From contig CAMEYM010000008.1 in the NCBI GenBank assembly GCA_945947575.1, forward strand, positions 40,578-104,577: a stretch of DNA of 64,000 nt, read 5' to 3'. The translations under genes and the position numbers were made by a program. Positions 1 to 64,000 of this stretch are shown in pieces. The notes beneath the pieces are model-generated. The model was given only the letters and a program-made list of their open reading frames with translations. It was not told the origin of the DNA and did no database searches. The stretch's first letter is position 1. Every line of letters begins with the position of its first letter. Source of the stretch: Rhizobium sp. Q54 (GTDB lineage Bacteria > Pseudomonadota > Alphaproteobacteria > UBA2966 > CAIVPW01).

Positions 1-400
1 CGAGGGCGCCGAGCGAATGGACTGACGTCGTCAGCACCCCATGCCACTGCTCCCGGGACAAAGGCCCAACATCGCGCTCGCGCAAGTGCAATCCGTCTGC
101 GGCGACGCTGCGTGCCAACGCGAGGTCAGCGCCGACCCACAGCGCAATCCCAAGCGCACTGCACTCCCGGGCAAGCGCTGCGGCCAGCGACGCGCGCTGT
201 GCGTGTTCATAATCGCGCAATAGCACTGCTGAGCCGCGCGGCAGACAGCGCATCGCCCGCAGAGGATCGGGATGCCGGAGCGTGTCCGTCACAAGGATCA
301 GCGATGGAAGTGGACCGCCGTTCGCGGCACGCGGGTTGCCGGCGCGCTCGCGCAATTGCGCTGCCACCGCGCCGAGGTGCCGTAGGCCGTCGTACTTCAT
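1..400 (-). CDS. thiamine-phosphate synthase-like (TenI/ThiE family), partial
   Basis: Translating the minus strand from an ATG at 400 gives an open frame that leaves the window at base 1 (about 133 codons visible). It contains LILVTDTLRHPDPLRAM, a stretch of the kind seen at the first strand of the TenI/ThiE barrel, then a run like LWVGADLALARSVAADG and GLHLRERDV, matching the family pattern in which a buried strand ends in GVHLG/LRE. The family condenses the thiamine pyrimidine and thiazole phosphates or acts as an isomerase (TenI). The C-terminal half, with the phosphate-binding loops, lies outside the window, so the exact activity cannot be decided. The frame stays open upstream of 400, so a GTG start a few codons earlier is possible. 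It is divergent from the PLP-binding protein gene at 490. Confidence 0.7.
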   Translation of the reverse strand, partial: MKYDGLRHLGAVAAQLRERAGNPRAANGGPLPSLILVTDTLRHPDPLRAMRCLPRGSAVLLRDYEHAQRASLAAALARECSALGIALWVGADLALARSVAADGLHLRERDVGPLSREQWHGVLTTSVHSLGAL

Positions 401-489
401 GTGCGCACAAGGAGCCACGGCCGCGAGTTTGCCGCAACTCCTGCGCCTCACGGTAGTTACGTATCTGCGCCTCTGCTAGGTTTCCGACG

Positions 490-1185
490 GTGTCCCACCC
501 CCCTTTGCAGACCGCCGGCGCCGACGTTGCTGCGAACCTCGCGCGCATACAGGCCCGCATTGCGCTGGCGGCGCGCGGCGTCGAGCGCGATCCGGCCGCA
601 ATTACCCTCATTGCCGTATCCAAGACCCAGCCGGCGGAACGGGTGGAGGCGGCCCTGGTTGCCGGACACCGTGCGTTCGGCGAAAACCGCGTCCAAGAGG
701 CGCAGGGCAAGTGGCCGGCGTTGCGCGCGGCTTATCCGGACGCCGTCTTGCACCTCATCGGACCGCTGCAGACGAACAAGGTAAAGGCCGCCGTTGCGGT
801 GTTCGACATCATCCAGACCCTCGACCGGCCCAAGCTCGCCCACGCGATCGCAGCCGAAATCGCGGCCAGCGGCCGCCGGCCGTCCTGCTTCATCGAGGTA
901 AACATCGGCGAGGAACCCCAGAAGGCCGGCGTTCTGCCAGCCGAGTTGGCGCAGTTCCTGTCGCTCTGCCAGGGCGAGCTCGACCTGCCGGTGGTCGGGT
1001 TGATGTGCATCCCGCCGAACGATGAACCGCCAGCGCCGCACTTCGCGCTGCTGGCGAAACTTGCCGCGCGTCACCGCCTACCGCAGCTGAGCATGGGCAT
1101 GAGCGCCGATTTCGAGGACGCGGTAGCGCTCGGCGCGACCTGCGTGCGCGTCGGCACCGCAGTCTTTGGTGAGCGCGCGCCGTAG
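490..1185 (+). CDS. yggS: YggS/PROSC family pyridoxal 5'-phosphate homeostasis protein
   Basis: A 231-residue single-domain PLP-binding protein of normal family length. The PLP-carrying lysine lies in AVSKTQP (about residue 38). Further family motifs are FGENRVQEAQGKW, HLIGPLQTNKVK, a FIEVNIGEEPQKAG segment and the C-terminal LSMGMSADFEDAVALGAT, followed by VRVGTAVFG. The family has no known catalytic reaction; it buffers free PLP and affects amino-acid and vitamin B6 balance in the cytosol. The next gene on the opposite strand ends 8 bp beyond the stop codon, so the two converge. The start chosen is the first ATG that gives the usual N-terminus. Confidence 0.95.
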   Translation: MSHPPLQTAGADVAANLARIQARIALAARGVERDPAAITLIAVSKTQPAERVEAALVAGHRAFGENRVQEAQGKWPALRAAYPDAVLHLIGPLQTNKVKAAVAVFDIIQTLDRPKLAHAIAAEIAASGRRPSCFIEVNIGEEPQKAGVLPAELAQFLSLCQGELDLPVVGLMCIPPNDEPPAPHFALLAKLAARHRLPQLSMGMSADFEDAVALGATCVRVGTAVFGERAP

Positions 1186-1192
1186 CGCGCGA

Positions 1193-2008
1193 CTACTGCG
1201 CGAACAGGCGGCGAAGCTCGTCTCCGTTGGCGCGCGCTTCGTCGAGGGCGCGGCGACGGGCGCGTTCGTCGGCATCGGCCGCTGTCGCGGCCGGATGCGG
1301 CGTCAGGTCTGCAACAACGACTGGTTGAACAGGCAGGGACGGCATCGTGACCGCCGCCGGCACGCGCACCGTTCCGGCAGCAGAGACATGCACCGGCGCT
1401 CCTGCAACCGACGCGGGAGTTACCGCTGCAGCGAGTTCCTGCGCCGGCAGACCGACCGAGCGCAGCAGCAACGCGATCTGATCTTGCGGCAGCGTCGCCG
1501 CTGCTTGTTGCCAGGCTGGTGTGGCCGCCGTCGCAGGTGCCGCGACGGGCGCGCCGCCGAGCAGTCGCGCCATCTGCGCTTCCGTCAGAGTCGGCGTTGC
1601 ATCGGTCGTGCCCGCCGGCGCAGTCCGCGCCGCGATGGCAATGCCGTCCGGCGCGGCGTTCGTCGGCGCCGGGGCGCCGCGGTCTTTGCCGCTGAGCAAC
1701 GCCACCACGGTTTCGCCACTGTCGCGGCCGGTCCTGTGCAACAGCGCAGCGTCGATGGCGCTCAGTGCCAGGCCCACGGGCCCGCCGAACAGCGTGCCGC
1801 CAACCACCTTCGCCGCCGGCGCTATGTTGTCGCCGGTCAACGCACGGTAGGCCCACGACACGACTGGGATGTGCTGCAGCGGATTTACGACGTCGATCAG
1901 GTCGCCAAACGTGAATCCGTCGTCACCCCAAGCCGGCACGCCGCGCGCCGCTGGCGCAACCGCCGCTGGCGCCTGGGTGCCGTTCGTGCCGGGAGTGGGG
2001 CCGAGCAT
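1193..2008 (-). CDS. conserved hypothetical protein
   Basis: A 271-residue protein. The ATG at 2008 is preferred because the upstream extension would run under the response regulator gene on the other strand. The N-terminal part (residues about 25-100) has a compact, apparently folded region containing FTFGDLIDVVNPLQHIPVVSW and a glycine-rich VVGGTLFGGPVGLALSAID helix that could insert in a membrane. The rest is Ala/Pro/Thr-rich and ends in a charged tail with DERARRRALDEARANGDELRRLF. I recall similar proteins in alphaproteobacteria but know no function. No signal peptide is visible. It converges with yggS and its start is divergent from the response regulator gene. Confidence 0.7.
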   Translation of the reverse strand: MLGPTPGTNGTQAPAAVAPAARGVPAWGDDGFTFGDLIDVVNPLQHIPVVSWAYRALTGDNIAPAAKVVGGTLFGGPVGLALSAIDAALLHRTGRDSGETVVALLSGKDRGAPAPTNAAPDGIAIAARTAPAGTTDATPTLTEAQMARLLGGAPVAAPATAATPAWQQAAATLPQDQIALLLRSVGLPAQELAAAVTPASVAGAPVHVSAAGTVRVPAAVTMPSLPVQPVVVADLTPHPAATAADADERARRRALDEARANGDELRRLFAQ

Positions 2009-2259
2009 GATGGTTACCAAGCAAGCGGCGCGCCACGGCAGCGGCGCAGTAGCCAAGGACTCTCCGCTACGCGTCGCGTCGCGCCCGGAATCTTTTGCCG
2101 CATCCGGTTCGCGAAGATGGACAAGCGGAACCTCCCGCCGCGGATGTGGTTGCGGCGCACACTTTCCCTTGAGCTTGGTTGTGCGCCAGCCGTGACTTGT
2201 GCATTCTGCGGCGCGCTTCCCGGACTTTTCTCGTGGACGCCTTGCCGGAGCCGCTTCGT

Positions 2260-2949
2260 ATGGCCGCTGCCAAGACAGTCCTGCTCGTGGACGACGACAA
2301 CGCGCTGCGCGATGCGTTGCACGAGCAGCTCGACCTGCACGAGGAGTTCGAGACAACCGAAGCGGAGACCGGCGCGCGCGCGCTCGAACTCGCCAAGTCT
2401 CAGCGCTTCGATGCCATTCTGCTCGACGTCGCGTTGCCGGATCTCGACGGCCGCGAGGTGTGCCGGCTGTTGCGCCGCTCGGGCGTCAAGGCGCCGATCA
2501 TCATGCTGACCGCGCAGGATGGCGACGCGGACACCATCCTCGGCCTCGAGTCTGGCGCGAACGACTACATCACCAAGCCGTTCCGGTTGGGCGTGCTCGT
2601 GGCGCGTCTGCGTGCGCACATGCGTCAGCACGAGCAAAGCGAAGACGCGGTCTTTGCGATCGGTCGATACTCGTTCCGTCCCGCCGGCAAGCTGCTGCTC
2701 GACGCCGAGAGTGGTGAAAAAGTACGCTTGACCGAAAAGGAAACCGCTATTCTTAAGTACCTGTACCGGGCAGGCGCGCGCGTCGTGAATCGCGAAACGC
2801 TGTTGTCCGAAGTGTGGGGCTACAACTCTGGGGTGACGACCCACACGCTAGAGACGCATGTGTACCGTCTGCGGCAGAAGATGGAACGCGACCCGTCCGC
2901 CGCAGTAATCCTGGTCACGGAGCCCGGCGGCTACCGGCTCATTCCGTAG
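2260..2949 (+). CDS. OmpR-family two-component response regulator
   Basis: A 229-residue protein with an N-terminal receiver domain (residues about 5-120) and a C-terminal winged helix (about 130-229). The acidic pocket is VLLVDDDNALR, the phospho-acceptor aspartate is in ILLDVALPDLDG, and the switch residues are the T of MLTAQDG and the K of YITKPF. The output domain has LTEKETAILKYLYRAGARVVNRETLLSEVWGY and the DNA-recognition helix TTHTLETHVYRLRQKM. It would activate or repress promoters after phosphorylation by an unknown histidine kinase; none is encoded nearby. The start at ATG 2260 was chosen because the conserved receiver begins a few residues later and the upstream extension is not family-like. 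Confidence 0.9.
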   Translation: MAAAKTVLLVDDDNALRDALHEQLDLHEEFETTEAETGARALELAKSQRFDAILLDVALPDLDGREVCRLLRRSGVKAPIIMLTAQDGDADTILGLESGANDYITKPFRLGVLVARLRAHMRQHEQSEDAVFAIGRYSFRPAGKLLLDAESGEKVRLTEKETAILKYLYRAGARVVNRETLLSEVWGYNSGVTTHTLETHVYRLRQKMERDPSAAVILVTEPGGYRLIP

Positions 2950-3052
2950 CGGCGTACCGCTCTGAAATCAAAACGAAAAGCGACTTTCGAACGAGCGGCG
3001 ACTTGGGCACAATGCCCTCAATTGGGGGATTCCGGTCAGGGGGCGCGAGTAC

Positions 3053-3889
3053 GTGGCGGACAGTGAGGACTTCTACGTCCGGTTCTGGGGAGTGCGCGGC
3101 AGTATCGCGACGCCCGGGCCGAGCACATCCCGGTATGGCGGCAATACCTCGTCGCTCGAAGTGCGCTGCGGCCAGCACATGCTGCTCTTCGATGCCGGCA
3201 CGGGCCTGCGCTATCTCGGCAACGAGCTGGTGAAGAACGGGCCCGTCGATACGGACCTGTTTCTCACCCACACGCACTTCGATCACGTCTGCGGCCTGCC
3301 GTTCTTCGTGCCGCTGTTCATCAAGACCACTCAGATCCGCGTCTGGGCGGGCCACTTGAAGGCGCGCGAGATGACGGTGAAGTACGTCATCTCAGAGATG
3401 ATGTTCTCGCCGTTGTTCCCGGTACCGCCGGAGATCTTCACCGCCAACGTCGCGTATCTCGATTTCGACGCGGGCGAGGTGTTGGAGCCGCGCCCGGGGG
3501 TCCGGTTGCGCACGGCGCGCCTCAATCATCCGGATCGCGCCACCGGCTATCGCATCGAATTCGGCGGCAAGTCGATCTGCTATCTCACCGACACCCAGCA
3601 CATCATCGGCAAGCCGGATCAGAACGTTCTCAATCTGATCAAAGGTTCCGAGATGGTGATCTACGACTCGACGTACACCGACGCCGAGTTCCCGAAGCGC
3701 GCCGACTGGGGTCATTCGACCTGGGAGGAAGGCGTGCGCCTGTGCGACGCGGCCGGAGTGAAGACGTTCGTCGTCTTCCACCACGACCCCGACCACGACG
3801 ACGACTTCATGGACGGTATTTCCAAGTCGGTCACCGAGAAGCGCCCCGGCTCGATCGTCGCCAAGGAAGGCATGGTCCTGCGGCCATAG
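3053..3889 (+). CDS. MBL-fold metallo-hydrolase
   Basis: A 278-residue metallo-beta-lactamase-fold protein starting with GTG. The N-terminus (FYVRFWGVRGSIATPGPSTSRYGGNTSSLEV) is the pattern of the family that also contains PhnP/RNase Z-like phosphodiesterases. The metal ligands are in THTHFDHVCG (about residue 73), the aspartate of YLTDTQH, and a histidine in FHHDPDH near residue 243, a late HHDPxH motif typical of this subfamily. It likely cleaves a phosphodiester or cyclic nucleotide-like substrate, but the substrate cannot be told. It stands between the response regulator and purH; the proteins before and after have unrelated functions. Confidence 0.85.
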   Translation: MADSEDFYVRFWGVRGSIATPGPSTSRYGGNTSSLEVRCGQHMLLFDAGTGLRYLGNELVKNGPVDTDLFLTHTHFDHVCGLPFFVPLFIKTTQIRVWAGHLKAREMTVKYVISEMMFSPLFPVPPEIFTANVAYLDFDAGEVLEPRPGVRLRTARLNHPDRATGYRIEFGGKSICYLTDTQHIIGKPDQNVLNLIKGSEMVIYDSTYTDAEFPKRADWGHSTWEEGVRLCDAAGVKTFVVFHHDPDHDDDFMDGISKSVTEKRPGSIVAKEGMVLRP

Positions 3890-3910
3890 CCTTGCCCGAC
3901 GCGGGTCGCC

Positions 3911-3940
3911 TTGCCGACCCGTCTCTTTGCCCCCTATAAG
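3911..3940 (+). promoter_or_regulatory. sigma70-like promoter of purH
   Basis: A TTGCCG hexamer (3911-3916) is followed after 18 bp by TATAAG (3935-3940). Transcription would start near 3947, exactly at the beginning of the ZTP riboswitch aptamer, which supports the call. Start not tested experimentally. Confidence 0.55.
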
Positions 3941-3944
3941 AAAC

Positions 3945-4056
3945 CGACCGCGCGACTGGCGAAGCTGGATGGGATGAACCATCGGGAAGCGCGGGCACGC
4001 ATCGCCGATCGCCTGGGCGCCGGACTTCCGTCCGGTTCATCGCTTCCCGGAAGGAG
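3945..4056 (+). promoter_or_regulatory. ZTP (pfl) riboswitch controlling purH
   Basis: The purH leader contains the conserved elements of the ZTP/ZMP-sensing pfl RNA: GACTGGCG (3954-3961), GGGATGAACCATCGGGAAGC (3971-3990) and GATCGCCTGGGC (4007-4018). Family knowledge: this riboswitch binds the purine intermediate AICAR mono/triphosphate and is common before purH and one-carbon genes. Downstream, a hairpin CCGGAC-TTCC-GTCCGG (4020-4035) is followed by GGTTCATC (4034-4041) and CGCTTCCCG (4041-4049), which complement the aptamer segments 3973-3980 and 3983-3991. The AAGGAG ribosome binding site (4051-4056) follows at once, so I infer that ligand binding frees or exposes the start of translation of purH, whose product consumes AICAR. 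Consensus compared from memory. Confidence 0.8.
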
Positions 4057-4063
4057 CCCGCCC

Positions 4064-5647
<1,584 letters not shown>

Positions 5648-5700
5648 CCGCGGCGTGGGCTAGCGCGCGACATCGCACTTCTGCTGCGCGCCTGCGACGG

Positions 5701-6990
5701 CTAGCCGGCGCGCGGCTCGCGGACGGTCCACAGCAGCGCGCCGCCGACCACGAAGAAGACCAACAGCACGGACAGTCCCCAGCGCTGGCTTTGCGTTGCG
5801 GCGGTCACCGTCGCCACCACGGCGGGGCCGAGGAACGCGGTCGCCTTGCCCGACAAAGCGAACAGGCCGAAGTATTCGGTGGTGCGCCCCGCCGGGGCCA
5901 TGCGCGCCATCAGCGAGCGCCCGCCGGCTTGCACCGGACCGACGAACAGTCCGAGCGCCGAGCCGAACACCCAGAACAGGGTCGTGCTTGGAGCGACGAC
6001 GGCGCCGCCGGCGGTGATGAACAAGCCGACGAGCGCGATCAGGATGGCCCGCTTCGGCCCCAGGTGATCGTCCACCCATCCGAAGGCCGCTGCACCGATG
6101 CCGCCGGTGAGGTTGAGGACGATGCCGAACACCAACACATCGGTCTGCGTCATGCTGAACACGCCGGCGGCAAAGATGCCGCCGACGACGAACACCGTCA
6201 CCAGCCCATCCATGATGATCATGTTGGCGAGCAGGAGGCGTACCAGGTTGCCGTCCTGGCGCGCGCTCGCCAACGTCGCGCGCACGTTGCGCAGACCGTG
6301 GCGCACGTGCGCCGCCAGGTTGCCGACCTGTCCGGGACGATCGGGCGTGAACAGGAACAGCGGCACCGCGAAGATCGCCAGCCACACCGCGGCGAGCGGG
6401 GCGACGGCGCGAATGTGCTCAAAGTTGGCCTTGTCGAGGCCGAACAGCGGCTGCTCGGCTTGCACGAGGGCGACCAAGGCGACGACCATCGAGACGATGC
6501 CGCCGGCATAGCCCAGCCCCCAGGCCCAACCCGACCAGCGGCCGATGCGGTCGCGCGGCACCAGATCCGGCAGCATCGAGTTGGAGAACACGACGCCGAA
6601 CTCGATACCGACGTTGCCGATCGCGTACCACACCATCACCCAGACGATGAAGGCGGGGTCCGGTTCGGCCCACCACAACAGCGCCGTGCACACGCTGGCG
6701 AGGGCGGTGAAGCCGAACAGCAGCGGCTTGCGCCGGCCACCGGCATCGGCAATGGCTCCGACAACCGGCGCCAGCAGCGCGACCGCAAGGCCGCTCGCGC
6801 TTGCCGCCCAGCCCCACAGCTGCTGTCCGCGCAGCGCGTCATCGACCACCGCCAGGGCGAAATACGTCGAGAACACGAACGTGACGATCAGCGTTGCGTA
6901 GGCCGAGTTGGCCCAGTCGTAGAGCGCCCAGGCGATCCGCGCGCGCGTCGAGACAGCGGCCGGCGCGCCGAGCGTCACGCGGGCGCTCAT
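5701..6990 (-). CDS. UMF1/Atg22-like MFS transporter
   Basis: A 429-residue polytopic membrane protein. The N-terminal signature ALYDWANSAYATLIVTFVFSTYF and a later GRRKPLLFGFTALAS loop mark the UMF1 (Atg22-like) branch of the major facilitator superfamily; about 12 hydrophobic segments are visible. Family members export amino acids or small solutes, but the bacterial substrates are mostly unknown. The start ATG at 6990 overlaps the stop of the DUF2147 gene by 4 bp (ATGA), so the two are translationally coupled and likely form an operon. A longer frame upstream exists but would lie inside the preceding gene. Confidence 0.9.
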   Translation of the reverse strand: MSARVTLGAPAAVSTRARIAWALYDWANSAYATLIVTFVFSTYFALAVVDDALRGQQLWGWAASASGLAVALLAPVVGAIADAGGRRKPLLFGFTALASVCTALLWWAEPDPAFIVWVMVWYAIGNVGIEFGVVFSNSMLPDLVPRDRIGRWSGWAWGLGYAGGIVSMVVALVALVQAEQPLFGLDKANFEHIRAVAPLAAVWLAIFAVPLFLFTPDRPGQVGNLAAHVRHGLRNVRATLASARQDGNLVRLLLANMIIMDGLVTVFVVGGIFAAGVFSMTQTDVLVFGIVLNLTGGIGAAAFGWVDDHLGPKRAILIALVGLFITAGGAVVAPSTTLFWVFGSALGLFVGPVQAGGRSLMARMAPAGRTTEYFGLFALSGKATAFLGPAVVATVTAATQSQRWGLSVLLVFFVVGGALLWTVREPRAG

Positions 6991-7463
6991 GGCGCCACCC
7001 GCGTCCAGCGCTCGCTCTGGCTGAGACCGGGCAGCCAACCGAGCCACGGCACCCAAAAGAAGCGGCGCACGAGCAGCGTGTTGGGGTCCTCCAGGCTGAC
7101 GCTGGCGCGGTACTCGCGCCCCGCTTGTGGCACATAGACGACGCCGCCGCTCCAGCGATCGGGGCCATCCGGGGCGAAGCCGGTCAGTACCTGCAGGCCG
7201 AGGATCGGACGCAGGCGCAGCCCTTCGTCCTCGTTGGCGACGTCACGGCGCACGCGCCCGGCGTCATCGATCGGCTGCCGCAACCAGACGACGCGCCCGC
7301 ACAGAGTGCCCTGGCAGTCGAACGTGTCGACCCGCGCTTCGCCATCGGCGGTCAGCCACTGGCCCGCAGCCGCACTCTGGGCGAGCGCGGCAGCCGGCAG
7401 CATCCACAGGGTAAGGATCAGGACGAGGCGCGCGCCCCAATGCGTGCCAAACAGCACGATCAT
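6987..7463 (-). CDS. DUF2147 family secreted protein
   Basis: A 158-residue protein starting at ATG 7463 with a signal peptide (VLILTLWMLPAAALAQS), so probably periplasmic. The mature part has the DUF2147 pattern: AAAGQWLTADGEARVDTFDCQGTLCG near the start, an asymmetric GRVVWLRQP strand, LRPILGLQVLTGF, and a WSGGVVYVPQAGREY strand, ending in FFWVPWLGWLPGLSQSERWTRV. The family may bind small ligands, but no function is proven. It is the first gene of a two-gene operon with the MFS transporter (4-bp overlap) and is divergent from the MipA/OmpV gene. Confidence 0.85.
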   Translation of the reverse strand: MIVLFGTHWGARLVLILTLWMLPAAALAQSAAAGQWLTADGEARVDTFDCQGTLCGRVVWLRQPIDDAGRVRRDVANEDEGLRLRPILGLQVLTGFAPDGPDRWSGGVVYVPQAGREYRASVSLEDPNTLLVRRFFWVPWLGWLPGLSQSERWTRVAP

Positions 7464-7653
7464 CGGCGGTGTGCGGTTCGCCGCGGCGCACCGGAGCGCG
7501 GTTGGCTGTCCATGCAGTCCCACCGGGGCAGCTTCATCCAGGATACTCACGGTGCGGCCATCAGGATGCACCTGCGGCAGAGATGACACAAGGCGCGGCC
7601 TTGACCGCGCACGCGGCCGTGACAGACTCGCGGCGAAGAGGCGAGAGGACTTG

Positions 7654-8487
7654 ATGAAATCCTGGGTGACGTGGTTTTGCGCGCTGCTGTTTGTTTGCGC
7701 GCCGGTTGTGGCACGCGCGCAACAAGCATTGCCGCTATGGGAACTGGGCGTGGTCGTGGGGGCGGGCTACCTGCCCGACTATCCGGCGGCGGACGAGTAC
7801 TCGGCGCGCGTTGTGCCGCTGCCGTACTTCGTCTATCGCGGCCAGGTGTTCCGGTCTGAGGAATCGGGGCTCGTGCGCGGCCGCTTCGTCAACACGGCGC
7901 GCATCGAGTTCGACGTCAGTCTGGCGGGCGCGCTCGACGTGAAGTCAGGAGACAATGTCGCGCGGGCCGGCATGCCCGATCTCGACTGGATGGGACAGAT
8001 CGGTCCGCGCCTGCAGATCACCTTGGCGCGCGCGGCGCGCGACGCCCACATCGATCTCGAGCTGCCGGTACGTGCGGTACTCTCGACCGACTTCTCCAAG
8101 ATCGAGCACATCGGCTTTCTCAGCGTGCCGGAGCTCGCGTACCACCACGACAACGTCTTCGGCAACCGCACGCGCCTGAAGCTCGGCCTCGGCTTCACGT
8201 TCGCCGATCGGACGTTCCAGGAAGTGATCTACGGCGTGCCCGACGTGTACGCGACGGCGACGCGTCCGGCCTACGACGCCAAGGCCGGATACATGGGCGC
8301 CAAGATCTCTCTCGGCGTCGCCGCGCCGGTGACGCCTGCGCTACGGATGCTCGGCCAGGTGCGCGCCGATTTCCACAGCGGCGCCGCCAACGAGGCCAGC
8401 CCGCTGTTCCGCAGCAAGACGACGGGCACCGTGCTGGTCGGCGCCATCTGGTCGTTCCTGTATTCGAGCCAGCGCGAAGCGCCCTAG
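7654..8487 (+). CDS. MipA/OmpV family outer-membrane protein
   Basis: A 277-residue protein beginning at ATG 7654 with a cleavable signal peptide (WFCALLFVCAPVVARAQQ). The mature N-terminus WELGVVVGAGYLPDYPAADEY is the MipA/OmpV signature, followed by alternating amphipathic strands typical of an outer-membrane barrel and an aromatic terminal strand GAIWSFLYSSQ. MipA homologues can scaffold murein synthases and OmpV homologues are porin-like; which applies here is unclear. The open frame continues upstream to 7234 but that part overlaps the opposite-strand DUF2147 gene and lacks a signal. A perfect hairpin terminator follows. Confidence 0.85.
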   Translation: MKSWVTWFCALLFVCAPVVARAQQALPLWELGVVVGAGYLPDYPAADEYSARVVPLPYFVYRGQVFRSEESGLVRGRFVNTARIEFDVSLAGALDVKSGDNVARAGMPDLDWMGQIGPRLQITLARAARDAHIDLELPVRAVLSTDFSKIEHIGFLSVPELAYHHDNVFGNRTRLKLGLGFTFADRTFQEVIYGVPDVYATATRPAYDAKAGYMGAKISLGVAAPVTPALRMLGQVRADFHSGAANEASPLFRSKTTGTVLVGAIWSFLYSSQREAP

Positions 8488-8502
8488 GAACTTGAATCAA
8501 GA

Positions 8503-8528
8503 GGCCCGGGAAGTTGCCTTCCCGGGCC
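8503..8528. terminator. hairpin between convergent genes
   Basis: An 11-bp perfect stem GGCCCGGGAAG / CTTCCCGGGCC with a TTGC loop lies between the convergent MipA/OmpV gene and the small membrane-protein gene. There is no clear T tract, so it may act in both directions or need Rho. Confidence 0.6.
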
Positions 8529-8550
8529 CGCACCGAAGCTATTCGGTCGC

Positions 8551-8691
8551 TTAGCTCAGCACCGTGGCGATCTGCGACATCACGAGCAGGAACATGCCTG
8601 CAAACGCGACGACCATCGCGGTGGCCGCAGCAGCGCGCGCTGCCTCGCCAAGGTTGATTTCGCGCTCACCGTTCCAAGTGCGTACCGTCAT
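8551..8691 (-). CDS. small single-pass membrane protein
   Basis: A 46-residue protein beginning at ATG 8691, preceded by GGAGGA at an ideal distance. The N-terminal half is polar (TVRTWNGEREINLGEAARA) and the rest is one hydrophobic helix (AMVVAFAGMFLLVMSQIATVL). The size and shape recall small subunits of respiratory complexes, such as the aa3-oxidase subunit IV, but I see no specific motif and do not assign it. The similar 66-residue small membrane protein at 9188 is encoded divergently 497 bp away. Confidence 0.6.
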   Translation of the reverse strand: MTVRTWNGEREINLGEAARAAAATAMVVAFAGMFLLVMSQIATVLS

Positions 8692-9187
8692 GGTTTCCTC
8701 CAATGCCCGCAGACGAAGCGGCAACGCTTCCGCTGGAAGCCGCGCTACGTCGCGGAGTTGCTTTTGTTTTCCGAGGCGCAATCGGCCCAAGGCCATGCGC
8801 CCGTGGCCTCTACATAGGCACAACCGGCGCACAGCGAAAGGGTGTGGAGACCTACCAACCGCCTATGACCGGCATATGAAGGCCCTATGACAAGCCCATG
8901 AAAAGGCTCGGAAAACACATTCAGTCGATCGCGTGCTCAAGTGCGCAACGTTATGGCTGTCGCGCGGGCCCGGAACGCAACGAACGTGCGATGCGGGTGC
9001 GACGCTGGGCCGCACCAAGGTGGTAGCGCTTACGCTTCACATGTTGTTTACGCGTCCCCGGTTAAGGTCACGCTGCCGCTCGGTTGATGCATTCCGCAGA
9101 CTCCTGTGCATCGAAGGCGAGTGGCGTGGATCGCGTGACACGCTGAATGCGCCGATCGCGATCGTTTGACCGGGAGGTCAACGACCG
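8692..9187. other. divergent intergenic region with phased repeats
   Basis: A 496-bp stretch between two divergent small membrane-protein genes without a convincing gene. The only structure I see is an array of four TATGA/CATGA words at 8864, 8875, 8886 and 8897, exactly 11 bp apart. Confidence 0.5.
8864..8901. repeat. four helically phased TATGA repeats
   Basis: TATGA occurs at 8864-8868, 8875-8879 and 8886-8890, and CATGA at 8897-8901, a strict 11-bp period. Such spacing puts all copies on one face of the helix and could mark binding of a multimeric regulator. No known motif is recognised. Confidence 0.5.
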
Positions 9188-9388
9188 ATGTCCAGCCAAA
9201 CCCTCCGCACCATCCAGTCCGCTTTTCACGAATCGCTGCCCGTGCGCCGTCTGGCGACTCGCCAGCACGCGGCGTGGCTGCTGCGCGCCGCCGGCACCGG
9301 CGCCGTACTCGCCGCCGTCTTCGCTGCGGCGGTTGCCGTCGGCCTGTTCACCCTGCTCAGCATGGGCGGCGTACTCAGCTTCGGCTGA
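9188..9388 (+). CDS. small single-pass membrane protein
   Basis: A 66-residue protein. ATG 9188 follows a GGGAGG site at good distance. A basic, amphipathic N-terminal half (FHESLPVRRLATRQHAAWLLRAA) precedes one membrane helix (GAVLAAVFAAAVAVGLFTLLSM). It resembles the 46-residue protein of the divergent gene at 8551-8691 in having a polar front and one hydrophobic helix. No function is known. It is followed by purM after 90 bp on the same strand. Confidence 0.6.
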   Translation: MSSQTLRTIQSAFHESLPVRRLATRQHAAWLLRAAGTGAVLAAVFAAAVAVGLFTLLSMGGVLSFG

Positions 9389-9478
9389 TTCCAGACACCC
9401 CGCTTGGCTTGGGAACGGTCGGTGGGTAGTGTCCCCCGGCCGTCCCACCCCCATCCCGTCCCCTGGGCTCGAGCGGAC

Positions 9479-10594
9479 ATGTCCAAGCCTCCTGCAGCAT
9501 CTGAGGACGCCTACGCTTCCGCCGGCATCCACATTGGCGCCACCGAGACCGCGCTCGAGGGCCTGACCGCGCGCCTGCGCCGGACGTGGCCGGCCAAGCC
9601 GGGCTTTGGCGCCGTCGCGCTCGACTTCGGTTTCTACGCCAACGTCGTCGATATCGGCGGCGGCTTGGGGCTCGCCATCAGCACCGATGGCGTCGGCTCC
9701 AAGGCGCTCATCGCCGAGATGATGGGCAAGTACGACACCGTCGGCATCGACTGCATCGCCATGAACGTCAACGACGTCATCTGCGTCGGGGCGCGGCCGC
9801 TCACCCTGGTCGACTACATTGCGGTGGAGCGCGTCGATCCGGCTGTCATGCGCGCCATCGCCGAGGGACTTGCCGTTGGCGCCGAGCGCGCCGGCGTTTC
9901 CATCACCGGCGGCGAGATCGCCGAGCTACCCGACATGATCAAGGGCGCGCACCCGAAGTCCGGCTTCGACCTCGCCGGCACCGCGGCCGGCATCGTGCCC
10001 CTCGATCGCATTGTGGTGGGGCGCGACTGCAGGCCCGGCGACGCGGTGGTCGGTATCGAGTCGAGCGGCATCCACTCCAACGGCATGACGCTGGCGCGCA
10101 AGGTGCTGCTCGGCACCGCCAACCTGAAGATCACCGACCGTCTGCCGGAAGTCGGCCGCTCGGTGGGCGAGGAGCTGCTCGAGCCGACTCTTATTTACGT
10201 CGCCGAGGCGATGGAGATGCTCGAGAAGGTGACGTCGGTGCGGGCCCTCGCCCACATCACCGGTGACGGCTTCCTCAACTTGGTGCGCGTGCCCGCCAAG
10301 GTCGGCTTCACCCTCGACGCCCTGCCGGAGGTTCCTGCGCTGTTCCGGGCCATTGCGGCGCGTGGCTCGGTGCCCGCCCAGGACATGTACACGGTGTTCA
10401 ACATGGGCGTCGGGCTGTGCGTCGTCTGCGCGTCACAAGATGTTCATGCAGTCGTCGCCATCGCCAAGAAGCACGGTAAGAAAGCCGCCCGCATCGGCTC
10501 GGTGACGGCCGAAACCGGGGTCGTCCGCATCCCCAACAACGCGATGTCGGGCCAGGACTTGGTGGGGGCGGGGCGCTTCTTCCGCCCCGCCTAG
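9479..10594 (+). CDS. purM: phosphoribosylformylglycinamidine cyclo-ligase (AIR synthetase)
   Basis: A 371-residue PurM-type protein. It forms 5-aminoimidazole ribotide from FGAM and ATP, the fifth step of de novo purine synthesis. Visible motifs are DAYASAGIHIGATE at the N-terminus, the ATP-binding STDGVGSKALIAEMMGKYDTVGIDCIAMNVNDVICVGA, the ITGGEIAELPDMI loop, VGIESSGIHSNGMTLARKV, ITGDGFLNLVRVP and TVFNMGVGL. The sequence differs from the E. coli type by small insertions and deletions and resembles a variant AIR synthetase. Start ATG 9479 is preferred over the upstream in-frame ATG at 9404 because homology begins here. It lies about 3.8 kb from purH and is not in one operon with it. Confidence 0.9.
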   Translation: MSKPPAASEDAYASAGIHIGATETALEGLTARLRRTWPAKPGFGAVALDFGFYANVVDIGGGLGLAISTDGVGSKALIAEMMGKYDTVGIDCIAMNVNDVICVGARPLTLVDYIAVERVDPAVMRAIAEGLAVGAERAGVSITGGEIAELPDMIKGAHPKSGFDLAGTAAGIVPLDRIVVGRDCRPGDAVVGIESSGIHSNGMTLARKVLLGTANLKITDRLPEVGRSVGEELLEPTLIYVAEAMEMLEKVTSVRALAHITGDGFLNLVRVPAKVGFTLDALPEVPALFRAIAARGSVPAQDMYTVFNMGVGLCVVCASQDVHAVVAIAKKHGKKAARIGSVTAETGVVRIPNNAMSGQDLVGAGRFFRPA

Positions 10595-10628
10595 GGCACG
10601 AAACCCGCCGCTGCCGGGGGTCTCCGGC

Positions 10629-10658
10629 TTGCCAGAGGGGCCGCCGGTCCCATATAAA
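10629..10658 (+). promoter_or_regulatory. sigma70-like promoter before typA
   Basis: TTGCCA (10629-10634) and TATAAA (10653-10658) are separated by 18 bp, 94 bp before the typA start. Placed in the only sizeable gap between purM and typA. Confidence 0.5.
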
Positions 10659-10751
10659 CCGCGCGTACATCAGGGTTTTCGGATTCGGGCCAGGCGATTG
10701 CGCAGAGAGCGCGCAGTCGCACGGGCTTGGTTTTGCTAGGTACGGAACGTC

Positions 10752-12581
<1,830 letters not shown>

Positions 12582-12586
12582 AAACG

Positions 12587-12617
12587 ATTAGGGCCCCGTT
12601 CGGGGCCCTAATTCTTT
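12587..12617 (+). terminator. intrinsic terminator of typA
   Basis: An 11-bp perfect stem (ATTAGGGCCCC, loop GTTC, GGGGCCCTAAT) ending at 12612, followed by TCTTT, just after the typA stop codon. Confidence 0.9.
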
Positions 12618-12632
12618 GTTCGGTTTCCGCCG

Positions 12633-12977
12633 CTAGTTTCCGATCAGCGTGACGCCGTGGAGGATGTTCTTCCCATCCTCCTCTTCCCACTGCAGCATCA
12701 CCGACTGACCGACGCGCAGGGCGCCCGGATTGAGGTTGTTGGCGAAGGTCAGCACCCTGCCGCCGGGGATCGTCATCGTGCGCGCGTTGATGTCGAGCGC
12801 CTCGATGCGCGTGGTGATGTTGTTCAGCACGCGACCGGCGCGGTCGTACAGCATGTCCATGCTGTTCATGCTGGGTCCGTCCGCCTTAGGCGGCATGATC
12901 AGTTGCGCCTCGGCAGCGCCGCTAGCGGCAACGGTCAACAGGGTTGCGGCGGCAATGCCGCGATAGAGCGTACGCAC
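12633..12977 (-). CDS. secreted DUF1344-like protein
   Basis: A 114-residue exported protein. GTG 12977 is chosen because a GGAGG site lies 6 nt upstream; the alternative TTG at 12995 overlaps that site. A signal peptide (GIAAATLLTVAASGAAEAQ) is followed by a short beta-rich domain: RIEALDINARTMTIPGGRVLTFANNLNPGALRVGQSVMLQWEEEDGKN, which I compare to DUF1344, a small domain of unknown function in proteobacterial exported proteins. The next minus-strand gene (13120-13620) ends in the same kind of domain and may be a paralogue. Confidence 0.7.
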   Translation of the reverse strand: MRTLYRGIAAATLLTVAASGAAEAQLIMPPKADGPSMNSMDMLYDRAGRVLNNITTRIEALDINARTMTIPGGRVLTFANNLNPGALRVGQSVMLQWEEEDGKNILHGVTLIGN

Positions 12978-13071
12978 GACGATCCTCCAAGCCAAATCCG
13001 AGCGATTCTGTAGATAAGGATTGCAGGGCCGCGCGACCAGGGCAAGCAGTTGCGCTGTCTCCGAATGTAAC

Positions 13072-13102
13072 GAGGGCGTGCGTCTCTCCGACGCACGCCC
13101 TC
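13072..13102 (-). terminator. hairpin after the truncated DUF1344-like gene
   Basis: A 13-bp perfect stem (GAGGGCGTGCGTC / GACGCACGCCCTC) with a TCTCC loop. It follows the 13120-13620 gene on the minus strand and is also between that gene and the next one. Confidence 0.75.
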
Positions 13103-13119
13103 GCTTTGCTGGGCATGGG

Positions 13120-13620
13120 TTATGGGTTCAGCGGCAGGGGCGCGGCACCCGGGGCCATCGGCGCCATCGGCGTAACGTCCGGACCCGGAATCGGCGCCCG
13201 GTTGTTGACGATGTTCTGGATGACCTTCTGGTCGCCATCCAGGCGGTAGGTCAGCGTGACGGTCTGACCCGGCGTCAGCGTGTCGCCGCCCGGCACGTTG
13301 GCGGCGAGCAGGAAGGTATCGCCGTTCTCCAGCGTCAGGGTGCGGCGCAGCGGGTCGTACTGATCGACGCGGCCGTTGGTGGTCTGCGTCATCGCGGCGA
13401 GCGCGTTAGGCGCGGCTGCCGGCGGCGTGATCGGCGTGGCCGGTACGCCCCTGTTGTCGCCGAGACCGGCGCCGCCACCCGGCATGGCCGGGGCGGGAAC
13501 GATGGGGGACGGAGTCACTGCCGGCGGAACGACCGGAGCGGGCGCCATGCCGGCGTTCGGCAGGCCGCGATCGGCCGGCGCCGTCGGCACGAACACGCCG
13601 TTGTCGTCCGGCAGCAACGC
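13120..13620 (-). CDS. 5'-truncated DUF1344-like protein
   Basis: The last 142-167 codons of a minus-strand gene. A proline-rich low-complexity region (APAPVVPPAVTPSPIVPAPAMPG) leads into a beta-rich domain with GRVDQYDPLRRTLTLENGDTFLLAAN and TPGQTVTLTYRLDGDQKVIQNI, the same layout as the 12633-12977 protein. No signal peptide or ribosome binding site is seen at its right end. Near 13620 the sequence changes at once into the Walker A motif of an ATPase gene on the other strand. I therefore treat it as a gene that lost its 5' end. An internal ATG at 13548 could still give a 142-residue protein. Confidence 0.55.
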   Translation of the reverse strand, partial: ALLPDDNGVFVPTAPADRGLPNAGMAPAPVVPPAVTPSPIVPAPAMPGGGAGLGDNRGVPATPITPPAAAPNALAAMTQTTNGRVDQYDPLRRTLTLENGDTFLLAANVPGGDTLTPGQTVTLTYRLDGDQKVIQNIVNNRAPIPGPDVTPMAPMAPGAAPLPLNP

Positions 13621-16015
13621 GACCCGGGCATCGGCAAGAGCCGCCTGGTTTCCGAATTCGACGCGCAGGTGAGCGCCGCGGGTCACATCGTCATCCGCAC
13701 CTCTTGCTTCCCGCCGCACTTGTTCGTTCCCGTCCCGCCGGTGGCCGAAGCGATGCGCCAGGCGCTGGCGCTGCTCGGCGTGCGCACTCACGAGGACGTC
13801 GGCAGCGACAAAGGTCTCGTGCAGCTCACGCCTCTGCACCGCGCCGCGATCCGCGTCGTGCTCGGCGGCGATCCGGGGGACACCCAGTGGCAGGCCCTCG
13901 GTCCGACCGAGCGGCGCCATCTGACGCTGTCGGCGTGCGTCGAAGTGTTCGAGCAGTTGGCGCGCGCGCCAGGCTCTGGTGCTCTTGTTCGAAGACATCC
14001 ATTGGGCCGATTCGGATCTTTCGCGCCTCATTGACCTGTTGTCGGTGCGCGTACACCTCGGCCGTACGCTGGTAGTCATGACGCGCCGTCCGGGCGCCGA
14101 GTTCCAGGACACGCCGTGGCCCAGCACCACGGTTGTCGAAGTCGATCCGCTCAGCGCGGCCGAGGGCGCCGAGCTCGCCAAGGCGACGCTCGGCTCCGCA
14201 AGCCACCTCAGCGCGCTGCGCGACCTGCTGGTCGACAAGACCGGCGGCAATCCCTTCTTCCTGCTCGAGTGCGTTGCATCGGTGCTCAACGCCGGTCCGC
14301 TCACCGAGCGCGCCAGCGCCGCCACGGTGCAGAACTGGGTGCGCGAGTTCGCGGTGCCGCGCACTATCCAAAGTATTATCGCGGCGCGCATCGACCGGCT
14401 CGCGCCGGCCGACCAGGAACTGTTGAGCCGCGCTTCCGTGATCGGCCAGACCTTTGCACACCAGCTGCTGGCGCGCATCGTGCCCGAGCGCCGCGAACAA
14501 CTGCTCGCCGCACTCAACCGCCTGTGCCAGCTCGGCTTCCTGCAGCGCACGCGCGTCGTCCCGCACCTCGAGTTCAGCTTCAAGCACGCGTTGATTCATG
14601 ACGTTGCGTACGGCTCGCTGCCGAGGGCGCTGCGCAAGAACCTGCACAGCGAGATCGCCGCGAACCTGCGTGCGCGCAGCCTGCAGATTGCGAACCGCAT
14701 GGCGCTGCTCGCGCAGCACTGCCTGCGCTCGGAGCTGTGGGGCCAGGCGTTCGTCTATGGTCTCGCCGCCGGCCGCGATGCCTTGCGCCGCTCCCAGTTC
14801 CGAGAGGCCGTTGGCCTTCTCGAGGACGCTTCGAGTGCGCTCAAGCGCTTCCCGCGCACGGCGCGCAATAGCAAGCGCACCGCGCACGTCTGCCTCGACC
14901 TCGCCGATGCGCTCTTCCCGTTGGGCCGCAAGCAGGACGCGGAGCAGCAGCTGATTTTGGCGCAGTCGGCGGCGCGCCGCTCGGGCGACACCCGCACGCT
15001 GACGCGCACCTGGTGCAGCCTGATGCTGCATCACTGGGTCGCCGGCAATCTGGAGACCGCTCACCGCATCGGCGTGCGCGCGCTCAAGGCGGCGGACGCC
15101 GCACGCTTCGACGATCTGCGTCTGATCTGCCTCGGCCGTCTTGGTTACGTGGCACTGGAACGTGGTCGCGGCAAGAGTGCCCGCCAGTATCTCCAAGATG
15201 CGCTGGCACTATCCGTTTCGTTGCCCGGCCGCCGTCGCGACGGCTTCCTCGTGGTTTCGCCGGTCGCGCTACAAGGTCCGCTGTCCGTTGCGCTCGCCCA
15301 GTTGGGCCTCTATCGCGAGGCGGTCGAACTCGCCGACGCCGCACTGAGCGGCGCCGAGGAATCGGGACACCTGTTCAGCAAGGTGTTCGCGCTGTTTCAC
15401 GCCGGCATGGTGTATCTGCACCAGGGCGATTTCCAGCGCAGCGCTGAAGTCCTGGGCCAGTCCCTGCGCCTGTGCCGCACGATCGGCTCGACACTGCTCG
15501 TGCGCCAGATCGTCAGCGCCATGGGGTATGCGCTCCTTCACATCGGCCGCGCTGAAGAGGGCTGCACCCTCCTCGAGGACGCCGTCGCCTCCGCGACGCC
15601 GGATCCGATGGTCGGGCAGCTGCCGCAGCATCTCGGCTGGTTGGCCATGGCCAAGCTCGCCCTGGGTAACCACGGCGAGGCCGAGGTCGTCGCACGGCGC
15701 GCCATAACGCTGGCACGGCGCAACGGCCAGCGTGGCTACGAAGCTTGGGGATGGTATGCGCTCAGCCGCGCCCAGCACGCCCTCGACGTTAGAACTGCCG
15801 CCCGCTCCATGGAACGGGCTCGCACCATCGCCGTTGGTTGTGGCCTCACGCCCCTGGCAGCCCGAACCGAAGGCGGTTGGGGGGCATCGGAATCCGCCCT
15901 CGCCGTGGAAGTGACGGCGACGCCTACCTCGCCCCGCTCGCGCAATCATCTGCGCGTAGTGCGGAGCGACAATCAGGGCGCAGCGCGCCCTAAGCGTACG
16001 GTAGCGCTTACTTAG
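13621..16015 (+). pseudogene. broken AAA-ATPase/TPR regulatory gene (adenylate-cyclase-type)
   Basis: Two overlapping frames make one broken gene. The first frame begins at 13621 with DPGIGKSRLVSEF, a Walker A P-loop, and continues to about 13970. A second frame, opened at 13979 by GTG and running 678 codons, continues with VLLFEDIHWADSDLSRLIDLL (Walker B), then TRRPGAEF and TGGNPFFLLE, and a long TPR-like helical tail. The layout is that of the AAA_16 ATPase-TPR proteins often fused to an adenylate/guanylate cyclase or a LuxR domain; no such domain is present because the 5' end is lost at 13620. Between the frames the CG tract 13960-13969 is 2 bp short; adding 2 bp would give LARARQALVLLFEDIHW in one frame. 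A sequencing error in this GC tract is possible. Confidence 0.75.
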
Positions 16016-16241
16016 GCTCCGCGGGCTTCTCGCCCAGCGCGTCCAAGCACGCCTCGGCTGCCGCTCCGATCAGGAGCGCCGCAAGCTCAGCCCTGTGGCC
16101 CGTTGCTTCTGCCCGCAACTGGTCCAGGCACGCCTTGATGCTGTTGAGGGCTTGTTCCCTGCGGCCGTGAGCCTGACCCGCCGGCATCGCCGTTGGGCGG
16201 TCTGACGGGACAATCCTCGCGGCAGCACTCGTACTCTTCAT
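16008..16241 (-). CDS. small hypothetical protein next to the RiPP cluster
   Basis: A 77-residue protein. ATG 16241 follows GGAG at 7 nt. The N-terminus is Ser/Ala/Arg-rich; the C-terminal half is helical (ALNSIKACLDQLRAEATGHRAELAALLIGAAAEACLDALGE) with two cysteines. It resembles no family I know. It is divergent from the RiPP precursor gene and shares its regulatory region with the two CRP-like sites, so it may belong to the same regulon. Its 3' end overlaps the ATPase pseudogene by 8 bp. Confidence 0.5.
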   Translation of the reverse strand: MKSTSAAARIVPSDRPTAMPAGQAHGRREQALNSIKACLDQLRAEATGHRAELAALLIGAAAEACLDALGEKPAEPK

Positions 16242-16317
16242 AACGGTTCTCCAAGTATTTGGGCGCCCAACTGCGGCGGCCATCCTGCAGCGATACTGCG
16301 ACTTGGCGAATCCGTTC

Positions 16318-16365
16318 TGTGAGCCACTTCACAGGGCGCTTCACCTCTGGGTGAAGCAATTCACA
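16318..16365. promoter_or_regulatory. two phased CRP-type sites upstream of the RiPP precursor
   Basis: A perfect CRP consensus TGTGA-N6-TCACA occupies 16318-16333, and a one-mismatch site GGTGA-N6-TCACA occupies 16350-16365. Their centres are 32 bp apart, about three helical turns. A palindrome GCTTCACC-TCTG-GGTGAAGC (16338-16357) overlaps the second site. The second site centre lies about 41 bp before a start of transcription near 16399, if the weak -10 candidate there is real, which would be a class II activator position. The CRP-family regulator encoded at 18946 has matching DNA-reading residues. Confidence 0.75.
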
Positions 16366-16430
16366 GAGCTTTAGCACCCGTCCCGGTAAGTACTCTGGGT
16401 CGGGTCAGCAACTCTTAGGAGAAACCAAAG

Positions 16431-16835
16431 ATGACGACGGAGGTACGCGGAACCCTGGTACGGGGTCCAGACGGATTGCTTTATGCGGTCGGCGGGGGTG
16501 TCGCGACCGTTGTTGATTCTTCGAACAGCGCACCGGTTGCACCGCGGGCCGCCGCAGCGGCCGCTGAAGATCACGACGCGGGCCGCTACATGATCACTCC
16601 GGGTGACCATGACGCCGGCCGCTACATGATCACGCCGAGCAACGCGTCGAGCGAGCATGACGCCGGGCGCTACATGATCACTCCGGGCGACAACGAAGCC
16701 GGCCGCTACATGATCACGCCGAGCAACGCTGCCGCGCAGGATCACGACGCCGGCCGCTACATGGTGACTCCCGGTGAGGAGAGCGACCATGGCGCGGGCC
16801 GCTACATGATCTCTCCTGAAGTCAGCAACGCTTAG
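16431..16835 (+). CDS. multi-core RiPP precursor peptide
   Basis: A 134-residue peptide with AGGAG 9 nt before ATG 16431. Residues 1-47 look like a leader (VRGTLVRGPDGLLYAV followed by a glycine- and alanine-rich linker). Residues 48-134 hold six motifs with invariant AGRYM, then I or V, then T or S, then P: A50-P57, A62-P69, A78-P85, A90-P97, A107-P114 and A122-P129. Spacing alternates 12, 16, 12, 17, 15, so the array reads as three units of two motifs. The peptide has no cysteine. It stands before ycaO and tfuA, as expected of a substrate, and a terminator follows it. Peptide modification, core boundaries and product are inferred; I recognise no described family. Confidence 0.85.
   Translation: MTTEVRGTLVRGPDGLLYAVGGGVATVVDSSNSAPVAPRAAAAAAEDHDAGRYMITPGDHDAGRYMITPSNASSEHDAGRYMITPGDNEAGRYMITPSNAAAQDHDAGRYMVTPGEESDHGAGRYMISPEVSNA
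16572..16817 (+). repeat. six in-frame core repeats of the RiPP precursor
   Basis: The six AGRYM-containing motifs are also well conserved in DNA (GGCCGCTACATGATCAC in several copies). Units 1-2 and 3-4 are near duplicates with a GD linker inside each pair and an SNA linker after it; units 5-6 have diverged (V for I, S for T). Confidence 0.9.
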
Positions 16836-16839
16836 TTCC

Positions 16840-16876
16840 AAGGACCGCCCGGCGGCCGGACCGTCGGGCGGTCCTT
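16840..16876 (+). terminator. terminator/attenuator between precursor and ycaO
   Basis: A 12-bp stem (AAGGACCGCCCG / CGGGCGGTCCTT) with a 13-nt loop and a short T tract lies directly after the precursor stop codon. Partial read-through would give more precursor than enzyme mRNA, a common RiPP arrangement. Confidence 0.75.
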
Positions 16877-16920
16877 TGCTCGCCTAGTTCCAACGAGTGC
16901 CAAGACCAAGGGAGCTCCCC

Positions 16921-18189
16921 ATGCTCAGCCAGCTCGAGACCACCGCCCTCGCCGCCGCGCGCAAGGCCTACCACTCCGGCACGCACCGTACGGTCGCGCC
17001 CGAGGAAACGCTGAAGCGCATCACGCCGCTGCTGCCCGCCATGGGCATCACGCGCGTGGCCAACGTCACGGGACTCGACCGGGTCGGCATTCCCGTCGTC
17101 ATGGTGACGCGCCCGAACTCGCGTTCGGTCTCGGTCAGCCAGGGCAAGGGCACGACCCTCACCGCCGCCAAGGTGTCCGGCGTCATGGAGGCGATCGAGG
17201 GCTACCACGCCGAGCGCATCACCCTGCCCCTCAAGCTCGCGAGCTTCGAGGAGCTGCGCTACACGCACCAGATGGTCAACGTCTACGCGCTGCCGCGCAA
17301 TGGCCGCAGCACCTTCACGCCGCACGCGCCGCTCTTGTGGACCGAGGGCAAGAGCCTGGTCTCCGGCCAGCCGGTGTGGGTGCCGTTCGAGATGGTGCAC
17401 CTGAACTACACCTCGCCGATGCCGTCGGGCACCGGCTGCTTCCTGGCCAGCTCGAACGGTCTGTCGTCCGGCAACACCCTCGACGAAGCGATCAGCCACG
17501 GCATTTCCGAATTGGTCGAGCGCGACGCGGCGACGCTGTGGCATCGTCTCGACGCCGAGGCACGCGCACGCACGCGCATCGACCTTGCCACCATCCAGGA
17601 CGGCTGGTGCTGCGACCTGATCAAGCGCTTCGACGCCGCCGGCATCGACGTCGGCATTTGGGACATCACCTCCGATATCGGCCTGCCGGCATTCCTGTGC
17701 CGCGCCGTGCCGCGCGACGCCACCGTGCATGGCTTCCGCCCGGCCGTCGGCATGGGCTGCCACCCGGCGCCCGAGATCGCGCTGTCGCGCTCCCTCACCG
17801 AGGCGGCACAGAGCCGGCTCACCTTCATCTCCGGCGCGCGCGATGACATGCCGCGTCACGAGTACGAGCACTTCCTCGACGCCAACGTGCACAAGCGTTG
17901 GCAGGCGATGCTGCACGGCGAGACGCCGCAGAAGCGCTTCGCCGACGTCGCCACCTTCGCGACCGATTCGATCACCAGCGACATCCAGCGCGAGGTTGCG
18001 CGCGTGATGGAATGCGGTGGCGAGGACGTCATCGTCGTCAACCTCACCAAGCCCGAGTTCAACATCCCGGTCGTGCGCGTCATCATCCCCGGTCTTGAGG
18101 GCGTCGATGCGTCGTCCGACTACGTGCCCGGCAGACGTGCCGCAGCCCAGGATGCCGAGCGGCCGCGCGTCGCCGCGAGGGCGGCATGA
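16921..18189 (+). CDS. YcaO-family peptide-modifying enzyme
   Basis: A 422-residue YcaO-domain protein; ATG 16921 follows GGGAG. ATP/Mg-binding motifs of the family are present: SQGKG (73-77), SGVMEAIEGYHAE (86-98, with glutamates 90 and 93), and DEAISHGISELVERDA (188-203). A SLTEAAQSR helix follows. The C-terminus lacks a PxPxP tail, and no E1-like or docking C protein is encoded nearby, so azoline formation of the usual TOMM kind is less likely. The partner is TfuA, whose gene overlaps it by 4 bp; family knowledge ties YcaO-TfuA pairs to backbone thioamidation, as in thioviridamide and thiovarsolin. The probable substrate is the repeat peptide at 16431. Confidence 0.9.
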   Translation: MLSQLETTALAAARKAYHSGTHRTVAPEETLKRITPLLPAMGITRVANVTGLDRVGIPVVMVTRPNSRSVSVSQGKGTTLTAAKVSGVMEAIEGYHAERITLPLKLASFEELRYTHQMVNVYALPRNGRSTFTPHAPLLWTEGKSLVSGQPVWVPFEMVHLNYTSPMPSGTGCFLASSNGLSSGNTLDEAISHGISELVERDAATLWHRLDAEARARTRIDLATIQDGWCCDLIKRFDAAGIDVGIWDITSDIGLPAFLCRAVPRDATVHGFRPAVGMGCHPAPEIALSRSLTEAAQSRLTFISGARDDMPRHEYEHFLDANVHKRWQAMLHGETPQKRFADVATFATDSITSDIQREVARVMECGGEDVIVVNLTKPEFNIPVVRVIIPGLEGVDASSDYVPGRRAAAQDAERPRVAARAA

Positions 18190-18938
18190 CCGCTTTCGTC
18201 TTCTGCGGGCCGAGCCTCACCGCCGAGCAGGGGCGGCCGCATCTCGACGCCATCTACCTGCCGCCGGTGGCCCAAGGCGACGTGATCCGCGTCATCGCGC
18301 GCAAGCCGACGGCGATCGGCATCATCGACGGCTTCTTCCACAACGTGCCGGCGGTTTGGCACAAGGAAGTTCTCGCGGCGCTGCAGCAAGGCATCCCGGT
18401 GTGGGGCAGCGCCAGCATGGGCGCCCTGCGCGCCGCCGAGTTGCACCCGTTCGGCATGGTCGGTGTCGGCGCGGTGTTCGAGGCGTACCGCGACGGCATC
18501 ATCGAGGATGACGACGAGGTCGCCGTCACCCACGGGCCCGGCGAGCTCGGCTACCTGGCGCTATCGGAAGCGATGGTCAACATCCGCTGCACCATGGCGG
18601 ACGCACAACAACAGGGCGTTCTCTCCGAGCGCAGCCGCATCGTGCTCGAACGCGCCGCCAAGGCATTGCCCTACCAGGAGCGCACGTACGATCGCATCCT
18701 GAAGGCCGCTGCCGCCGCGGGCCTCGATCGCCGCGACGTCGAGGTCACGCGCGCGTGGCTTCCGTCCGGCCGCCGCGACCTCAAGCGCGAGGACGCTGTC
18801 CGCATGCTGCAAGTCATGCGTGAGCGCCTGGTTGCAGGCGCGCCGCGCGCAACTCCGAAGTTCCACTTCGAAGAAACGACGCTGTGGTTGAGTGCGGTAA
18901 AGGGTACCCTGGAAGGCACCAGAGCACCGCGGACATAA
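18186..18938 (+). CDS. TfuA-like protein
   Basis: A 250-residue protein, normal for TfuA. The core signature is present: AIGIIDGFFHNVPAVWHKEVLAAL, GIPVWGSASMGALRAAELHPFGMVGVG, and EAYRDGIIEDDDEVAVTHGP. TfuA proteins act with YcaO, probably delivering sulfur or supporting the thioamidation step; the mechanism is not settled. The start ATG overlaps the ycaO stop by 4 bp (ATGA), so the two proteins are translationally coupled. The stop is 7 nt before the regulator start. This triplet is one operon. Confidence 0.9.
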   Translation: MTAFVFCGPSLTAEQGRPHLDAIYLPPVAQGDVIRVIARKPTAIGIIDGFFHNVPAVWHKEVLAALQQGIPVWGSASMGALRAAELHPFGMVGVGAVFEAYRDGIIEDDDEVAVTHGPGELGYLALSEAMVNIRCTMADAQQQGVLSERSRIVLERAAKALPYQERTYDRILKAAAAAGLDRRDVEVTRAWLPSGRRDLKREDAVRMLQVMRERLVAGAPRATPKFHFEETTLWLSAVKGTLEGTRAPRT

Positions 18939-18945
18939 CGGACGA

Positions 18946-19641
18946 ATGCCAGCCGCAGAAGATCTGCGGAGCGTCATCACCAAGAATGTGATCTTCGGGG
19001 CGTTAGGTTCCGGGGAGGTCGATCGGCTCCTCGCCGCCGCCACGCTCCGCGCATACGAGAAAGATCAGCAGATCTTCCAACAGGGAGATTTGGCGGACGG
19101 TCTGTATCTCGTCGCCACAGGCCGCGTCGGTATCCGCACGCTGTCCGAGGAGGGCAGCGAGATCTTCCTCAACATTCTCGAAGGCGGCGCCGTGTTCGGC
19201 GAGATCGCCGCGATCGACGGCGGCGCGCGCACGGCAGGCGCGATCGCGATGGAGCGCTCCGACCTCCTGTTCGTCGACCGCCGCACATTTCACGGCTTGA
19301 TGCTGGCGAGCCCGGCCCTGTGCGTCAGCCTGCTCACGCTCATGTGCGAGCGCTTGCGCTGGACCAGCTCGATCATCGAGGACGCGCACTTCCGCGACGT
19401 CAGGACGCGCCTCGCGCGGCGCCTGCACAAGCTGCTCGGCGAGTACGGCGTCGAGCAGGAAGGCGGCATGCGCATCAAACTGAAGGTGACGCAGGAAATG
19501 CTCGCGCGGATGCTCGGTGCGACGCGCGAGAGCGTCAACAAGGAACTCATGGCGCTGCAGCGCGCCGGCATCCTCACCTACAGTCGCGGCTACGTCACCG
19601 TGCACGACGGCGAAGGATTGCGGCGTACTACCGAGGAGTAG
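18946..19641 (+). CDS. CRP-family cAMP-responsive transcription regulator
   Basis: A 231-residue protein with an N-terminal cyclic-nucleotide-binding barrel and a C-terminal winged HTH. cAMP-contacting residues of E. coli CRP are all kept: E86 in FGEIAAI, R95-T96 in GARTAGA, and T140-S141 in LRWTSSI. In the recognition helix, R194, E195 and K199 (ATRESVNKEL) match CRP R180, E181 and R185, the residues that read GTGA. The family binds TGTGA-N6-TCACA, which occurs perfectly before the precursor gene at 16318. The gene starts 7 nt after tfuA, so it is in the operon it probably regulates. It may also sense cGMP; binding is not proven. Confidence 0.88.
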   Translation: MPAAEDLRSVITKNVIFGALGSGEVDRLLAAATLRAYEKDQQIFQQGDLADGLYLVATGRVGIRTLSEEGSEIFLNILEGGAVFGEIAAIDGGARTAGAIAMERSDLLFVDRRTFHGLMLASPALCVSLLTLMCERLRWTSSIIEDAHFRDVRTRLARRLHKLLGEYGVEQEGGMRIKLKVTQEMLARMLGATRESVNKELMALQRAGILTYSRGYVTVHDGEGLRRTTEE

Positions 19642-19780
19642 CGCAGGCACTCGTCGGCGGCGCAGACGCCAGTACGGGACCGTTCCCCACGTGGGCCCCG
19701 AGTCCGAAGCCGCCAGGTCGCCGGACCCGACAAAAAAGCGCCAAGGCTGATCGAGAGGCGCGCACCCTCCCGCGACCAAA

Positions 19781-19813
19781 GGGCGGAGACTTCGGTCTCC
19801 GCCCCTTTCGTTT
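19781..19813 (+). terminator. terminator after the RiPP operon
   Basis: A perfect 10-bp stem GGGCGGAGAC / GTCTCCGCCC with loop TTCG, followed by CTTTCGTTT, 140 bp after the regulator stop. Nothing else is seen in 19642-19994. Confidence 0.85.
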
Positions 19814-19994
19814 GTCGGCACGGTCCTTGCGATACCGAGGCTATGGAGCGTCTCCTCCTTTGCTCGCAAAACGGTTCCCCGCCTTCGTTTGGCGGGGGGT
19901 TTCGGGTCGTGGCGCTGCCCTCCCCGGTGCCCACGGCGCGTGCACCACGAGCAGCGGCTGCCCAAAGGCTGGGCAGCCGCCGGAGGGAGACGCC

Positions 19995-20207
19995 GTGACC
20001 TGGGTGGTCGTCGTGCTGTGGCTGATGGGCGACCAGCGCCTGCCGACCCAGACCGGAGGACTGCTCCAGGGCCGCGAGGTGTTTCTCACCGAGGCGGCGT
20101 GCGTCGCCGCCATCCCAACCTTCCAGGCCGCCGTGCAGCGCGATTTCGGCGAGCCCGGCGTCGTCGCCTGCGCTCCCCAGCGCAACGCCGAGATCGCCGC
20201 CCGCTAG
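19995..20207 (+). CDS. small hypothetical protein
   Basis: A 70-residue protein starting at GTG 19995, 5 nt after GGAGGGA. The N-terminal TWVVVVLWLMG is hydrophobic; the remainder contains GREVFLTEAACVAAIPTFQAAVQRDFGEPG. No family recognised. The good ribosome binding site and codon pattern support it, but it lies in a stretch of small frames between the RiPP operon and tRNA-Gly and could be degraded material. Confidence 0.5.
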   Translation: MTWVVVVLWLMGDQRLPTQTGGLLQGREVFLTEAACVAAIPTFQAAVQRDFGEPGVVACAPQRNAEIAAR

Positions 20208-20396
20208 CTGCTCCCTCCGAGGGTATCGCCGTTTGCGCTAGCATCTGCGGATGCGCGCGCTGCTCCTCGCACTTCTTTCTCCGCGCTCGTCGAAGAAGCG
20301 GCGAGCCGGCTGGGCATCCTCGCCATCGCCGAGATCGGCCCCCGCCAGGTGCCAGCACTCGGTCTGGCGAACTCACCCGGACGAGGTGTGCGATCC

Positions 20397-20627
20397 GTGA
20401 CAGCGCCCCGGCGGGAACTCAGTGCACGGTTCGGTATGTCGTACTCACCGTCAGCGCCCGGCCGGCGCTCACCGATCGTGCGCGCCTTCGAGCTTCTGGC
20501 GTGGGCGAACGATCATCGCAACGCGGCCCTGCACGAGCCCGATGCGGCCAAGCGCGCCGACATGCTGCGGGTCGCGGCGTACTGGGAAGCCCGGGCCGTG
20601 GCGATCGAGGCCGAATCCGGCATCTAG
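20397..20627 (+). CDS. small hypothetical protein
   Basis: A 76-residue frame starting at GTG 20397. The C-terminal half (FELLAWANDHRNAALHEPDAAKRADMLRVAAYWEARAVAIE) is a plausible helical segment with normal codon use. No ribosome binding site is obvious, although the GTGA start overlaps the end of an upstream short frame (20251-20398). An ATG at 20436 is another start. Function unknown. Confidence 0.35.
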   Translation: MTAPRRELSARFGMSYSPSAPGRRSPIVRAFELLAWANDHRNAALHEPDAAKRADMLRVAAYWEARAVAIEAESGI

Positions 20628-20713
20628 TCCGCCGCGGCGCCAGCCGGACGCTCGCGCGCTCCGTCGGCGCCATGCGCCGCAGGGCGGACAAGTCTTCGAT
20701 TCGCGGTCAAATC

Positions 20714-20788
20714 TGGAGCGGGAGAAGGGATTCGAACCCTCGACCCCAACCTTGGCAAGGTTGTGCTCTACCCCTGAGCTACTCCCGC
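20714..20788 (-). tRNA. tRNA-Gly(GCC)
   Basis: The reverse strand gives a full cloverleaf: acceptor GCGGGAG/CTCCCGC, D arm with AGCTC...GAGC, anticodon stem-loop with GCC, T arm GAGGGTTCGAATCCC TTC, and an encoded CCA end. Confidence 0.97.
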
Positions 20789-20977
20789 GCCCCAGGGCGC
20801 AGGCTGTATGGCCTGCGCCGAAGGCCGGATCATACCGACCCAGGTCCCCTTTGCAACCTCTGCGAATCCGGCCGTAGCGCCAGGATTTCCAGGCCGGCGC
20901 GTGGCTTGGCAGCGGGGGTTGGTTGATGGCAGCACGCGGCGGCCCCATGTTAGGGTCCGACCCACAGAGAGACATTG

Positions 20978-21937
20978 ATGGCCGATCTCATGAATCTGCG
21001 AGGCAACCCCGCCGCTTCAGGCGCCGCCCCTGGCGCTGCTCCGGCGCCTGCACCTGCGCCCGGGCTCGATAGCCTGATCAAGGACGGCACGGACGCGACG
21101 TTCGTCGATGACGTTCTCAAGGCTTCGAGCGACGTGCCGGTCATCGTCGACCTGTGGGCGCCGTGGTGCGGCCCCTGCAAGACCCTCGGCCCGATCATCG
21201 AAAAGGCGGTGCTTGCCGCGCGCGGTGCGGTCAAGCTGGTCAAGATCAACGTCGACGAGAATCCGCAGCTCTCACGCCAGCTGCGCGTGCAGTCGATTCC
21301 GGCGGTCTACGCCTTCAAGGACGGTCAGCCCATCGACGGCTTCGTCGGCGCGCTGCCCGAAAGCCAAGTCAAAGCTTTCATCGAAGGCCTCACCGGCGAT
21401 CTGGGTCCGGGCCCGATCGACGAGCTGCTCGCGGAAGCCGCCGCGGCGCGCGAAGCCGGCGACCTCGGCAGCGCCGCCGCGCTCTACGGCGAGATCGCCA
21501 AGGCCGACCCGGGCAACGTCCCCGCGTTGACCGGCCTCGCGCAGATCTATCTCGACGCAGGCCACCCCGATCGCGCCACCGAGACGCTGAAGCTGGTGCC
21601 GCCCGACAAGGCCGCGGATCCCGCCGTGCGCGCCATCGAGGCCGCGCTCAAGCTCTCGGCCCAGGCCAAGCCCGCCGACGAGACCGCGGCGCTCGAGGCG
21701 AAGGTCGCCGCCAACGCCACCGACCACCAGGCGCGCTTCGACCTCGCGGTTGCGCTCGCCGCCGCCGGCCGTCGCGAGGACGCCGTCGATCATCTGCTCG
21801 AGATCGTGCGCAAGAACCGCACCTGGAACGACGACGCGGCGCGCAAGCAGCTGCTGACGTTCTTCGAGGCATTCGGTCCCAAGGACGACGCCACCGTGTC
21901 CGGCCGCCGCCGGCTGTCCGCACTCTTGTTCGCGTGA
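20978..21937 (+). CDS. thioredoxin-fold co-chaperone CnoX/YbbN
   Basis: A 319-residue protein. An N-terminal Pro/Ala-rich lead (about 40 residues) is followed by a thioredoxin domain with VIVDLWAPWCGPCKTLGPIIEKAV, the active CGPC site, and the cis-proline region VQSIPAVYAFKDGQPIDGFVG. The C-terminal half has TPR-like repeats (AREAGDLGSAAALYGEIAKADP). Family knowledge: YbbN/CnoX handles oxidised and unfolding client proteins with GroEL and DnaK. ATG 20978 is chosen over TTG 20975. A LON-domain gene follows 7 bp later. Confidence 0.9.
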   Translation: MADLMNLRGNPAASGAAPGAAPAPAPAPGLDSLIKDGTDATFVDDVLKASSDVPVIVDLWAPWCGPCKTLGPIIEKAVLAARGAVKLVKINVDENPQLSRQLRVQSIPAVYAFKDGQPIDGFVGALPESQVKAFIEGLTGDLGPGPIDELLAEAAAAREAGDLGSAAALYGEIAKADPGNVPALTGLAQIYLDAGHPDRATETLKLVPPDKAADPAVRAIEAALKLSAQAKPADETAALEAKVAANATDHQARFDLAVALAAAGRREDAVDHLLEIVRKNRTWNDDAARKQLLTFFEAFGPKDDATVSGRRRLSALLFA

Positions 21938-21944
21938 GGCTCCG

Positions 21945-22628
21945 TTGTCTGCGCCGACGCGCGCCACGTTGCCTTCGTTGCGGCCACCCGCGATGACCGA
22001 GAATCTTGCGGTCGTGCGCACGCTGCCGCTGTTTCCGCTGGCCGGTGCGCTGTTGCTGCCGCGCGGCAGCTTGCCGCTGCACATCTTCGAGCCGCGCTAC
22101 CTCGCCATGGTCGATGACGCCATGAGGGGCGACAAGCTCATCGGCATGGTGCAGCCGCGCAGCGAAGGCGAACCGCCGACCCTGTACACGATCGGCTGCG
22201 CCGGTCGCATCACCGCCCACACCGAAGCGCCCGACGGCCGCCGCTTCATCACGCTGACCGGCCTCAGCCGCTTCACCATCGCCGCGGAGCTCGACGTGCA
22301 GCGCGGGTATCGCCGCGCCGACGTGCGATGGGACCGCTTCGGCGACGACCTGATCGAGGACGTCGCCGACAGCATCGACGACCAGGCGCTGCTCGGCTCG
22401 TTGCGGGCGTACTTCTCGGCGCACTCCTTCGACACGGATTGGAAGGCGCTGCAGGACCTGCCGGTCTCGGCGCTGGTCAATCTCCTGGCGATGATGTGCC
22501 CGTTCGAGCCACGCGAGAAACAGGCGCTGCTCGAAGCCCAGACGCTGGAGGAGCGCGCGCGCGTGTTGCGCGCGCTGCTCGACCTCGACGCCGCGTCTAC
22601 GGTGACGGCCGGCAACAGGCTGCAATAG
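21945..22628 (+). CDS. LON substrate-binding domain protein
   Basis: A 227-residue protein consisting only of the LON N-terminal domain: TLPLFPLAGALLLPRGSLPLHIFEPRYLAMVDDAM, GRITAHTEAPDGRRFITLTGLSRF, and a helical end (EPREKQALLEAQTLEERARVLRALLDLD). No ATPase or protease part. It probably binds protein or peptide substrates. The start may be TTG 21945 (GAGG upstream) or ATG 21993, where conservation begins. It forms a run of closely spaced genes with ybbN, a Trm112-like gene and a DUF971 gene. Confidence 0.88.
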   Translation: MSAPTRATLPSLRPPAMTENLAVVRTLPLFPLAGALLLPRGSLPLHIFEPRYLAMVDDAMRGDKLIGMVQPRSEGEPPTLYTIGCAGRITAHTEAPDGRRFITLTGLSRFTIAAELDVQRGYRRADVRWDRFGDDLIEDVADSIDDQALLGSLRAYFSAHSFDTDWKALQDLPVSALVNLLAMMCPFEPREKQALLEAQTLEERARVLRALLDLDAASTVTAGNRLQ

Positions 22629-22637
22629 GAGACAACC

Positions 22638-22838
22638 GTGCCCGCCGGAATCGATCCGCGTCTGCTCGAGATTCTCGTGTGTCCGCTCACCAAGGAGCCG
22701 CTGCGCTACGACGCCGGCGCGCAGGAGTTGATCAGCGACGCCGCGCGCCTCGCCTACCCGATCCGCGACGGCATTCCGATCATGCTGGTGGACGAAGCTC
22801 GCAACCTCGATGAGCCAGGCGCGAAAGCGAAGCGATAG
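22638..22838 (+). CDS. Trm112 family protein
   Basis: A 66-residue protein starting at GTG with GGAGA upstream. It has the Trm112 core [20 protein letters not shown] and [21 protein letters not shown]. In bacteria such proteins are small zinc-ribbon-like partners or scaffolds, here with one cysteine only (VCPLTK), so a metal site is doubtful. It is 9 bp downstream of the LON-domain gene and overlaps the longer open frame of the next gene. Confidence 0.9.
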
Positions 22839-22851
22839 AGAGGGCGTTGCC

Positions 22852-23283
22852 ATGAACAAGGCCAAGCCGGACGTCACGCCCGTCGTTGCCGAACAGCGCA
22901 TGGCCCAGGAGGCGCCCGCCTCCGCCGAGCGTACGCGCTGCACCGAGCTGAAGCTGCGCCGCGCCGACAAGTCGGTCGAGGTCGCGTTCGCCGACGGCGC
23001 TCGCTTCGTCCTGTCCGCGGAATTGCTACGCGTCGAAAGCCCGTCCGCCGAGGTGCGCGGGCATGGCTCGCAGCAGAAGCGCCTGATTGCCGGCCGCAAG
23101 TTCGTCGGCATCCTCGGCCTCGAGGCAGTCGGCCACTACGCCGTGCGCATTCGCTTCGATGACCTGCACGACACCGGCCTCTACACCTGGGCCTACCTGC
23201 GCGAGCTCGGCGAGCGCCAGGACGAGCTGTTCGCGGCCTACACGGCCGCGTTGGCCCGCGCCGGCCTCACCCGCGAGCCGTAG
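22852..23283 (+). CDS. DUF971 family protein (gamma-butyrobetaine hydroxylase N-terminal-like)
   Basis: A 143-residue protein starting at ATG 22852. It contains the DUF971 fold: TELKLRRADKSVEVAFADGARFVLSAELLRVESPSAEVRGHG and VGHYAVRIRFDDLHDTGLYTWAYLRELGE. Similar small proteins precede iron-sulfur or dioxygenase functions in other genomes; a role in electron transfer or metal handling is suggested but not shown. The gene starts 13 bp after the Trm112-like gene. An in-frame ATG at 22810 would overlap that gene. Confidence 0.88.
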   Translation: MNKAKPDVTPVVAEQRMAQEAPASAERTRCTELKLRRADKSVEVAFADGARFVLSAELLRVESPSAEVRGHGSQQKRLIAGRKFVGILGLEAVGHYAVRIRFDDLHDTGLYTWAYLRELGERQDELFAAYTAALARAGLTREP

Positions 23284-23302
23284 CGACGACAGGAAGACGA
23301 GC

Positions 23303-24526
23303 TTAGAGCGTCTCTCCCAGCAGCAGGCGCGGCAGCTTTCCCGAAGTGCCGCGCGCGTGGCCGGCGAACAGGCGCTTGAGCGGCGTCAACCGATTCACAG
23401 CGCCAAGGCCGATGTCGCGCCCCACGCGCAGCGGCGCGACGTCGTTCGAGAACAGCCGGTTCAATCCGTCCGTCACCGCGATCAGCGCCACCGCATCCAG
23501 CCGCCGCCACCGCTCATAGCGCGCAAGCTGATCGGCTGCGCCGAAGTCTAGACCCAACCGCCGCGCATCGACGATCACCTCGGCCAGCGCGGCGGCATCG
23601 CGCAAACCAAGGTTCAGCCCTTGGCCCGCCAACGGATGCAGCGTGTGCGCCGCGTCGCCCGCGAGCGCCGTGCGTTGCGCGACGCACGTCTCGGCGCGGT
23701 GGAACGCCAGCGGATAGCTCCAACGCGGCCCGATCGGCTGCACTTCGCCGAGAAAGTCGCCGAAGCGGTGGCGCAACTCCTCAGCGAAGCGCGCGTCGTC
23801 GAGCGCCACAATGTGCGCCGCCATGTCGCGCCGCTCGGTCCATACCAGCGACGAGCGGCGGCCCGGCAGCGGCAGAATCGCGAACGGGCCCGCTGGCAGG
23901 AAACGCTCGTGGGCAATGCCGGCGTGATCGAGTTCGTGCGCCACCGTCAGCACGATGCCGGCTTGCGGGTAGTCCCAGCCGCGACTGCGAATGCCTGCCT
24001 GCATGCGCACGAACGAACGCGCACCGTCGGCGCCAACCAACAGTCGCGCACGAACGGTGTCCCCATCGCCCAACGTCACCGTCGCGCCGAACTCGTCGGT
24101 GGCGATGCCGCGCACCTCGACCGGCGCGCGCACGCGCACGCCGGCGCGCGTCATCGCCGCAAGCAGGCTGAAGCGGGTGTGGCGATTCTCGGTCAGGTGT
24201 CCGAACGGTTGCCCGGCGGCCAGCTCGCGGTGGTCGTAATGCAGGAAGAGGAGCGATTCGCCATCCGATACACGGATGTCGAGGATCGGTTGGGCGTGCG
24301 GCGCCAGGTCGTCCCACGCGCCGATGCCGGCCAACAAGCGCGAGCTGGCCCAGGCGATGGCCGAGGCGCGCCCGTCGAAGGTTGGCGCCAGCGCGGTCTC
24401 GGGCCTGGCGCGGTCCAGCACCGTCACCTCGACTCCCGCCCCCGCCAGGGCCAGCGCCAAGGTCTGCCCGACCATGCCGCCGCCGACGATAACGACGTCG
24501 GTATCGAATGCTCTAACTGCGGGCAC
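23303..24526 (-). CDS. FAD-dependent ubiquinone biosynthesis hydroxylase, UbiH/COQ6 family
   Basis: A 407-residue flavoprotein. The N-terminal dinucleotide fold is DVVIVGGGMVGQTLALALAGAGVEVTVLDR, the DG motif is VGADGARSFVRM, and the second FAD motif is ALAGDAAHTLHPLAGQGLNLGLRDAAALAEV. It hydroxylates the aromatic ring during ubiquinone synthesis; which ring position (UbiH, UbiF, UbiI or UbiL type) cannot be read here. The frame continues upstream to 24604, but GTG 24526 just before PAVRAFDTDVVIVGG matches the usual N-terminus. It is divergent from glnK. Confidence 0.92.
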   Translation of the reverse strand: MPAVRAFDTDVVIVGGGMVGQTLALALAGAGVEVTVLDRARPETALAPTFDGRASAIAWASSRLLAGIGAWDDLAPHAQPILDIRVSDGESLLFLHYDHRELAAGQPFGHLTENRHTRFSLLAAMTRAGVRVRAPVEVRGIATDEFGATVTLGDGDTVRARLLVGADGARSFVRMQAGIRSRGWDYPQAGIVLTVAHELDHAGIAHERFLPAGPFAILPLPGRRSSLVWTERRDMAAHIVALDDARFAEELRHRFGDFLGEVQPIGPRWSYPLAFHRAETCVAQRTALAGDAAHTLHPLAGQGLNLGLRDAAALAEVIVDARRLGLDFGAADQLARYERWRRLDAVALIAVTDGLNRLFSNDVAPLRVGRDIGLGAVNRLTPLKRLFAGHARGTSGKLPRLLLGETL

Positions 24527-24560
24527 GTCCCTGCCTAATTCGTGTGCATTGGTTAATTTA

Positions 24561-25066
<506 letters not shown>

Positions 25067-25077
25067 GAGGGGGTGCC

Positions 25078-26376
25078 ATGAAATTCTCGATGCCCAAGGC
25101 GGGGGCGTTCGGCGCCCTCGCATCCGTTCTGTTCGCGTCGCCGGCGCTGGCGCAGGAATTCGACACCGGTGACACGGCGTGGATGCTCACGTCGACCGCG
25201 TTGGTCCTCTTGATGACCATCCCCGGGGTTGCGTTGTTCTACGCCGGGATGGTGCGCAAGAAGAATGTGCTCTCCACCATGATGCAAAGCTTCGCCATCA
25301 CCGCGCTGGTGACGGTGATCTGGACGGTCGTCGGCTATTCGTTGGCGTTGACCGAGGGCGGCGCGTTCCTCGGCGGCTTCGATCGCTTCCTGCTCGCCGG
25401 CATGGAGTTGGATGCAGCGCACGGCCTGGCGGCGACCATTCCGGAATCGGTCTTCATGACCTTCCAGATGACCTTCGCCATCATCACCGCGGCGCTCATC
25501 ACCGGCGCCATGGCAGACCGCATGAAGTTCTCGGCGCTGCTGTGGTTCATCGGCCTATGGTCGATCCTCGTCTACGCCCCCATCGCCCATTGGGTGTGGG
25601 AGCCGGGCGGCTGGCTGTTCGAGATGGGTGTTCTCGACTTCGCCGGCGGCACCGTCGTGCACATCAACTCCGGCATCGCCGCGTTGATGGCCGCGTTCGT
25701 ACTCGGCCCGCGCATCGGCTACCGCAAGGAAAACCTCGCCCCGCACAACGTCGGCTTCACGGTGATCGGCGCGTCCTTGCTCTGGGTCGGCTGGTTCGGC
25801 TTCAACGCTGGCTCGTCGGTCAACGCCGACACCAATGCCGGTATGGCCATGGCGGTCACGCAGATCGCCACTGCCGCTGCCGCGCTGGCGTGGATGTTCG
25901 CCGAATGGTTCCTCGCCAAGAAGCCGTCGGTGCTCGGCATCGCATCCGGTGCGGTCGCCGGTCTCGTTGCCATCACTCCGGCCTCGGGCTACGTCACCCC
26001 AGGCAGCGCGCTGCTCATCGGTGCGATCGCCGGCGTGGTCTGCTACTGGGCCGTCGCTTGGCTCAAGCCCCGCATGGGCTATGACGACTCGCTCGACGTG
26101 TTCGGCGTGCACTGCATCGGTGGCATCACCGGCGCCATCCTGACCGGCGTGTTCGCCACCGCGGCGATCGGCGGCGAGGGCTTCGACGGCTTGGTTGATG
26201 GTGACGGCGGCCAGATCATCACGCAGCTCATCGGCGTTGGCGCTACGCTCCTGTGGAGCGGCATCGTCAGCCTGCTGATCCTGTGGGGCATCAAGGCCAC
26301 CATCGGTCTGCGCGTCGAGGAGATGCAGGAACGCGAAGGCCTGGACATCGCCCTGCACGGCGAGTCGGTCGTCTAA
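25078..26376 (+). CDS. amtB: ammonium transporter
   Basis: A 432-residue inner-membrane channel for ammonia/ammonium. An N-terminal signal peptide (ALASVLFASPALAQ) precedes 11 membrane helices. Family motifs include DTAWMLTSTALVLLMTIPGVALFYAGMVRKKNVLSTM, the pore-lining FAIITAALITGAMADRM, DFAGGTVVHINSGIAAL with the twin-histidine helices, and DDSLDVFGVHCIGGITGAIL. GlnK, encoded just upstream, is expected to plug the pore. A very strong terminator follows. Confidence 0.97.
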   Translation: MKFSMPKAGAFGALASVLFASPALAQEFDTGDTAWMLTSTALVLLMTIPGVALFYAGMVRKKNVLSTMMQSFAITALVTVIWTVVGYSLALTEGGAFLGGFDRFLLAGMELDAAHGLAATIPESVFMTFQMTFAIITAALITGAMADRMKFSALLWFIGLWSILVYAPIAHWVWEPGGWLFEMGVLDFAGGTVVHINSGIAALMAAFVLGPRIGYRKENLAPHNVGFTVIGASLLWVGWFGFNAGSSVNADTNAGMAMAVTQIATAAAALAWMFAEWFLAKKPSVLGIASGAVAGLVAITPASGYVTPGSALLIGAIAGVVCYWAVAWLKPRMGYDDSLDVFGVHCIGGITGAILTGVFATAAIGGEGFDGLVDGDGGQIITQLIGVGATLLWSGIVSLLILWGIKATIGLRVEEMQEREGLDIALHGESVV

Positions 26377-26398
26377 CCAAACAACACGGCTGCCACTT

Positions 26399-26432
26399 GG
26401 GCCGGGGCCACAAGCCCCGGCCCGTTCTTTTT
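26399..26432 (+). terminator. intrinsic terminator of glnK-amtB
   Basis: A 10-bp perfect stem GGGCCGGGGC / GCCCCGGCCC with loop CACAA, then GTTCTTTTT. Confidence 0.92.
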
Positions 26433-26492
26433 GGCGAACCCTCTCCCTTTGCAGGTGAGGGGGACGTAGCTCGCGCCTGCTAAGGTGCGCTC

Positions 26493-28202
26493 ATGTCGCA
26501 CTCGACGCCGCTGATCGCGACCATCGTCGCCGGCCTGGTGCTGGCGTTCGTGTTCGCGACCATCGCCAATCGCTTGCGCCTGCCGCCCATCGTCGGCTAC
26601 CTGTTTGCCGGCATCGTCGCGGGCCCGTTCACGCCGGGCATCGTCGCCGACTCCGACCTCGCCAGTCAGCTCGCCGAGATCGGCGTCATCCTGCTGATGT
26701 TCGGCGTCGGCCTGCACTTCTCGCTGCGCGACCTGCTGTCGGTGCGCGCCATCGCCATCCCCGGCGCGCTGGTGCAGATCGCCGTCGCCACGGCGCTGGG
26801 TTGGGCGCTGGCGCGCTGGGCAGGGTGGGACAACACCGCCGGCATCGTCTTCGGCCTGGCGCTGTCGGTCGCCTCCACGGTCGTGCTCCTGCGCGCCATG
26901 ACCGAGCGCCATCTGCTCGAGACCGAGCGTGGCCGCATCGCCGTCGGCTGGCTGATCGTCGAGGACCTCGCCATGGTGCTCGCCCTCGTGCTGCTGCCGG
27001 CGCTGCCGATGCTCAGCCAGGTCGAGATCGCCGAAGGCATGGCCCAGGCCGCCTCCGACCTTGGCGGCGTGCTCTCTGCGATCGCCATCACCATCGGCAA
27101 GGTCGCCGTCTTCGTTGCATTGATGCTCGTCGTCGGGCGCCGCTTGGTGCCCATGCTGCTGCACTACGTCGCCTACTCGGGATCGCGCGAGCTGTTCCGC
27201 CTGGCGGTGCTCGCCATTGCGCTCGGCTTTGCCTACGGCGCCGCGATGCTGTTCGACGTCTCGTTCGCGCTCGGCGCGTTCTTCGCCGGCATGATCCTCG
27301 CCGAGTCCGAGCTCAGCCAGCAGGCGGCGCAGGAATCGCTCCCCTTGCGCGACGCGTTCGCGGTGCTGTTCTTCGTCTCGGTCGGCATGTTGTTCGATCC
27401 GATGATCGTCGTGCGCGAGACGTGGTTCGTGCTCGCCACCCTCGGCATCATCGTGCTCGGCAAGTCGGCGGCGGCGTACGTCATCGTGCGGCTATTCCGT
27501 CACCCGCATTCGACCGCGCTCACCATCTCGGCGTCTCTCGCCCAGATCGGCGAGTTCTCGTTCATCCTGGCCGCCCTCGGCGTCGAGCTCGGCCTGCTGC
27601 CGCCCGAGGGTCGCGACCTGATCCTGGCGGGCGCCATCCTGTCGATCGTGCTCAACCCGTTGTTCTTCGTCGCCGCCGAGCGCCTCGTCGCCGGCACCGA
27701 GGAAGGCAAGGCCGAGCACCCGGTGCAGGTGGACGAAGTCGCCGTCGAGCCGGCGCCGCCGCCCATCGAGCTCGCCGCCCACGCCATCCTCGTCGGCTAC
27801 GGGCGCGTGGGCAGCATCGCCGCGGCGGAGCTGAAGCAGCTCGGTGTGCCCGTGCTGATCATCGAAGACAACGACGAACTCGGCGCCCTGGCGCGGACGC
27901 GCGGCTTCGCCGTCCTCACCGAGAACGCCGTGCGCCGCAGCGTGCTCACCACCGCCAATCTGACCGAAGCCAAGTGGCTGCTCATCGCCATCCCGAATGC
28001 GTTCGAGGCCGGCCGCGTCGTCCAGCAGGCGCGCACCATCAACCCGTTCCTCGCCATCGTCGCGCGCGCCCACTCGGACGCCGAGGTCGCCCACCTCAAG
28101 TCCCTGGGCGCCAGCCACGTCATCATGGGCGAGCGCGAGATCGCCCTGGGCATGGTCGGCTACATCGACGCCACCCGCATGGCGGCGGGGACGAGCGACT
28201 AG
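26493..28202 (+). CDS. CPA2 cation:proton antiporter, YbaL/KefB type
   Basis: A 569-residue membrane protein. The N-terminal two thirds hold about 12 helices with LPPIVGYLFAGIVAGPFTPG, EIGVILLMFGVGLHFSLRDLL, and ALSVASTVVLLRAM, typical of the CPA2 family. The C-terminal third is a TrkA-N Rossmann domain (HAILVGYGRVGSIAAAELKQLGVPVLIIEDNDELG). Such antiporters exchange K+ or Na+ for H+ across the inner membrane, gated by a nucleotide. It resembles E. coli YbaL; the cation cannot be read from sequence. It starts 61 bp after the amtB terminator. Confidence 0.9.
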   Translation: MSHSTPLIATIVAGLVLAFVFATIANRLRLPPIVGYLFAGIVAGPFTPGIVADSDLASQLAEIGVILLMFGVGLHFSLRDLLSVRAIAIPGALVQIAVATALGWALARWAGWDNTAGIVFGLALSVASTVVLLRAMTERHLLETERGRIAVGWLIVEDLAMVLALVLLPALPMLSQVEIAEGMAQAASDLGGVLSAIAITIGKVAVFVALMLVVGRRLVPMLLHYVAYSGSRELFRLAVLAIALGFAYGAAMLFDVSFALGAFFAGMILAESELSQQAAQESLPLRDAFAVLFFVSVGMLFDPMIVVRETWFVLATLGIIVLGKSAAAYVIVRLFRHPHSTALTISASLAQIGEFSFILAALGVELGLLPPEGRDLILAGAILSIVLNPLFFVAAERLVAGTEEGKAEHPVQVDEVAVEPAPPPIELAAHAILVGYGRVGSIAAAELKQLGVPVLIIEDNDELGALARTRGFAVLTENAVRRSVLTTANLTEAKWLLIAIPNAFEAGRVVQQARTINPFLAIVARAHSDAEVAHLKSLGASHVIMGEREIALGMVGYIDATRMAAGTSD

Positions 28203-28208
28203 GCGGCC

Positions 28209-28237
28209 TTGACACTGGAAGGTGCCTGCGCTACATT
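28209..28237 (+). promoter_or_regulatory. sigma70-like promoter with a long leader
   Basis: TTGACA (28209-28214), 17-bp spacer, TACATT (28232-28237). A transcript from here would have a leader of about 230 nt before the dapC-like gene, which contains the structured element at 28333-28415. Confidence 0.55.
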
Positions 28238-28332
28238 TCGTATTACATCCCCGAGCGGCGATGCGCCCCGCGCAATCCCGCACTAAATGCGCGGCGAGGT
28301 ACGCCGGGCCGGCTTCCGCCACGATGTGTAAC

Positions 28333-28415
28333 GAGCCCGTGATCTGCATAGATCGCGCATTTCCTATGCGGGCCGCTCAGGCCTCGACCCGGTGACGGGC
28401 TCCCTTTCCTTTTCG
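28333..28415 (+). ncRNA. structured leader RNA before dapC-like gene (unclassified)
   Basis: An 8-bp outer stem GAGCCCGT (28333-28340) / ACGGGCTC (28395-28402) encloses three possible hairpins: GATCT-GCAT-AGATC (28341-28354), a CGCAT/ATGCG hairpin (28356-28370) and GGCC-GCTCA-GGCC. A pyrimidine tail (CCCTTTCCTTTTC) follows, so it could end or regulate transcription. An alternative pairing GCATAG (28346-28351) / CTATGC (28364-28369) exists. It is not a canonical tRNA and matches no riboswitch I know. Confidence 0.4.
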
Positions 28416-28475
28416 ATCTTTGGCCCATATCATGGGGTTAATGCGTAGTCTTGTTACGACGCTTGAGGCGGGCTC

Positions 28476-29687
28476 ATGGGCGTGAGCCGCCGCCTCGGAG
28501 AGCGTCTGAGTCCCCTGGGCGATGGCCCGTTTACGCGTCTCGACAAGCTCTTGAGCACCCTAACGCCCGCTGCCAACCGCACCCCGATCGACCTCGCCTT
28601 GGGTGAGCCGCGCCACGCGTTCCCGGACTTCGTCGCCAGACGAGTAGAGGAGCGCCGCGCCGAATGGGGCCGCTACCCCGCCCTGCGCGGCTCGGCCGAG
28701 TTCCGCGAGGCCGTGGTCGCCTACCTGCGCCGGCGCTATCGCCTGGCCGAGGGTTTGCTGTCGGCGGAGCGCAACGTGGTCGCGCTGTCGGGCAGCCGCG
28801 AAGGCTTGTTCCTGGTGGCCCAGGTGGCCGTACCGCCTTTGGAGACCGGCGCGCCTCGCCCGGTCGTGCTGCTGCCGAACCCCTACTACGTGGCCTACGC
28901 CGGCGCCGCGATCGGCACCGGCGCAGAGCCGACGTTCGTTGCCGCGACGGCCGCCACGGGCAACCTGCCGGATTTCGCCGCGCTGCCGGGCGAGGTGCTC
29001 GCACGCACTTCCCTTTGCTACCTGTGCTCGCCGTCCAACCCCCAGGGCAGCGTTGCCAACGCGACGTACCTCGAGAACCTGATCCGCCTCGCGCGCCAGT
29101 ACGGCTTCGTGCTCGCGGTAGACGAATGCTACGCCGAGATCTACTCCGGCACTCCGCCCGCCGGCGCCCTCGAGATCGCGGCGCGCACCGGCTCCCTCGA
29201 CAACGTCGTGGTGTTCCACTCGTTGTCCAAGCGCTCGTCGGTGCCGGGCCTTCGCTCGGGATTCGCCGCCGGCGACGACAAGATCATCGCTGCATTCGCG
29301 CGCTTCCGCGCCTACGCCGCGCCGACCATGCCTGGCCCGCTGCTCGCTGCTTCGGCCGCTTTGTGGGCCGACGACGCCCACGTCGCCGCGACGCGCAAGG
29401 ACTATGGACAGAAATTTGATGTCGCCGAGCGCGTGCTCGGCAATCGCTTCGGCTTCCGCCGTCCCGAAGGCACGTTCTTCCTGTGGCTCGATGTCGGCGA
29501 TGGCGAAGACGCCGCGCGCCGGCTGTGGTCGCAGGCCGCCCTGCGCGTGATGCCGGGCGCCTACCTTGGTCACGGCGAAGGCGCCGCCAACCCCGGCACC
29601 AAGTTTGTGCGCGTCGCCTTGGTCGACGAGCTTGCCACCATCACCGACGCAGTAGAGCGCGTAGTGGACACATTGGGCACGCCATGA
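28476..29687 (+). CDS. PLP aminotransferase, DapC (succinyldiaminopimelate) type
   Basis: A 403-residue class I/II aminotransferase. Key motifs: [16 protein letters not shown] near the N-terminus, [56 protein letters not shown], the PLP lysine in [16 protein letters not shown], and a substrate-carboxylate arginine in FVRVALVDE. The family member most similar in these motifs is N-succinyldiaminopimelate aminotransferase of the lysine and murein pathway, though substrate specificity is uncertain. Its stop overlaps the ftsK start (ATGATG), coupling a cell-wall precursor enzyme to a division gene. Confidence 0.85.
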
Positions 29688-32128
29688 TGCACCAACCCTT
29701 GCAAGCGCCACGCGGCGGCCTGCTTCCGGCAGGCCTGCGCCTGTTCTTCCGCCATCGCACCTTCGAGGCGATCGGCGTCGCGCTCGCCACCACGGCGGTG
29801 CTGCTGGCCCTGGCGCTCGTCACCTACAACGCTGCCGATCCGTCGTGGAACAACGCCACCGTGACAAGCCCGCGCAACATGATCGGCATGCCGGGCGCAT
29901 ATGCGTCCGACCTGTTGCTGCAGACGCTCGGCCTCGGCGCCGCGCTGGTGCCGTTCCTGATGCTGGCGTGGGCCTATCGTTTGTTCGTCCACCAGGGTCT
30001 GCCGCGCCTGTGGCTCAAGCTCACCCTGGCTCCGTTCTCGCTGCTGTTCGCCGCCGCGGTCGCCGCGTCGTTCCCAAGCTTTGCCGGCTGGCCCGTGCAG
30101 TCGGGTCTCGGCGGTGTACTCGGCGACATGCTGCACAACCTCGCCCAATCCGCCGCCACTTCGGTAGCGCCGATGATCGCGCCGGCGGTGTGGGATGCCC
30201 TGGTTGCCTTGCTCGCCCTCGCCGCGCTGGTGTTCAGCCTCGGCCTGTCCGTGCGCGAATGGCGCGGCATGGGCGGCAGCGCCGTCGGCGCCGCGCGCTC
30301 GTCCGCGGTCGGCGTCGGTCGCGGCTTGTTCGGCGTGGTCGGCATGGTGCGGCGCGCGCCGCTGGCCCTTGCGCGGCCGGAGCCGCGCATCAATGGCCGG
30401 CCCGAGCCGCGCGTCGCGCGCGAACCAAGAATCGGAGGCGATCGCGCCGCCCCGTCCCTGCGTTCGCGCACCCCTGCGCTGCGCGAGGAAGGCCGCGGCG
30501 GCGTCATCATTCCGCCCCAGCGCGACGAGTCCTCGCGCGTCAAGACACGCACCCCGACCCTCAAAACCAGCAAGCGCGCCAAGGCCGAAGCGGAGCCCGC
30601 TCTCGATCTCGGCGGCGACAACTCGTTCCAGTTGCCGCCGCTGTCGCTGCTGCAGGCGCCGCCGCCCGGCGCGCGCACCGCTCACTTCAACAAGCTGGGT
30701 CTCGAGCAGAACGCGCGTCTCCTGGAGACGGTGCTGGGCGAGTTCGGCGTGCACGGCACCATCTCCGAGGTCAATCCGGGCCCGGTGGTGACGCGCTACG
30801 ACCTCGATCCGCAGCCTGGCACCAAGACGTCGCGCGTCATCGGCCTCGCCGACGACATCGCCCGCTCGATGAGCTCGATCTCCGCGCGTGTCGCCGTCAT
30901 CCAGGGCCACAACAAGATCGGCATCGAGCTGCCCAACGCGGAGCGCGAGACCGTGTACTTGCGCGAGCTGCTCTCGACGCCCGAGTACGAGACCACCGCG
31001 GGCCGCCTGACCTTGGCGCTCGGCAAGAACATCGCCGGCGAGCCGGTGGTGTCGGATCTGTCGCGCATGCCGCACCTGCTCATCGCCGGAACGACCGGCT
31101 CGGGCAAGTCGGTCGCCGTCAACACGATGATCCTGTCGCTCCTGTATCGGCTCACGCCGGAGCAGTGCCGCCTGATCCTCATCGATCCCAAGATGCTGGA
31201 GCTGTCGGTGTACGACGGCATCCCGCACCTGCTCGCGCCGGTCGTCACCGAGCCGGGCAAGGCGGTGGTCGCGCTCAAGTGGGTCGTCCGCGAGATGCAG
31301 ACGCGCTACCGCTCCATGTCGCGTCTCGGTGTGCGCAATGTCGCCGGATACAACCAGCGCGTCGCCGAAGCGCTCGCCAACGGCGAGTCGCCGAAGCGCA
31401 CGGTGCAGACCGGCTACGACGCCGGCAGCGGCGAGCCCATCTACGAGGAGCAGGAGCTCGACCTCAAGGCGATGCCGTTCATCGTCGTCGTCGTCGATGA
31501 GATGGCGGATTTGATGATGGTCGCCGGCAAGGACGTCGAAGCGGCGATCCAGCGCTTGTCGCAGATGGCGCGCGCCGCCGGCATCCATCTTATCATGGCG
31601 ACGCAGCGACCTTCGGTGGACGTCATCACCGGCACCATCAAGGCCAACTTCCCGACGCGCATCTCCTTCCAGGTGACGTCGAAGATCGACAGCCGCACCA
31701 TCCTGAACGAGCAGGGCGCCGAGCAGCTGCTCGGTCAGGGCGACATGCTGTTCATGGAATCGGGCGGCCGCGTCCAGCGCGTGCACGGCCCGTTCGTGTC
31801 CGATACAGAAGTCGAGGCGGTGGTGAAGGCGCTCAAGCGCCAGGGCACCCCCGACTACCTGGAAGAGGTCACCAGGGAGCCAGAGGTCGCCGAAGGCGAC
31901 GGCGGCATGCCCGGCGAGGGCGGCGGCGGCGGCGACGAGCTCTATCAGGAAGCGGTGCAGATCGTCGTGCGCGAGCAGCGTGCTTCGACCAGCTTCGTCC
32001 AGCGCCACCTACAGATCGGCTACAACCGCGCCGCCCGCCTCATCGAGCGCATGGAGACCGAAGGCATCGTCTCGGCTCCCGACCGCGTCGGCAAGCGTGA
32101 GGTCTTGTCCGGTGCCGGCGTAGGCTAA
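29684..32128 (+). CDS. ftsK: DNA translocase FtsK
   Basis: An 814-residue septal DNA pump. The N-terminus has four hydrophobic segments ([18 protein letters not shown] and others), then a short linker of about 110 residues, then the motor: [16 protein letters not shown] (Walker A), [16 protein letters not shown] (Walker B), [15 protein letters not shown], and a terminal gamma winged helix ([25 protein letters not shown]) that reads KOPS sites. Start ATG 29684 overlaps the preceding gene by 4 bp; an in-frame extension to 29483 lies in that gene. It moves DNA during chromosome dimer resolution and segregation. Confidence 0.96.
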
Positions 32129-32135
32129 CTCTCCC

Positions 32136-32216
32136 CGTCATTGCGAGCGAAGCGAAGCAATCCAGGCCTTGTGTGTTGTTGCTCGTGGATCGCCTCGGCT
32201 GCGCCTCGCGATGACG
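32136..32216. repeat. palindromic intergenic repeat (CGTCATTGCGAG type)
   Basis: An 81-bp element with CGTCATTGCGAG (32136-32147) and its near-complement CTCGCGATGACG (32205-32216). The interior has AGCGAAGCAATCC and GGATCGCCTCGG, so the whole can fold as one long hairpin. This is a repeat type widely scattered between bacterial genes, here between ftsK and the LolA-like gene. Confidence 0.75.
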
Positions 32217-32291
32217 AATAGGGCAAAAAGCCGCTGGATTTCAGGCGTTGCCAGCCACAGTTTTGCTGCACGCCTCGGCTAAGGTCCGTCC

Positions 32292-32888
32292 ATGCGAACC
32301 CTCCTTGCCATCCTCTTCGTTTTGCTCGCGCTGCCCGCCGGCGCCCAGCAGATCACCGACCAAGACCGTGCCGACGTCGCCCGCGCCGAGGCGTACCTGA
32401 ACGGCGTCGCCACCATGAAGGCGAAGTTCGTGCAGATCGGCGCGCGCGGCGAGATCGCCGAGGGCACGTTCTACCTGAACCGCCCCGGCCGCCTGCGCTT
32501 CGAGTACGACCCGCCCGCCAAAATCCTGGTCGTCGCCGATGGCCTGCGCGTCATCTACTACGACAAGGAGCTCGACCACGAGAACGCCTGGCCGATCGGC
32601 GGCACGCCGCTCGGGCCGTTGCTGGCGCGGCGTATCGAGTTCAATCCGAAATCCGTCGTGACCGTGAAGCGCGAGCCGGGCGTCCTGCGCATTACCCTCA
32701 TCGATCCGCAGCGCCGCGACGAAGGCTCGCTCACCTTGGTATTCTCCGACGGACCGCTCGAGCTGCGCCAGTGGACCGTGCTCGACGCGCAGGGGCTGAG
32801 CACCGTGATTGCGCTGTCGTCGATCGAGATCAATCCGGCTGTCGATCCCGACCTGTTCTTCGCGCCGGCGCGGAAGCCCGAACGGTGA
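32292..32888 (+). CDS. LolA-like outer-membrane lipoprotein carrier protein
   Basis: A 198-residue protein with a signal peptide (TLLAILFVLLALPAGAQQ) and a LolA/LolB half-barrel: MKAKFVQIGARGEIAEGTFYLNRPGRLRFEYDPPAKILVVADGLRVIYYDKE, LGPLLARRIEF, and DPDLFFAP near the end. The family shuttles lipoproteins from the inner membrane to LolB across the periplasm. No lipobox cysteine, so LolA rather than LolB. Its stop overlaps the start of the next gene (GTGA). ftsK upstream with lolA downstream is a common order in alphaproteobacteria. Confidence 0.85.
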   Translation: MRTLLAILFVLLALPAGAQQITDQDRADVARAEAYLNGVATMKAKFVQIGARGEIAEGTFYLNRPGRLRFEYDPPAKILVVADGLRVIYYDKELDHENAWPIGGTPLGPLLARRIEFNPKSVVTVKREPGVLRITLIDPQRRDEGSLTLVFSDGPLELRQWTVLDAQGLSTVIALSSIEINPAVDPDLFFAPARKPER

Positions 32889-33484
32889 GCTACGGCGACG
32901 ACGAGGAGTTCGCCGCGGACGATCGCGCCGAAGAGGCACTCGCTCGTCTCGTCGCCGTCGAGCGCCTCGGCGCGCACCTCGCATCGGTGCCATGGTTCAC
33001 CCACCTCGGCCAGCCGCTGCTGCGGGCCGAGCGCGAGCAGGCGCGCGTCTACCTCGACGCACTCGGCTTTGCCGACGCCGACCTGGTGCCGATCCGCGAC
33101 TGGGAGGAAGCCGCCTCGGCCGCCGAGAACCCCGGTTTCGACTCCGCTTGGTGGGACGCCGAGGAGCAGCTGCGCGCCGCGCTTACCGCCGAGGCCCTGA
33201 CGGTCGTCAACGACCGCGAGCTCAACCTCGCCCTCACGCGGCTATCGGAGCGCGCCGGCGCCGCGGCCAGCCGCGCCGCCAAGGAGGCCGCCGCGCTTGG
33301 GCAGATGGAGGACGAAAGCCTGCTGCACGCCGCCGTCGGCGCCGCCGTGCAGGCCGCCCATCAGCGTGCGTTGGTGGAGATTGCCGGCGCCGATGCCGAC
33401 CACGCCTTCCGCCCGAAGTTCGCGCTGTTCGAGTCCGGCCGCTGGCCGATCGCCGTCGTCGGCTCGACCTTTCACCTGTTCTGA
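32885..33484 (+). CDS. conserved hypothetical protein
   Basis: A 199-residue acidic, helical cytosolic protein. GTG 32885 overlaps the LolA stop by 4 bp and is a sensible start. Features: AVERLGAHLASVPWFTHLGQPL, a LTAEALTVVNDRELNLALTRLSERAGAAASRAAKEAAALG region that may be a coiled coil, and DHAFRPKFALFESGRWPIAVVGSTFHLF at the end. No known domain. Likely co-expressed with the LolA-like gene. Its 3' end overlaps a minus-strand gene by 13 bp. Confidence 0.65.
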   Translation: MSYGDDEEFAADDRAEEALARLVAVERLGAHLASVPWFTHLGQPLLRAEREQARVYLDALGFADADLVPIRDWEEAASAAENPGFDSAWWDAEEQLRAALTAEALTVVNDRELNLALTRLSERAGAAASRAAKEAAALGQMEDESLLHAAVGAAVQAAHQRALVEIAGADADHAFRPKFALFESGRWPIAVVGSTFHLF

Positions 33485-33942
33485 AACGTCAGCGTCATCG
33501 TCGCGCCGAAGGGCAGGGCCTTCCATTCGCCCTGCAGGCGTCGCATGCGCTCCTTCACGTTGACCACGAACTCGCGCGTCAGCCACGGCGGGATCGTGTC
33601 ACCGCTCGCTTGCCCCCAGTTGCGCATGCCGTCCAGGAACACCTCGGGCGGCTGCTCCGTCTTCAGGAAGCCGGTCAGAACGCCGACGACCTTCTCGGTC
33701 ATGCCGATTTCGCCTTCGTAGCGGACGTTCGGGCCGTTCAGGGAATCGTAGGAGTCGCTGCGCGCCAGCTTGCCGAAGAACGAGTCGCGCAGGTTCGCCT
33801 CGCTCTCGACGGCAAAGTGCAGCAGGTCGTGGAAGAGGAAGCTCTTGGTCTCGAGCGTCAGCGTCTCGCCGCGCCCGTCAGGCCGCCGGTACGAGAACGT
33901 GTGATGGGTGTTCGACACCCGCGTCAGCAACACGGTGATCAT
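33472..33942 (-). CDS. conserved hypothetical protein
   Basis: A 156-residue cytosolic protein starting at ATG 33942. It contains ITVLLTRVSNTHHTFSYRR and TKSFLFHDLLHFAVESEANLRDSFFGKLARSDSYDSL, then a late segment REFVVNVKERMRRLQGEWKALPFGATM. The FHDLLHFAVE motif with two histidines and a glutamate might bind a metal, which is speculation. It is in the same transcription direction as the next gene (33957) with a 14-bp gap. Confidence 0.6.
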   Translation of the reverse strand: MITVLLTRVSNTHHTFSYRRPDGRGETLTLETKSFLFHDLLHFAVESEANLRDSFFGKLARSDSYDSLNGPNVRYEGEIGMTEKVVGVLTGFLKTEQPPEVFLDGMRNWGQASGDTIPPWLTREFVVNVKERMRRLQGEWKALPFGATMTLTFQNR

Positions 33943-33956
33943 GGCGCCGCACGTCG

Positions 33957-34412
33957 TTAGCTCGCCATCACCAGCAGGCAGAACGCCTCGCAGTCGGCGT
34001 TCTTCACTTCGCCAGGCACGAAATCCTTGCCGGCGCGGATGCCCATGGCGGACGCGATCGAGTTGAGGCTGAGCGTCCCGCTCACGTACTCCTTGGTGGC
34101 GGGCAGCGACAGCTGCACCGCGCTCTTCACGTACCCATGCGCTTCGGCTTCGGGCACGCCGTAGGTCAGCGTCAGCACGTTGACCATCATGGTGGCGACC
34201 GACTCGAATTCCTTCATGCCGCGCGCGGCGCACACTTCGTTGATGAACACGTAGTGGTAGACGCGCGAGGGCTCCGACATCAGCAGCTTCGCCGCCGTGT
34301 CGCGCTGGCCGTGGCGCGACATCAATAGCTGCCGCGCGCGTCCCGAGATGTGCTCGAACGCGGCGATCAGCGCGGTGGCGGTGGCGCGGAACTCGTTCTC
34401 GTCGTGGACCAT
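33957..34412 (-). CDS. conserved hypothetical protein
   Basis: A 151-residue, mostly helical protein starting at ATG 34412. Recognisable parts are RARQLLMSRHGQRDTAAKLLMSEPSRVYHYVFINEVCAARGMKEFE and VKSAVQLSLPATKEYVSGTLSLNSIASAMGI. No family assigned. It is 14 bp upstream of the 33472-33942 gene on the same strand, so the two likely form an operon. Confidence 0.6.
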   Translation of the reverse strand: MVHDENEFRATATALIAAFEHISGRARQLLMSRHGQRDTAAKLLMSEPSRVYHYVFINEVCAARGMKEFESVATMMVNVLTLTYGVPEAEAHGYVKSAVQLSLPATKEYVSGTLSLNSIASAMGIRAGKDFVPGEVKNADCEAFCLLVMAS

Positions 34413-34477
34413 GCGCGCGCGCTTTCAGGCGAAGTGTGGAGCGGTTCGCCGCGGAAAGCGCGACGAGGATAGAATTT

Positions 34478-34500
34478 AGGCGCGTTCTCAGAACGCGCCT
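34478..34500 (-). terminator. hairpin terminator of the rsmB-rpe-heparinase operon
   Basis: AGGCGCGTTC - TCA - GAACGCGCCT is a perfect 10-bp stem that overlaps the stop of the heparinase gene. On the minus strand it is followed by AAATTCT. Confidence 0.7.
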
Positions 34501-36271
34501 AGGTCGCCGTCTCGATGCGTCCGAACGCCCACTTCACCGCAACGCCTTCCGGCGGCACGGTGCCCGACAGCACGATCTGCTCGGCGCGCCGCAGTTCGCC
34601 AATCTGCCCCAAGTAGATGCTTTCTTCGAGGCCGATAGCGGCGCCGCCGGCGCGGAAGCGCCACCCCTCGCCATTGGCGAGGCGCAGCAGCGCTCCGTCG
34701 GCGAGCAGCGAGACCTGCACGTCCGGATGTAGATGGAAGCGCACGACGAACGGCGTGCCCTCCAGCGCCCGCGCCGGAGGCGCGCCACCCGGCGCGACGC
34801 CCTCGAGGGCATCCTCGCCGCGGAAGGTGTCGCCGGCCGCCGACAGGTAGACGCGTCGGCGATGCTTCAGGCCGAAGCGGTGCAGGTAGCCGTCGTGGTC
34901 GGCGTCGATCCAGACGTTGCCCTCGTCCTCCTGGCGCCGCACCGTCACGGTCGGGCGCGGACCCAGCCCGGTGGGGGTCACTTCGGTCGAGTTGGCGTCG
35001 CCCACCACCATCGTGGCGTGCGCGGCGGTGGCGCGGCTGGCGATGCGCCAGTTGTCGCCGGCGCGGTGGCCGCAGTTGACGATCATGCGGTCGCGGCCGA
35101 CGCTCAGCTCAAGCGCCAGCGTGCTGGCGTGGCCGAGGTCTGCGAACGGTTCGGGTGGCGGCGCTCCGGTATCCATCAGCGCCAGGGTGTGGCCGGCGGC
35201 GAGACGCTCGTAACCCGCGTACTGGGCGACGTCCGGGGACGGTCCGATGACGCGCGGAGCGGTACGCTCGCGCGCCGGCGTCGCCAGCGCCAGTGTCTCC
35301 GCGACGATGGCGCGGTCTTCTTCGGTGCTGCCGTGGAACAGCGACAGCGCGCCGTCGCCATGTCGCAGGAATGTCAGCATCGCCGCCATGCGCTCGATGG
35401 CGCCGTGCAGCGCCAGCGGCACTGGCGCGCGTGCCGCCGCGAGGCCGTGGCGCAGCCACACCAGGTCGCGCAGCACCCGCATTTGCTCGGACGGATTGCG
35501 CGACACGTGACAGCCGTCGGGCAGAATCTGCTCGCGCAGCTCGGCCTCGAGATCGGCGGTGGCGCCGCGCGCGCGCCGCCCCAGGCCGCCGAGCGCCGCG
35601 TCCGCCAGCAGCGCGCCGCACAGCGCGGCGATGCGGCCGCCGCCTTCCGGCGCCAGAGACACGGCGCGCACCAAATGCCGGGCCTGGCGCTCGAACGACA
35701 CCAGGAAGCCGCGGCGGAAGACGTGGTCGGCGCCGGCGAGCAGGTAGTCTGCGTGGGCGGACCACGCCATCAAGCGGCGGCCGAGCACGTCGGCGCGCCA
35801 GATCGCCTGGTGCCACTCGCCGAACGTCTCGATGAACGTTGCTACGAGCTCGCGCGCGGCGCCCCGCGCCGCCTCGCCGCCTTCGGCGCGGAAGTCGCGC
35901 AACCAGGCGAACGCCGCGGCTTCCAGCTGCCAATCCAGCGAAGGCGCCTCGGCCACCCACGGTGGCCGGTTGAACAGCTGCACCTCGGATCCGGCGAAGC
36001 GGTAGCGTCCCTGGAACAGCGCGTTGGCGCGCGCCGCATCGCCGCGCCATGGGTCGGCGGGTTGCGCCGAGAGCTTGTCGCGCGCCTTGGCGCGCAGGGT
36101 GTGGTGATAGAAGCTCGCCGCGAAGATGCGTTCGCGCAGGCGATGCTGCAGAGTCGTCAGGAAGCCGGTAGCGCGTCCGCGAGTGGACCGCAGCGAAGTC
36201 CCGTGGCGCGTGGGCATACCGAGCTGTGCGGGCAAAGCCCCGGGATCACCGGGAGGCCCTGGCTCGTTCAA
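34499..36271 (-). CDS. heparinase II/III family protein
   Basis: A 590-residue protein starting with TTG 36271, which overlaps the rpe stop by 4 bp. The N-terminal alpha/alpha toroid has PADPWRGDAARANALFQGRYRFAG and a LDWQLEAAAFAWLRDFRAEGG segment; the C-terminal beta part has NCGHRAGDNWRIASRATAAHATMVVGDANST (the heparinase II/III catalytic region with histidine and tyrosine-like neighbours), VWIDADHDGYLHRFGLKHRRRVYLSA and FRLHPDVQVSLL-like strands. No signal peptide is obvious. In many alphaproteobacteria this gene stands beside rsmB and rpe; a polysaccharide lyase or scaffold role is plausible. Confidence 0.85.
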   Translation of the reverse strand: MNEPGPPGDPGALPAQLGMPTRHGTSLRSTRGRATGFLTTLQHRLRERIFAASFYHHTLRAKARDKLSAQPADPWRGDAARANALFQGRYRFAGSEVQLFNRPPWVAEAPSLDWQLEAAAFAWLRDFRAEGGEAARGAARELVATFIETFGEWHQAIWRADVLGRRLMAWSAHADYLLAGADHVFRRGFLVSFERQARHLVRAVSLAPEGGGRIAALCGALLADAALGGLGRRARGATADLEAELREQILPDGCHVSRNPSEQMRVLRDLVWLRHGLAAARAPVPLALHGAIERMAAMLTFLRHGDGALSLFHGSTEEDRAIVAETLALATPARERTAPRVIGPSPDVAQYAGYERLAAGHTLALMDTGAPPPEPFADLGHASTLALELSVGRDRMIVNCGHRAGDNWRIASRATAAHATMVVGDANSTEVTPTGLGPRPTVTVRRQEDEGNVWIDADHDGYLHRFGLKHRRRVYLSAAGDTFRGEDALEGVAPGGAPPARALEGTPFVVRFHLHPDVQVSLLADGALLRLANGEGWRFRAGGAAIGLEESIYLGQIGELRRAEQIVLSGTVPPEGVAVKWAFGRIETAT

Positions 36272-36933
36272 GCGCCGCCGCGCAGCCTTTGGATGTTGGC
36301 GGCGTACTGGCTCGGCCCGCCGGTGAACGTGGCGGTGCCGGCGACCAGCACGTCGGCGCCGGCTTCGATCGCCAGCGGCGCCGTCTCGAAGTTGATGCCG
36401 CCGTCGACCTCGAGGTCGATGGGACGGCCAACGCTGTCGATCTTGGCGCGCAGGATGCGCAGCTTGTCGAGCTGGCTCTTGATGAACTTCTGGCCGCCAA
36501 AGCCCGGGTTGACGCTCATCACCAGGATCAGGTCGATGTCGCCCATCAGGTGGTCGACCACGTCAGGCGGCGTCGCCGGGTTCAGCACGACGCCGGCCTT
36601 CTTGCCGCAGCGCTTGATCTCCTGGATCGTGCGGTGCAGGTGCGCGCCCGCTTCCGGGTGCGCCGAGATGATGTCGGCGCCCGAGTCGGAGAACTCCTGG
36701 ATGTAGGGGTCCACCGGCGAGATCATCAGGTGCACGTCGAAGGTCTTCTTGGTGTGCGGCCGCAGCGCCTTCACCACGCCCGGGCCAATGGTGATGTTGG
36801 GCACGAAGTGCCCGTCCATCACGTCGACATGGACATAATCGGCGCCGGCGGCGTCGATACGCTTCACCTCTTCGCCGAGCTGGGCGAAGTCCGACGACAA
36901 GATCGAGGGCGCAATGCGCACGCGCTGCTTCAT
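36268..36933 (-). CDS. rpe: ribulose-phosphate 3-epimerase
   Basis: A 221-residue TIM-barrel enzyme interconverting ribulose 5-phosphate and xylulose 5-phosphate in the pentose phosphate pathway. Motifs: APSILSSDFAQLGEEVKRID, YVHVDVMDGHFVPNITIGP, LMISPVDPYI, VVLNPATPP, VMSVNPGFGGQKFI and LEVDGGINFETAPLAIEAGADVLVAGTATF. The metal-binding histidine and aspartates are all there. Length is normal. It lies 26 bp downstream of rsmB and overlaps the heparinase gene by 4 bp. Confidence 0.97.
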   Translation of the reverse strand: MKQRVRIAPSILSSDFAQLGEEVKRIDAAGADYVHVDVMDGHFVPNITIGPGVVKALRPHTKKTFDVHLMISPVDPYIQEFSDSGADIISAHPEAGAHLHRTIQEIKRCGKKAGVVLNPATPPDVVDHLMGDIDLILVMSVNPGFGGQKFIKSQLDKLRILRAKIDSVGRPIDLEVDGGINFETAPLAIEAGADVLVAGTATFTGGPSQYAANIQRLRGGA

Positions 36934-36958
36934 GGGCGGTGTCTGTACCAGCTTGAAG

Positions 36959-38248
36959 CTAGAGCGGCAAGGCGCGCAGCCGCGCAGCGTAGAAGCCGTC
37001 CATGCCGCCCAGTTCCGCGATGTGGCAGGGCAGGGTGCGCAAGTCCCCGGCGGGTGTGACGAGCTCCGTCAGTCCGCCGACCTCCGCGGGCGCTACCGGC
37101 TCGCGCCGGAAGCCGGGCCGCCGCGCGAGAAAGCTCTCGACCCGCTCGATCCCCTCGGCGCCATCCAGCGAGCACACGCAGTAGACCAGCACGCCCCCCG
37201 GCCGCAGCATCGCCGCCGCCGCATCCAGCAGCGCGTCCTGGGTGGGCCGCAGCGCCGCGCTGGATTGCGCCGACTTGTGCCAGGCGATGTCCGGATTGCG
37301 GCGAATCGTTCCGGTCGCGGTACACGGCGCATCGAGCAGCACGCCGTCGAGCAGCGCGCCCGGCGACCACTGGGTCGCATCCGCCGCGACGAGCGTCGCA
37401 TGCAAGCGCAAGCGCCGTAGATTGTCGGCAACGCGCTGCAGCCGCGCCGCATCGCGATCGACCGCCGTCACCGCCGCGCCCGCGGTTGCGAGCTGCGCCG
37501 TCTTGCCCCCCGGCGCGGCGCACAGATCCGCGATCCTGGCGTTGCGTGTCTCGGCCAACGCTCCCAGAAGGAGCCGCGCCGGCAGCGCCGCCGCCGCGTC
37601 CTGCACCCACCACGCGCCGTCGTCGTAGCCCGGCAATTCGGCGACACTGCCCGCGTTGCGCTGGCGCACGCTGCCGGTCGGCAGCACCACGGCGCCGGCC
37701 CGCTCCGCCAAGGCGGCGGCATCGCCCGATACGGTCAGGTCGAGCGGCGGCTCGCCCAGGTGCGCGGTGGCGATCGCCCGCGCGGTCCCCTCGCCGAAGT
37801 CGCGCAGCCATTGCTCCCACAGCCACGCCGGCGTGTTGAGCCGCGCCGCGTCCTGGCTTGCAAGGATGCCCGCGCCCTCGCGCGACAGCCGCCGCAGGAC
37901 GGCATTGACCAGGCCCTTGAGCGATTTGCTGCGGGTCCCCTCCACCGCGCCGTCCACGGCCGCGAATGCCGGCGTGCCGAGGAACAGCAGTTGCGCCGCG
38001 CCGAGGCGCAACACGCACCGCTCGCGCGGCGGCAGGTTGTCGGGCCGCTCCACGCAGCGCGCGATGGCGTCCTCGATCTGGCCCAGGCGGCGCAGGGTCG
38101 TCAGCACCAGCAGGCGCTGGAACCCGCGGTCGCGCGCCGACAGAGACGCCTTCTCGTCCGCCGGCGCGAACGCGGCATCCAAGGTCTCGCCGCCGAGCAC
38201 GGTTTGCAGGGCGCGCAGTGCGGCGCCGCGGGCATCCATGGGCGGCAT
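36959..38248 (-). CDS. rsmB: 16S rRNA (cytosine967-C5)-methyltransferase
   Basis: A 429-residue RNA methyltransferase with an N-terminal NusB-like domain (ALQTVLGGETLDAAF to FAAVDGAVEGTRSKSLKGLVNAVLRRL) and a C-terminal SAM-binding domain. Motifs: ADLCAAPGGKTAQLA for SAM, DAPCTATGTIRRNPDI and VYCVCSLDGAEG, which hold the two catalytic cysteines of the m5C family. ATG 38248 is chosen; 38239 and 38275 are alternatives. It begins the minus-strand operon rsmB-rpe-heparinase. Divergent from the nuclease-like gene. Confidence 0.93.
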   Translation of the reverse strand: MPPMDARGAALRALQTVLGGETLDAAFAPADEKASLSARDRGFQRLLVLTTLRRLGQIEDAIARCVERPDNLPPRERCVLRLGAAQLLFLGTPAFAAVDGAVEGTRSKSLKGLVNAVLRRLSREGAGILASQDAARLNTPAWLWEQWLRDFGEGTARAIATAHLGEPPLDLTVSGDAAALAERAGAVVLPTGSVRQRNAGSVAELPGYDDGAWWVQDAAAALPARLLLGALAETRNARIADLCAAPGGKTAQLATAGAAVTAVDRDAARLQRVADNLRRLRLHATLVAADATQWSPGALLDGVLLDAPCTATGTIRRNPDIAWHKSAQSSAALRPTQDALLDAAAAMLRPGGVLVYCVCSLDGAEGIERVESFLARRPGFRREPVAPAEVGGLTELVTPAGDLRTLPCHIAELGGMDGFYAARLRALPL

Positions 38249-38316
38249 GGGGACAGACCAGCGCCACCCCGTCAATTCATTGAATGTTCTCGTAATGTTC
38301 TGGTATTGGTTCGGCC

Positions 38317-38676
38317 ATGGGGCCTAAGGTCCGCTTCCTCGCCGCCGCACTCGGGGTGGCCCTCATGGCCGTTCCGGCTACGCCCGCGGACGATAGCCTC
38401 GCCGGTCCGGTCGCGGCCCAGGTCGTTGCCGTCATCGACGGCGATACCTTGGCCGTGCGGGCCCGCATCTGGCTGGGTCAGGACATCGCGGTGCATGTGC
38501 GCATCGACGGCATCGACGCACCGGAGTTGCGCGGCCGTTGCGCCGCCGAGCGCGCCGCTGCCCAGGCCGCGCGCATGGCGCTCAGCCGCCGGACTTTGGG
38601 CCAGCCCGTGCAACTCACCGGCATCCGCTGGGACAAGTATGGCGGCCGAGTCGTTGACATCGTATCCAAAAGATAG
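38317..38676 (+). pseudogene. thermonuclease-like gene, 5' part (interrupted)
   Basis: The first 113 codons of a staphylococcal-nuclease-like protein: a signal peptide (FLAAALGVALMAVPATPAD), then QVVAVIDGDTLAVRARIWLG, VHVRIDGIDAPELRGRCAAER, and IRWDKYGGRVV. From 38657 the frame runs into foreign DNA and stops after six codons (38676). The missing tail is found at 41230-41330. Without the insertion the protein would be about 147 residues and exported. Catalytic arginine and glutamate of the DGIDAPE region are retained, but the broken protein lacks its last strand and helix. Confidence 0.9.
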
Positions 38677-38745
38677 CGATTTCAACTAGTTACACCTCAT
38701 CCGGCACGCTATGGGCACGCAAAACGACTCTACGGGGTTACGTAG

Positions 38746-38821
38746 GGGCGCATAGCTCAGCGGTACGAGCGCTTGCTTGACATGCAAGAGGTCCGTGGTT
38801 CGATCCCACGTGCGCCCACCA
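38746..38821 (+). tRNA. tRNA-Val(GAC)
   Basis: A complete cloverleaf with acceptor GGGCGCA/TGCGCCC, anticodon loop TTGACAT (GAC), T arm GTGGTTCGATCCCAC and encoded CCA. It lies within the insertion that splits the nuclease gene, 90 bp from its left end. Confidence 0.95.
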
Positions 38822-39006
38822 CCTTTCGACTAGAACGATGTACGAGCGGTGGCGAACTTATGTCGTTAGCCGCCGCCCGCGATTGACGCTCGCGTCGACT
38901 GCACCGCCGCTCAGTGATCTCGAGGCGCTGCAGCATCGAGGGGCCGCCGTGCCCTGGGCGTGGTGTGGACCGGGGACGTTGTCGAACGCGCCGAATCGAT
39001 CGACGT

Positions 39007-39897
39007 TCATGCCGCCGCTTCCGAAGCGCCTGACGCCACGCAGGAGACAAAGCTTCTCAGTGCGCTGTCTTCATGGACGGTGCGGCGCCGAATGAAAATG
39101 GTTTCGACTCGCTTGTGGGACCTGCTGAGCGCGTGCACGCGGACGCTGCTGCTCAACCCGCTGCGAGCGACAACGCTGCGCGGCAGTAGCGTAACGCCCA
39201 TGTCCGCTGCGACGCAGCCAATGATACCGTCGAGAGTCCCGAACTCCAGTCGCGCGGAGGTGGGCCAACCAAGCTCCGCCAAGACCTGCTCCAGCCTCTG
39301 CCTGTACGAGCACCCACTGCGGAATACGAGAGCGGCAGGGCCCACTTCCGGCGTTCCCTTGCGCAAGGCGGCAAGGTTTGGCCAGCGCCGAGCACTGACA
39401 AGCACAAGCTCCTCGTTGAACGCGGAGACGAAGGCGAGGTCAGGATGATCGACGGGGCCAGCCACGAACGCGCCGTCGAGTGAACCATCAAGGACTGCAG
39501 CCACGAGTGCGGCAGTCGGACCTGTGCGTAGGGTCAACCGCACCGCGGGAAACGCCCTGCAGAAACGCGCAAGCAACGGTGGTAGACGAACCGCAGCTGT
39601 CGTCTCCATTGAGCCGATGGCCAATGTGCCCTTGGCCACCCCATCGTCGCACGCCGCAACCATTGCCTCCCGCGACAAAGCCGCCAAGCGCTCGACGTAG
39701 GGCAACAATCGCCGACCCGCTCCAGTCAGCTTCATGCCGCGGCTGTGTCTCTCGAACAGGAGGACACCTACCTCCGTCTCGAGTGCCTTGATTCGGTTCG
39801 TGACGTTCGACTGCACTGTCCTGAGTTCGTCCGCTGCGCGGGTGATCCCGCCGCAGCGCGCCACGGCCGAGAATGTGGAAAGGTCAGAAAATTGCAT
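39007..39897 (-). CDS. LysR-family transcriptional regulator
   Basis: A 296-residue regulator. The N-terminal HTH is present (MQFSDLSTFSAVARCGGITRAADELRTVQSNVTNRIKALE). The effector domain (LAIGSMETTAAVRLPPLLARF onwards) contains LRTGPTAALVAAVLDGSLDGAFV. It is divergent from the binding protein gene 111 bp away, the classic LysR layout, so it likely controls that gene in response to its ligand. Codon use appears less extremely GC-rich than that of neighbouring core genes, in keeping with its place inside the insertion. Confidence 0.9.
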   Translation of the reverse strand: MQFSDLSTFSAVARCGGITRAADELRTVQSNVTNRIKALETEVGVLLFERHSRGMKLTGAGRRLLPYVERLAALSREAMVAACDDGVAKGTLAIGSMETTAAVRLPPLLARFCRAFPAVRLTLRTGPTAALVAAVLDGSLDGAFVAGPVDHPDLAFVSAFNEELVLVSARRWPNLAALRKGTPEVGPAALVFRSGCSYRQRLEQVLAELGWPTSARLEFGTLDGIIGCVAADMGVTLLPRSVVARSGLSSSVRVHALSRSHKRVETIFIRRRTVHEDSALRSFVSCVASGASEAAA

Positions 39898-40008
39898 GCC
39901 CAGACCATTCTGTATTTGAGATTGATTGGTTCTTTATAAAGCGTTTCTGGTGAACGCTACCAGCGCTTACGTTGCGAGTCCAGATTGAGCGAACTCGGAG
40001 GACCGCAC

Positions 40009-40803
40009 ATGTCTCTAGGTACGGATCGGAACGCGCGCGTGTCGGCGAATCACCACGTGCTTTCAGTGGTGGCTTTCGGAATGATTTTGGCCTTCGCGCC
40101 GGCCCAAGCCGCCGACGCCGCGGAGGTCAAGGTCCTGAGCACCATCGGCATCAGGGCCGTGATGCAGGAACTTGGCCCTCAGTTCGAGCGCGCCACGGGG
40201 CACAGGCTGGTGATCACATTCGACGTGGCCGGTGCGTTGAAGAGGCAGATCGACGCCGGCGAGAAGTTCGACGTCGCCATCCTGACCATTCCGGTCATCG
40301 ATGAGCTGATCAAGGCGGGCACGCTTGTCGCGGATACTCGGGTAGATGTCGCGCGCAGCGGCATGGGGCTGGCGGTGCGCGCCGGTGCGCCCAAGCCGGA
40401 CATCAGCTCGGTCGAGGGGTTTACGCGCGTTCTGCTCGATGCGAAGTCCGTCACCTATCCGGAGGAGGGACTGACCGGCGTGTACTTCACCCAAGTGCAA
40501 GAACGCCTGGGAATCGCCGCCGCCATCAAAGCCAAGGCTAAGCTGACGACCAGTGGCAGCCCCGCCGAGCTCGTTGCTCGGGGTGAAGCGGAGGTCGCCG
40601 CGCACATCGTTCCTGAACTTCTCGCCGTCCAGGGCGTTCAAGTCCTCGGACCATTCCCGCGTGAATTGCAGAATTACATCGTCCTGCCCGGTGGCGTGGC
40701 AACGCTCGCCGCAGAACCCAAAGCCGGCAAGGAACTCCTTCAGTTTCTGGTGGGACCCGCCGCCAGCGCCATCATGAAGGCGAGGGGCTATGAGCCGCTT
40801 TAG
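40009..40803 (+). CDS. ModA-like periplasmic substrate-binding protein
   Basis: A 264-residue exported protein. ATG 40009 follows GGAGGA at 7 nt; a signal peptide (VLSVVAFGMILAFAPAQAADA) is visible. The mature part has EVKVLSTIGIRAVMQELGPQFERATGHRLVITFDVAGALKRQIDAGEKFDVAILT, similar to ModA-type type-2 periplasmic binding proteins for molybdate or other anions. No ABC permease or ATPase gene is near, so it may act alone or with a distant transporter, or as a sensor. It is divergent from the LysR gene and sits inside the insertion. Confidence 0.82.
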   Translation: MSLGTDRNARVSANHHVLSVVAFGMILAFAPAQAADAAEVKVLSTIGIRAVMQELGPQFERATGHRLVITFDVAGALKRQIDAGEKFDVAILTIPVIDELIKAGTLVADTRVDVARSGMGLAVRAGAPKPDISSVEGFTRVLLDAKSVTYPEEGLTGVYFTQVQERLGIAAAIKAKAKLTTSGSPAELVARGEAEVAAHIVPELLAVQGVQVLGPFPRELQNYIVLPGGVATLAAEPKAGKELLQFLVGPAASAIMKARGYEPL

Positions 40804-41229
40804 CACGCTCCTTGAGGCGTTGATCCCCAGTTGAGTGCCTTTCAGACCGGGAGATACTGATTGAATGCCGGGCGATCCTCCGACCCGTGAGAAGCGGGTT
40901 GGGGGTCTCGCCCCCCCTAGTTTGTTCGATAACGCCGCATGAGAAGTGCACCTGCGCCCGCGACCACGCGGTAAGAGCGATGCTCCGATCATCATTTGCG
41001 CGTCTTGCACCCGCGCCACGCAAATGTTGCGTATTCAGCGAAGTCGCTTTCGGTCGCATATGCCCCGCAACGGCGTATGACGGTAGGGCTGTCCGCCACT
41101 GGCAACTCCAACCGGAAAGTGGGGCACGCAAAGGGCACGCAATTCAGGTTCTCTTCCGCAGTTTTCCGTCCTTTCGAGTACGCGAAAGTTTGCGAAAATT
41201 GGCCGATTTCTGCCGTTTCCTGTGCGTTG
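40804..41229. other. right end of the insertion, no gene seen
   Basis: A 426-bp stretch without a supported gene. It contains a GGGGG/CCCCC hairpin (40901-40915), two GGGCACGC words with a 3-nt spacer (41122-41140), and an AT-richer patch with GCGAAAGTTTGCGAAAA before the junction pentamer CGTTG. Confidence 0.5.
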
Positions 41230-41330
41230 CCCGCGTCACCGATGCTGCGGGCGAAGACATCGCCGCTCATCTGCGATCGTTGGAGCTGGTGCGCGCCTAC
41301 GACGGCCGCACGCGCGTCGGCTGGTGCTAG
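41230..41330 (+). pseudogene. thermonuclease-like gene, 3' part
   Basis: The last 34 codons of the interrupted nuclease: ARVTDAAGEDIAAHLRSLELVRAYDGRTRVGWC, matching the family end in which a conserved helix (DLAALLI) and a YDGG..R..WC tail follow the GGRVVA strand. It has no start of its own. The stop overlaps the 3' end of the TetR gene by 4 bp. Confidence 0.88.
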
Positions 41331-41980
41331 CGAGCCGCCTGGCCTGCGGCGCCCGTCGCGGGCGCGCCGGCTGGAGCTTCGCGGCCTTCGGCGCGGGCGC
41401 GCAGCATCAGCGACTCGAACGAGGCGCGAGCGCGGGCCTCGGCGTTATTGGCGTTCAGCAGGCGATGGTAGGTGTTGTAGCCCTGCTGGATCGCCAGGAT
41501 GTTGAAGGCGATCTGGCCGGGGTCGAGGTTGTCGCGGAACTGTCCGTTCCCCATCGCCTCGCGCGTCGCGCTCTCCAGCGCAGTGATCCAGTCCTTATGG
41601 ACGCGCGCTACGTAGTAGCGGCACACGCCGGGCTTGTCGTCGAGCTCGGTCGCCGCGCTCAGGAAGATGTCGCCGCCCGGCATCTGCTTGTTGCCGGAGT
41701 ACCGGAGCCAGCCGTCGAACAGGGCGCGCAGGCGCGTCTCGCCGGGGGCGGCCTGGTTGGCCGGAACGATGACGAGGTTGCCGAACAGCGCCGCGGCGGT
41801 CTGCAGCACCGCGAGGTCGAGCGCCTCTTTGGTGCCGAAGTGCGCGATCAGCCCGCTCTTGGAGAGGTCGAGGTCCTTGGCGAGGCCGCCAATGGTGAGG
41901 CCTTCCAGGCCATCGCGGCTCGCGATGGCGACAGCCCGCTCCAGAATGGAATCGCGCGTACGCGCGCCCTTCTTACCCAT
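41327..41980 (-). CDS. TetR-family transcriptional regulator
   Basis: A 217-residue regulator. The N-terminal HTH is KGARTRDSILERAVAIASRDGLEGLTIGGLAKDLDLSKSGLIAHFGTKEALDLAVL. The ligand domain has GFNI-like helices including LDPGQIAFNILAIQQGYNTYHRL and an AAPAGAPATGAAGQ low-complexity tail. Ligand unknown. It is downstream of acs on the same strand with a 111-bp gap, but a link to acetate metabolism is not shown. The conserved family C-terminal domain TetR_C is likely of the YjdC/AcrR type. Confidence 0.9.
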   Translation of the reverse strand: MGKKGARTRDSILERAVAIASRDGLEGLTIGGLAKDLDLSKSGLIAHFGTKEALDLAVLQTAAALFGNLVIVPANQAAPGETRLRALFDGWLRYSGNKQMPGGDIFLSAATELDDKPGVCRYYVARVHKDWITALESATREAMGNGQFRDNLDPGQIAFNILAIQQGYNTYHRLLNANNAEARARASFESLMLRARAEGREAPAGAPATGAAGQAAR

Positions 41981-42091
41981 GCCCGCTGACCCCCAACGGG
42001 CGGGAGTATTCGCAGAACGGTCGTGCGATTACAAGACTGCCGGCGTCGTCCGCGCGGTTTTTTTCGAACGCTCGTTAGGTGCCTGAAACCC

Positions 42092-44035
<1,944 letters not shown>

Positions 44036-44128
44036 TGCCGTCCCCTCCCAAGCGTCGTCGCGGCTAGTATGCCGCCAAGGACAACTTTAGATAAGCGTCG
44101 GCGCAAGCGCCGGACGAGGACGAAGCGC

Positions 44129-44914
44129 ATGTTGCTGGCCCTATGCACCTGGTCGGAAGTTGAGGCGTACCTCAAGCGCTCGGCGGGCATCATCGTGCCG
44201 ATCGGCTCCACCGAGCAGCACGGCCCCAACGGCCTCATCGGCACCGACGCGATCTGCGCCGAGGTGGTGGGGCAGGGCCTGGGCGATGCGGTCGACGCCC
44301 TGGTGACGCCGACCATCGCCGTCGGCATGGCCCAGCACCACATGGCGTTTCCCGGCACCATGACCTTGCGGCCGTCCACGTTCATCCAGGTGGTGCGCGA
44401 TTGCGTCGTCTCGCTCGCGGCGCACGGCTTCCGGCGCTTCTATTTCGTCAACGGCCACGGCGGCAACATCGCGCCGGTGACTTCGGCCTTCGGCGAGATC
44501 TACGCCGAGACGAGCATGGCGCCGCGCGTCGCGCTGGAGGCGCGCTCCGCAATACCTGGCGGCACCGGTGACAATCGCGGCGGCGTGCAGTGCACGCTGC
44601 GCAATTGGTGGCTGCGCCCGCCGGTCGTGGCGCTGGCGAAGGAACTCTACGGCGAGCACGAAGGCCTCCACGCGACGCCGTCCGAAGTGTCGCTGACCCA
44701 GCACGTCTATCCGGACCACATCAAGAAAGCGAAGATGGATCCGGCGCCGCCGGCGACCCTCGACTTTGCCGACGCCTTCGACTTCCGCCGCCGCTTCCCC
44801 GACGGCCGCATGGGCTCGCATCCGGCGCTGTCCACACCGGAGCACGGCAAGCAGTTCTTGGACCTGGTGGTGGCTGATCTGGTGAAGGACTACCGCAAGT
44901 TCGTAGCGGCGTAG
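44129..44914 (+). CDS. creatininase-family amidohydrolase
   Basis: A 261-residue metal-dependent amidohydrolase. ATG 44129 matches family starts; an in-frame start at 44069 would add a basic 20-residue tail. Motifs: VPIGSTEQHGPNGLIGTDAICAEVV (metal-binding E and H, D), VGMAQHHMAFPGTMTLRPSTFI, YFVNGHGGNIAPV and a late GDNRGGV. Relatives hydrolyse creatinine or take part in modified-peptide or riboflavin-type pathways; the substrate here is unknown. Divergent from acs. Confidence 0.88.
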   Translation: MLLALCTWSEVEAYLKRSAGIIVPIGSTEQHGPNGLIGTDAICAEVVGQGLGDAVDALVTPTIAVGMAQHHMAFPGTMTLRPSTFIQVVRDCVVSLAAHGFRRFYFVNGHGGNIAPVTSAFGEIYAETSMAPRVALEARSAIPGGTGDNRGGVQCTLRNWWLRPPVVALAKELYGEHEGLHATPSEVSLTQHVYPDHIKKAKMDPAPPATLDFADAFDFRRRFPDGRMGSHPALSTPEHGKQFLDLVVADLVKDYRKFVAA

Positions 44915-44915
44915 T

Positions 44916-45296
44916 TTAGGCGACGATCACCACGCCGTTTTCCACACGCACCGGAATCGGCGTCAGCGAGTCGCCCTTGCAGGGCCCCCAGATGCAATAG
45001 CCGTCCTCGATGCGGAACTGCGCGCCGTGGGTGGCGCAGTGGATGTTCTTGCGCGTGTAGTCGAGGAACATGCCCGGCTGCCAGTTGAGCGGCGAGTGCG
45101 TGTGCGGGCAGTCGTTGACGTAGCCGTAGGCCGCGTCCCCCATGCGCACGACGAACATCTCGAACACGCGCGGCGGCGTGCCGAACGAGAACTCGCGCCC
45201 GCCCGGATCGCGGATCTCGTCCAATCGGCACAGGAAAGTGCCCGCTGCCGGGACGTTCTCTATTTCAGGCCACCGAGTTGGCGGATCGCTTTCCAT
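44916..45296 (-). CDS. Rieske [2Fe-2S] domain protein
   Basis: A 126-residue protein. Cluster ligands are in CPHTHS and, 24 residues on, CATHG, the C-x-H and C-x2-H pattern of the Rieske fold. Other parts: GTFLCRLDEIRDPGGREFSFGTPPRVFEMFVVRMGD and IWGPCKGDSLTPIPVRVENGVVIV. It is a ferredoxin-like electron carrier or a stand-alone domain. ATG 45296 gives an overlap of 37 bp with the EVE gene. The gene is the last of the minus-strand run gpsA-YciI-EVE-Rieske. Confidence 0.88.
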   Translation of the reverse strand: MESDPPTRWPEIENVPAAGTFLCRLDEIRDPGGREFSFGTPPRVFEMFVVRMGDAAYGYVNDCPHTHSPLNWQPGMFLDYTRKNIHCATHGAQFRIEDGYCIWGPCKGDSLTPIPVRVENGVVIVA

Positions 45297-45670
45297 GCGT
45301 CCGGTTCGACCTTCTGCACCGACAGCCGCGCGATGCGCACGAGCTGCATCTCGGCGAATCGCGGGTCGGCTTTGACCTGCTTCAACGTCACCGGCGTCGG
45401 AAACGGCTCGACCGTCTCGACGTCCACCATGACGAACTTGCCGGTCTCGTCCGACTTGTCGGGGTACGAGGTCTTGCGCACGCGCACGACGCCGACGATC
45501 TGCTTCTCCTTTCCCGTGTGATAGAAGAAGCAGAGATCGCCCTTCTCCATGCGCTTCAGGTATGACGCCGCGCGCGTGTTGCGCACGCCGTCCCAGTTGC
45601 CGATCTTCTTCTTGACCTGCATGTCCCAGGAATATTCCTCGGGCTCGGTCTTCAGCAGCCAGTACTGCAT
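45260..45670 (-). CDS. EVE-domain protein
   Basis: A 136-residue protein of PUA-like fold: MQYWLLKTEPEEYSWDM, KKIGNWDGVRNTRAASYLKRMEKGDLCFFYHTGKEKQIVGVVRV, and TPVTLKQVKADPRFAEMQLVRIARLSVQKVEPDAWKAIRQLGGL. EVE domains bind modified bases in nucleic acid, similar to YTH; in bacteria they accompany tRNA or rRNA processing or defence. The start codon shares one base with the YciI stop (TGATG), so translation is coupled. Confidence 0.93.
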   Translation of the reverse strand: MQYWLLKTEPEEYSWDMQVKKKIGNWDGVRNTRAASYLKRMEKGDLCFFYHTGKEKQIVGVVRVRKTSYPDKSDETGKFVMVDVETVEPFPTPVTLKQVKADPRFAEMQLVRIARLSVQKVEPDAWKAIRQLGGLK

Positions 45671-45969
45671 CACAGCACCAGTTCGGGAAGCCCTGTGCCG
45701 ACGGTGTGCTTCCACGGCCGCACGGTGACACTCTCGAACACACCCGCCTTGGTGTAGGGATCGCCGGCGATCAGCTTGTCGGCCTCCGCCAGCGTCTTGC
45801 ACTCGACGATGATCAGGCTGCCGACCGGCGCGCCGGCCTCGTCCGTGAATGCACCGGCCGCGCGCACCTTCTTCTTGCTCTTGGCGAGGTAGGCTAGGTG
45901 CTTGGCCCGCGTCTTCAGGCGCAGGTCGAGCCGGCCTGGCCGGTCGATGGCGATGATGGCGTACAGCAT
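45670..45969 (-). CDS. YciI-like protein
   Basis: A 99-residue small protein of the YCII fold: MLYAIIAIDRPGRLDLRLKTRAKHLAYL, VGSLIIVECKTLAEADKLIAGDPYTKAGVFESVTVRPWKHTVG. The conserved histidine and aspartate (HLAYL and DPYTKAG) fit a possible small catalytic or ligand site. It is coupled to the EVE gene downstream and lies 51 bp after gpsA. This gene order with tsaD and gpsA is common in alphaproteobacteria. Confidence 0.93.
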   Translation of the reverse strand: MLYAIIAIDRPGRLDLRLKTRAKHLAYLAKSKKKVRAAGAFTDEAGAPVGSLIIVECKTLAEADKLIAGDPYTKAGVFESVTVRPWKHTVGTGLPELVL

Positions 45970-46020
45970 GGTGCCCCCTTCTACGTTGTCCCGCGCCGTC
46001 GCTCCGCTGGCGCAGGAACC

Positions 46021-47022
46021 CTATTCTCCTTCCACGCGGAACGGACGCGCCAGCAGCGCCTGGATCTCGCGGTCGATCGGGGCGCGCTTGTTGACGATGG
46101 CGTCTACCGCCGCCGAGATCGGCATCTCGATCTTGAGCCGTGCGGCGAGGCGCACGACCGCGGCCGCAGTGGAGACGCCTTCCGCCACGGACGTGCGCGA
46201 CGCGACCACTTCGGCCGTCGTCTTGCCGCGGCCGAGGGCGACGCCCAGGCTGAAGTTGCGCGACTGCTCGGACGAGCACGTCAGAACCAGGTCGCCCAGG
46301 CCGGACAATCCCATCAGCGTGGCCGGCTGCGCCTGCAGCACGCGACCCAGGCGCTGAATCTCCGCCAAACCGCGCGTCACCAGCGCGGCGCGCGCGTTGT
46401 CGCCCATCTTGCGTCCGGCGACGATGCCGCAGGCGATGGCGATGACGTTCTTGACGCCGCCGCCCACCTGGGCGCCGACGATGTCGGACGACAAGTAGGG
46501 ACGGAACGTCGGCGTGCCGATCGCCTCGACCAGCGCCCTGCCAATCTCCGCATCCTTGCAGGCGAGGGTCACCGCGGCCGGCAATCCGCGTGCGATCTCG
46601 GGCGCGAAGGTCGGTCCCGACAGCACGGCGATCGGCGCGCTCGGAATCTCCGCGGAGACCACTTCGCTGAGCAGCGCGCCGCTCGTCTCTTCGATGCCCT
46701 TGCTGCAGATGGCGAGCGGGGCGCCGCTGCGCACATGCGGGCGCAGGGACCGGCACACGCTGCGCAGATACTGCGCGGGCGCGGCGAGCAGGAGCGCGTC
46801 GGACTCCGCGAGCGCGGCGAATTCGGTGCTGGCCTGGATGCCGCCCTCGAGCTTCACGCCCGGCAGGAACGGGTTGTCGCCGCCGGCGTTGATCGCCGCC
46901 GCGACATCCGCCTCGCGCACCCACAACGTCGGGCGCAGCTTGGCGCGCGCTGCCAGCAGCGCGAGGGTCGTGCCCCACGCGCCGCCGCCGACGACACCGA
47001 TGCGACGGATCGCGGCGCTCAC
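46021..47022 (-). CDS. gpsA: glycerol-3-phosphate dehydrogenase [NAD(P)+]
   Basis: A 333-residue enzyme that makes sn-glycerol 3-phosphate from DHAP for phospholipid synthesis. Motifs: [19 protein letters not shown] (NAD binding), [42 protein letters not shown], and the catalytic lysine in [14 protein letters not shown] followed by [19 protein letters not shown] 47022 overlaps the tsaD stop (GTGA). Length is normal. Confidence 0.96.
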
Positions 47023-48071
47023 GTTGAGATCCCTTGGGCGTTCCTCGCGGCCAGTTCCATCAGAGGCCAGCGCGCCCGCCCCGGCGCGTCCAGTGCATCC
47101 GTCAGGCCCGCCTGCACGCGCTCGGCGCCGGCCCAGGCGATCATCGCGGCGTTGTCGGTGCACAGCTCCTTGGGCGGCGCGACGACCGTGAAGCCGGACT
47201 TCTTCGTCGCCGCCTCCAGGCGCTCGCGCAGCGCGGCGTTCGCGGCGACGCCGCCGGCAATGACCAGCGTGCGTCCGTTCGGGTATCGCTCCGCAAACTT
47301 GAGCATGGCGTTGCGCGTACGATCGACCACCACATCGCCGACCGCTGCCTGGAAGGACGCCGCCAGGTCCGCGACGTCCTGCGGCGACAGCGTACGTTCT
47401 TCGGTGATGCGGCGGATGGCGGTCTTCAGGCCCGAGAAGGAGAAGTCACAGCCCGCACGCCCGACCATCGGACGCGGCAGCGCGAACGCGCGCGCATTGC
47501 CGGTTGCGGCAGCGCGCTCGATCTCCGGTCCGCCGGGATAGCCCATGCCGAGCAGCCGCGCGCTTTTGTCAAACGCCTCGCCGATGGCGTCGTCGATGGT
47601 GGTGCCCAGGCGCTCGTAGCGTCCCAGCGCTTCGCAGGCGATCAGCTGGCAATGCCCGCCGGTGACGAGAAGCAACAGGTACGGAAATTTCACATCGTGG
47701 GAGAGGCGCGCCGACAGCGCGTGGCCCTCCAAGTGATTGACCGCGATGAACGGCAAGCCGGCCGCCGCCGCGATGGCCTTGCCAGTCACCAGCCCCACCA
47801 GCACGCCGCCGATCAGCCCAGGTCCCGCGGTGGCGGCGACCCCGGCGAGATCGGCGAAGCCCACGCCGGCCTTTGCCATGGCGCCCTCGACCAGTCCGTC
47901 GAGATGCTCGATGTGGGCGCGCGCGGCGATCTCGGGCACCACGCCGCCATAGGCGCGATGGTCCTCGAGCTGGGACAGCACCAGGGACGACAAGATGCGG
48001 CGATCGAAGGCGACGACCGCGGCCGCCGTCTCGTCGCAACTCGTTTCGATGCCTAGGACGACGCCCGTCAT
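47019..48071 (-). CDS. tsaD: tRNA t6A threonylcarbamoyltransferase
   Basis: A 350-residue TsaD/Kae1/YgjD ATPase. It transfers the threonylcarbamoyl group to A37 of ANN-decoding tRNAs, with TsaB and TsaE encoded elsewhere. Motifs: [17 protein letters not shown], the Fe-binding HLEGH ([10 protein letters not shown]), [44 protein letters not shown], and [16 protein letters not shown]. It is divergent from hemC with a 38-bp gap and runs into gpsA. Confidence 0.97.
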
Positions 48072-48109
48072 GCTTGCCTTTTGTGTGCCGCCGCTCTAGC
48101 ACCACGGCC

Positions 48110-49081
48110 ATGGTCCCGCAACCCGGCTGGGATGACGGCGAGGTCATCCGCGACGACATCGAAGACTCCGATCGTCTGACGATCGGCACCCGTGGCAGCC
48201 CCCTGGCGCTTGCCCAGGCGAAAGAGGTCGCCATGACTCTGGTCGCGGCCAGCGCCGGGATGCTTGCGGCGCCGGACCTCCTGGTCATCAAGACGAGTGG
48301 CGACCAGATCCAGGACCGCCCGCTCGCCGAAGCCGGCGGCAAGGGCCTGTTCACCAAGGAAATCGACGAAGCCCTGCTCGGCCACTACGCCGACATCGCC
48401 GTGCACTCAATGAAGGATCTGCCGACCGAGCTGCCCGATGGCATCGTTGTCGGCGCCGTGCTGCCGCGCCAGGACCCGCGCGACGTATTGATCGGTGCCG
48501 AGAGTATTGCGGCGCTGCCGAAGTGCGCGCGCCTCGGCACGTCGTCGCTGCGGCGCGCCGCGCAAGTGCGCGGCCGCCGTCCCGACGTCACCATCGTGGG
48601 CCTGCGCGGCAACGTCCAGACCCGCATCAAGAAGATCAACGAGGGCGCCGCCGAAGCGACGCTGCTCGCCCTTGCCGGGCTGAACCGCCTGAGCATCGAT
48701 GCATCCGCGTATGCGGTGCTCGATCCCGCCGAGATGCTGCCGGCGGTCGCCCAGGGCGCCATTGCCATTACCTGCCGCGCCGACGACTCTGCGGCACGCG
48801 GCATGCTGCAGCGCGTCAGTCATGCGGCATCCGAGCGCGCCACCGCCGCCGAGCGCGCGCTGTTGGCCGCGCTCGAAGGCTCGTGCCGCACGCCGATCGC
48901 CGCGCTGGCCGAGATCGACGGCGATGGCGTCCTGACGCTGCGCGCCGCGGTGCTCGCACCGGACGGCAGCAAGCGCCATGACGCCGAGCGACGCGGTTCC
49001 GACAAGGACGCGGAAGCGATGGGTCGTGACGCTGGCGAAGAATTGCGCCGGCGCGCCGGCCCGAACTTCTTCACCACCTGA
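48110..49081 (+). CDS. hemC: porphobilinogen deaminase
   Basis: A 323-residue enzyme of heme synthesis that joins four porphobilinogens into hydroxymethylbilane. Motifs: LTIGTRGSPLALAQAKEV, TSGDQIQDRPLAEAGGKGLFTKEIDEALL, DIAVHSMKDLPTELPDG, LGTSSLRRAAQVRGRRPD, GLRGNVQTRIKKI, and the dipyrromethane cysteine in EGSCRTPIAALAEIDG. ATG 48110 was chosen over longer upstream frames which overlap tsaD. hemD starts 1 bp after the stop. Confidence 0.96.
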   Translation: MVPQPGWDDGEVIRDDIEDSDRLTIGTRGSPLALAQAKEVAMTLVAASAGMLAAPDLLVIKTSGDQIQDRPLAEAGGKGLFTKEIDEALLGHYADIAVHSMKDLPTELPDGIVVGAVLPRQDPRDVLIGAESIAALPKCARLGTSSLRRAAQVRGRRPDVTIVGLRGNVQTRIKKINEGAAEATLLALAGLNRLSIDASAYAVLDPAEMLPAVAQGAIAITCRADDSAARGMLQRVSHAASERATAAERALLAALEGSCRTPIAALAEIDGDGVLTLRAAVLAPDGSKRHDAERRGSDKDAEAMGRDAGEELRRRAGPNFFTT

Positions 49082-49082
49082 C

Positions 49083-49793
49083 ATGCGCCTGCTCGTCACC
49101 CGGCCGGCGGTCGAAGCGGAGGCAACCGCGGAGCAGCTGCGCGCCCTCGGCCATGCGCCGATCGTGTGTCCGCTCCTCATTGTCCGCCAGCTCACCGGCG
49201 TCACCGTCGAACTCGATGGCGTGCAAGCACTGCTCTTCACCAGCGCCGCCGGCGCGCGTGCGTTTGCTGCGCAGCGATCCGAGCGCTCCATTCCCGTCAT
49301 CGCGGTCGGGGACGCCACGGCCGACGTCGCGCGAGCCTTGCGTTTCATGAGAGTGCGTTCGGCCCAAGGTGACGGCAGCGCGCTCGTCCAGTACGTGCGC
49401 GAAACCCTCGACCCGGCGCGCGGCGCTCTGCTGCACGTCAGTGCGCGGGACGTCACCGATGTTTCCGCCGGTCTGGCCGCTGCGGGCTTCGAATACCGGC
49501 GCGCGATCCTGTACGAGGCCGCGCAGGCGACGGCATTGCCCCAGCAGGCCGCGTCCGCGGTACGGGGCGGTGCGTTCGATGGGGTCCTGTTTTTCTCTCC
49601 CCGCAGCGCGAATACGTTTGTTAGGCTGCTGCAAGGGGCGGGCCTTGCCGGCCGTTGCCGCGATGCCCAGGCGTTCTGCCTCAGCGCCGCCATCGCCGGC
49701 GAGGCCGCCGCGCTGCCTTGGGCCACGGTGCGCACCGCGCCCTCGCCGAACCAGGCGGCGCTGCTGGCGCTGCTCCCCGCTCCCGGAACCTAG
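49083..49793 (+). CDS. hemD: uroporphyrinogen-III synthase
   Basis: A 236-residue enzyme that cyclises hydroxymethylbilane to uroporphyrinogen III with inversion of ring D. Start: MRLLVTRPAVEAEATAEQLRALGHAPIVCPLL; other family parts are LLFTSAAGARAFAAQ, VIAVGDATADVARALRF, and FDGVLFFSPRSANTFVRLLQGAG. Sequence is poorly conserved in this family, so the operon place after hemC is part of the evidence. It starts 1 bp after hemC and 6 bp separate it from the mitofilin-like gene. Confidence 0.88.
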   Translation: MRLLVTRPAVEAEATAEQLRALGHAPIVCPLLIVRQLTGVTVELDGVQALLFTSAAGARAFAAQRSERSIPVIAVGDATADVARALRFMRVRSAQGDGSALVQYVRETLDPARGALLHVSARDVTDVSAGLAAAGFEYRRAILYEAAQATALPQQAASAVRGGAFDGVLFFSPRSANTFVRLLQGAGLAGRCRDAQAFCLSAAIAGEAAALPWATVRTAPSPNQAALLALLPAPGT

Positions 49794-49799
49794 GAGTTC

Positions 49800-51065
49800 A
49801 TGACCGACTCGCCGCCGCCCCAGGAGATGCCAGCCGACAGGACGACGACCGTGGCGGCGCCGGCGGCGGATACGCCGGACGACCGGCTGGCGTCGGTCCC
49901 GCCGGCGAAACGTGCGCGGCGCTGGCCGGCTCTCGTGCTCGGTGCTCTTCTCGGAGCCGCTCTCGTCTCTGCCGGTGTGTGGATTGCCGGCATGCGCCAG
50001 ACCGGTGGCGAGACGCCGGTCGTTGCCGCCCTGCAAAGTCAGCTCGTTGCGGCGAACGCCGACCGCGACGCCCTGCGACGCGAACTTGCCGCGCTGCGCT
50101 CCGAGCTCGCCCAGACCAACGAGCGCGTCGTCGCCGCCGCGCGAGCCGGAGAGCAACCGGCCGCCGAGACCGCGCGGCTCGTCGCTGAGCTCCGCACCCA
50201 GGTCGCCGACCTTGTGGCGCGGCTGGAGGCGGTGCCGCGCACCGCGACCCTCGATCCCGCCGCCGTCACTGCCCTCGAACGCCGCCTCGCCGCCATCGAA
50301 GCGGCCGCTACCGCTCCGGGTGCCACGGCAGATGCCGCGGCGCGCGCTGCGGCGGAAGCGCTGGCGACCCGCCTTGCCGACGCGGAGCGCGCGCTCACCG
50401 AGTTGCGCGCCGCGCAACCCAGCCCGGCTGCCGCGACCGCAGCCGCCGACGCGGTGGCGCGCCAAGTCGCGATGCTGCAGGCGCGCATCGATGAGCTCGA
50501 GCGCGCCGCACGCAACGCCGCGCCGGGCGTCGGGGCCGGCGCCACCATCGTCGCGGCGACTCAGTTGCGCGAGCGTATGCGCGGCGATGGACCCTTTGCC
50601 GCCGAGCTTGCCGCGTTCCGCGCCGCCCTTGGCCGCCCCGGCGACACCGCGGTCAACGCCATTCTCGAAAGCATCACGCCGTTCGCCGCGACCGGCGCAC
50701 CCACGGCTGGTGATCTCGCGCGCGACCTCGATCGCGCCGCCGCCGCGGCGCAAGCGGATGTGCAGGCTGATGCGCAAGGCTGGACCGACGCCGTGCTGCG
50801 CGGTGTCCGCAGTATCGTGCGCGTGCGCCGCACCGGCGACATCACCGACGACGCCGGCCGCATCGAGCGCGCCCAGGCGCTTCTGTACGAAGGCGACGTC
50901 GCCAGCGCTGTCGCGCTCGCCGACCAGGCTTCACCGCCGTTGCGCGCCGCGCTCGCCGACTGGCTCGGTCGCGCTCGCGCGCGCCTCACGCTCGATCAGG
51001 CGGGCGCCGCCATCGCAGCGCGCGCCGTGGCGATCGCCTCCGGAGCCGGGCCCGTCGCGCCATGA
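49800..51065 (+). CDS. mitofilin-like inner-membrane protein (alphaproteobacterial Mic60 homologue)
   Basis: A 421-residue protein. An N-terminal cytosolic tail of about 40 residues precedes one membrane helix (WPALVLGALLGAALVSAGVWIAGM). A long coiled coil follows (residues about 75-250, Ala/Glu/Leu/Arg-rich), then a conserved C-terminal domain with ERMRGDGPFAAELAAFRAALG and a GWTDAVLRGVRSIVRVRRTGD segment. This is the COG4223/Mic60 layout of alphaproteobacteria, which in some species shapes inner membrane folds. It lies between hemD and hemY as in other alphaproteobacteria, and its stop overlaps the hemY start by 4 bp. Confidence 0.85.
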   Translation: MTDSPPPQEMPADRTTTVAAPAADTPDDRLASVPPAKRARRWPALVLGALLGAALVSAGVWIAGMRQTGGETPVVAALQSQLVAANADRDALRRELAALRSELAQTNERVVAAARAGEQPAAETARLVAELRTQVADLVARLEAVPRTATLDPAAVTALERRLAAIEAAATAPGATADAAARAAAEALATRLADAERALTELRAAQPSPAAATAAADAVARQVAMLQARIDELERAARNAAPGVGAGATIVAATQLRERMRGDGPFAAELAAFRAALGRPGDTAVNAILESITPFAATGAPTAGDLARDLDRAAAAAQADVQADAQGWTDAVLRGVRSIVRVRRTGDITDDAGRIERAQALLYEGDVASAVALADQASPPLRAALADWLGRARARLTLDQAGAAIAARAVAIASGAGPVAP

Positions 51066-52576
51066 TGCGCGCCGCGCTGGTCGTGGTGGTGCTGGGCGTG
51101 GTCGGCTTCGCCGCGGCGTGGCTCGCCGAGTATCCCGGCATCGTCGCCATCGACTGGGGCGAGTGGCGCATCGAAAGCTCGGTCGGCGTGGCGATCGGCG
51201 CGGTGCTGCTCTTCGCCATCCTCGTCGCACTTCTCTATCGCTTTTGGCGCTGGATGCGCACGGCACCGCGCCGGCTGCGCGCCGCCCACGAGGCCGAACG
51301 CCGCCGCCAGGGCTACCGCGCGCTGACGCGCGGCATGGTCGCGGTTGCTGCCGGCGACGCCGAAGAGTCCTCGCGCCTCGCCAAGCGCGCCGAGTCGCTT
51401 CTCGAGGAGCCGCCGCTCACGTTGCTGCTGTCGGCGCAGGCGGCGCAGCTCAAGGGCGACGATCGCGCCGCCGAGAAGTACTTCCGGCTGATGGTCGCCA
51501 ATCCCGAGCTCGAGTTCCTCGGCTTGCGCGGCCTGCTCACCTCCGAGCTGCGCCAGGGCAACACCGTCGCGGCGCTCGAGCATGCTCGCCAGGCGTATCG
51601 CCTGAGTCCGCAAAGCGAATGGATTCAGTCGACGCTGTTCGAGCTGCAGCTCGAAGCCAACCAGTGGAAGCAGGCCGAGGCGCTGCTGCACGACGTCGGC
51701 CGCCGCGGCGGCGCCCCCGAGACCCTGCGCCGCCGCCGCGCCATCCTCTTGTTGGAGCAAGCGGCGGACGTCGAGGCATCGGGCGATCGCCCGGCAGCGG
51801 CGACGATTGCCGAGAAGGCGCACACTAGCGCGCCCGAGTTCGTTCCCGCCGCGGTCGCCGCGGCGCGTCTGCTGACGACGGTGGGCAAACCGAAGCGCGC
51901 GCACCGCGTGCTGGAGACGACGTGGCGTGCCGCGCCACATCCCGACGTGGCGGCCGCATTGCTCGCCGTGTGGCCGGAGGAATCCGCGAAGCAGCGCCTC
52001 GGCCGTACCCAGGCGCTCGCCGCGCTCACGCCCGGACACATCGAGGGCGACATCGCCATCGCGCGGACCGCCATCGCCGCCGGCGATTTTCCGCGCGCCC
52101 GCCGCAGCCTCGAAGTGGTCGGCGGGTCGCGCGCGCAGGATTTGGAATCGCGCGTCTGCCGCCTGTGGGCCGAGCTCGAGGACGCCGAGCACGGCCCCGG
52201 CCTCGCCGCGCGCGACTGGCTGATGCGCGCCTCCAGCGCCCGCCCCGATCCGATGTGGGTGTGCGGCAAGTGTGGCCAAGGCACGCCCGACTGGCGTCCG
52301 AGCTGCCCGTTCTGCAACGCGTTCGACGCGCTCGAGTGGCGTCACATCCTGCTGCCCATCGCCGACGACGGCAGCGCCGCGACGGCGCAGATGCGCGCCG
52401 TCGCCCTGGCCCGGGCGCCCGTGCCCGTAGCCCGTATCGCTCCGCCGGCGGCGGCCTCGGGACCCGGTGCCGGCGCCGGCGGCAACGGCGGGGCCGAGTC
52501 CCCCCAAGCGCCGCCGCCGCAGTTCCTTGCCCCCATGCCGCCCGACGTGCCGGTCATCGGCCCGCGCGACCCCTAA
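51062..52576 (+). CDS. hemY: HemY-type TPR membrane protein
   Basis: A 504-residue protein with two N-terminal helices (MMRAALVVVVLGVVGFAAAWLAEYPG and a second VGVAIGAVLLFAILVALLYRFW) and TPR-like repeats from about residue 90 to 350. A zinc-ribbon-like CGKCG and CPFC pair is found near residue 403-420, and a proline-rich C-terminus follows. HemY (not the oxidase of the same name) supports tetrapyrrole synthesis in gammaproteobacteria and alphaproteobacteria; its role is not known in detail. Position after hemC-hemD-mic60 supports the assignment. Confidence 0.85.
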   Translation: MMRAALVVVVLGVVGFAAAWLAEYPGIVAIDWGEWRIESSVGVAIGAVLLFAILVALLYRFWRWMRTAPRRLRAAHEAERRRQGYRALTRGMVAVAAGDAEESSRLAKRAESLLEEPPLTLLLSAQAAQLKGDDRAAEKYFRLMVANPELEFLGLRGLLTSELRQGNTVAALEHARQAYRLSPQSEWIQSTLFELQLEANQWKQAEALLHDVGRRGGAPETLRRRRAILLLEQAADVEASGDRPAAATIAEKAHTSAPEFVPAAVAAARLLTTVGKPKRAHRVLETTWRAAPHPDVAAALLAVWPEESAKQRLGRTQALAALTPGHIEGDIAIARTAIAAGDFPRARRSLEVVGGSRAQDLESRVCRLWAELEDAEHGPGLAARDWLMRASSARPDPMWVCGKCGQGTPDWRPSCPFCNAFDALEWRHILLPIADDGSAATAQMRAVALARAPVPVARIAPPAAASGPGAGAGGNGGAESPQAPPPQFLAPMPPDVPVIGPRDP

Positions 52577-52719
52577 GAAAGGCGAGCGCTCCGCCGCCGC
52601 GAGCGTTGACGGGGTGGGGCAGGGGCCGTAGCTTCCGCGCCGCCAACCCCTGCGGTTGCGCCGTTATTGGGTCATGGCTCCGGCCACGCCACCCAAGCCG
52701 CCCAGGGGATCTCCTGCGC

Positions 52720-52794
52720 GCCGAAGTAGCTCAGCGGCAGAGCAACTGATTCGTAATCAGTAGGTCGGCGGTTCGATCCCGCCCTTCGGCACCA
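52720..52794 (+). tRNA. tRNA-Thr(CGT)
   Basis: A cloverleaf with GCCGAAG/CTTCGGC acceptor, anticodon loop TTCGTAA (CGT), T arm GGCGGTTCGATCCCGCC and encoded CCA. Its 3' part from 52748 is the attachment site of the island and is repeated at 61773-61824, so the gene stays intact. Confidence 0.97.
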
Positions 52795-52799
52795 GGATT
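52748..52799. repeat. attL, 52-bp repeat
   Basis: Identical in all 52 positions to 61773-61824; it covers the anticodon arm, T arm, acceptor and CCA end plus five bases (GGATT). Confidence 0.95.
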
Positions 52800-52840
52800 T
52801 CAATGAGTTAGAGGTCACGCTGGCGCATCAGTACGGAGCC

Positions 52841-52859
52841 GGATACCACCGGGATACCA
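52841..52859. repeat. paired 8-mer, left arm site
   Basis: GGATACCACCGGGATACCA: GGATACCA twice with a 3-nt spacer. The same 19 bp recur at 61637-61655 in the same orientation next to the integrase gene; a further single GGATACCA is at 61746. Likely integrase arm-binding sites. Confidence 0.7.
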
Positions 52860-53437
52860 AGCGGCGCGATTTCGCTGGCCCCTGGGCTCAGGACCACCGC
52901 CCGATTGCAGGGCGAGGCGTCAGTGCTCGTGTGCTCGGGGGTGGGCCTTTGGGGGCGCGGACTCCCTGATACCTACGGCAACTAGCGGCTTTCAGGGCGC
53001 CGGAGCGGGCGCCACGGGGCGTGGCAGTGGGCATTGGCGCCGTCGATTGCGCAGGGCCTGAGAAGGGCGGGCACCTACCGGATTGAACGGGAGGCCTATC
53101 GTCCACGCGCACGCCTATCGACTGCACAGGCCACGACGTCCCTTCAAGCGTGGGGACCCACGCCGCCAGGGAGTAGGTGCCACCGGTCGCGGACACCATC
53201 AGAAAGGTAACGCCGTGCGGCCCTCCTGCTGCCTGCGCCTAGTCTCATGGTGCAGACACCTCGCTGCCATCGATGCAGGCAATGGAAACCGGCCGGAGGC
53301 GCCCTTGATGTGGACGCTCGGGCGCTGCGCCCACCTGGGGGTCTCGCGCCCATCCCGTTGAACCACCGAGCCACAAAGGCTCCAATGAGGAACGGACTCT
53401 ACTTATCTCTGGATGAAAGTTGCGGCTCAGGTCAACA
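52860..53437. other. left end of the island, no gene supported
   Basis: A 578-bp stretch between attL and the methyltransferase gene. Several short frames exist on both strands (for example a minus-strand frame at 52888-53199), but none has a ribosome binding site or a recognisable protein pattern. Confidence 0.5.
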
Positions 53438-54556
53438 ATGCGCGGAGTCGCGGAAAAGGAAATAGAGCCGTTGGAAGAAGCTCCCGAAGTTGCTCCCAGA
53501 AAGCGTCGCGCATTTACGTCCACGGTCGGACGAGGCAAGTCGATTGTCCGCGAAGAAGCTCCGGCGACGAGCCTGCACAAAGACGAGCTCGTGCAGGTGC
53601 ACTACGGCGATAGCCTGAATTTCTACAAGGAATGGGACCGGCCTGCGTGCATCGTCTCCGACGGGGCTTACGGCGTACTCGGGTTCGAGGGCGACACATC
53701 AGACCACACCGGCATGCCCGAGTGGTACGACCGGCACGTCGAGCGGTGGTCGAAGGCGGCAACTCCGCAGACGACGCTATGGTTTTGGAACTCAGAAATT
53801 GGCTGGGCGGCGGTGCACCCGATTCTGGAAAAGCACGGGTGGCGCTATGTCAATGCGAACATTTGGGACAAAGGCATCGGGCACATTGCGGGCAATGTGA
53901 ACACGACAAAGATCCGGCGTTTTCCCGTCGTGTCGGAGGTCTGCGTGCAATACGTCTTTGAAGCCCGTGTGCATGGCAAGTTGCTAAAGCACTGGCTCCT
54001 GGAGGAATGGAAGCGCACGGGGCTCCCAGTGCGAACCGCTAACACGGCGTGTGGGGTCGCGGACGCGGCCGTCCGGAAGTACCTCGACCAAGGCCACCTT
54101 TGGTATTGGATGCCCGTGGCCATGTTTGAAAAGCTCGTTGCCTATGCGAATGAGCACGGCAAGCACGAGGGTCGGCCCTACTTCTCGGTCGACGGCAGGA
54201 CGCCGATGTCCGGAGCGGAGTGGGCAAAGACCCGTACCAATTTCAACTGCCCGCACGGGGTCACGAACGTCTGGCAGCGAAATGCCGTCCGAGGTGCGGA
54301 GCGAATTAAGACACACGGCACATCCGGAAAAGCGGTGCACCTCAACCAAAAGCCGCTTGACCTGATGTCGCGGATTATTGAAGCCGCCACCAAGGAAGGC
54401 GAAGCGATATGGGAGCCGTTCGGCGGTCTCTTTACCGGGTGTGTGGCGGCTCGCCGGCTAGGTCGTCGTGCGTTCGGTGCGGAGACGGACGGCACGTATT
54501 TCCACTACGGGGTAGAGCGTCTTATTTCCGAAGCGTCTCAGCATCCGCTTCTCTAA
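53438..54556 (+). CDS. DNA methyltransferase, DNA N4/N6 family, probable type II
   Basis: A 372-residue enzyme. A charged N-terminal 40 residues precede the catalytic motif SDGAYG (residues 74-79), an unusual form of the DPPY motif (motif IV) of amino-methyltransferases. The SAM motif I is at the C-terminal end: EPFGGLFTGCVAARRLGRR (about residue 322 onward), so the order IV-then-I places it in the beta-like class. Between them is NCPHGVTNVWQRNAVRGAERIKTHG and the HLNQKPLDLMSRIIEAAT motif typical before motif I. It converges with the endonuclease-like gene and overlaps it by 35 bp. Recognition sequence unknown. Confidence 0.85.
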   Translation: MRGVAEKEIEPLEEAPEVAPRKRRAFTSTVGRGKSIVREEAPATSLHKDELVQVHYGDSLNFYKEWDRPACIVSDGAYGVLGFEGDTSDHTGMPEWYDRHVERWSKAATPQTTLWFWNSEIGWAAVHPILEKHGWRYVNANIWDKGIGHIAGNVNTTKIRRFPVVSEVCVQYVFEARVHGKLLKHWLLEEWKRTGLPVRTANTACGVADAAVRKYLDQGHLWYWMPVAMFEKLVAYANEHGKHEGRPYFSVDGRTPMSGAEWAKTRTNFNCPHGVTNVWQRNAVRGAERIKTHGTSGKAVHLNQKPLDLMSRIIEAATKEGEAIWEPFGGLFTGCVAARRLGRRAFGAETDGTYFHYGVERLISEASQHPLL

Positions 54557-55451
54557 TTTGCAGGTGCTTCTCCAGCGCGTTGCGCAACAACTTGTCGTCC
54601 TCGGTGCCGAGAACGTTGCGCCACTCGCGGACCGTCATGCCGTTCACTTTCGTGTTCTGGACGCGGGTCTTAAACGCCTCTAGCTCGGCGTGCACGATGC
54701 GGTCCATCTTCGCGTAATTGGTATCCAAGCGGTACGGAAACTTAAGCAGCTCGCGGATCATCGCTTGGTAATCGGGCGTCGGTTTGTAGTCAGACCCGCC
54801 CTTACCCCAGCCGACCACGACCTTCTGAGCCTCTTTGAACTGCTCCGGTGTTCCCTGGAACTTGTACCCGTTGGTGTTGGTCTGTTGCAGATTGCGCGTC
54901 CGGGCCTTCGTGTCTTCCGGCTCCAGAACAAGATAGTCCGGGGGATTGTGGTAGTGGTCGTCGCGCGACTTTGCGACTGAGGCGCCCGACACAATAACCA
55001 CGTCCACGATGTAGGGCTTGCCGTAGATGAGATGCTCCGGGAGCCACGCAATCATCGCCACATAGGTACGGTCGTCTAGGAAGTGATTTTGACTGTCCTT
55101 GAAGCGTGCGGTTATCTCAGTCGCCAACGGAAACCACGCTTTGATTTCGAAGCCGGGCGTCGGCGTAATATCGCCGTCAAAAATCGCATCCGGAAAGCCT
55201 GGGTCCTGTCGCCGCCACTTGCCGATGCCTTCGAACTCCGGCTTGTCGGAGAGGTACTCGCAAGTGTTGAACTCGATGAGGTTTCCGAGGAGCGGCGAGA
55301 GTTTGGAAATAACCTTGGCGAGGTTGACGGCCGCGTCAGGCGATACCGGCTTTGCTACTGTCAGCAAATCGAACTCGTGCCCGGCAAGCCCTTTCATGTG
55401 CTTGCTGGCGATGTCGATTGCCTGCTTCGTAGTGAGCTTCGCTGCGGCCAC
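54522..55451 (-). CDS. probable type II restriction endonuclease, PD-(D/E)XK type
   Basis: A 309-residue protein starting at GTG 55451 with GGGAGGG upstream. A PD-x13-ExK layout is seen: GFPDAIFDGDITPTPGFEIKAW, with D88, E102 and K104 as likely metal ligands and catalytic lysine. Otherwise it has NTCEYLSDKPEFEGIGKW and a long basic/aromatic C-terminus. I base the endonuclease call on this motif and on its tail-to-tail overlap with a DNA methyltransferase. The enzyme family was not recognised. Codon use is less GC-rich than that of core genes. Confidence 0.7.
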   Translation of the reverse strand: MAAAKLTTKQAIDIASKHMKGLAGHEFDLLTVAKPVSPDAAVNLAKVISKLSPLLGNLIEFNTCEYLSDKPEFEGIGKWRRQDPGFPDAIFDGDITPTPGFEIKAWFPLATEITARFKDSQNHFLDDRTYVAMIAWLPEHLIYGKPYIVDVVIVSGASVAKSRDDHYHNPPDYLVLEPEDTKARTRNLQQTNTNGYKFQGTPEQFKEAQKVVVGWGKGGSDYKPTPDYQAMIRELLKFPYRLDTNYAKMDRIVHAELEAFKTRVQNTKVNGMTVREWRNVLGTEDDKLLRNALEKHLQIREADAETLRK

Positions 55452-55527
55452 CCCCGAGCCCTCCCGAAGCGACTCCTATGCGAGAATCGAGTCAAGAGTC
55501 GAATCTGAAAGGGATTCTCAGCGCCGC

Positions 55528-55555
55528 CCCTCCCGGAACGTTCATTCCGGGAGGG
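55528..55555 (-). terminator. hairpin between island genes
   Basis: CCCTCCCGGAA / TTCCGGGAGGG, 11-bp perfect stem with a 6-nt loop (CGTTCA). It would end minus-strand transcription before the endonuclease gene. Confidence 0.6.
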
Positions 55556-55596
55556 ACTGGGCCGTAAACATTGGCGGTGTGCGGCGTACCACGCAG

Positions 55597-55758
55597 CTAG
55601 CGATGAATAGTCGCCGACTCGCGACAATCGACGGAGCACCACTTGTAGCCGCGGACCAGCGGCACGCCGCACCTACGGCAGCAAAGAACACCCCCCGGCC
55701 CTCCAGATTCGAACCGGTGAAAAAATACCGGGGTGCCGGTCCTTTTTGCCTCCTGCAC
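55597..55758 (-). CDS. small zinc-ribbon-like protein
   Basis: A 53-residue frame starting at GTG 55758, too short for many callers. It contains LCCRRCGVPLVRGYKWCSVDC, a C-x2-C and C-x3-C pattern (C27/C30 and C41/C45) suggesting a small zinc knuckle. It is read in the same direction as, and 45 bp after, the 208-residue gene. The ribosome binding site is weak, so start and reality are uncertain; a DNA-binding or phage-type HNH-like role is only a guess. Confidence 0.45.
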   Translation of the reverse strand: MQEAKRTGTPVFFHRFESGGPGGVLCCRRCGVPLVRGYKWCSVDCRESATIHR

Positions 55759-55803
55759 AGGTATTTTCTAGCGGCGTGCGACTACGGCTCTGCCAGCGTG
55801 CCC

Positions 55804-56430
55804 CTACAGCGAGGAGAGGGGCGGCAGTGTCGCGAGAATCTTTCTGACCGTGCCGGCGGTGTCGTCGATCGCCAGCTCCCGTAGCGCCTCGACCTCGGTC
55901 ATCGCGGTGCGGATAGTTGCGATGCGCGCTGCTACCTCGGCGGTGTTGCCGACCGTCTTGAACGAAGGCGCGCCATTCAGGAGGTTCGTTGAGCGCTCCT
56001 GCATGGTGGCGTGCGCGGCTCGTGTCCTGTCGATCTCGTTCGCGAGGAAGCGGAGAGCATCAGCGATCGACGGGTCCTCAGTATCCACCAGCTCCGCCCT
56101 GATCGATTCCTCGCGACGGTCCGCGGCGAACGACGCGCTCATCTGCGCGTTCAACGCGGCGCCGTGAACTTTGTTGGCCGCGACCGAGGCCTGCCGGGCT
56201 CCCTCTGCGCCTCGCAGAGCATCTGCGACGGCGGCGGCCTGCTGCTTTGCCTCGCTTTCGCGCGCGCGGCGATGCTTCGCGCGGTCGGCAAGTAGCTGGC
56301 GACGACGCTCGAGCGTCTTGGCCCGCCGTCGCTCCTGCAGCGCGTGGAACTCGGGGCTTTCGCGAACGATTTGCGCGATGTCCTGCAGTGTGGCGGCGTC
56401 GATCGGTGGCGAGGCGGCGTTGGCGATCAT
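55804..56430 (-). CDS. coiled-coil hypothetical protein
   Basis: A 208-residue protein; ATG 56430 follows AAAGGAA. Residues about 20-90 are strongly charged and helical (QERRRAKTLERRRQLLADRAKHRRARESEAKQQAAAVADAL), followed by helical Ala-rich parts (IADALRFLANEIDRTRAAHATMQERS). It resembles island/phage accessory proteins in style, but no family is assigned. It lies downstream of the helicase operon and may be made with the two small frames before it. Confidence 0.6.
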   Translation of the reverse strand: MIANAASPPIDAATLQDIAQIVRESPEFHALQERRRAKTLERRRQLLADRAKHRRARESEAKQQAAAVADALRGAEGARQASVAANKVHGAALNAQMSASFAADRREESIRAELVDTEDPSIADALRFLANEIDRTRAAHATMQERSTNLLNGAPSFKTVGNTAEVAARIATIRTAMTEVEALRELAIDDTAGTVRKILATLPPLSSL

Positions 56431-56449
56431 GATTGCGGTTCCTTTCGGG

Positions 56450-56530
56450 CTACAGGGTCAGGCCGAGATCGCGGCCGGCGTTCTCGCGGCCGGCTTCGGC
56501 GGCGTCGAGGCTCGGCACGCCAGCGATCAC
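56450..56530 (-). CDS. very small protein (26 residues), possible
   Basis: A GTG-started frame whose GTGA overlaps the stop of the 71-residue gene, so it could be translationally coupled. The encoded sequence is VIAGVPSLDAAEAGRENAGRD plus GLTL, rich in small residues. Too short to judge. Confidence 0.25.
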   Translation of the reverse strand: MIAGVPSLDAAEAGRENAGRDLGLTL

Positions 56531-56742
56531 GGCTGAAGCTCCCCCCGGCGCCGGCGGAGATCGGCGAGGGTCGGCGCTGCCTTTGCGGCGGCGGGGCGCG
56601 AGGTCGAGGCGGCGGATAGCTCGATCAGCACCGGCGGCCCTGAGCGAGGGGATTGCCCGGCAAGGGCGCGGCCGAGGGCAGCCAGCGATGGCGACGGTGC
56701 GAGGTCGAGTAGGCGTGAGGGCAAAATGATGAGCGGTGTCAT
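56527..56742 (-). CDS. small hypothetical protein
   Basis: A 71-residue protein beginning at ATG 56742 with AAAGGACC upstream. N-terminus hydrophobic-rich (TPLIILPSRLLDLAPSPSLAALGRALAG) with a serine/proline-rich middle and a basic end (ADLRRRRGEL). No family known. Confidence 0.5.
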   Translation of the reverse strand: MTPLIILPSRLLDLAPSPSLAALGRALAGQSPRSGPPVLIELSAASTSRPAAAKAAPTLADLRRRRGELQP

Positions 56743-56911
56743 GGTGTGGTCCTTTCGTTGCCGGCGCGCCGGCGGAGCGCCCGGGTATTGGTCGCGATTC
56801 TCTCCGCGGAGGCTTGCGGTAGTGCTGCGGCGCGCGACGTGATGGCTTGGGCGGTGGTCGCCTCATGTGCCGGTGAGGAAGTAGATTCACACGATGGCAG
56901 GACAGGACACC

Positions 56912-57012
56912 CGGACAACGGACACCCTTATAGGGGTGTGTCCGTGTCCGTCCGGGTTGGATGTCCCCAGGACCTGTCCGGGACATGTCCGGGTTTGTCC
57001 GGTTTGTCCGGG
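56912..57012. repeat. TGTCCG repeat cluster (possible origin of the island)
   Basis: At least eight TGTCCG words in about 100 bp: CGGACA at 56912 and 56919; TGTCCG at 56939 and 56945; then TGTCCGGG or TGTCCGG at 56975, 56986, 56996 and 57005. Forward copies at 56975-57012 are 9-11 bp apart, and the left part can fold (GGACACCC-TTATA-GGGGTGT). It lies beside the helicase and primase genes, as an iteron-like origin might. Region 56743-57012 holds no gene. Confidence 0.55.
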
Positions 57013-58098
57013 TCATGTGCACCATGCCCACTCACCCCAGGCGCCGATCACAGCGCGCCCCTGCAACGTGTCCATCGCGCGGCGGAATGCCTTTGATTTC
57101 GCGTCGGCCGTTTCCGCGCTGGCGAAGGCGGCGTAGCAGTACCGTCGCCACAGATCGACTCGAACACCACGTTTGCCAGCCGGGCTGTGGTTGCTCGCCG
57201 GGAGAGGTTCGCCGGCATCCTCGATCGCGCGGCGAAGCTGGTCCAGGGCGATGCGCGCCTGCCCTGATACGGGCGCCAGGACGCGGCCAGTGGGAGCGCC
57301 GTCGGCAGCAACCACGATGCACGAGGTAACGGGCTCGCCATCTTCGTCGGCGCCCAGCTCGGCGACTTCCAGACTGAAGGCAAGGGCGGCACCGGTTTCG
57401 CCGTCCCGCTGCTTGGTCACTTCGGCGGTGGCAACCTTTGTCGAAGCATCGCGCGTTACCTCGATCACGGTGTCGCACGCGGCGGGCAGCACAGATGATC
57501 CGCGGGCGCCTCGGGATGCGTCCTTGCCGACGTGGTGAACTACCAGGACGGCCGCACTCGTCTCGGCGCGGATGCGGTCACAGGCGGCCACGAAGGCACC
57601 GATGTCCTCCGCATCCTCTTTCCCGCCCGGCATGGTGCGAGCGGCGGTGTCGATAATAACGAGGGCAAGATCGTCGATAGCGCGCGTGTCGGCGAGTAGT
57701 TGATCCACCCCGCGTTGATCGAGAAGGTTTGTCGGCTCGAGCACGACCCCGAAGGGCGCATCCGTCAGGTCGAGGCGATGATGCTGTGCGAAGGCGCGAA
57801 GTCGGGGCACGACACCGGTGCCGCCTTCGGCGGACATGTACAGCACTCCGCCTTGCCGCACCTTGCGGTTCTGCCACGGCCAGCCGAGGGCGACGTGAAG
57901 GCCGAAGTCGCAGGCGAGGAATGACTTGCCGCATCCGGGTGGGCCGACCAGGAGCGCCAGCCCGGACGTGTCCAGAAGTCGTTTCACCAGCTGCGGTGGG
58001 CGCGGCATTGCGTCGAGGTCCGGCCAGAACAGTACGCGCGTCGTTGGCGGGGCCGCCATCGCGAGCGAGCCGCGGATGCTACGGGGTGCATCAACCAC
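57013..58098 (-). CDS. RepA-like AAA helicase (AAA_25)
   Basis: A 361-residue ATPase. GTG 58098 is preferred because AGAGGAA lies upstream and the longer frame is inside the primase gene. Walker A is LLVGPPGCGKSFLACDFGLHVALG, Walker B is LALVIIDTAARTMPGGKEDAEDIG, and a VLVVHHVGKDASRGARGSS motif follows, as in RepA/KaiC-type helicases of plasmids and satellites. It would load or unwind DNA at the element's origin. It overlaps the primase gene by 8 bp. A winged C-terminal end (RRYCYAAFASAETADAKSKAFRRAMDTL) may bind DNA. Confidence 0.9.
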   Translation of the reverse strand: MVDAPRSIRGSLAMAAPPTTRVLFWPDLDAMPRPPQLVKRLLDTSGLALLVGPPGCGKSFLACDFGLHVALGWPWQNRKVRQGGVLYMSAEGGTGVVPRLRAFAQHHRLDLTDAPFGVVLEPTNLLDQRGVDQLLADTRAIDDLALVIIDTAARTMPGGKEDAEDIGAFVAACDRIRAETSAAVLVVHHVGKDASRGARGSSVLPAACDTVIEVTRDASTKVATAEVTKQRDGETGAALAFSLEVAELGADEDGEPVTSCIVVAADGAPTGRVLAPVSGQARIALDQLRRAIEDAGEPLPASNHSPAGKRGVRVDLWRRYCYAAFASAETADAKSKAFRRAMDTLQGRAVIGAWGEWAWCT

Positions 58099-58978
58099 GG
58101 GCGCGTTCCTCTTGTTCAGCGAGAAGCGCATCATTGAAGTCTTTCGCGCCGTTCGGCGGCCGGGCGATCCGCACGCGCAAGGTTGCGACGTCGGCGCGTC
58201 TCGCCAGGTCTTGCGCGGCACGCTCACCAGTGTCGTCTCGATCGGCAAGAATTGTCAGCTCGCGCACTGACTCTGGGATCACCACCTTCGTCAGACCCGG
58301 CGCCGACAGCGCCGCCCAAATGGGCATGTCAGGGCACTCCTGCCGAACGCTAAGACATGTCTCGATGCCTTCGCCGATGGCGAGACGCGGACCGGCAATA
58401 GCGAAGCGGACGGCGCCGCCGGCACAGGGGCCGAGCATCATCTTGGCGTTCGTGACGTTCGCCTTGCCGCTGCCGTCGGCGCGCAGATAGGTGCGATGGA
58501 CGGCGACGACCGTGCCGTCGCCGGATTGCACGGCCGCGACCATCGCGGGCAAGTCGAGTCCCGTGTCGAGGTGGCGTAGCGCGGGGTGAAAGCCAATGGA
58601 CTGTGGAATCGGCCGCACCAGCCCGCGGATGCGCAAGTACGTCTCGACGGGGGAGCCTTCGGCGGGCCGACGCTCGCGCCAAATCCTTAGGGCCAGGTCG
58701 GTGCGCTTCCGCTCCTGCCGGAGATCGGCATCCCGGCGCTTCGCTTCGGCAACGGGATCACGGGGAGTCGCCGCGCCATCCCACAACCCGCGCGCACGCA
58801 GCTCGTTGATGACGACCGCCTGTTCGCAACCCGCGTGGCACCGCACCAGGGCGCGCCCGTTGCCTCCATCGGCAATCGCCAGCGACGGCGAGGAGTCGTC
58901 GTGCGCCGGGCATCGCGCGACGTAGCAGCTGCCGGCGCGACGGCCGCCAAGCGCCTTGGCGATCTCGGCCGCGGTCAT
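58091..58978 (-). CDS. Toprim-domain primase
   Basis: A 295-residue protein. The N-terminal zinc-ribbon region has SCYVARCPAHDDSSPSLAI and LVRCHAGCEQ, as in CHC2 primase zinc domains, with the cysteines and histidine expected. The Toprim part has LAIGEGIETCLSV and TILADRDDTGERAAQDLA with the E and DxD metal sites. It would make primers for the island's replication. ATG 58978 overlaps the upstream gene by 4 bp (ATGA). The pair with the RepA-like helicase is typical of self-replicating satellites. Confidence 0.88.
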   Translation of the reverse strand: MTAAEIAKALGGRRAGSCYVARCPAHDDSSPSLAIADGGNGRALVRCHAGCEQAVVINELRARGLWDGAATPRDPVAEAKRRDADLRQERKRTDLALRIWRERRPAEGSPVETYLRIRGLVRPIPQSIGFHPALRHLDTGLDLPAMVAAVQSGDGTVVAVHRTYLRADGSGKANVTNAKMMLGPCAGGAVRFAIAGPRLAIGEGIETCLSVRQECPDMPIWAALSAPGLTKVVIPESVRELTILADRDDTGERAAQDLARRADVATLRVRIARPPNGAKDFNDALLAEQEERARG

Positions 58979-59181
58979 GCCGCCACCCCGAACACGGCCC
59001 GCGGGAACTGATCTCCCCCGAGGGCGCGAATCACATCGGGGTCGACGCGCGCGTACCGGACGAGCACTTCGTCGACGCTGCGGCCGGCAGCGACTTCCTC
59101 CAGCGCGTGCAGAATCGCCACCGGGCCGAGGCGTTGTAGATGCTCGGTGCCGCGCTGGCGGCGGAGGTCGACGGGGCGCAC
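58975..59181 (-). CDS. small hypothetical protein
   Basis: A 68-residue helical protein starting at GTG 59181, 9 nt after the AlpA-like stop. Includes LGPVAILHALEEVAAGRSVDEVLVRYARVDPDVIRALGG. It is coupled to the primase by a 4-bp overlap. No function assigned. Confidence 0.55.
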   Translation of the reverse strand: MRPVDLRRQRGTEHLQRLGPVAILHALEEVAAGRSVDEVLVRYARVDPDVIRALGGDQFPRAVFGVAA

Positions 59182-59190
59182 CGGCGTCGC

Positions 59191-59412
59191 CTAGGCCGCG
59201 CGGTCGGTCCCGGCCGCCTCCGATTCCGAAGTACTGGCGCGCACGCGCGCGCCGACGAACGCCTCCAGGTCGGCCGCTCTGTATCGGACAAGTCTGCCAA
59301 TCTTGACGAAGACTACGCCCGAGCCGGACATCCGCGCCTTCGCCAAGGTGGACTTCGAGCAACCGAGCCGAGCGGCGGCGGCTTCGGGGGTCAAGAGATG
59401 ATCGCTGTCCAT
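59191..59412 (-). CDS. AlpA-like helix-turn-helix regulator/excisionase
   Basis: A 73-residue protein with LLTPEAAAARLGCSKSTLAKARMSGSGVVFVKIGRLVRYRAADLEAFVGARV, the winged MerR-like HTH found in AlpA and Xis proteins. ATG 59412 follows GGGGACC. Such proteins direct excision or turn on the integrase and replication genes. It starts the operon AlpA-68 aa-primase-helicase. Confidence 0.88.
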   Translation of the reverse strand: MDSDHLLTPEAAAARLGCSKSTLAKARMSGSGVVFVKIGRLVRYRAADLEAFVGARVRASTSESEAAGTDRAA

Positions 59413-59497
59413 GGTCGTGGTCCCCACATGCTGCGCCCGCTATCGCGGCGGGCCGTTGGGAACCGTTCTAGATCAGGGCGGCGCCGGAAGCCGGTGT

Positions 59498-60346
59498 CTA
59501 AACTTGCATTTCGGGTGTGGTGCCCGTCGCCGGGATGGGGAGCACCCGAATCTGATTGTCGGCATGAATGTTGAGAACCGGGATCAGGGCGCACATGGCG
59601 CGATACTCCTCAGCCGCCTTGACTGCCGGCGCGATCCAAGACCAGTCAGCAAGCAAGTGTAACAGGCTGTTCACGGGCCTGTTCTCCGGCCAAGCGGATT
59701 CGATGCCACGCTCGAGCGCCCATACAAGGTGCAGCACCGGACGTGACTCGTCCCAAATATCTCGCCGCATATATCCGAGCGCGTCAGAATCCTTGGATTC
59801 TGTGTAGAGCCGCATGAAATCGTTCCCGTTTGCGGGATCGACGTGAGCGCCGGGCATTCCGATCAACGCGCCCCAGAGCGAAGCCACGTCAGGTGCCGTC
59901 AAACACTTGGCCACTGCGAGGTTCTTAGCGCGGAGGCGCTTGGCGATGCGAGAGTGTATGCGCCTTAGCTGCGCGCCTATTGCGCGAGGCTGCACGGCCA
60001 GAAGTTCCGGACTCAATTTGGCGCGGTCGTAGCCACAGCGCGCGGCGCGCTTCGTTTGCCACGCCTTCATCGCATGAATCGCGACGTCGATCTTGTGCTC
60101 CTGGTCGGGCCGGGGATAGGCGAGTATCGCCAGGAAGGCCATTGCTGCCGCCGGCGGGCAAGCTTCTACCGGCAGGTACGCTACTCGGGCACAGAGGCTG
60201 CCATCCTTCACCGCTCGATACGTTTCGGCGGATACCGATGCCTGCCCTAGGGTGCGACCAGTCGTTGCAGCGCCGCGGCGCAACCGGATTTGCAGCTTCG
60301 TGCGGCCGTCGTCGCCTCTGCTCATCTGGGAGCCGCGCTTGACCAT
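59498..60346 (-). CDS. hypothetical protein, island
   Basis: A 282-residue protein starting 4 nt after the integrase stop. It contains an aromatic/histidine-rich middle (HVDPANGNDFMRLYTESKDSDALGYMRRDIWDESRPVLHLVWALERGIESAWPENRPVN) that may be a folded domain. No family recognised. Next gene on the same strand is the AlpA-like regulator, 85 bp away. Confidence 0.6.
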   Translation of the reverse strand: MVKRGSQMSRGDDGRTKLQIRLRRGAATTGRTLGQASVSAETYRAVKDGSLCARVAYLPVEACPPAAAMAFLAILAYPRPDQEHKIDVAIHAMKAWQTKRAARCGYDRAKLSPELLAVQPRAIGAQLRRIHSRIAKRLRAKNLAVAKCLTAPDVASLWGALIGMPGAHVDPANGNDFMRLYTESKDSDALGYMRRDIWDESRPVLHLVWALERGIESAWPENRPVNSLLHLLADWSWIAPAVKAAEEYRAMCALIPVLNIHADNQIRVLPIPATGTTPEMQV

Positions 60347-60350
60347 CCAG

Positions 60351-61607
60351 CTACCGTGCCGCCACGCGGCGCGGTGCAGCAGTCTTCGGTTCCATCGCGT
60401 TTGCGAGCCGGGCCCCTACCGCGTCGGCAGCCTGCCGCACGGGATCGGCCGCGAGGTGAGAGTACCGCTGCGTCGTCTGCGCCTGCGTGTGCCCGAGCAA
60501 GCGGCCGATCACGACGAGCGACTGCCCGAGCCCGGCGGCCACCGATGCGAAAGAGTGCCGAAGGTCGTGCAGCCGAACGTCGCTGAGGTCGGCACGGGCG
60601 CGGATGCGCTGCCACGGTGTTTCGAGGTCCGCGAGATGTGCCGCTTCCTTTCCGCCGGGCAGAACGTATGGGTTGCCCTCGACGCGTGGTTGCAACTGGA
60701 GCACCGTCAACGCTGGCGGGTTCAGGTAGATTGTCTTGGCGCCCGTCTTGCTGTCCGCCAGTCGGAGCACGGCTCGCTCGAAATCGACTTCGGACCAGCG
60801 CAGCGACAACACTTCGCTCATGCGCGCCCCCGTGAAGATCAACAGTCGCACCGCGGCCGTCGCCGCCGGCAAGACAAGCCTGCGCTCGCGCTTCGGCGGC
60901 TCCCGTCCCTCCGCCCGTGCCGCGGCGGCAGCCCTCTGATGGGCCGCCCACTCCGCCTCCGCCTCCGTTAGCGTGTCGCCCAGTCGCGCAAGCTCCGCCT
61001 CGCTGAGGAAGCGCTCGCGCGCGCGTTCCTTGAAGCGTTCCACATGCCGAACGGGATTGGAGCCGTCCGGGCGGAGCCCGTGCCGCTCAGCCCAGTTCAT
61101 CATCTTGGACACCGCTGCCAAGGCGCGGTTCGCCTGGTAGGGAGTCTCCCGAAGGTCGTGGTGAAGGCGAGCGACGTCCGCGCGCGCGAGCGCGTCAACG
61201 CGGACCCGCCCCAGCTTCGGCAGGATCAGCTTGTCAAACAGGCGTCGTGTGTCGGCAGCCGTCTTGGGCTTGGTCTTCGTCTCTGCGTGCTCCGTGAGGA
61301 ACCGCTCCGCCAGCGTTGCCACGGTGGGCACGGCCCGGCCGCTCTTCCGCGCCTCAGCCGGGTTCTGCCCGTCGGCTACTTGGCCGGCGAGACTCAACGC
61401 CCTCTGGCGGGCTTTCTCCGGCGTCCAGGGCGAGCCATGAACCCCGATGGTGTAGAGGTGCTGCCGGCCGCCGAGCCGGTACTTGAGGATGTACGTCTTG
61501 CGCCCGCCACTCCGGCAGCGGCACCCGAAGCCGGACACCTCGGCATCCCACAAGATCGCCCCCGGCTTGAGGGCGTCCACGCTCCGCTTCGTCAAGCTGC
61601 CGCGCAT
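60351..61607 (-). CDS. tyrosine recombinase/integrase
   Basis: A 418-residue phage-type integrase. ATG 61607 with AAGGAG upstream is the start; a longer frame to 61682 is unlikely because the family begins at RGSLTKRSVDALKPG. The arm-binding N-terminal part (DUF4102-type), a core-binding part (TVATLAERFLTEHAETK), and catalytic R in FTGARMSEVLSLRWSEVD, H-x-x-R in LHDLRHSFASVAAGL, and RLLGHTQAQTTQRYSHL with the nucleophilic tyrosine are all visible. It lies 166 bp from attR, read into the element, and would catalyse integration at tRNA-Thr. Confidence 0.96.
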   Translation of the reverse strand: MRGSLTKRSVDALKPGAILWDAEVSGFGCRCRSGGRKTYILKYRLGGRQHLYTIGVHGSPWTPEKARQRALSLAGQVADGQNPAEARKSGRAVPTVATLAERFLTEHAETKTKPKTAADTRRLFDKLILPKLGRVRVDALARADVARLHHDLRETPYQANRALAAVSKMMNWAERHGLRPDGSNPVRHVERFKERARERFLSEAELARLGDTLTEAEAEWAAHQRAAAAARAEGREPPKRERRLVLPAATAAVRLLIFTGARMSEVLSLRWSEVDFERAVLRLADSKTGAKTIYLNPPALTVLQLQPRVEGNPYVLPGGKEAAHLADLETPWQRIRARADLSDVRLHDLRHSFASVAAGLGQSLVVIGRLLGHTQAQTTQRYSHLAADPVRQAADAVGARLANAMEPKTAAPRRVAAR

Positions 61608-61636
61608 CGTCTCGCTCCTTGTCGCGCCAGCCGCAG

Positions 61637-61655
61637 GGATACCACCGGGATACCA
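61637..61655. repeat. paired 8-mer, right arm site
   Basis: Second copy of GGATACCACCGGGATACCA, 30 bp before the integrase start codon, where binding could also repress the integrase promoter. Confidence 0.7.
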
Positions 61656-61772
61656 CGCTGGCGGAAACTCACTGACTTTCAAGGAACGACGATGACACGA
61701 AATGCACGGGCCATAAACGACTTAGCGAACGTCAGGGAACCCCCCGGATACCAGCGGAACCCGGCAAAGAGC

Positions 61773-61824
61773 GATTCGTAATCAGTAGGTCGGCGGTTCG
61801 ATCCCGCCCTTCGGCACCAGGATT
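61773..61824. repeat. attR, 52-bp repeat
   Basis: Second copy of the tRNA-Thr 3' half. Bases before 61773 differ from the tRNA, so the tRNA is not functional here. Confidence 0.95.
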
Positions 61825-61889
61825 CCGCCTCAGCAGGCGATCACGACGAACCGTACCTATGCTTGACCCTTCGCCTGGGCGGGTCTGCA

Positions 61890-62426
61890 ATGGCGCCCAT
61901 GCGCGTTTGGATCGCCCTCCTGTTCGCCGGCCTTCTCGTCCTGACGGCGCAATCCGCCGTCGCCGACGACATGGAGGAGGGCTGGCGCGCGTACCTTGGG
62001 GGCGACTACGCGAAGGCCATCGAGATCTTTGCTCCGATGGCGGAGCAGGGCAGCCCCCGGGCCATGACGATCCTCGCGAACATGTACCGGTATGGCGACG
62101 GCGTCGAGCTTGACCCGGAACGGTCGGCGCGCCTCTACCGGCAGGCCAGTTTGCTGGGCCATGTCGCCGCCCAGTATGACCTCGCGCAGCTGTACCTGAT
62201 CGGGTTCGGCGTCGAACAAAGCGTGGCGCACACACTCATGTGGCTCACCATCGCGCTCGACCTGATTGGCTTCGAGGAGTTCGTCGCCGACTCCGGCGCC
62301 AGCAAGCGCCAGCCCATCACGGAGTTTCGCCAGAACGTCGTGTCCCAGGCAAATTTCTTGGAGTTGGCCCGGGCGCTCGACATGGCTGCGAACTGCCGGA
62401 ATTCCAAGTTCACCGCCTGCGACTGA
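61890..62426 (+). CDS. Sel1-repeat exported protein
   Basis: A 178-residue protein starting at ATG 61890 or 61899, with a signal peptide (VWIALLFAGLLVLTAQSAVADD). Two Sel1/TPR-like repeats follow: GGDYAKAIEIFAPMAEQGSPRAMTILANMYRYGDGVELDPERSARLYRQASLLGHVAAQYDLAQLYLIGFGVEQS. Sel1 repeats mediate protein contacts. The tail contains two cysteines (NCRNSKFTACD). This is the first gene after the island's attR. Confidence 0.85.
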   Translation: MAPMRVWIALLFAGLLVLTAQSAVADDMEEGWRAYLGGDYAKAIEIFAPMAEQGSPRAMTILANMYRYGDGVELDPERSARLYRQASLLGHVAAQYDLAQLYLIGFGVEQSVAHTLMWLTIALDLIGFEEFVADSGASKRQPITEFRQNVVSQANFLELARALDMAANCRNSKFTACD

Positions 62427-62472
62427 CCAGCCGCCTGGTTGGTTGTCGACCGCGGCCCGCGCTCGCACGCGG

Positions 62473-62498
62473 TTGACATACATAATACTGCTATGTAT
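62473..62498. promoter_or_regulatory. promoter with PadR-type operator before padR
   Basis: TTGACA (62473-62478) overlaps an inverted repeat ATACATA-N7-TATGTAT (62478-62498). PadR proteins bind ATGT/ACAT dyads, so padR probably represses its own operon. A further ATGTATAG copy follows at about 62510. Confidence 0.55.
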
Positions 62499-62551
62499 CT
62501 AGAGCTGCAATGTATAGCGGCCCTACGTAAGCGCCTTCGCGAGCAGCCAGC

Positions 62552-62917
62552 ATGGACATCGGCAAGGACCTCGTCGCCGCCTCCGCCACGCCCCTCATCC
62601 TGGCGATCGTGGCCGAGGGCGACACCTACGGCTACGCGATCCTGAAGCGCGTCGCCGAGCTGTCCGGAGGCCAGCTCGCCTGGACCGACGGGATGCTCTA
62701 CCCGGTTCTGCACCGCCTCGAGCGCAACGGTCACGTCGAGAGCTCGTGGGGCGCCTCGGAGATCGGGCGGCGGCGCAAGTACTACCGCATCACCGCAAGC
62801 GGCCGCGCCGAGCTCGCGGCCCAGCGGCAGCAGTGGCAGGCCGTCGACTCGGCGCTGCGCAACGTCTGGTTCGCCATCTGGCCGCGGCATCCCGCGCTTG
62901 CCGCAGCGTTCGGCTGA
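62552..62917 (+). CDS. PadR-family transcriptional regulator
   Basis: A 121-residue protein. The HTH part is VAASATPLILAIVAEGDTYGYAILKRVAELSGGQLAWTDGMLYPVLHRLERNGHVESSWGASEIGRRRKYYRITASGRAELAAQ, the typical winged helix of PadR. It would repress the adjacent membrane-protein gene, starting 46 bp later. PadR regulators usually respond to phenolic or antibiotic compounds; ligand here unknown. Confidence 0.93.
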   Translation: MDIGKDLVAASATPLILAIVAEGDTYGYAILKRVAELSGGQLAWTDGMLYPVLHRLERNGHVESSWGASEIGRRRKYYRITASGRAELAAQRQQWQAVDSALRNVWFAIWPRHPALAAAFG

Positions 62918-62963
62918 GCAACCACAACCTTCGACGCGACGACCCCCTTCGAGGCATGAAGCA

Positions 62964-64000
62964 ATGACCGCACCCGACTCGAACGCGCTGCTCGAGGAGC
63001 ACATCGGCCAGTGGCGCGAGTACCTGCGCCGCCGCCGGGCCATCCGGCCCGCCGACGTGGAGGAGCTGGAGGATCACCTGCGCGGACAGATCGCGACCCT
63101 GCGCGCCGCCGGCCTCGCCATCGATGAAGCGTTCCTCGTTGCCATCAAGCGCATGGGCGCCCAGGACGCGATTGCCAACGAATTCGCGCGCGAGCACTCG
63201 GAGCGGCTGTGGAAGCAGCTCATCGTGACGGACGGGGTGGAGCGCGGCGCCGCATCGCGGCGCGACGCGTTCCTGGCGTTTGGGCTGGCGGTCGCTGCGG
63301 CCGTGACGTTGAAGGCGCCGACGCTGTTCGGCTTCGACATGAACGACGAGCAGGACTCGTTGTTCTACTTCCGCAACGCCAGTCTCTTCGCGTTCCCGTT
63401 CCTCGCCCTCTACTTCGTCTGGAAGCGCGGCATCGACTCGCGCACCTGGAAGTGGCTGGCCGCAGGCTTCATCGCCGCTGCGGTGGCAGCCAACCTGTGG
63501 CCCTACGCGGGCGAGGCAGACACGCTGGTTCTGCAGGTCATGCATATGCCGCTGGCGCTGTGGCTGCTCATCGGCATCGCGTATGCCGGCGGACGCTGGA
63601 GCGAAGTCGGTGCGCGCATGAACTTCGTCCGCTTCTCGGGCGAGCTCTTCATCTACTACGTGCTTATGGCGCTGGGTGGTGGACTGCTCACCGCGCTCAC
63701 CGTGGCGTTGTTCGAGGCGATTGGCGTCAACGCCGAGGTCTTCGTCGGGCAGTGGCTGGTACCGTGCGGCGCTGCGGGCGCGGTCCTCGTCGGCAGCTGG
63801 CTGGTCGAAGCCAAGCAGAGCGTGATCGAGAACATGGCGCCCGTGCTGACGCGGCTGTTCACGCCGCTCTTCACCGCGACGCTCATCGTGTTCCTCGGTG
63901 CGATGGTGTGGACCGGCGGCCTCGATCTCGATCGCGACGTCCTGATCGTGTTCGACGGCTTGCTGGCGTTGGTGCTGGCGCTGTTCCTCTACACCATCTC
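62964..64000 (+). CDS. membrane protein with permease-prefix-like domain, partial
   Basis: The frame from ATG 62964 runs off the right edge (about 345 codons). The N-terminal 95 residues (ALLEEHIGQWREYLRRRRAIRPADVEELEDHLRGQIATLRAAGL) resemble the permease prefix domain/DUF1700-type helical tail found next to PadR genes. Then several membrane helices are visible (FLAFGLAVAAAVTL, FAFPFLALYFVW, FIAAAVAANLW, MALGGGLLTALTVAL). The middle recalls DUF4153. PadR and this protein form a two-gene regulator/membrane unit. Function unknown. Confidence 0.75.
   Translation, partial: MTAPDSNALLEEHIGQWREYLRRRRAIRPADVEELEDHLRGQIATLRAAGLAIDEAFLVAIKRMGAQDAIANEFAREHSERLWKQLIVTDGVERGAASRRDAFLAFGLAVAAAVTLKAPTLFGFDMNDEQDSLFYFRNASLFAFPFLALYFVWKRGIDSRTWKWLAAGFIAAAVAANLWPYAGEADTLVLQVMHMPLALWLLIGIAYAGGRWSEVGARMNFVRFSGELFIYYVLMALGGGLLTALTVALFEAIGVNAEVFVGQWLVPCGAAGAVLVGSWLVEAKQSVIENMAPVLTRLFTPLFTATLIVFLGAMVWTGGLDLDRDVLIVFDGLLALVLALFLYTI

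Follow-up and report, generated by a model that had tools for sequence, protein, structure and literature searches.

A probably CRP-controlled, multi-core RiPP family with predicted thioamidation by a YcaO-TfuA pair

Introduction

Which change does a YcaO-TfuA enzyme pair make to a peptide that carries the same short motif six times, and what switches that peptide on? The question is raised by a locus of Rhizobium sp. Q54, analysed here within a stretch of 64,000 nucleotides (the window). According to the accessible part of Malit et al. 2021 (PMC8120280), who counted proteobacterial YcaO-TfuA clusters, all TfuA-YcaO thioamidated RiPPs known by 2021 came from Actinobacteria. From sequence comparison, we propose that the locus belongs to a CRP-controlled, multi-core and likely thioamidated RiPP family, in which the adjacent YcaO and TfuA likely install thioamides in the six cores of the window precursor, a reading to which we assign a probability of about 0.72.

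Results

A six-core precursor gene precedes overlapping ycaO and tfuA genes

The earlier note had described a six-copy AGRYM precursor before overlapping ycaO and tfuA genes with a regulator 7 nt further on, and the open reading frame coordinates bear this out, with a ycaO/tfuA overlap of 4 nt and a gap of 7 nt between tfuA and the Crp-type gene. The genes of the locus and their parts are as follows.

16431..16835, forward strand: precursor peptide gene, 134 aa, stop included in the span
16431..16577, forward strand: leader, residues 1-49, motif RGPDGLLYAV, inferred boundary
16578..16601, forward strand: core 1, AGRYMITP
16614..16637, forward strand: core 2, AGRYMITP
16662..16685, forward strand: core 3, AGRYMITP
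16698..16721, forward strand: core 4, AGRYMITP
16749..16772, forward strand: core 5, AGRYMVTP
16794..16817, forward strand: core 6, AGRYMISP
16840..16876, forward strand: 16-pair GC-rich hairpin in the precursor/ycaO interval, z −3.6
16921..18189, forward strand: ycaO, predicted ATP-dependent backbone-modifying enzyme, from family matches
18186..18938, forward strand: tfuA, predicted sulfur-delivery partner, from family matches
18946..19641, forward strand: Crp-type regulator gene, from family matches, with the cassette FGEIAAIDGGARTA and a TRESVNK recognition helix

The ycaO start was taken as the ATG at 16921, 85 nt past the precursor stop, with a GTG at 16897 as an alternative open start. 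In Pfam, the YcaO matched PF02624 (294 bits) and the TfuA PF07812 (161 bits), while the regulator contained cNMP_binding and HTH_Crp_2 domains. This ycaO is the sole PF02624 match in its own genome, which also holds four ThiS-family matches, and the arrangement precursor-ycaO-tfuA-crp is kept in relatives.

The six units follow the pattern AGRYM[IV][TS]P (AGRYMITP four times, AGRYMVTP and AGRYMISP once each); as previously noted, the precursor lacks Cys, and every unit carries Thr or Ser at a position that varies only from T to S. Differences among the units are mostly silent (pN/pS = 0.13), which, together with the arrangement kept in relatives, indicates that the repeats exceed chance; four multi-core type-A precursors tested, with 5 to 20 units each, gave pN/pS values of 0 to 0.13. 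Neither Pfam nor NCBIfam yielded a convincing family for the window precursor or for the precursors of two related loci (L012 and L049), so that the earlier failure to recognise a described family holds within the libraries searched. A Pfam match of the window precursor to MBG_2 (34 bits, cut-off 25) was set aside as apparently repeat-driven, no single stretch passing alone, and a pentapeptide-repeat assignment of a longer precursor kind was rejected because its Pfam and NCBIfam matches stem from SGARV units only.

Of 18 loci examined for this feature, 13 have a hairpin of z −3 or lower past the precursor stop. A simple promoter and terminator scan returned nothing, including no terminator-like site, and for that reason we do not call the hairpin at 16840..16876 a terminator.

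Relatives share a leader and differ in core type and core number

With the window precursor as a direct query, the database search gave no match at E 0.001, and relatives were reached first through a search of the order, next through the YcaO loci and finally by means of an alignment built on the leader. The family leader carries a near-invariant motif, R-[GA]-x-D-G-x-[LM]-[YF], whose R, D and G are kept in 120 of 120 relatives, these being the ones found with that leader profile. Three strands were predicted for the leader of one relative; the type-B leader model was poor (mean pLDDT 41) and was left out. No Cys is conserved across the family.

By contrast with the constant leader, the cores vary in sequence and copy number across the family alignments. 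Core number ranges from 1 to 20, with one core in Azospirillum (including A. brasilense Sp7), six or seven in the genus of the window and 20 in a sister genus, and the core types differ strongly (AGRYMITP, SADLY, QRHAANFIGT and GGFQYIPV). This constancy of leader against variability of cores is the usual pattern of a precursor and speaks against an unlikely alternative, namely that the modified repeat protein is left uncut and stays whole in the cell in a regulatory or structural role. That alternative draws on the small size of single-core members, only about 65 aa, and on the shared-gene comparison, in which no exporter or protease occurred among genes common to relatives; the earlier statement that the window holds neither stands for the open reading frames at 10-27 kb and for those common genes, a narrower scope than the one first given. 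However, the thiovarsolin cluster likewise lacks a protease, as far as the available text of PMC6511847 describes it, and we therefore retain processing into short peptides as the preferred reading.

Precursor and YcaO occur together

The earlier note had named co-conservation of the repeat peptide with YcaO-TfuA as one check, and the outcome was positive. Within the order, precursor and this YcaO occur in exactly the same 3 of 15 genomes; in a class-level scan of 385 genomes, all six strong precursor matches were YcaO-positive, and a weak one (G281) was dropped as chance since it lies across the end of a reading frame for glutamine synthetase. Among 72,556 plasmid records, 11 have the precursor, all 11 with a YcaO within about 250 nt; eight further YcaO records gave no precursor match, one of which, from Indioceanicola, has a divergent precursor. 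The reading as a YcaO-TfuA repeat-core RiPP is thus supported by co-conservation, its chemistry being predicted.

These data also bear on whether the enzyme pair acts on a housekeeping protein, the repeat peptide being a separate neighbour. Both McrA and uL16 are substrates of YcaO enzymes according to the accessible portions of PMC5589413 and PMC13063428, but the distribution of the precursor matches that of YcaO, also in two genomes in which the precursor lies away from ycaO and both are still present, making a housekeeping target highly improbable.

Predicted chemistry favours the peptide backbone

The window YcaO has the ATP-binding motifs VMEAIE, HGISELVERDA and LTEAAQSR, together with the Met, His and Ala residues that the accessible part of PMC8120280 reports as preferences of TfuA-associated YcaO proteins. 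Adjacent ycaO and tfuA genes, these YcaO residues and a co-occurring precursor with leader and core are among the features by which thioamidated RiPP loci are recognised, and these three are found here.

A C-terminal PxPxP is a criterion for azoline-forming YcaO enzymes. The window YcaO ends in ERPRVAARAA, without PxPxP, and no E1-like or ocin-ThiF partner occurs among the genes common to relatives, TfuA being found instead. Azoline formation further calls for Cys, Ser or Thr at the modified place; Thr or Ser precedes Pro in all six window cores and in 136 of 200 core-like units across the family, as cyclodehydration to methyloxazoline or oxazoline rings would need, but the remaining 64 carry Asp, Glu or Asn at that position (Asp or Glu in 54 of 200). 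Moreover, 20 of 117 proteins have no Ser or Thr there in any unit, at least two of these 20 (P0086 and P0120) being chance matches outside a core. Arg, at one core position, is kept in 188 of 200 units, and this difference from the 136 with Ser or Thr argues against rings, which we consider improbable, and for backbone thioamidation. Hydroxyl chemistry and thioamide formation had both been left open; Ser and Thr are indeed common, but the 64 units without them tip the balance towards the backbone.

Given how strongly the core types of relatives differ, YcaO might instead introduce a different backbone modification, for instance an amidine ring, TfuA then having a new role. In the characterised systems, as the available text of PMC5589413 and PMC6511847 presents them, pairing with TfuA goes with thioamides, and we regard such a change as very unlikely compared with thioamidation.

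A CRP-type box precedes the precursor genes

Upstream of the precursor gene, the window contains two CRP-type boxes.

16318..16333, forward strand: first CRP-type box, a perfect TGTGA-N6-TCACA that begins 113 nt upstream of the precursor start codon
16350..16365, forward strand: second CRP-type box with a single mismatch, lying 32 nt downstream of the perfect one

The first is the only perfect site in 64 kb and arose in 0 of 100 shuffles, while at least two sites with up to one mismatch arose in 21 of 100 window shuffles, so that the second box is not above chance by count; the same pair with the same spacing is present in the related locus L007. A CRP-type box precedes 25 of 25 precursor genes tested (21 perfect, four with one mismatch). 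The 25 loci with crp directly after tfuA show the same division into 21 perfect and four one-mismatch boxes, and none of 14 related loci without crp after tfuA has a perfect box. Three other perfect boxes occur in the same genome, where the surrounding open frames show no clear target. The precursor gene thus likely answers to a cyclic-AMP-type switch through its box, as judged from sequence, and the Crp-type regulator, which had been treated as an extra, is indeed located past tfuA but, given the conserved box, is likely part of the peptide system. In the YcaO tree the loci that carry crp do not group as a single clade (three changes needed against a shuffled mean of 12, with many forks open), and we therefore claim no single origin for them.

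An upstream cyclase gene is decayed in the window

In most relatives, a gene encoding a class III cyclase with AAA and TPR parts lies upstream; comparison with the intact gene of L007 revealed its remains in the window.

13405..16012, forward strand: decayed cyclase-AAA-TPR remnant, cyclase part missing, the rest in two frames

Positions 13405-13980 correspond to L007 cyclase residues 186-375 and positions 13958-16012, in a different frame, to residues 369-1054, with no match to residues 1-185 at the remnant site. A signal in the window's own organism would thus come from elsewhere or has been lost; other cyclase-like matches are present in its genome. In two Azospirillum genomes with a split locus the cyclase and precursor remain together, and the cyclase gene of A. 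lipoferum 4B contains an IS5 transposase. The pairing of cyclase with Crp is not strict, since cyclase relatives occur near four to six of the 14 crp-less loci (L026, L050, L053 and L057, with partial or weak matches at L022 and L054) and the crp-bearing locus L046 has none nearby. The AAA/TPR part matches the TOMM kinase/cyclase fusion model TIGR03903 (164 bits in the window, 218 bits in L012), but far below the cut-off of 705.75, and the upstream gene differs in its class III cyclase, AAA and TPR architecture.

Discussion

Taking these observations together, we propose the following course. A cyclic-nucleotide signal, in relatives likely from the upstream cyclase-AAA-TPR protein, would load the Crp-type protein, which may then bind the box 113 nt ahead of the precursor gene and drive transcription of precursor-ycaO-tfuA-crp. 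The hairpin after the precursor gene may keep precursor mRNA above enzyme mRNA. We infer from its near-invariance and predicted three-strand fold that the RGPDGLLYAV leader docks the substrate. In each core, one backbone oxygen would then be exchanged for sulfur by YcaO, which would use ATP, and TfuA, which would draw sulfide from a ThiS-type carrier. We predict that the exchange takes place at the small residue preceding Arg (AG-R), on its carbonyl, because the small-Arg pair is the most constant part of the core and the thiovarsolin thioamide lies at the residue before Arg. Cores of the Niveispirillum and Indioceanicola relatives lack Arg, so this predicted site cannot be general. Housekeeping peptidases may finally free short peptides, six at most and with three different sequences.

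The accessible description of thiovarsolin from Streptomyces varsoviensis (VarA/VarY/VarT; PMC6511847) resembles the window in its repeat-core precursor beside YcaO and TfuA and in the small residues before Arg, but has the core APR/GPR rather than AGRYM[IV][TS]P. Its heme oxygenase, amidinotransferase, ATP-grasp ligase and MFS genes are absent from the shared genes of the window family, none of varO, varL, varP and varS being among genes common to at least three lineage groups. The window family, unlike thiovarsolin, has a Crp-type gene with its box and up to 20 units, with VarA and VarY compared by description only. In NCBIfam, the closest models are those of the methanogen McrA-thioamidating YcaO-TfuA, whose genes overlap in the same way as far as the available text of PMC5589413 describes; the window pair scores below both equivalog cut-offs (TIGR03266, 270.5 bits against 365; NF033432, 224.5 bits against 235.2) and has an adjacent precursor peptide as its likely substrate. 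The set of Malit et al. 2021 likely includes such loci, and the main text of PMC8120280, in its accessible part, makes no mention of Azospirillum, repeats or cyclase.

It is also possible, though we put this forward as tentative and rather doubtful, that the loci form an alphaproteobacterial system of cyclic-nucleotide-gated peptide signalling, in which cAMP or cGMP from the cyclase-AAA-TPR protein, acting as a sensor, works through Crp on a precursor of 1-20 copies to yield thioamide cores. Copy number would then set the dose and the core would be a lineage-specific 'word', also in root-associated Azospirillum, because the core changes while leader, box and enzymes stay.

The family is likely a widespread one of modified peptides, for which we found no description in the libraries searched. 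It offers a precursor family for a YcaO-TfuA pair in a Gram-negative class, with a searchable leader motif and a member in the laboratory strain A. brasilense Sp7, so that Gram-negative YcaO-TfuA action on a peptide, leader recognition and the cluster switch are testable in one organism; the natural core numbers of 1 to 20 and the several core types would serve as a substrate series for the rules of these enzymes.

Results

The cluster and its enzymes

An open-frame and domain check of the window placed the peptide, both enzymes and the regulator where an earlier note had put a six-copy AGRYM precursor followed by YcaO, TfuA and a CRP-type regulator, the chemistry of which it had left open.

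Features of the cluster
16318-16333: perfect CRP-type box (TGTGA-N6-TCACA), the sole perfect one in 64 kb
16431-16835 (+): precursor, a leader plus six cores (AGRYMITP four times, AGRYMVTP once, AGRYMISP once)
16921-18189 (+): ycaO, start taken as the ATG at 16921
18186-18938 (+): tfuA, overlapping ycaO by 4 nt
18946-19641 (+): crp, 7 nt after tfuA

A genome-wide search of the 2.49 Mb, 95.7% complete source genome returned one precursor copy and one YcaO. The YcaO retains VMEAIE, HGISELVERDA and LTEAAQSR and finds MJ1094 (6pe3) as its best match in a PDB search, in which TfuA matches 6xp8, while both proteins score under the McrA equivalog cut-offs, setting them apart from the McrA YcaO-TfuA pair. 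Outside high-sulfide habitats, thioamide-forming YcaO tend toward a ThiS-type carrier plus TfuA, according to PMC13063428; the source genome has four ThiS-family matches.

A precursor family with one leader and many cores

One YcaO scan of species genomes gave 21 loci, comprising a MAG contig (L007; YcaO 87% to the window's), 15 Azospirillum loci (60-68%) and five more distant loci (46-49%). Many of the relative ycaO genes are adjoined by precursors of one common leader motif, R-[GA]-x-D-G-x-[LM]-[YF], carrying seven AGRYYVTP units in L007, 20 AGRWA[IV][TS]P units in the sister genus (L044), five QRHAANFIGT units in L049, one core in Azospirillum (e.g. DHEAGRFSITPGA), SADLY or SAEIF pairs in Niveispirillum and one unlike core, GGFQYIPV, in Indioceanicola.

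A profile built from 13 leaders (A1) recruited 120 database clusters at E 0.01, none with a Pfam domain, and the named matches are called 'hypothetical' or 'uncharacterized' protein. In an alignment without a forced motif, the leader R, D, G and Y/F occur in 120/120 and L in 118/120, a conservation that is not independent, as the same 120 were recruited by that leader profile. A second profile, for which the 7996 best candidates were scored, recovered 22 clusters, including multi-core relatives with Thr replaced by Asp or Glu and one member, P0122, without the leader D. For one single-core relative, an AlphaFold model (43 aligned rows; mean pLDDT 67, pTM 0.37) has three short strands predicted in the leader at residues 9-29, where block means reach 85-87 starting at residue 11, while the core is poorly defined.

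Precursor, YcaO and crp occur together

Co-conservation of the peptide with the enzymes, the check that the earlier note had called for, was found in relatives: within the order, the precursor occurs in 3/15 genomes and a strong YcaO in exactly those three, one further genome having two YcaO at 31-33%. Across the class, YcaO was found in 15/385 genomes at E 1e-80, and the precursor profile matched eight of the 385 at E 0.001. Six of these matches, at E 1e-15 or better, are all YcaO-positive, and the two weak ones (G281, G322) lie outside the YcaO-positive set. Seven class genomes have crp after tfuA, six with a strong precursor and one (G205, locus L046) with a candidate only; the other eight YcaO-positive genomes lack both precursor and crp after tfuA. 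That candidate, L046:2113-2370 (-) in a 1.6 Mb genome, encodes 85 aa with a leader-like VLGQDGKSYFI and has a perfect box upstream at 2553. Among plasmids, 11 records, all Azospirillum, carry the precursor, with YcaO within about 250 nt in every one; such a YcaO occurs in 19 records, eight without a match to the Azospirillum precursor, one of which, Indioceanicola, carries the divergent precursor. Elsewhere, the Actinopolymorpha locus L025 has a TfuA-linked YcaO followed, after roughly 4 kb, by another YcaO that is only distantly related (28% to the window's).

The precursor adjoins ycaO in 13/15 Azospirillum loci and in the other two lies elsewhere in the genome, beside a cyclase gene. In A. 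canadense and A. rugosum (L067, L068), the cyclase and precursor lie ~89 kb, or another contig, from ycaO-tfuA-crp, and one box precedes the precursor and another ycaO despite the separation.

A CRP-type box accompanies the crp gene

In the window, a one-mismatch copy follows the perfect box by 32 nt. A perfect box begins 78-124 nt ahead of the start codon at 19 of 22 precursor loci, and the other three carry a one-mismatch box. As background, 4400 stretches of 320 nt drawn at random from these loci contained a perfect box in 1.5% and one with at most one mismatch in 2.2%. With A. lipoferum 4B (one mismatch), A. brasilense Sp7 and I. profundi (both perfect) added, boxes precede 25/25 precursors, 21 of them perfect. 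Azospirillum supplies most of this set, which includes the L046 candidate and otherwise comes from three families: Azospirillaceae, the window's own and the one to which genome G099 belongs. At the two Azospirillum loci that lack a precursor, the box precedes ycaO.

All 25 loci with crp directly after tfuA contain a box somewhere in the locus (perfect in 21, one-mismatch in four), while no perfect box was found in the 14 loci without it (L022-L026, L050-L058), of which L051 spans only 4.6 kb and L053 encodes a Crp relative (28%) at a greater distance; L027, cut inside ycaO, was left out of this count. Perfect boxes are rare genome-wide (4, 2 and 3 sites in whole genomes). The source genome has three more, at C15:26995, C17:514 and C17:32778, with no clear target from the surrounding open frames. 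Every one of the 25 Crp proteins retains the GEI...RTA nucleotide cassette and an RE-x-VN[KR] helix, and helices of this type read TGTGA, as in E. coli CRP and C. glutamicum GlxR.

An upstream cyclase and a post-precursor hairpin

The gene upstream of the precursor, which in L012 combines Guanylate_cyc (PF00211), AAA_16 and TPR, has a relative at 22/25 crp loci, the exceptions being L009, L010 and L046. Cyclase relatives were likewise seen close to some loci that lack crp (L026, L050, L053, L057; L022 and L054 with partial or weak matches), so the cyclase tracks YcaO-TfuA clusters more widely than it tracks crp. In the window, 13405-16012 holds a decayed remnant in two frames, lacking the part matching residues 1-185 of the intact L007 copy; misassembly may lie behind the break. 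In A. lipoferum 4B (L083:1593-5519), the cyclase gene that precedes the precursor is broken by an IS5 transposase, a second cyclase loss beside a kept cluster.

The first 90 nt beyond the precursor stop fold with z of -1.5 or lower in 17 of the 18 loci tested (of 25), L049 being the sole exception, and -3 or lower in 13/18 (60 mononucleotide shuffles per locus). L067 and L068, whose precursors are not followed by ycaO, have the hairpin as well. As a terminator, it fails a simple terminator rule.

Separately, peptide ABC transporter-like frames (binding protein, permeases; assigned by eye) adjoin the clusters at L007:1-2900, L044:14725-18009 (-) and L046:6718-8542 (-) and could serve import of the product.

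The core does not depend on Ser/Thr

A count of all x5-[IVL]-x-P stretches beyond residue 38 across 138 proteins gave 200 core-like units in 117 proteins, some of them chance matches outside cores (12 lack the third-place Arg); the other 21 proteins, mostly of the Niveispirillum kind, have none. The third place is Arg in 188/200, the second Gly/Ala/Ser in 190/200, and the residue preceding Pro is Thr/Ser in 136 units, Glu/Asp in 54 and another one in 10. Since many units, and every unit in 20/117 proteins (at least two of them through chance matches), lack Ser/Thr before Pro, a hydroxyl-requiring enzyme is disfavoured, whereas a backbone change would be compatible with such units. Cys is found in 13/120 A1 precursors, with no constant position in the core. 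As a counterpoint, the Arg is missing from the cores of the Niveispirillum and Indioceanicola relatives, so a single site rule cannot hold throughout. Unit-to-unit differences inside precursors are mainly at silent sites, with pN/pS, as a plain uncorrected pairwise count, of 0.13 in the window, 0 in L007, 0.12 in L044 and 0 in L049.

A second kind of repeat precursor

Five of the 14 loci without crp have, beside YcaO-TfuA, a second kind of precursor with a long leader and repeats.

Second-kind repeat precursors
L026:11237-12127
L050:12692-13591
L022:11946-12503
L058:6610-7140 (-)
L057:13380-13979

Their repeats, in the order of this list, are RAAMQ[SA] (15 copies), RAVM[AT] (11), VSGAR (seven and eight) and LVGRSD (four), and the L026 and L050 precursors share the leader motif LRGADGRLY. 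Between tfuA and the RAAMQS precursor, L026:9952-11202 encodes a protein with HEAGH that matches Peptidase_M4 weakly, at 20.6 bits against a cut-off of 22.4, and is a candidate for a release protease or an HExxH enzyme.

Discussion

The cluster is a real, conserved system whose predicted way of working is that of a thioamide RiPP cluster with a repeat-core precursor. It likely belongs to the thioamidated RiPPs, with a predicted thioamide product, and its different core sets it apart from thiovarsolin. Among the open-licence papers listed in literature searches, titles and abstract openings gave no description of this precursor family; coverage extended to passages of PMC8120280, PMC6511847, PMC13063428 and PMC5589413. 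What is new is the leader family, the range of core numbers, a core independent of Ser/Thr, and a CRP-type box paired with the cluster's own crp gene.
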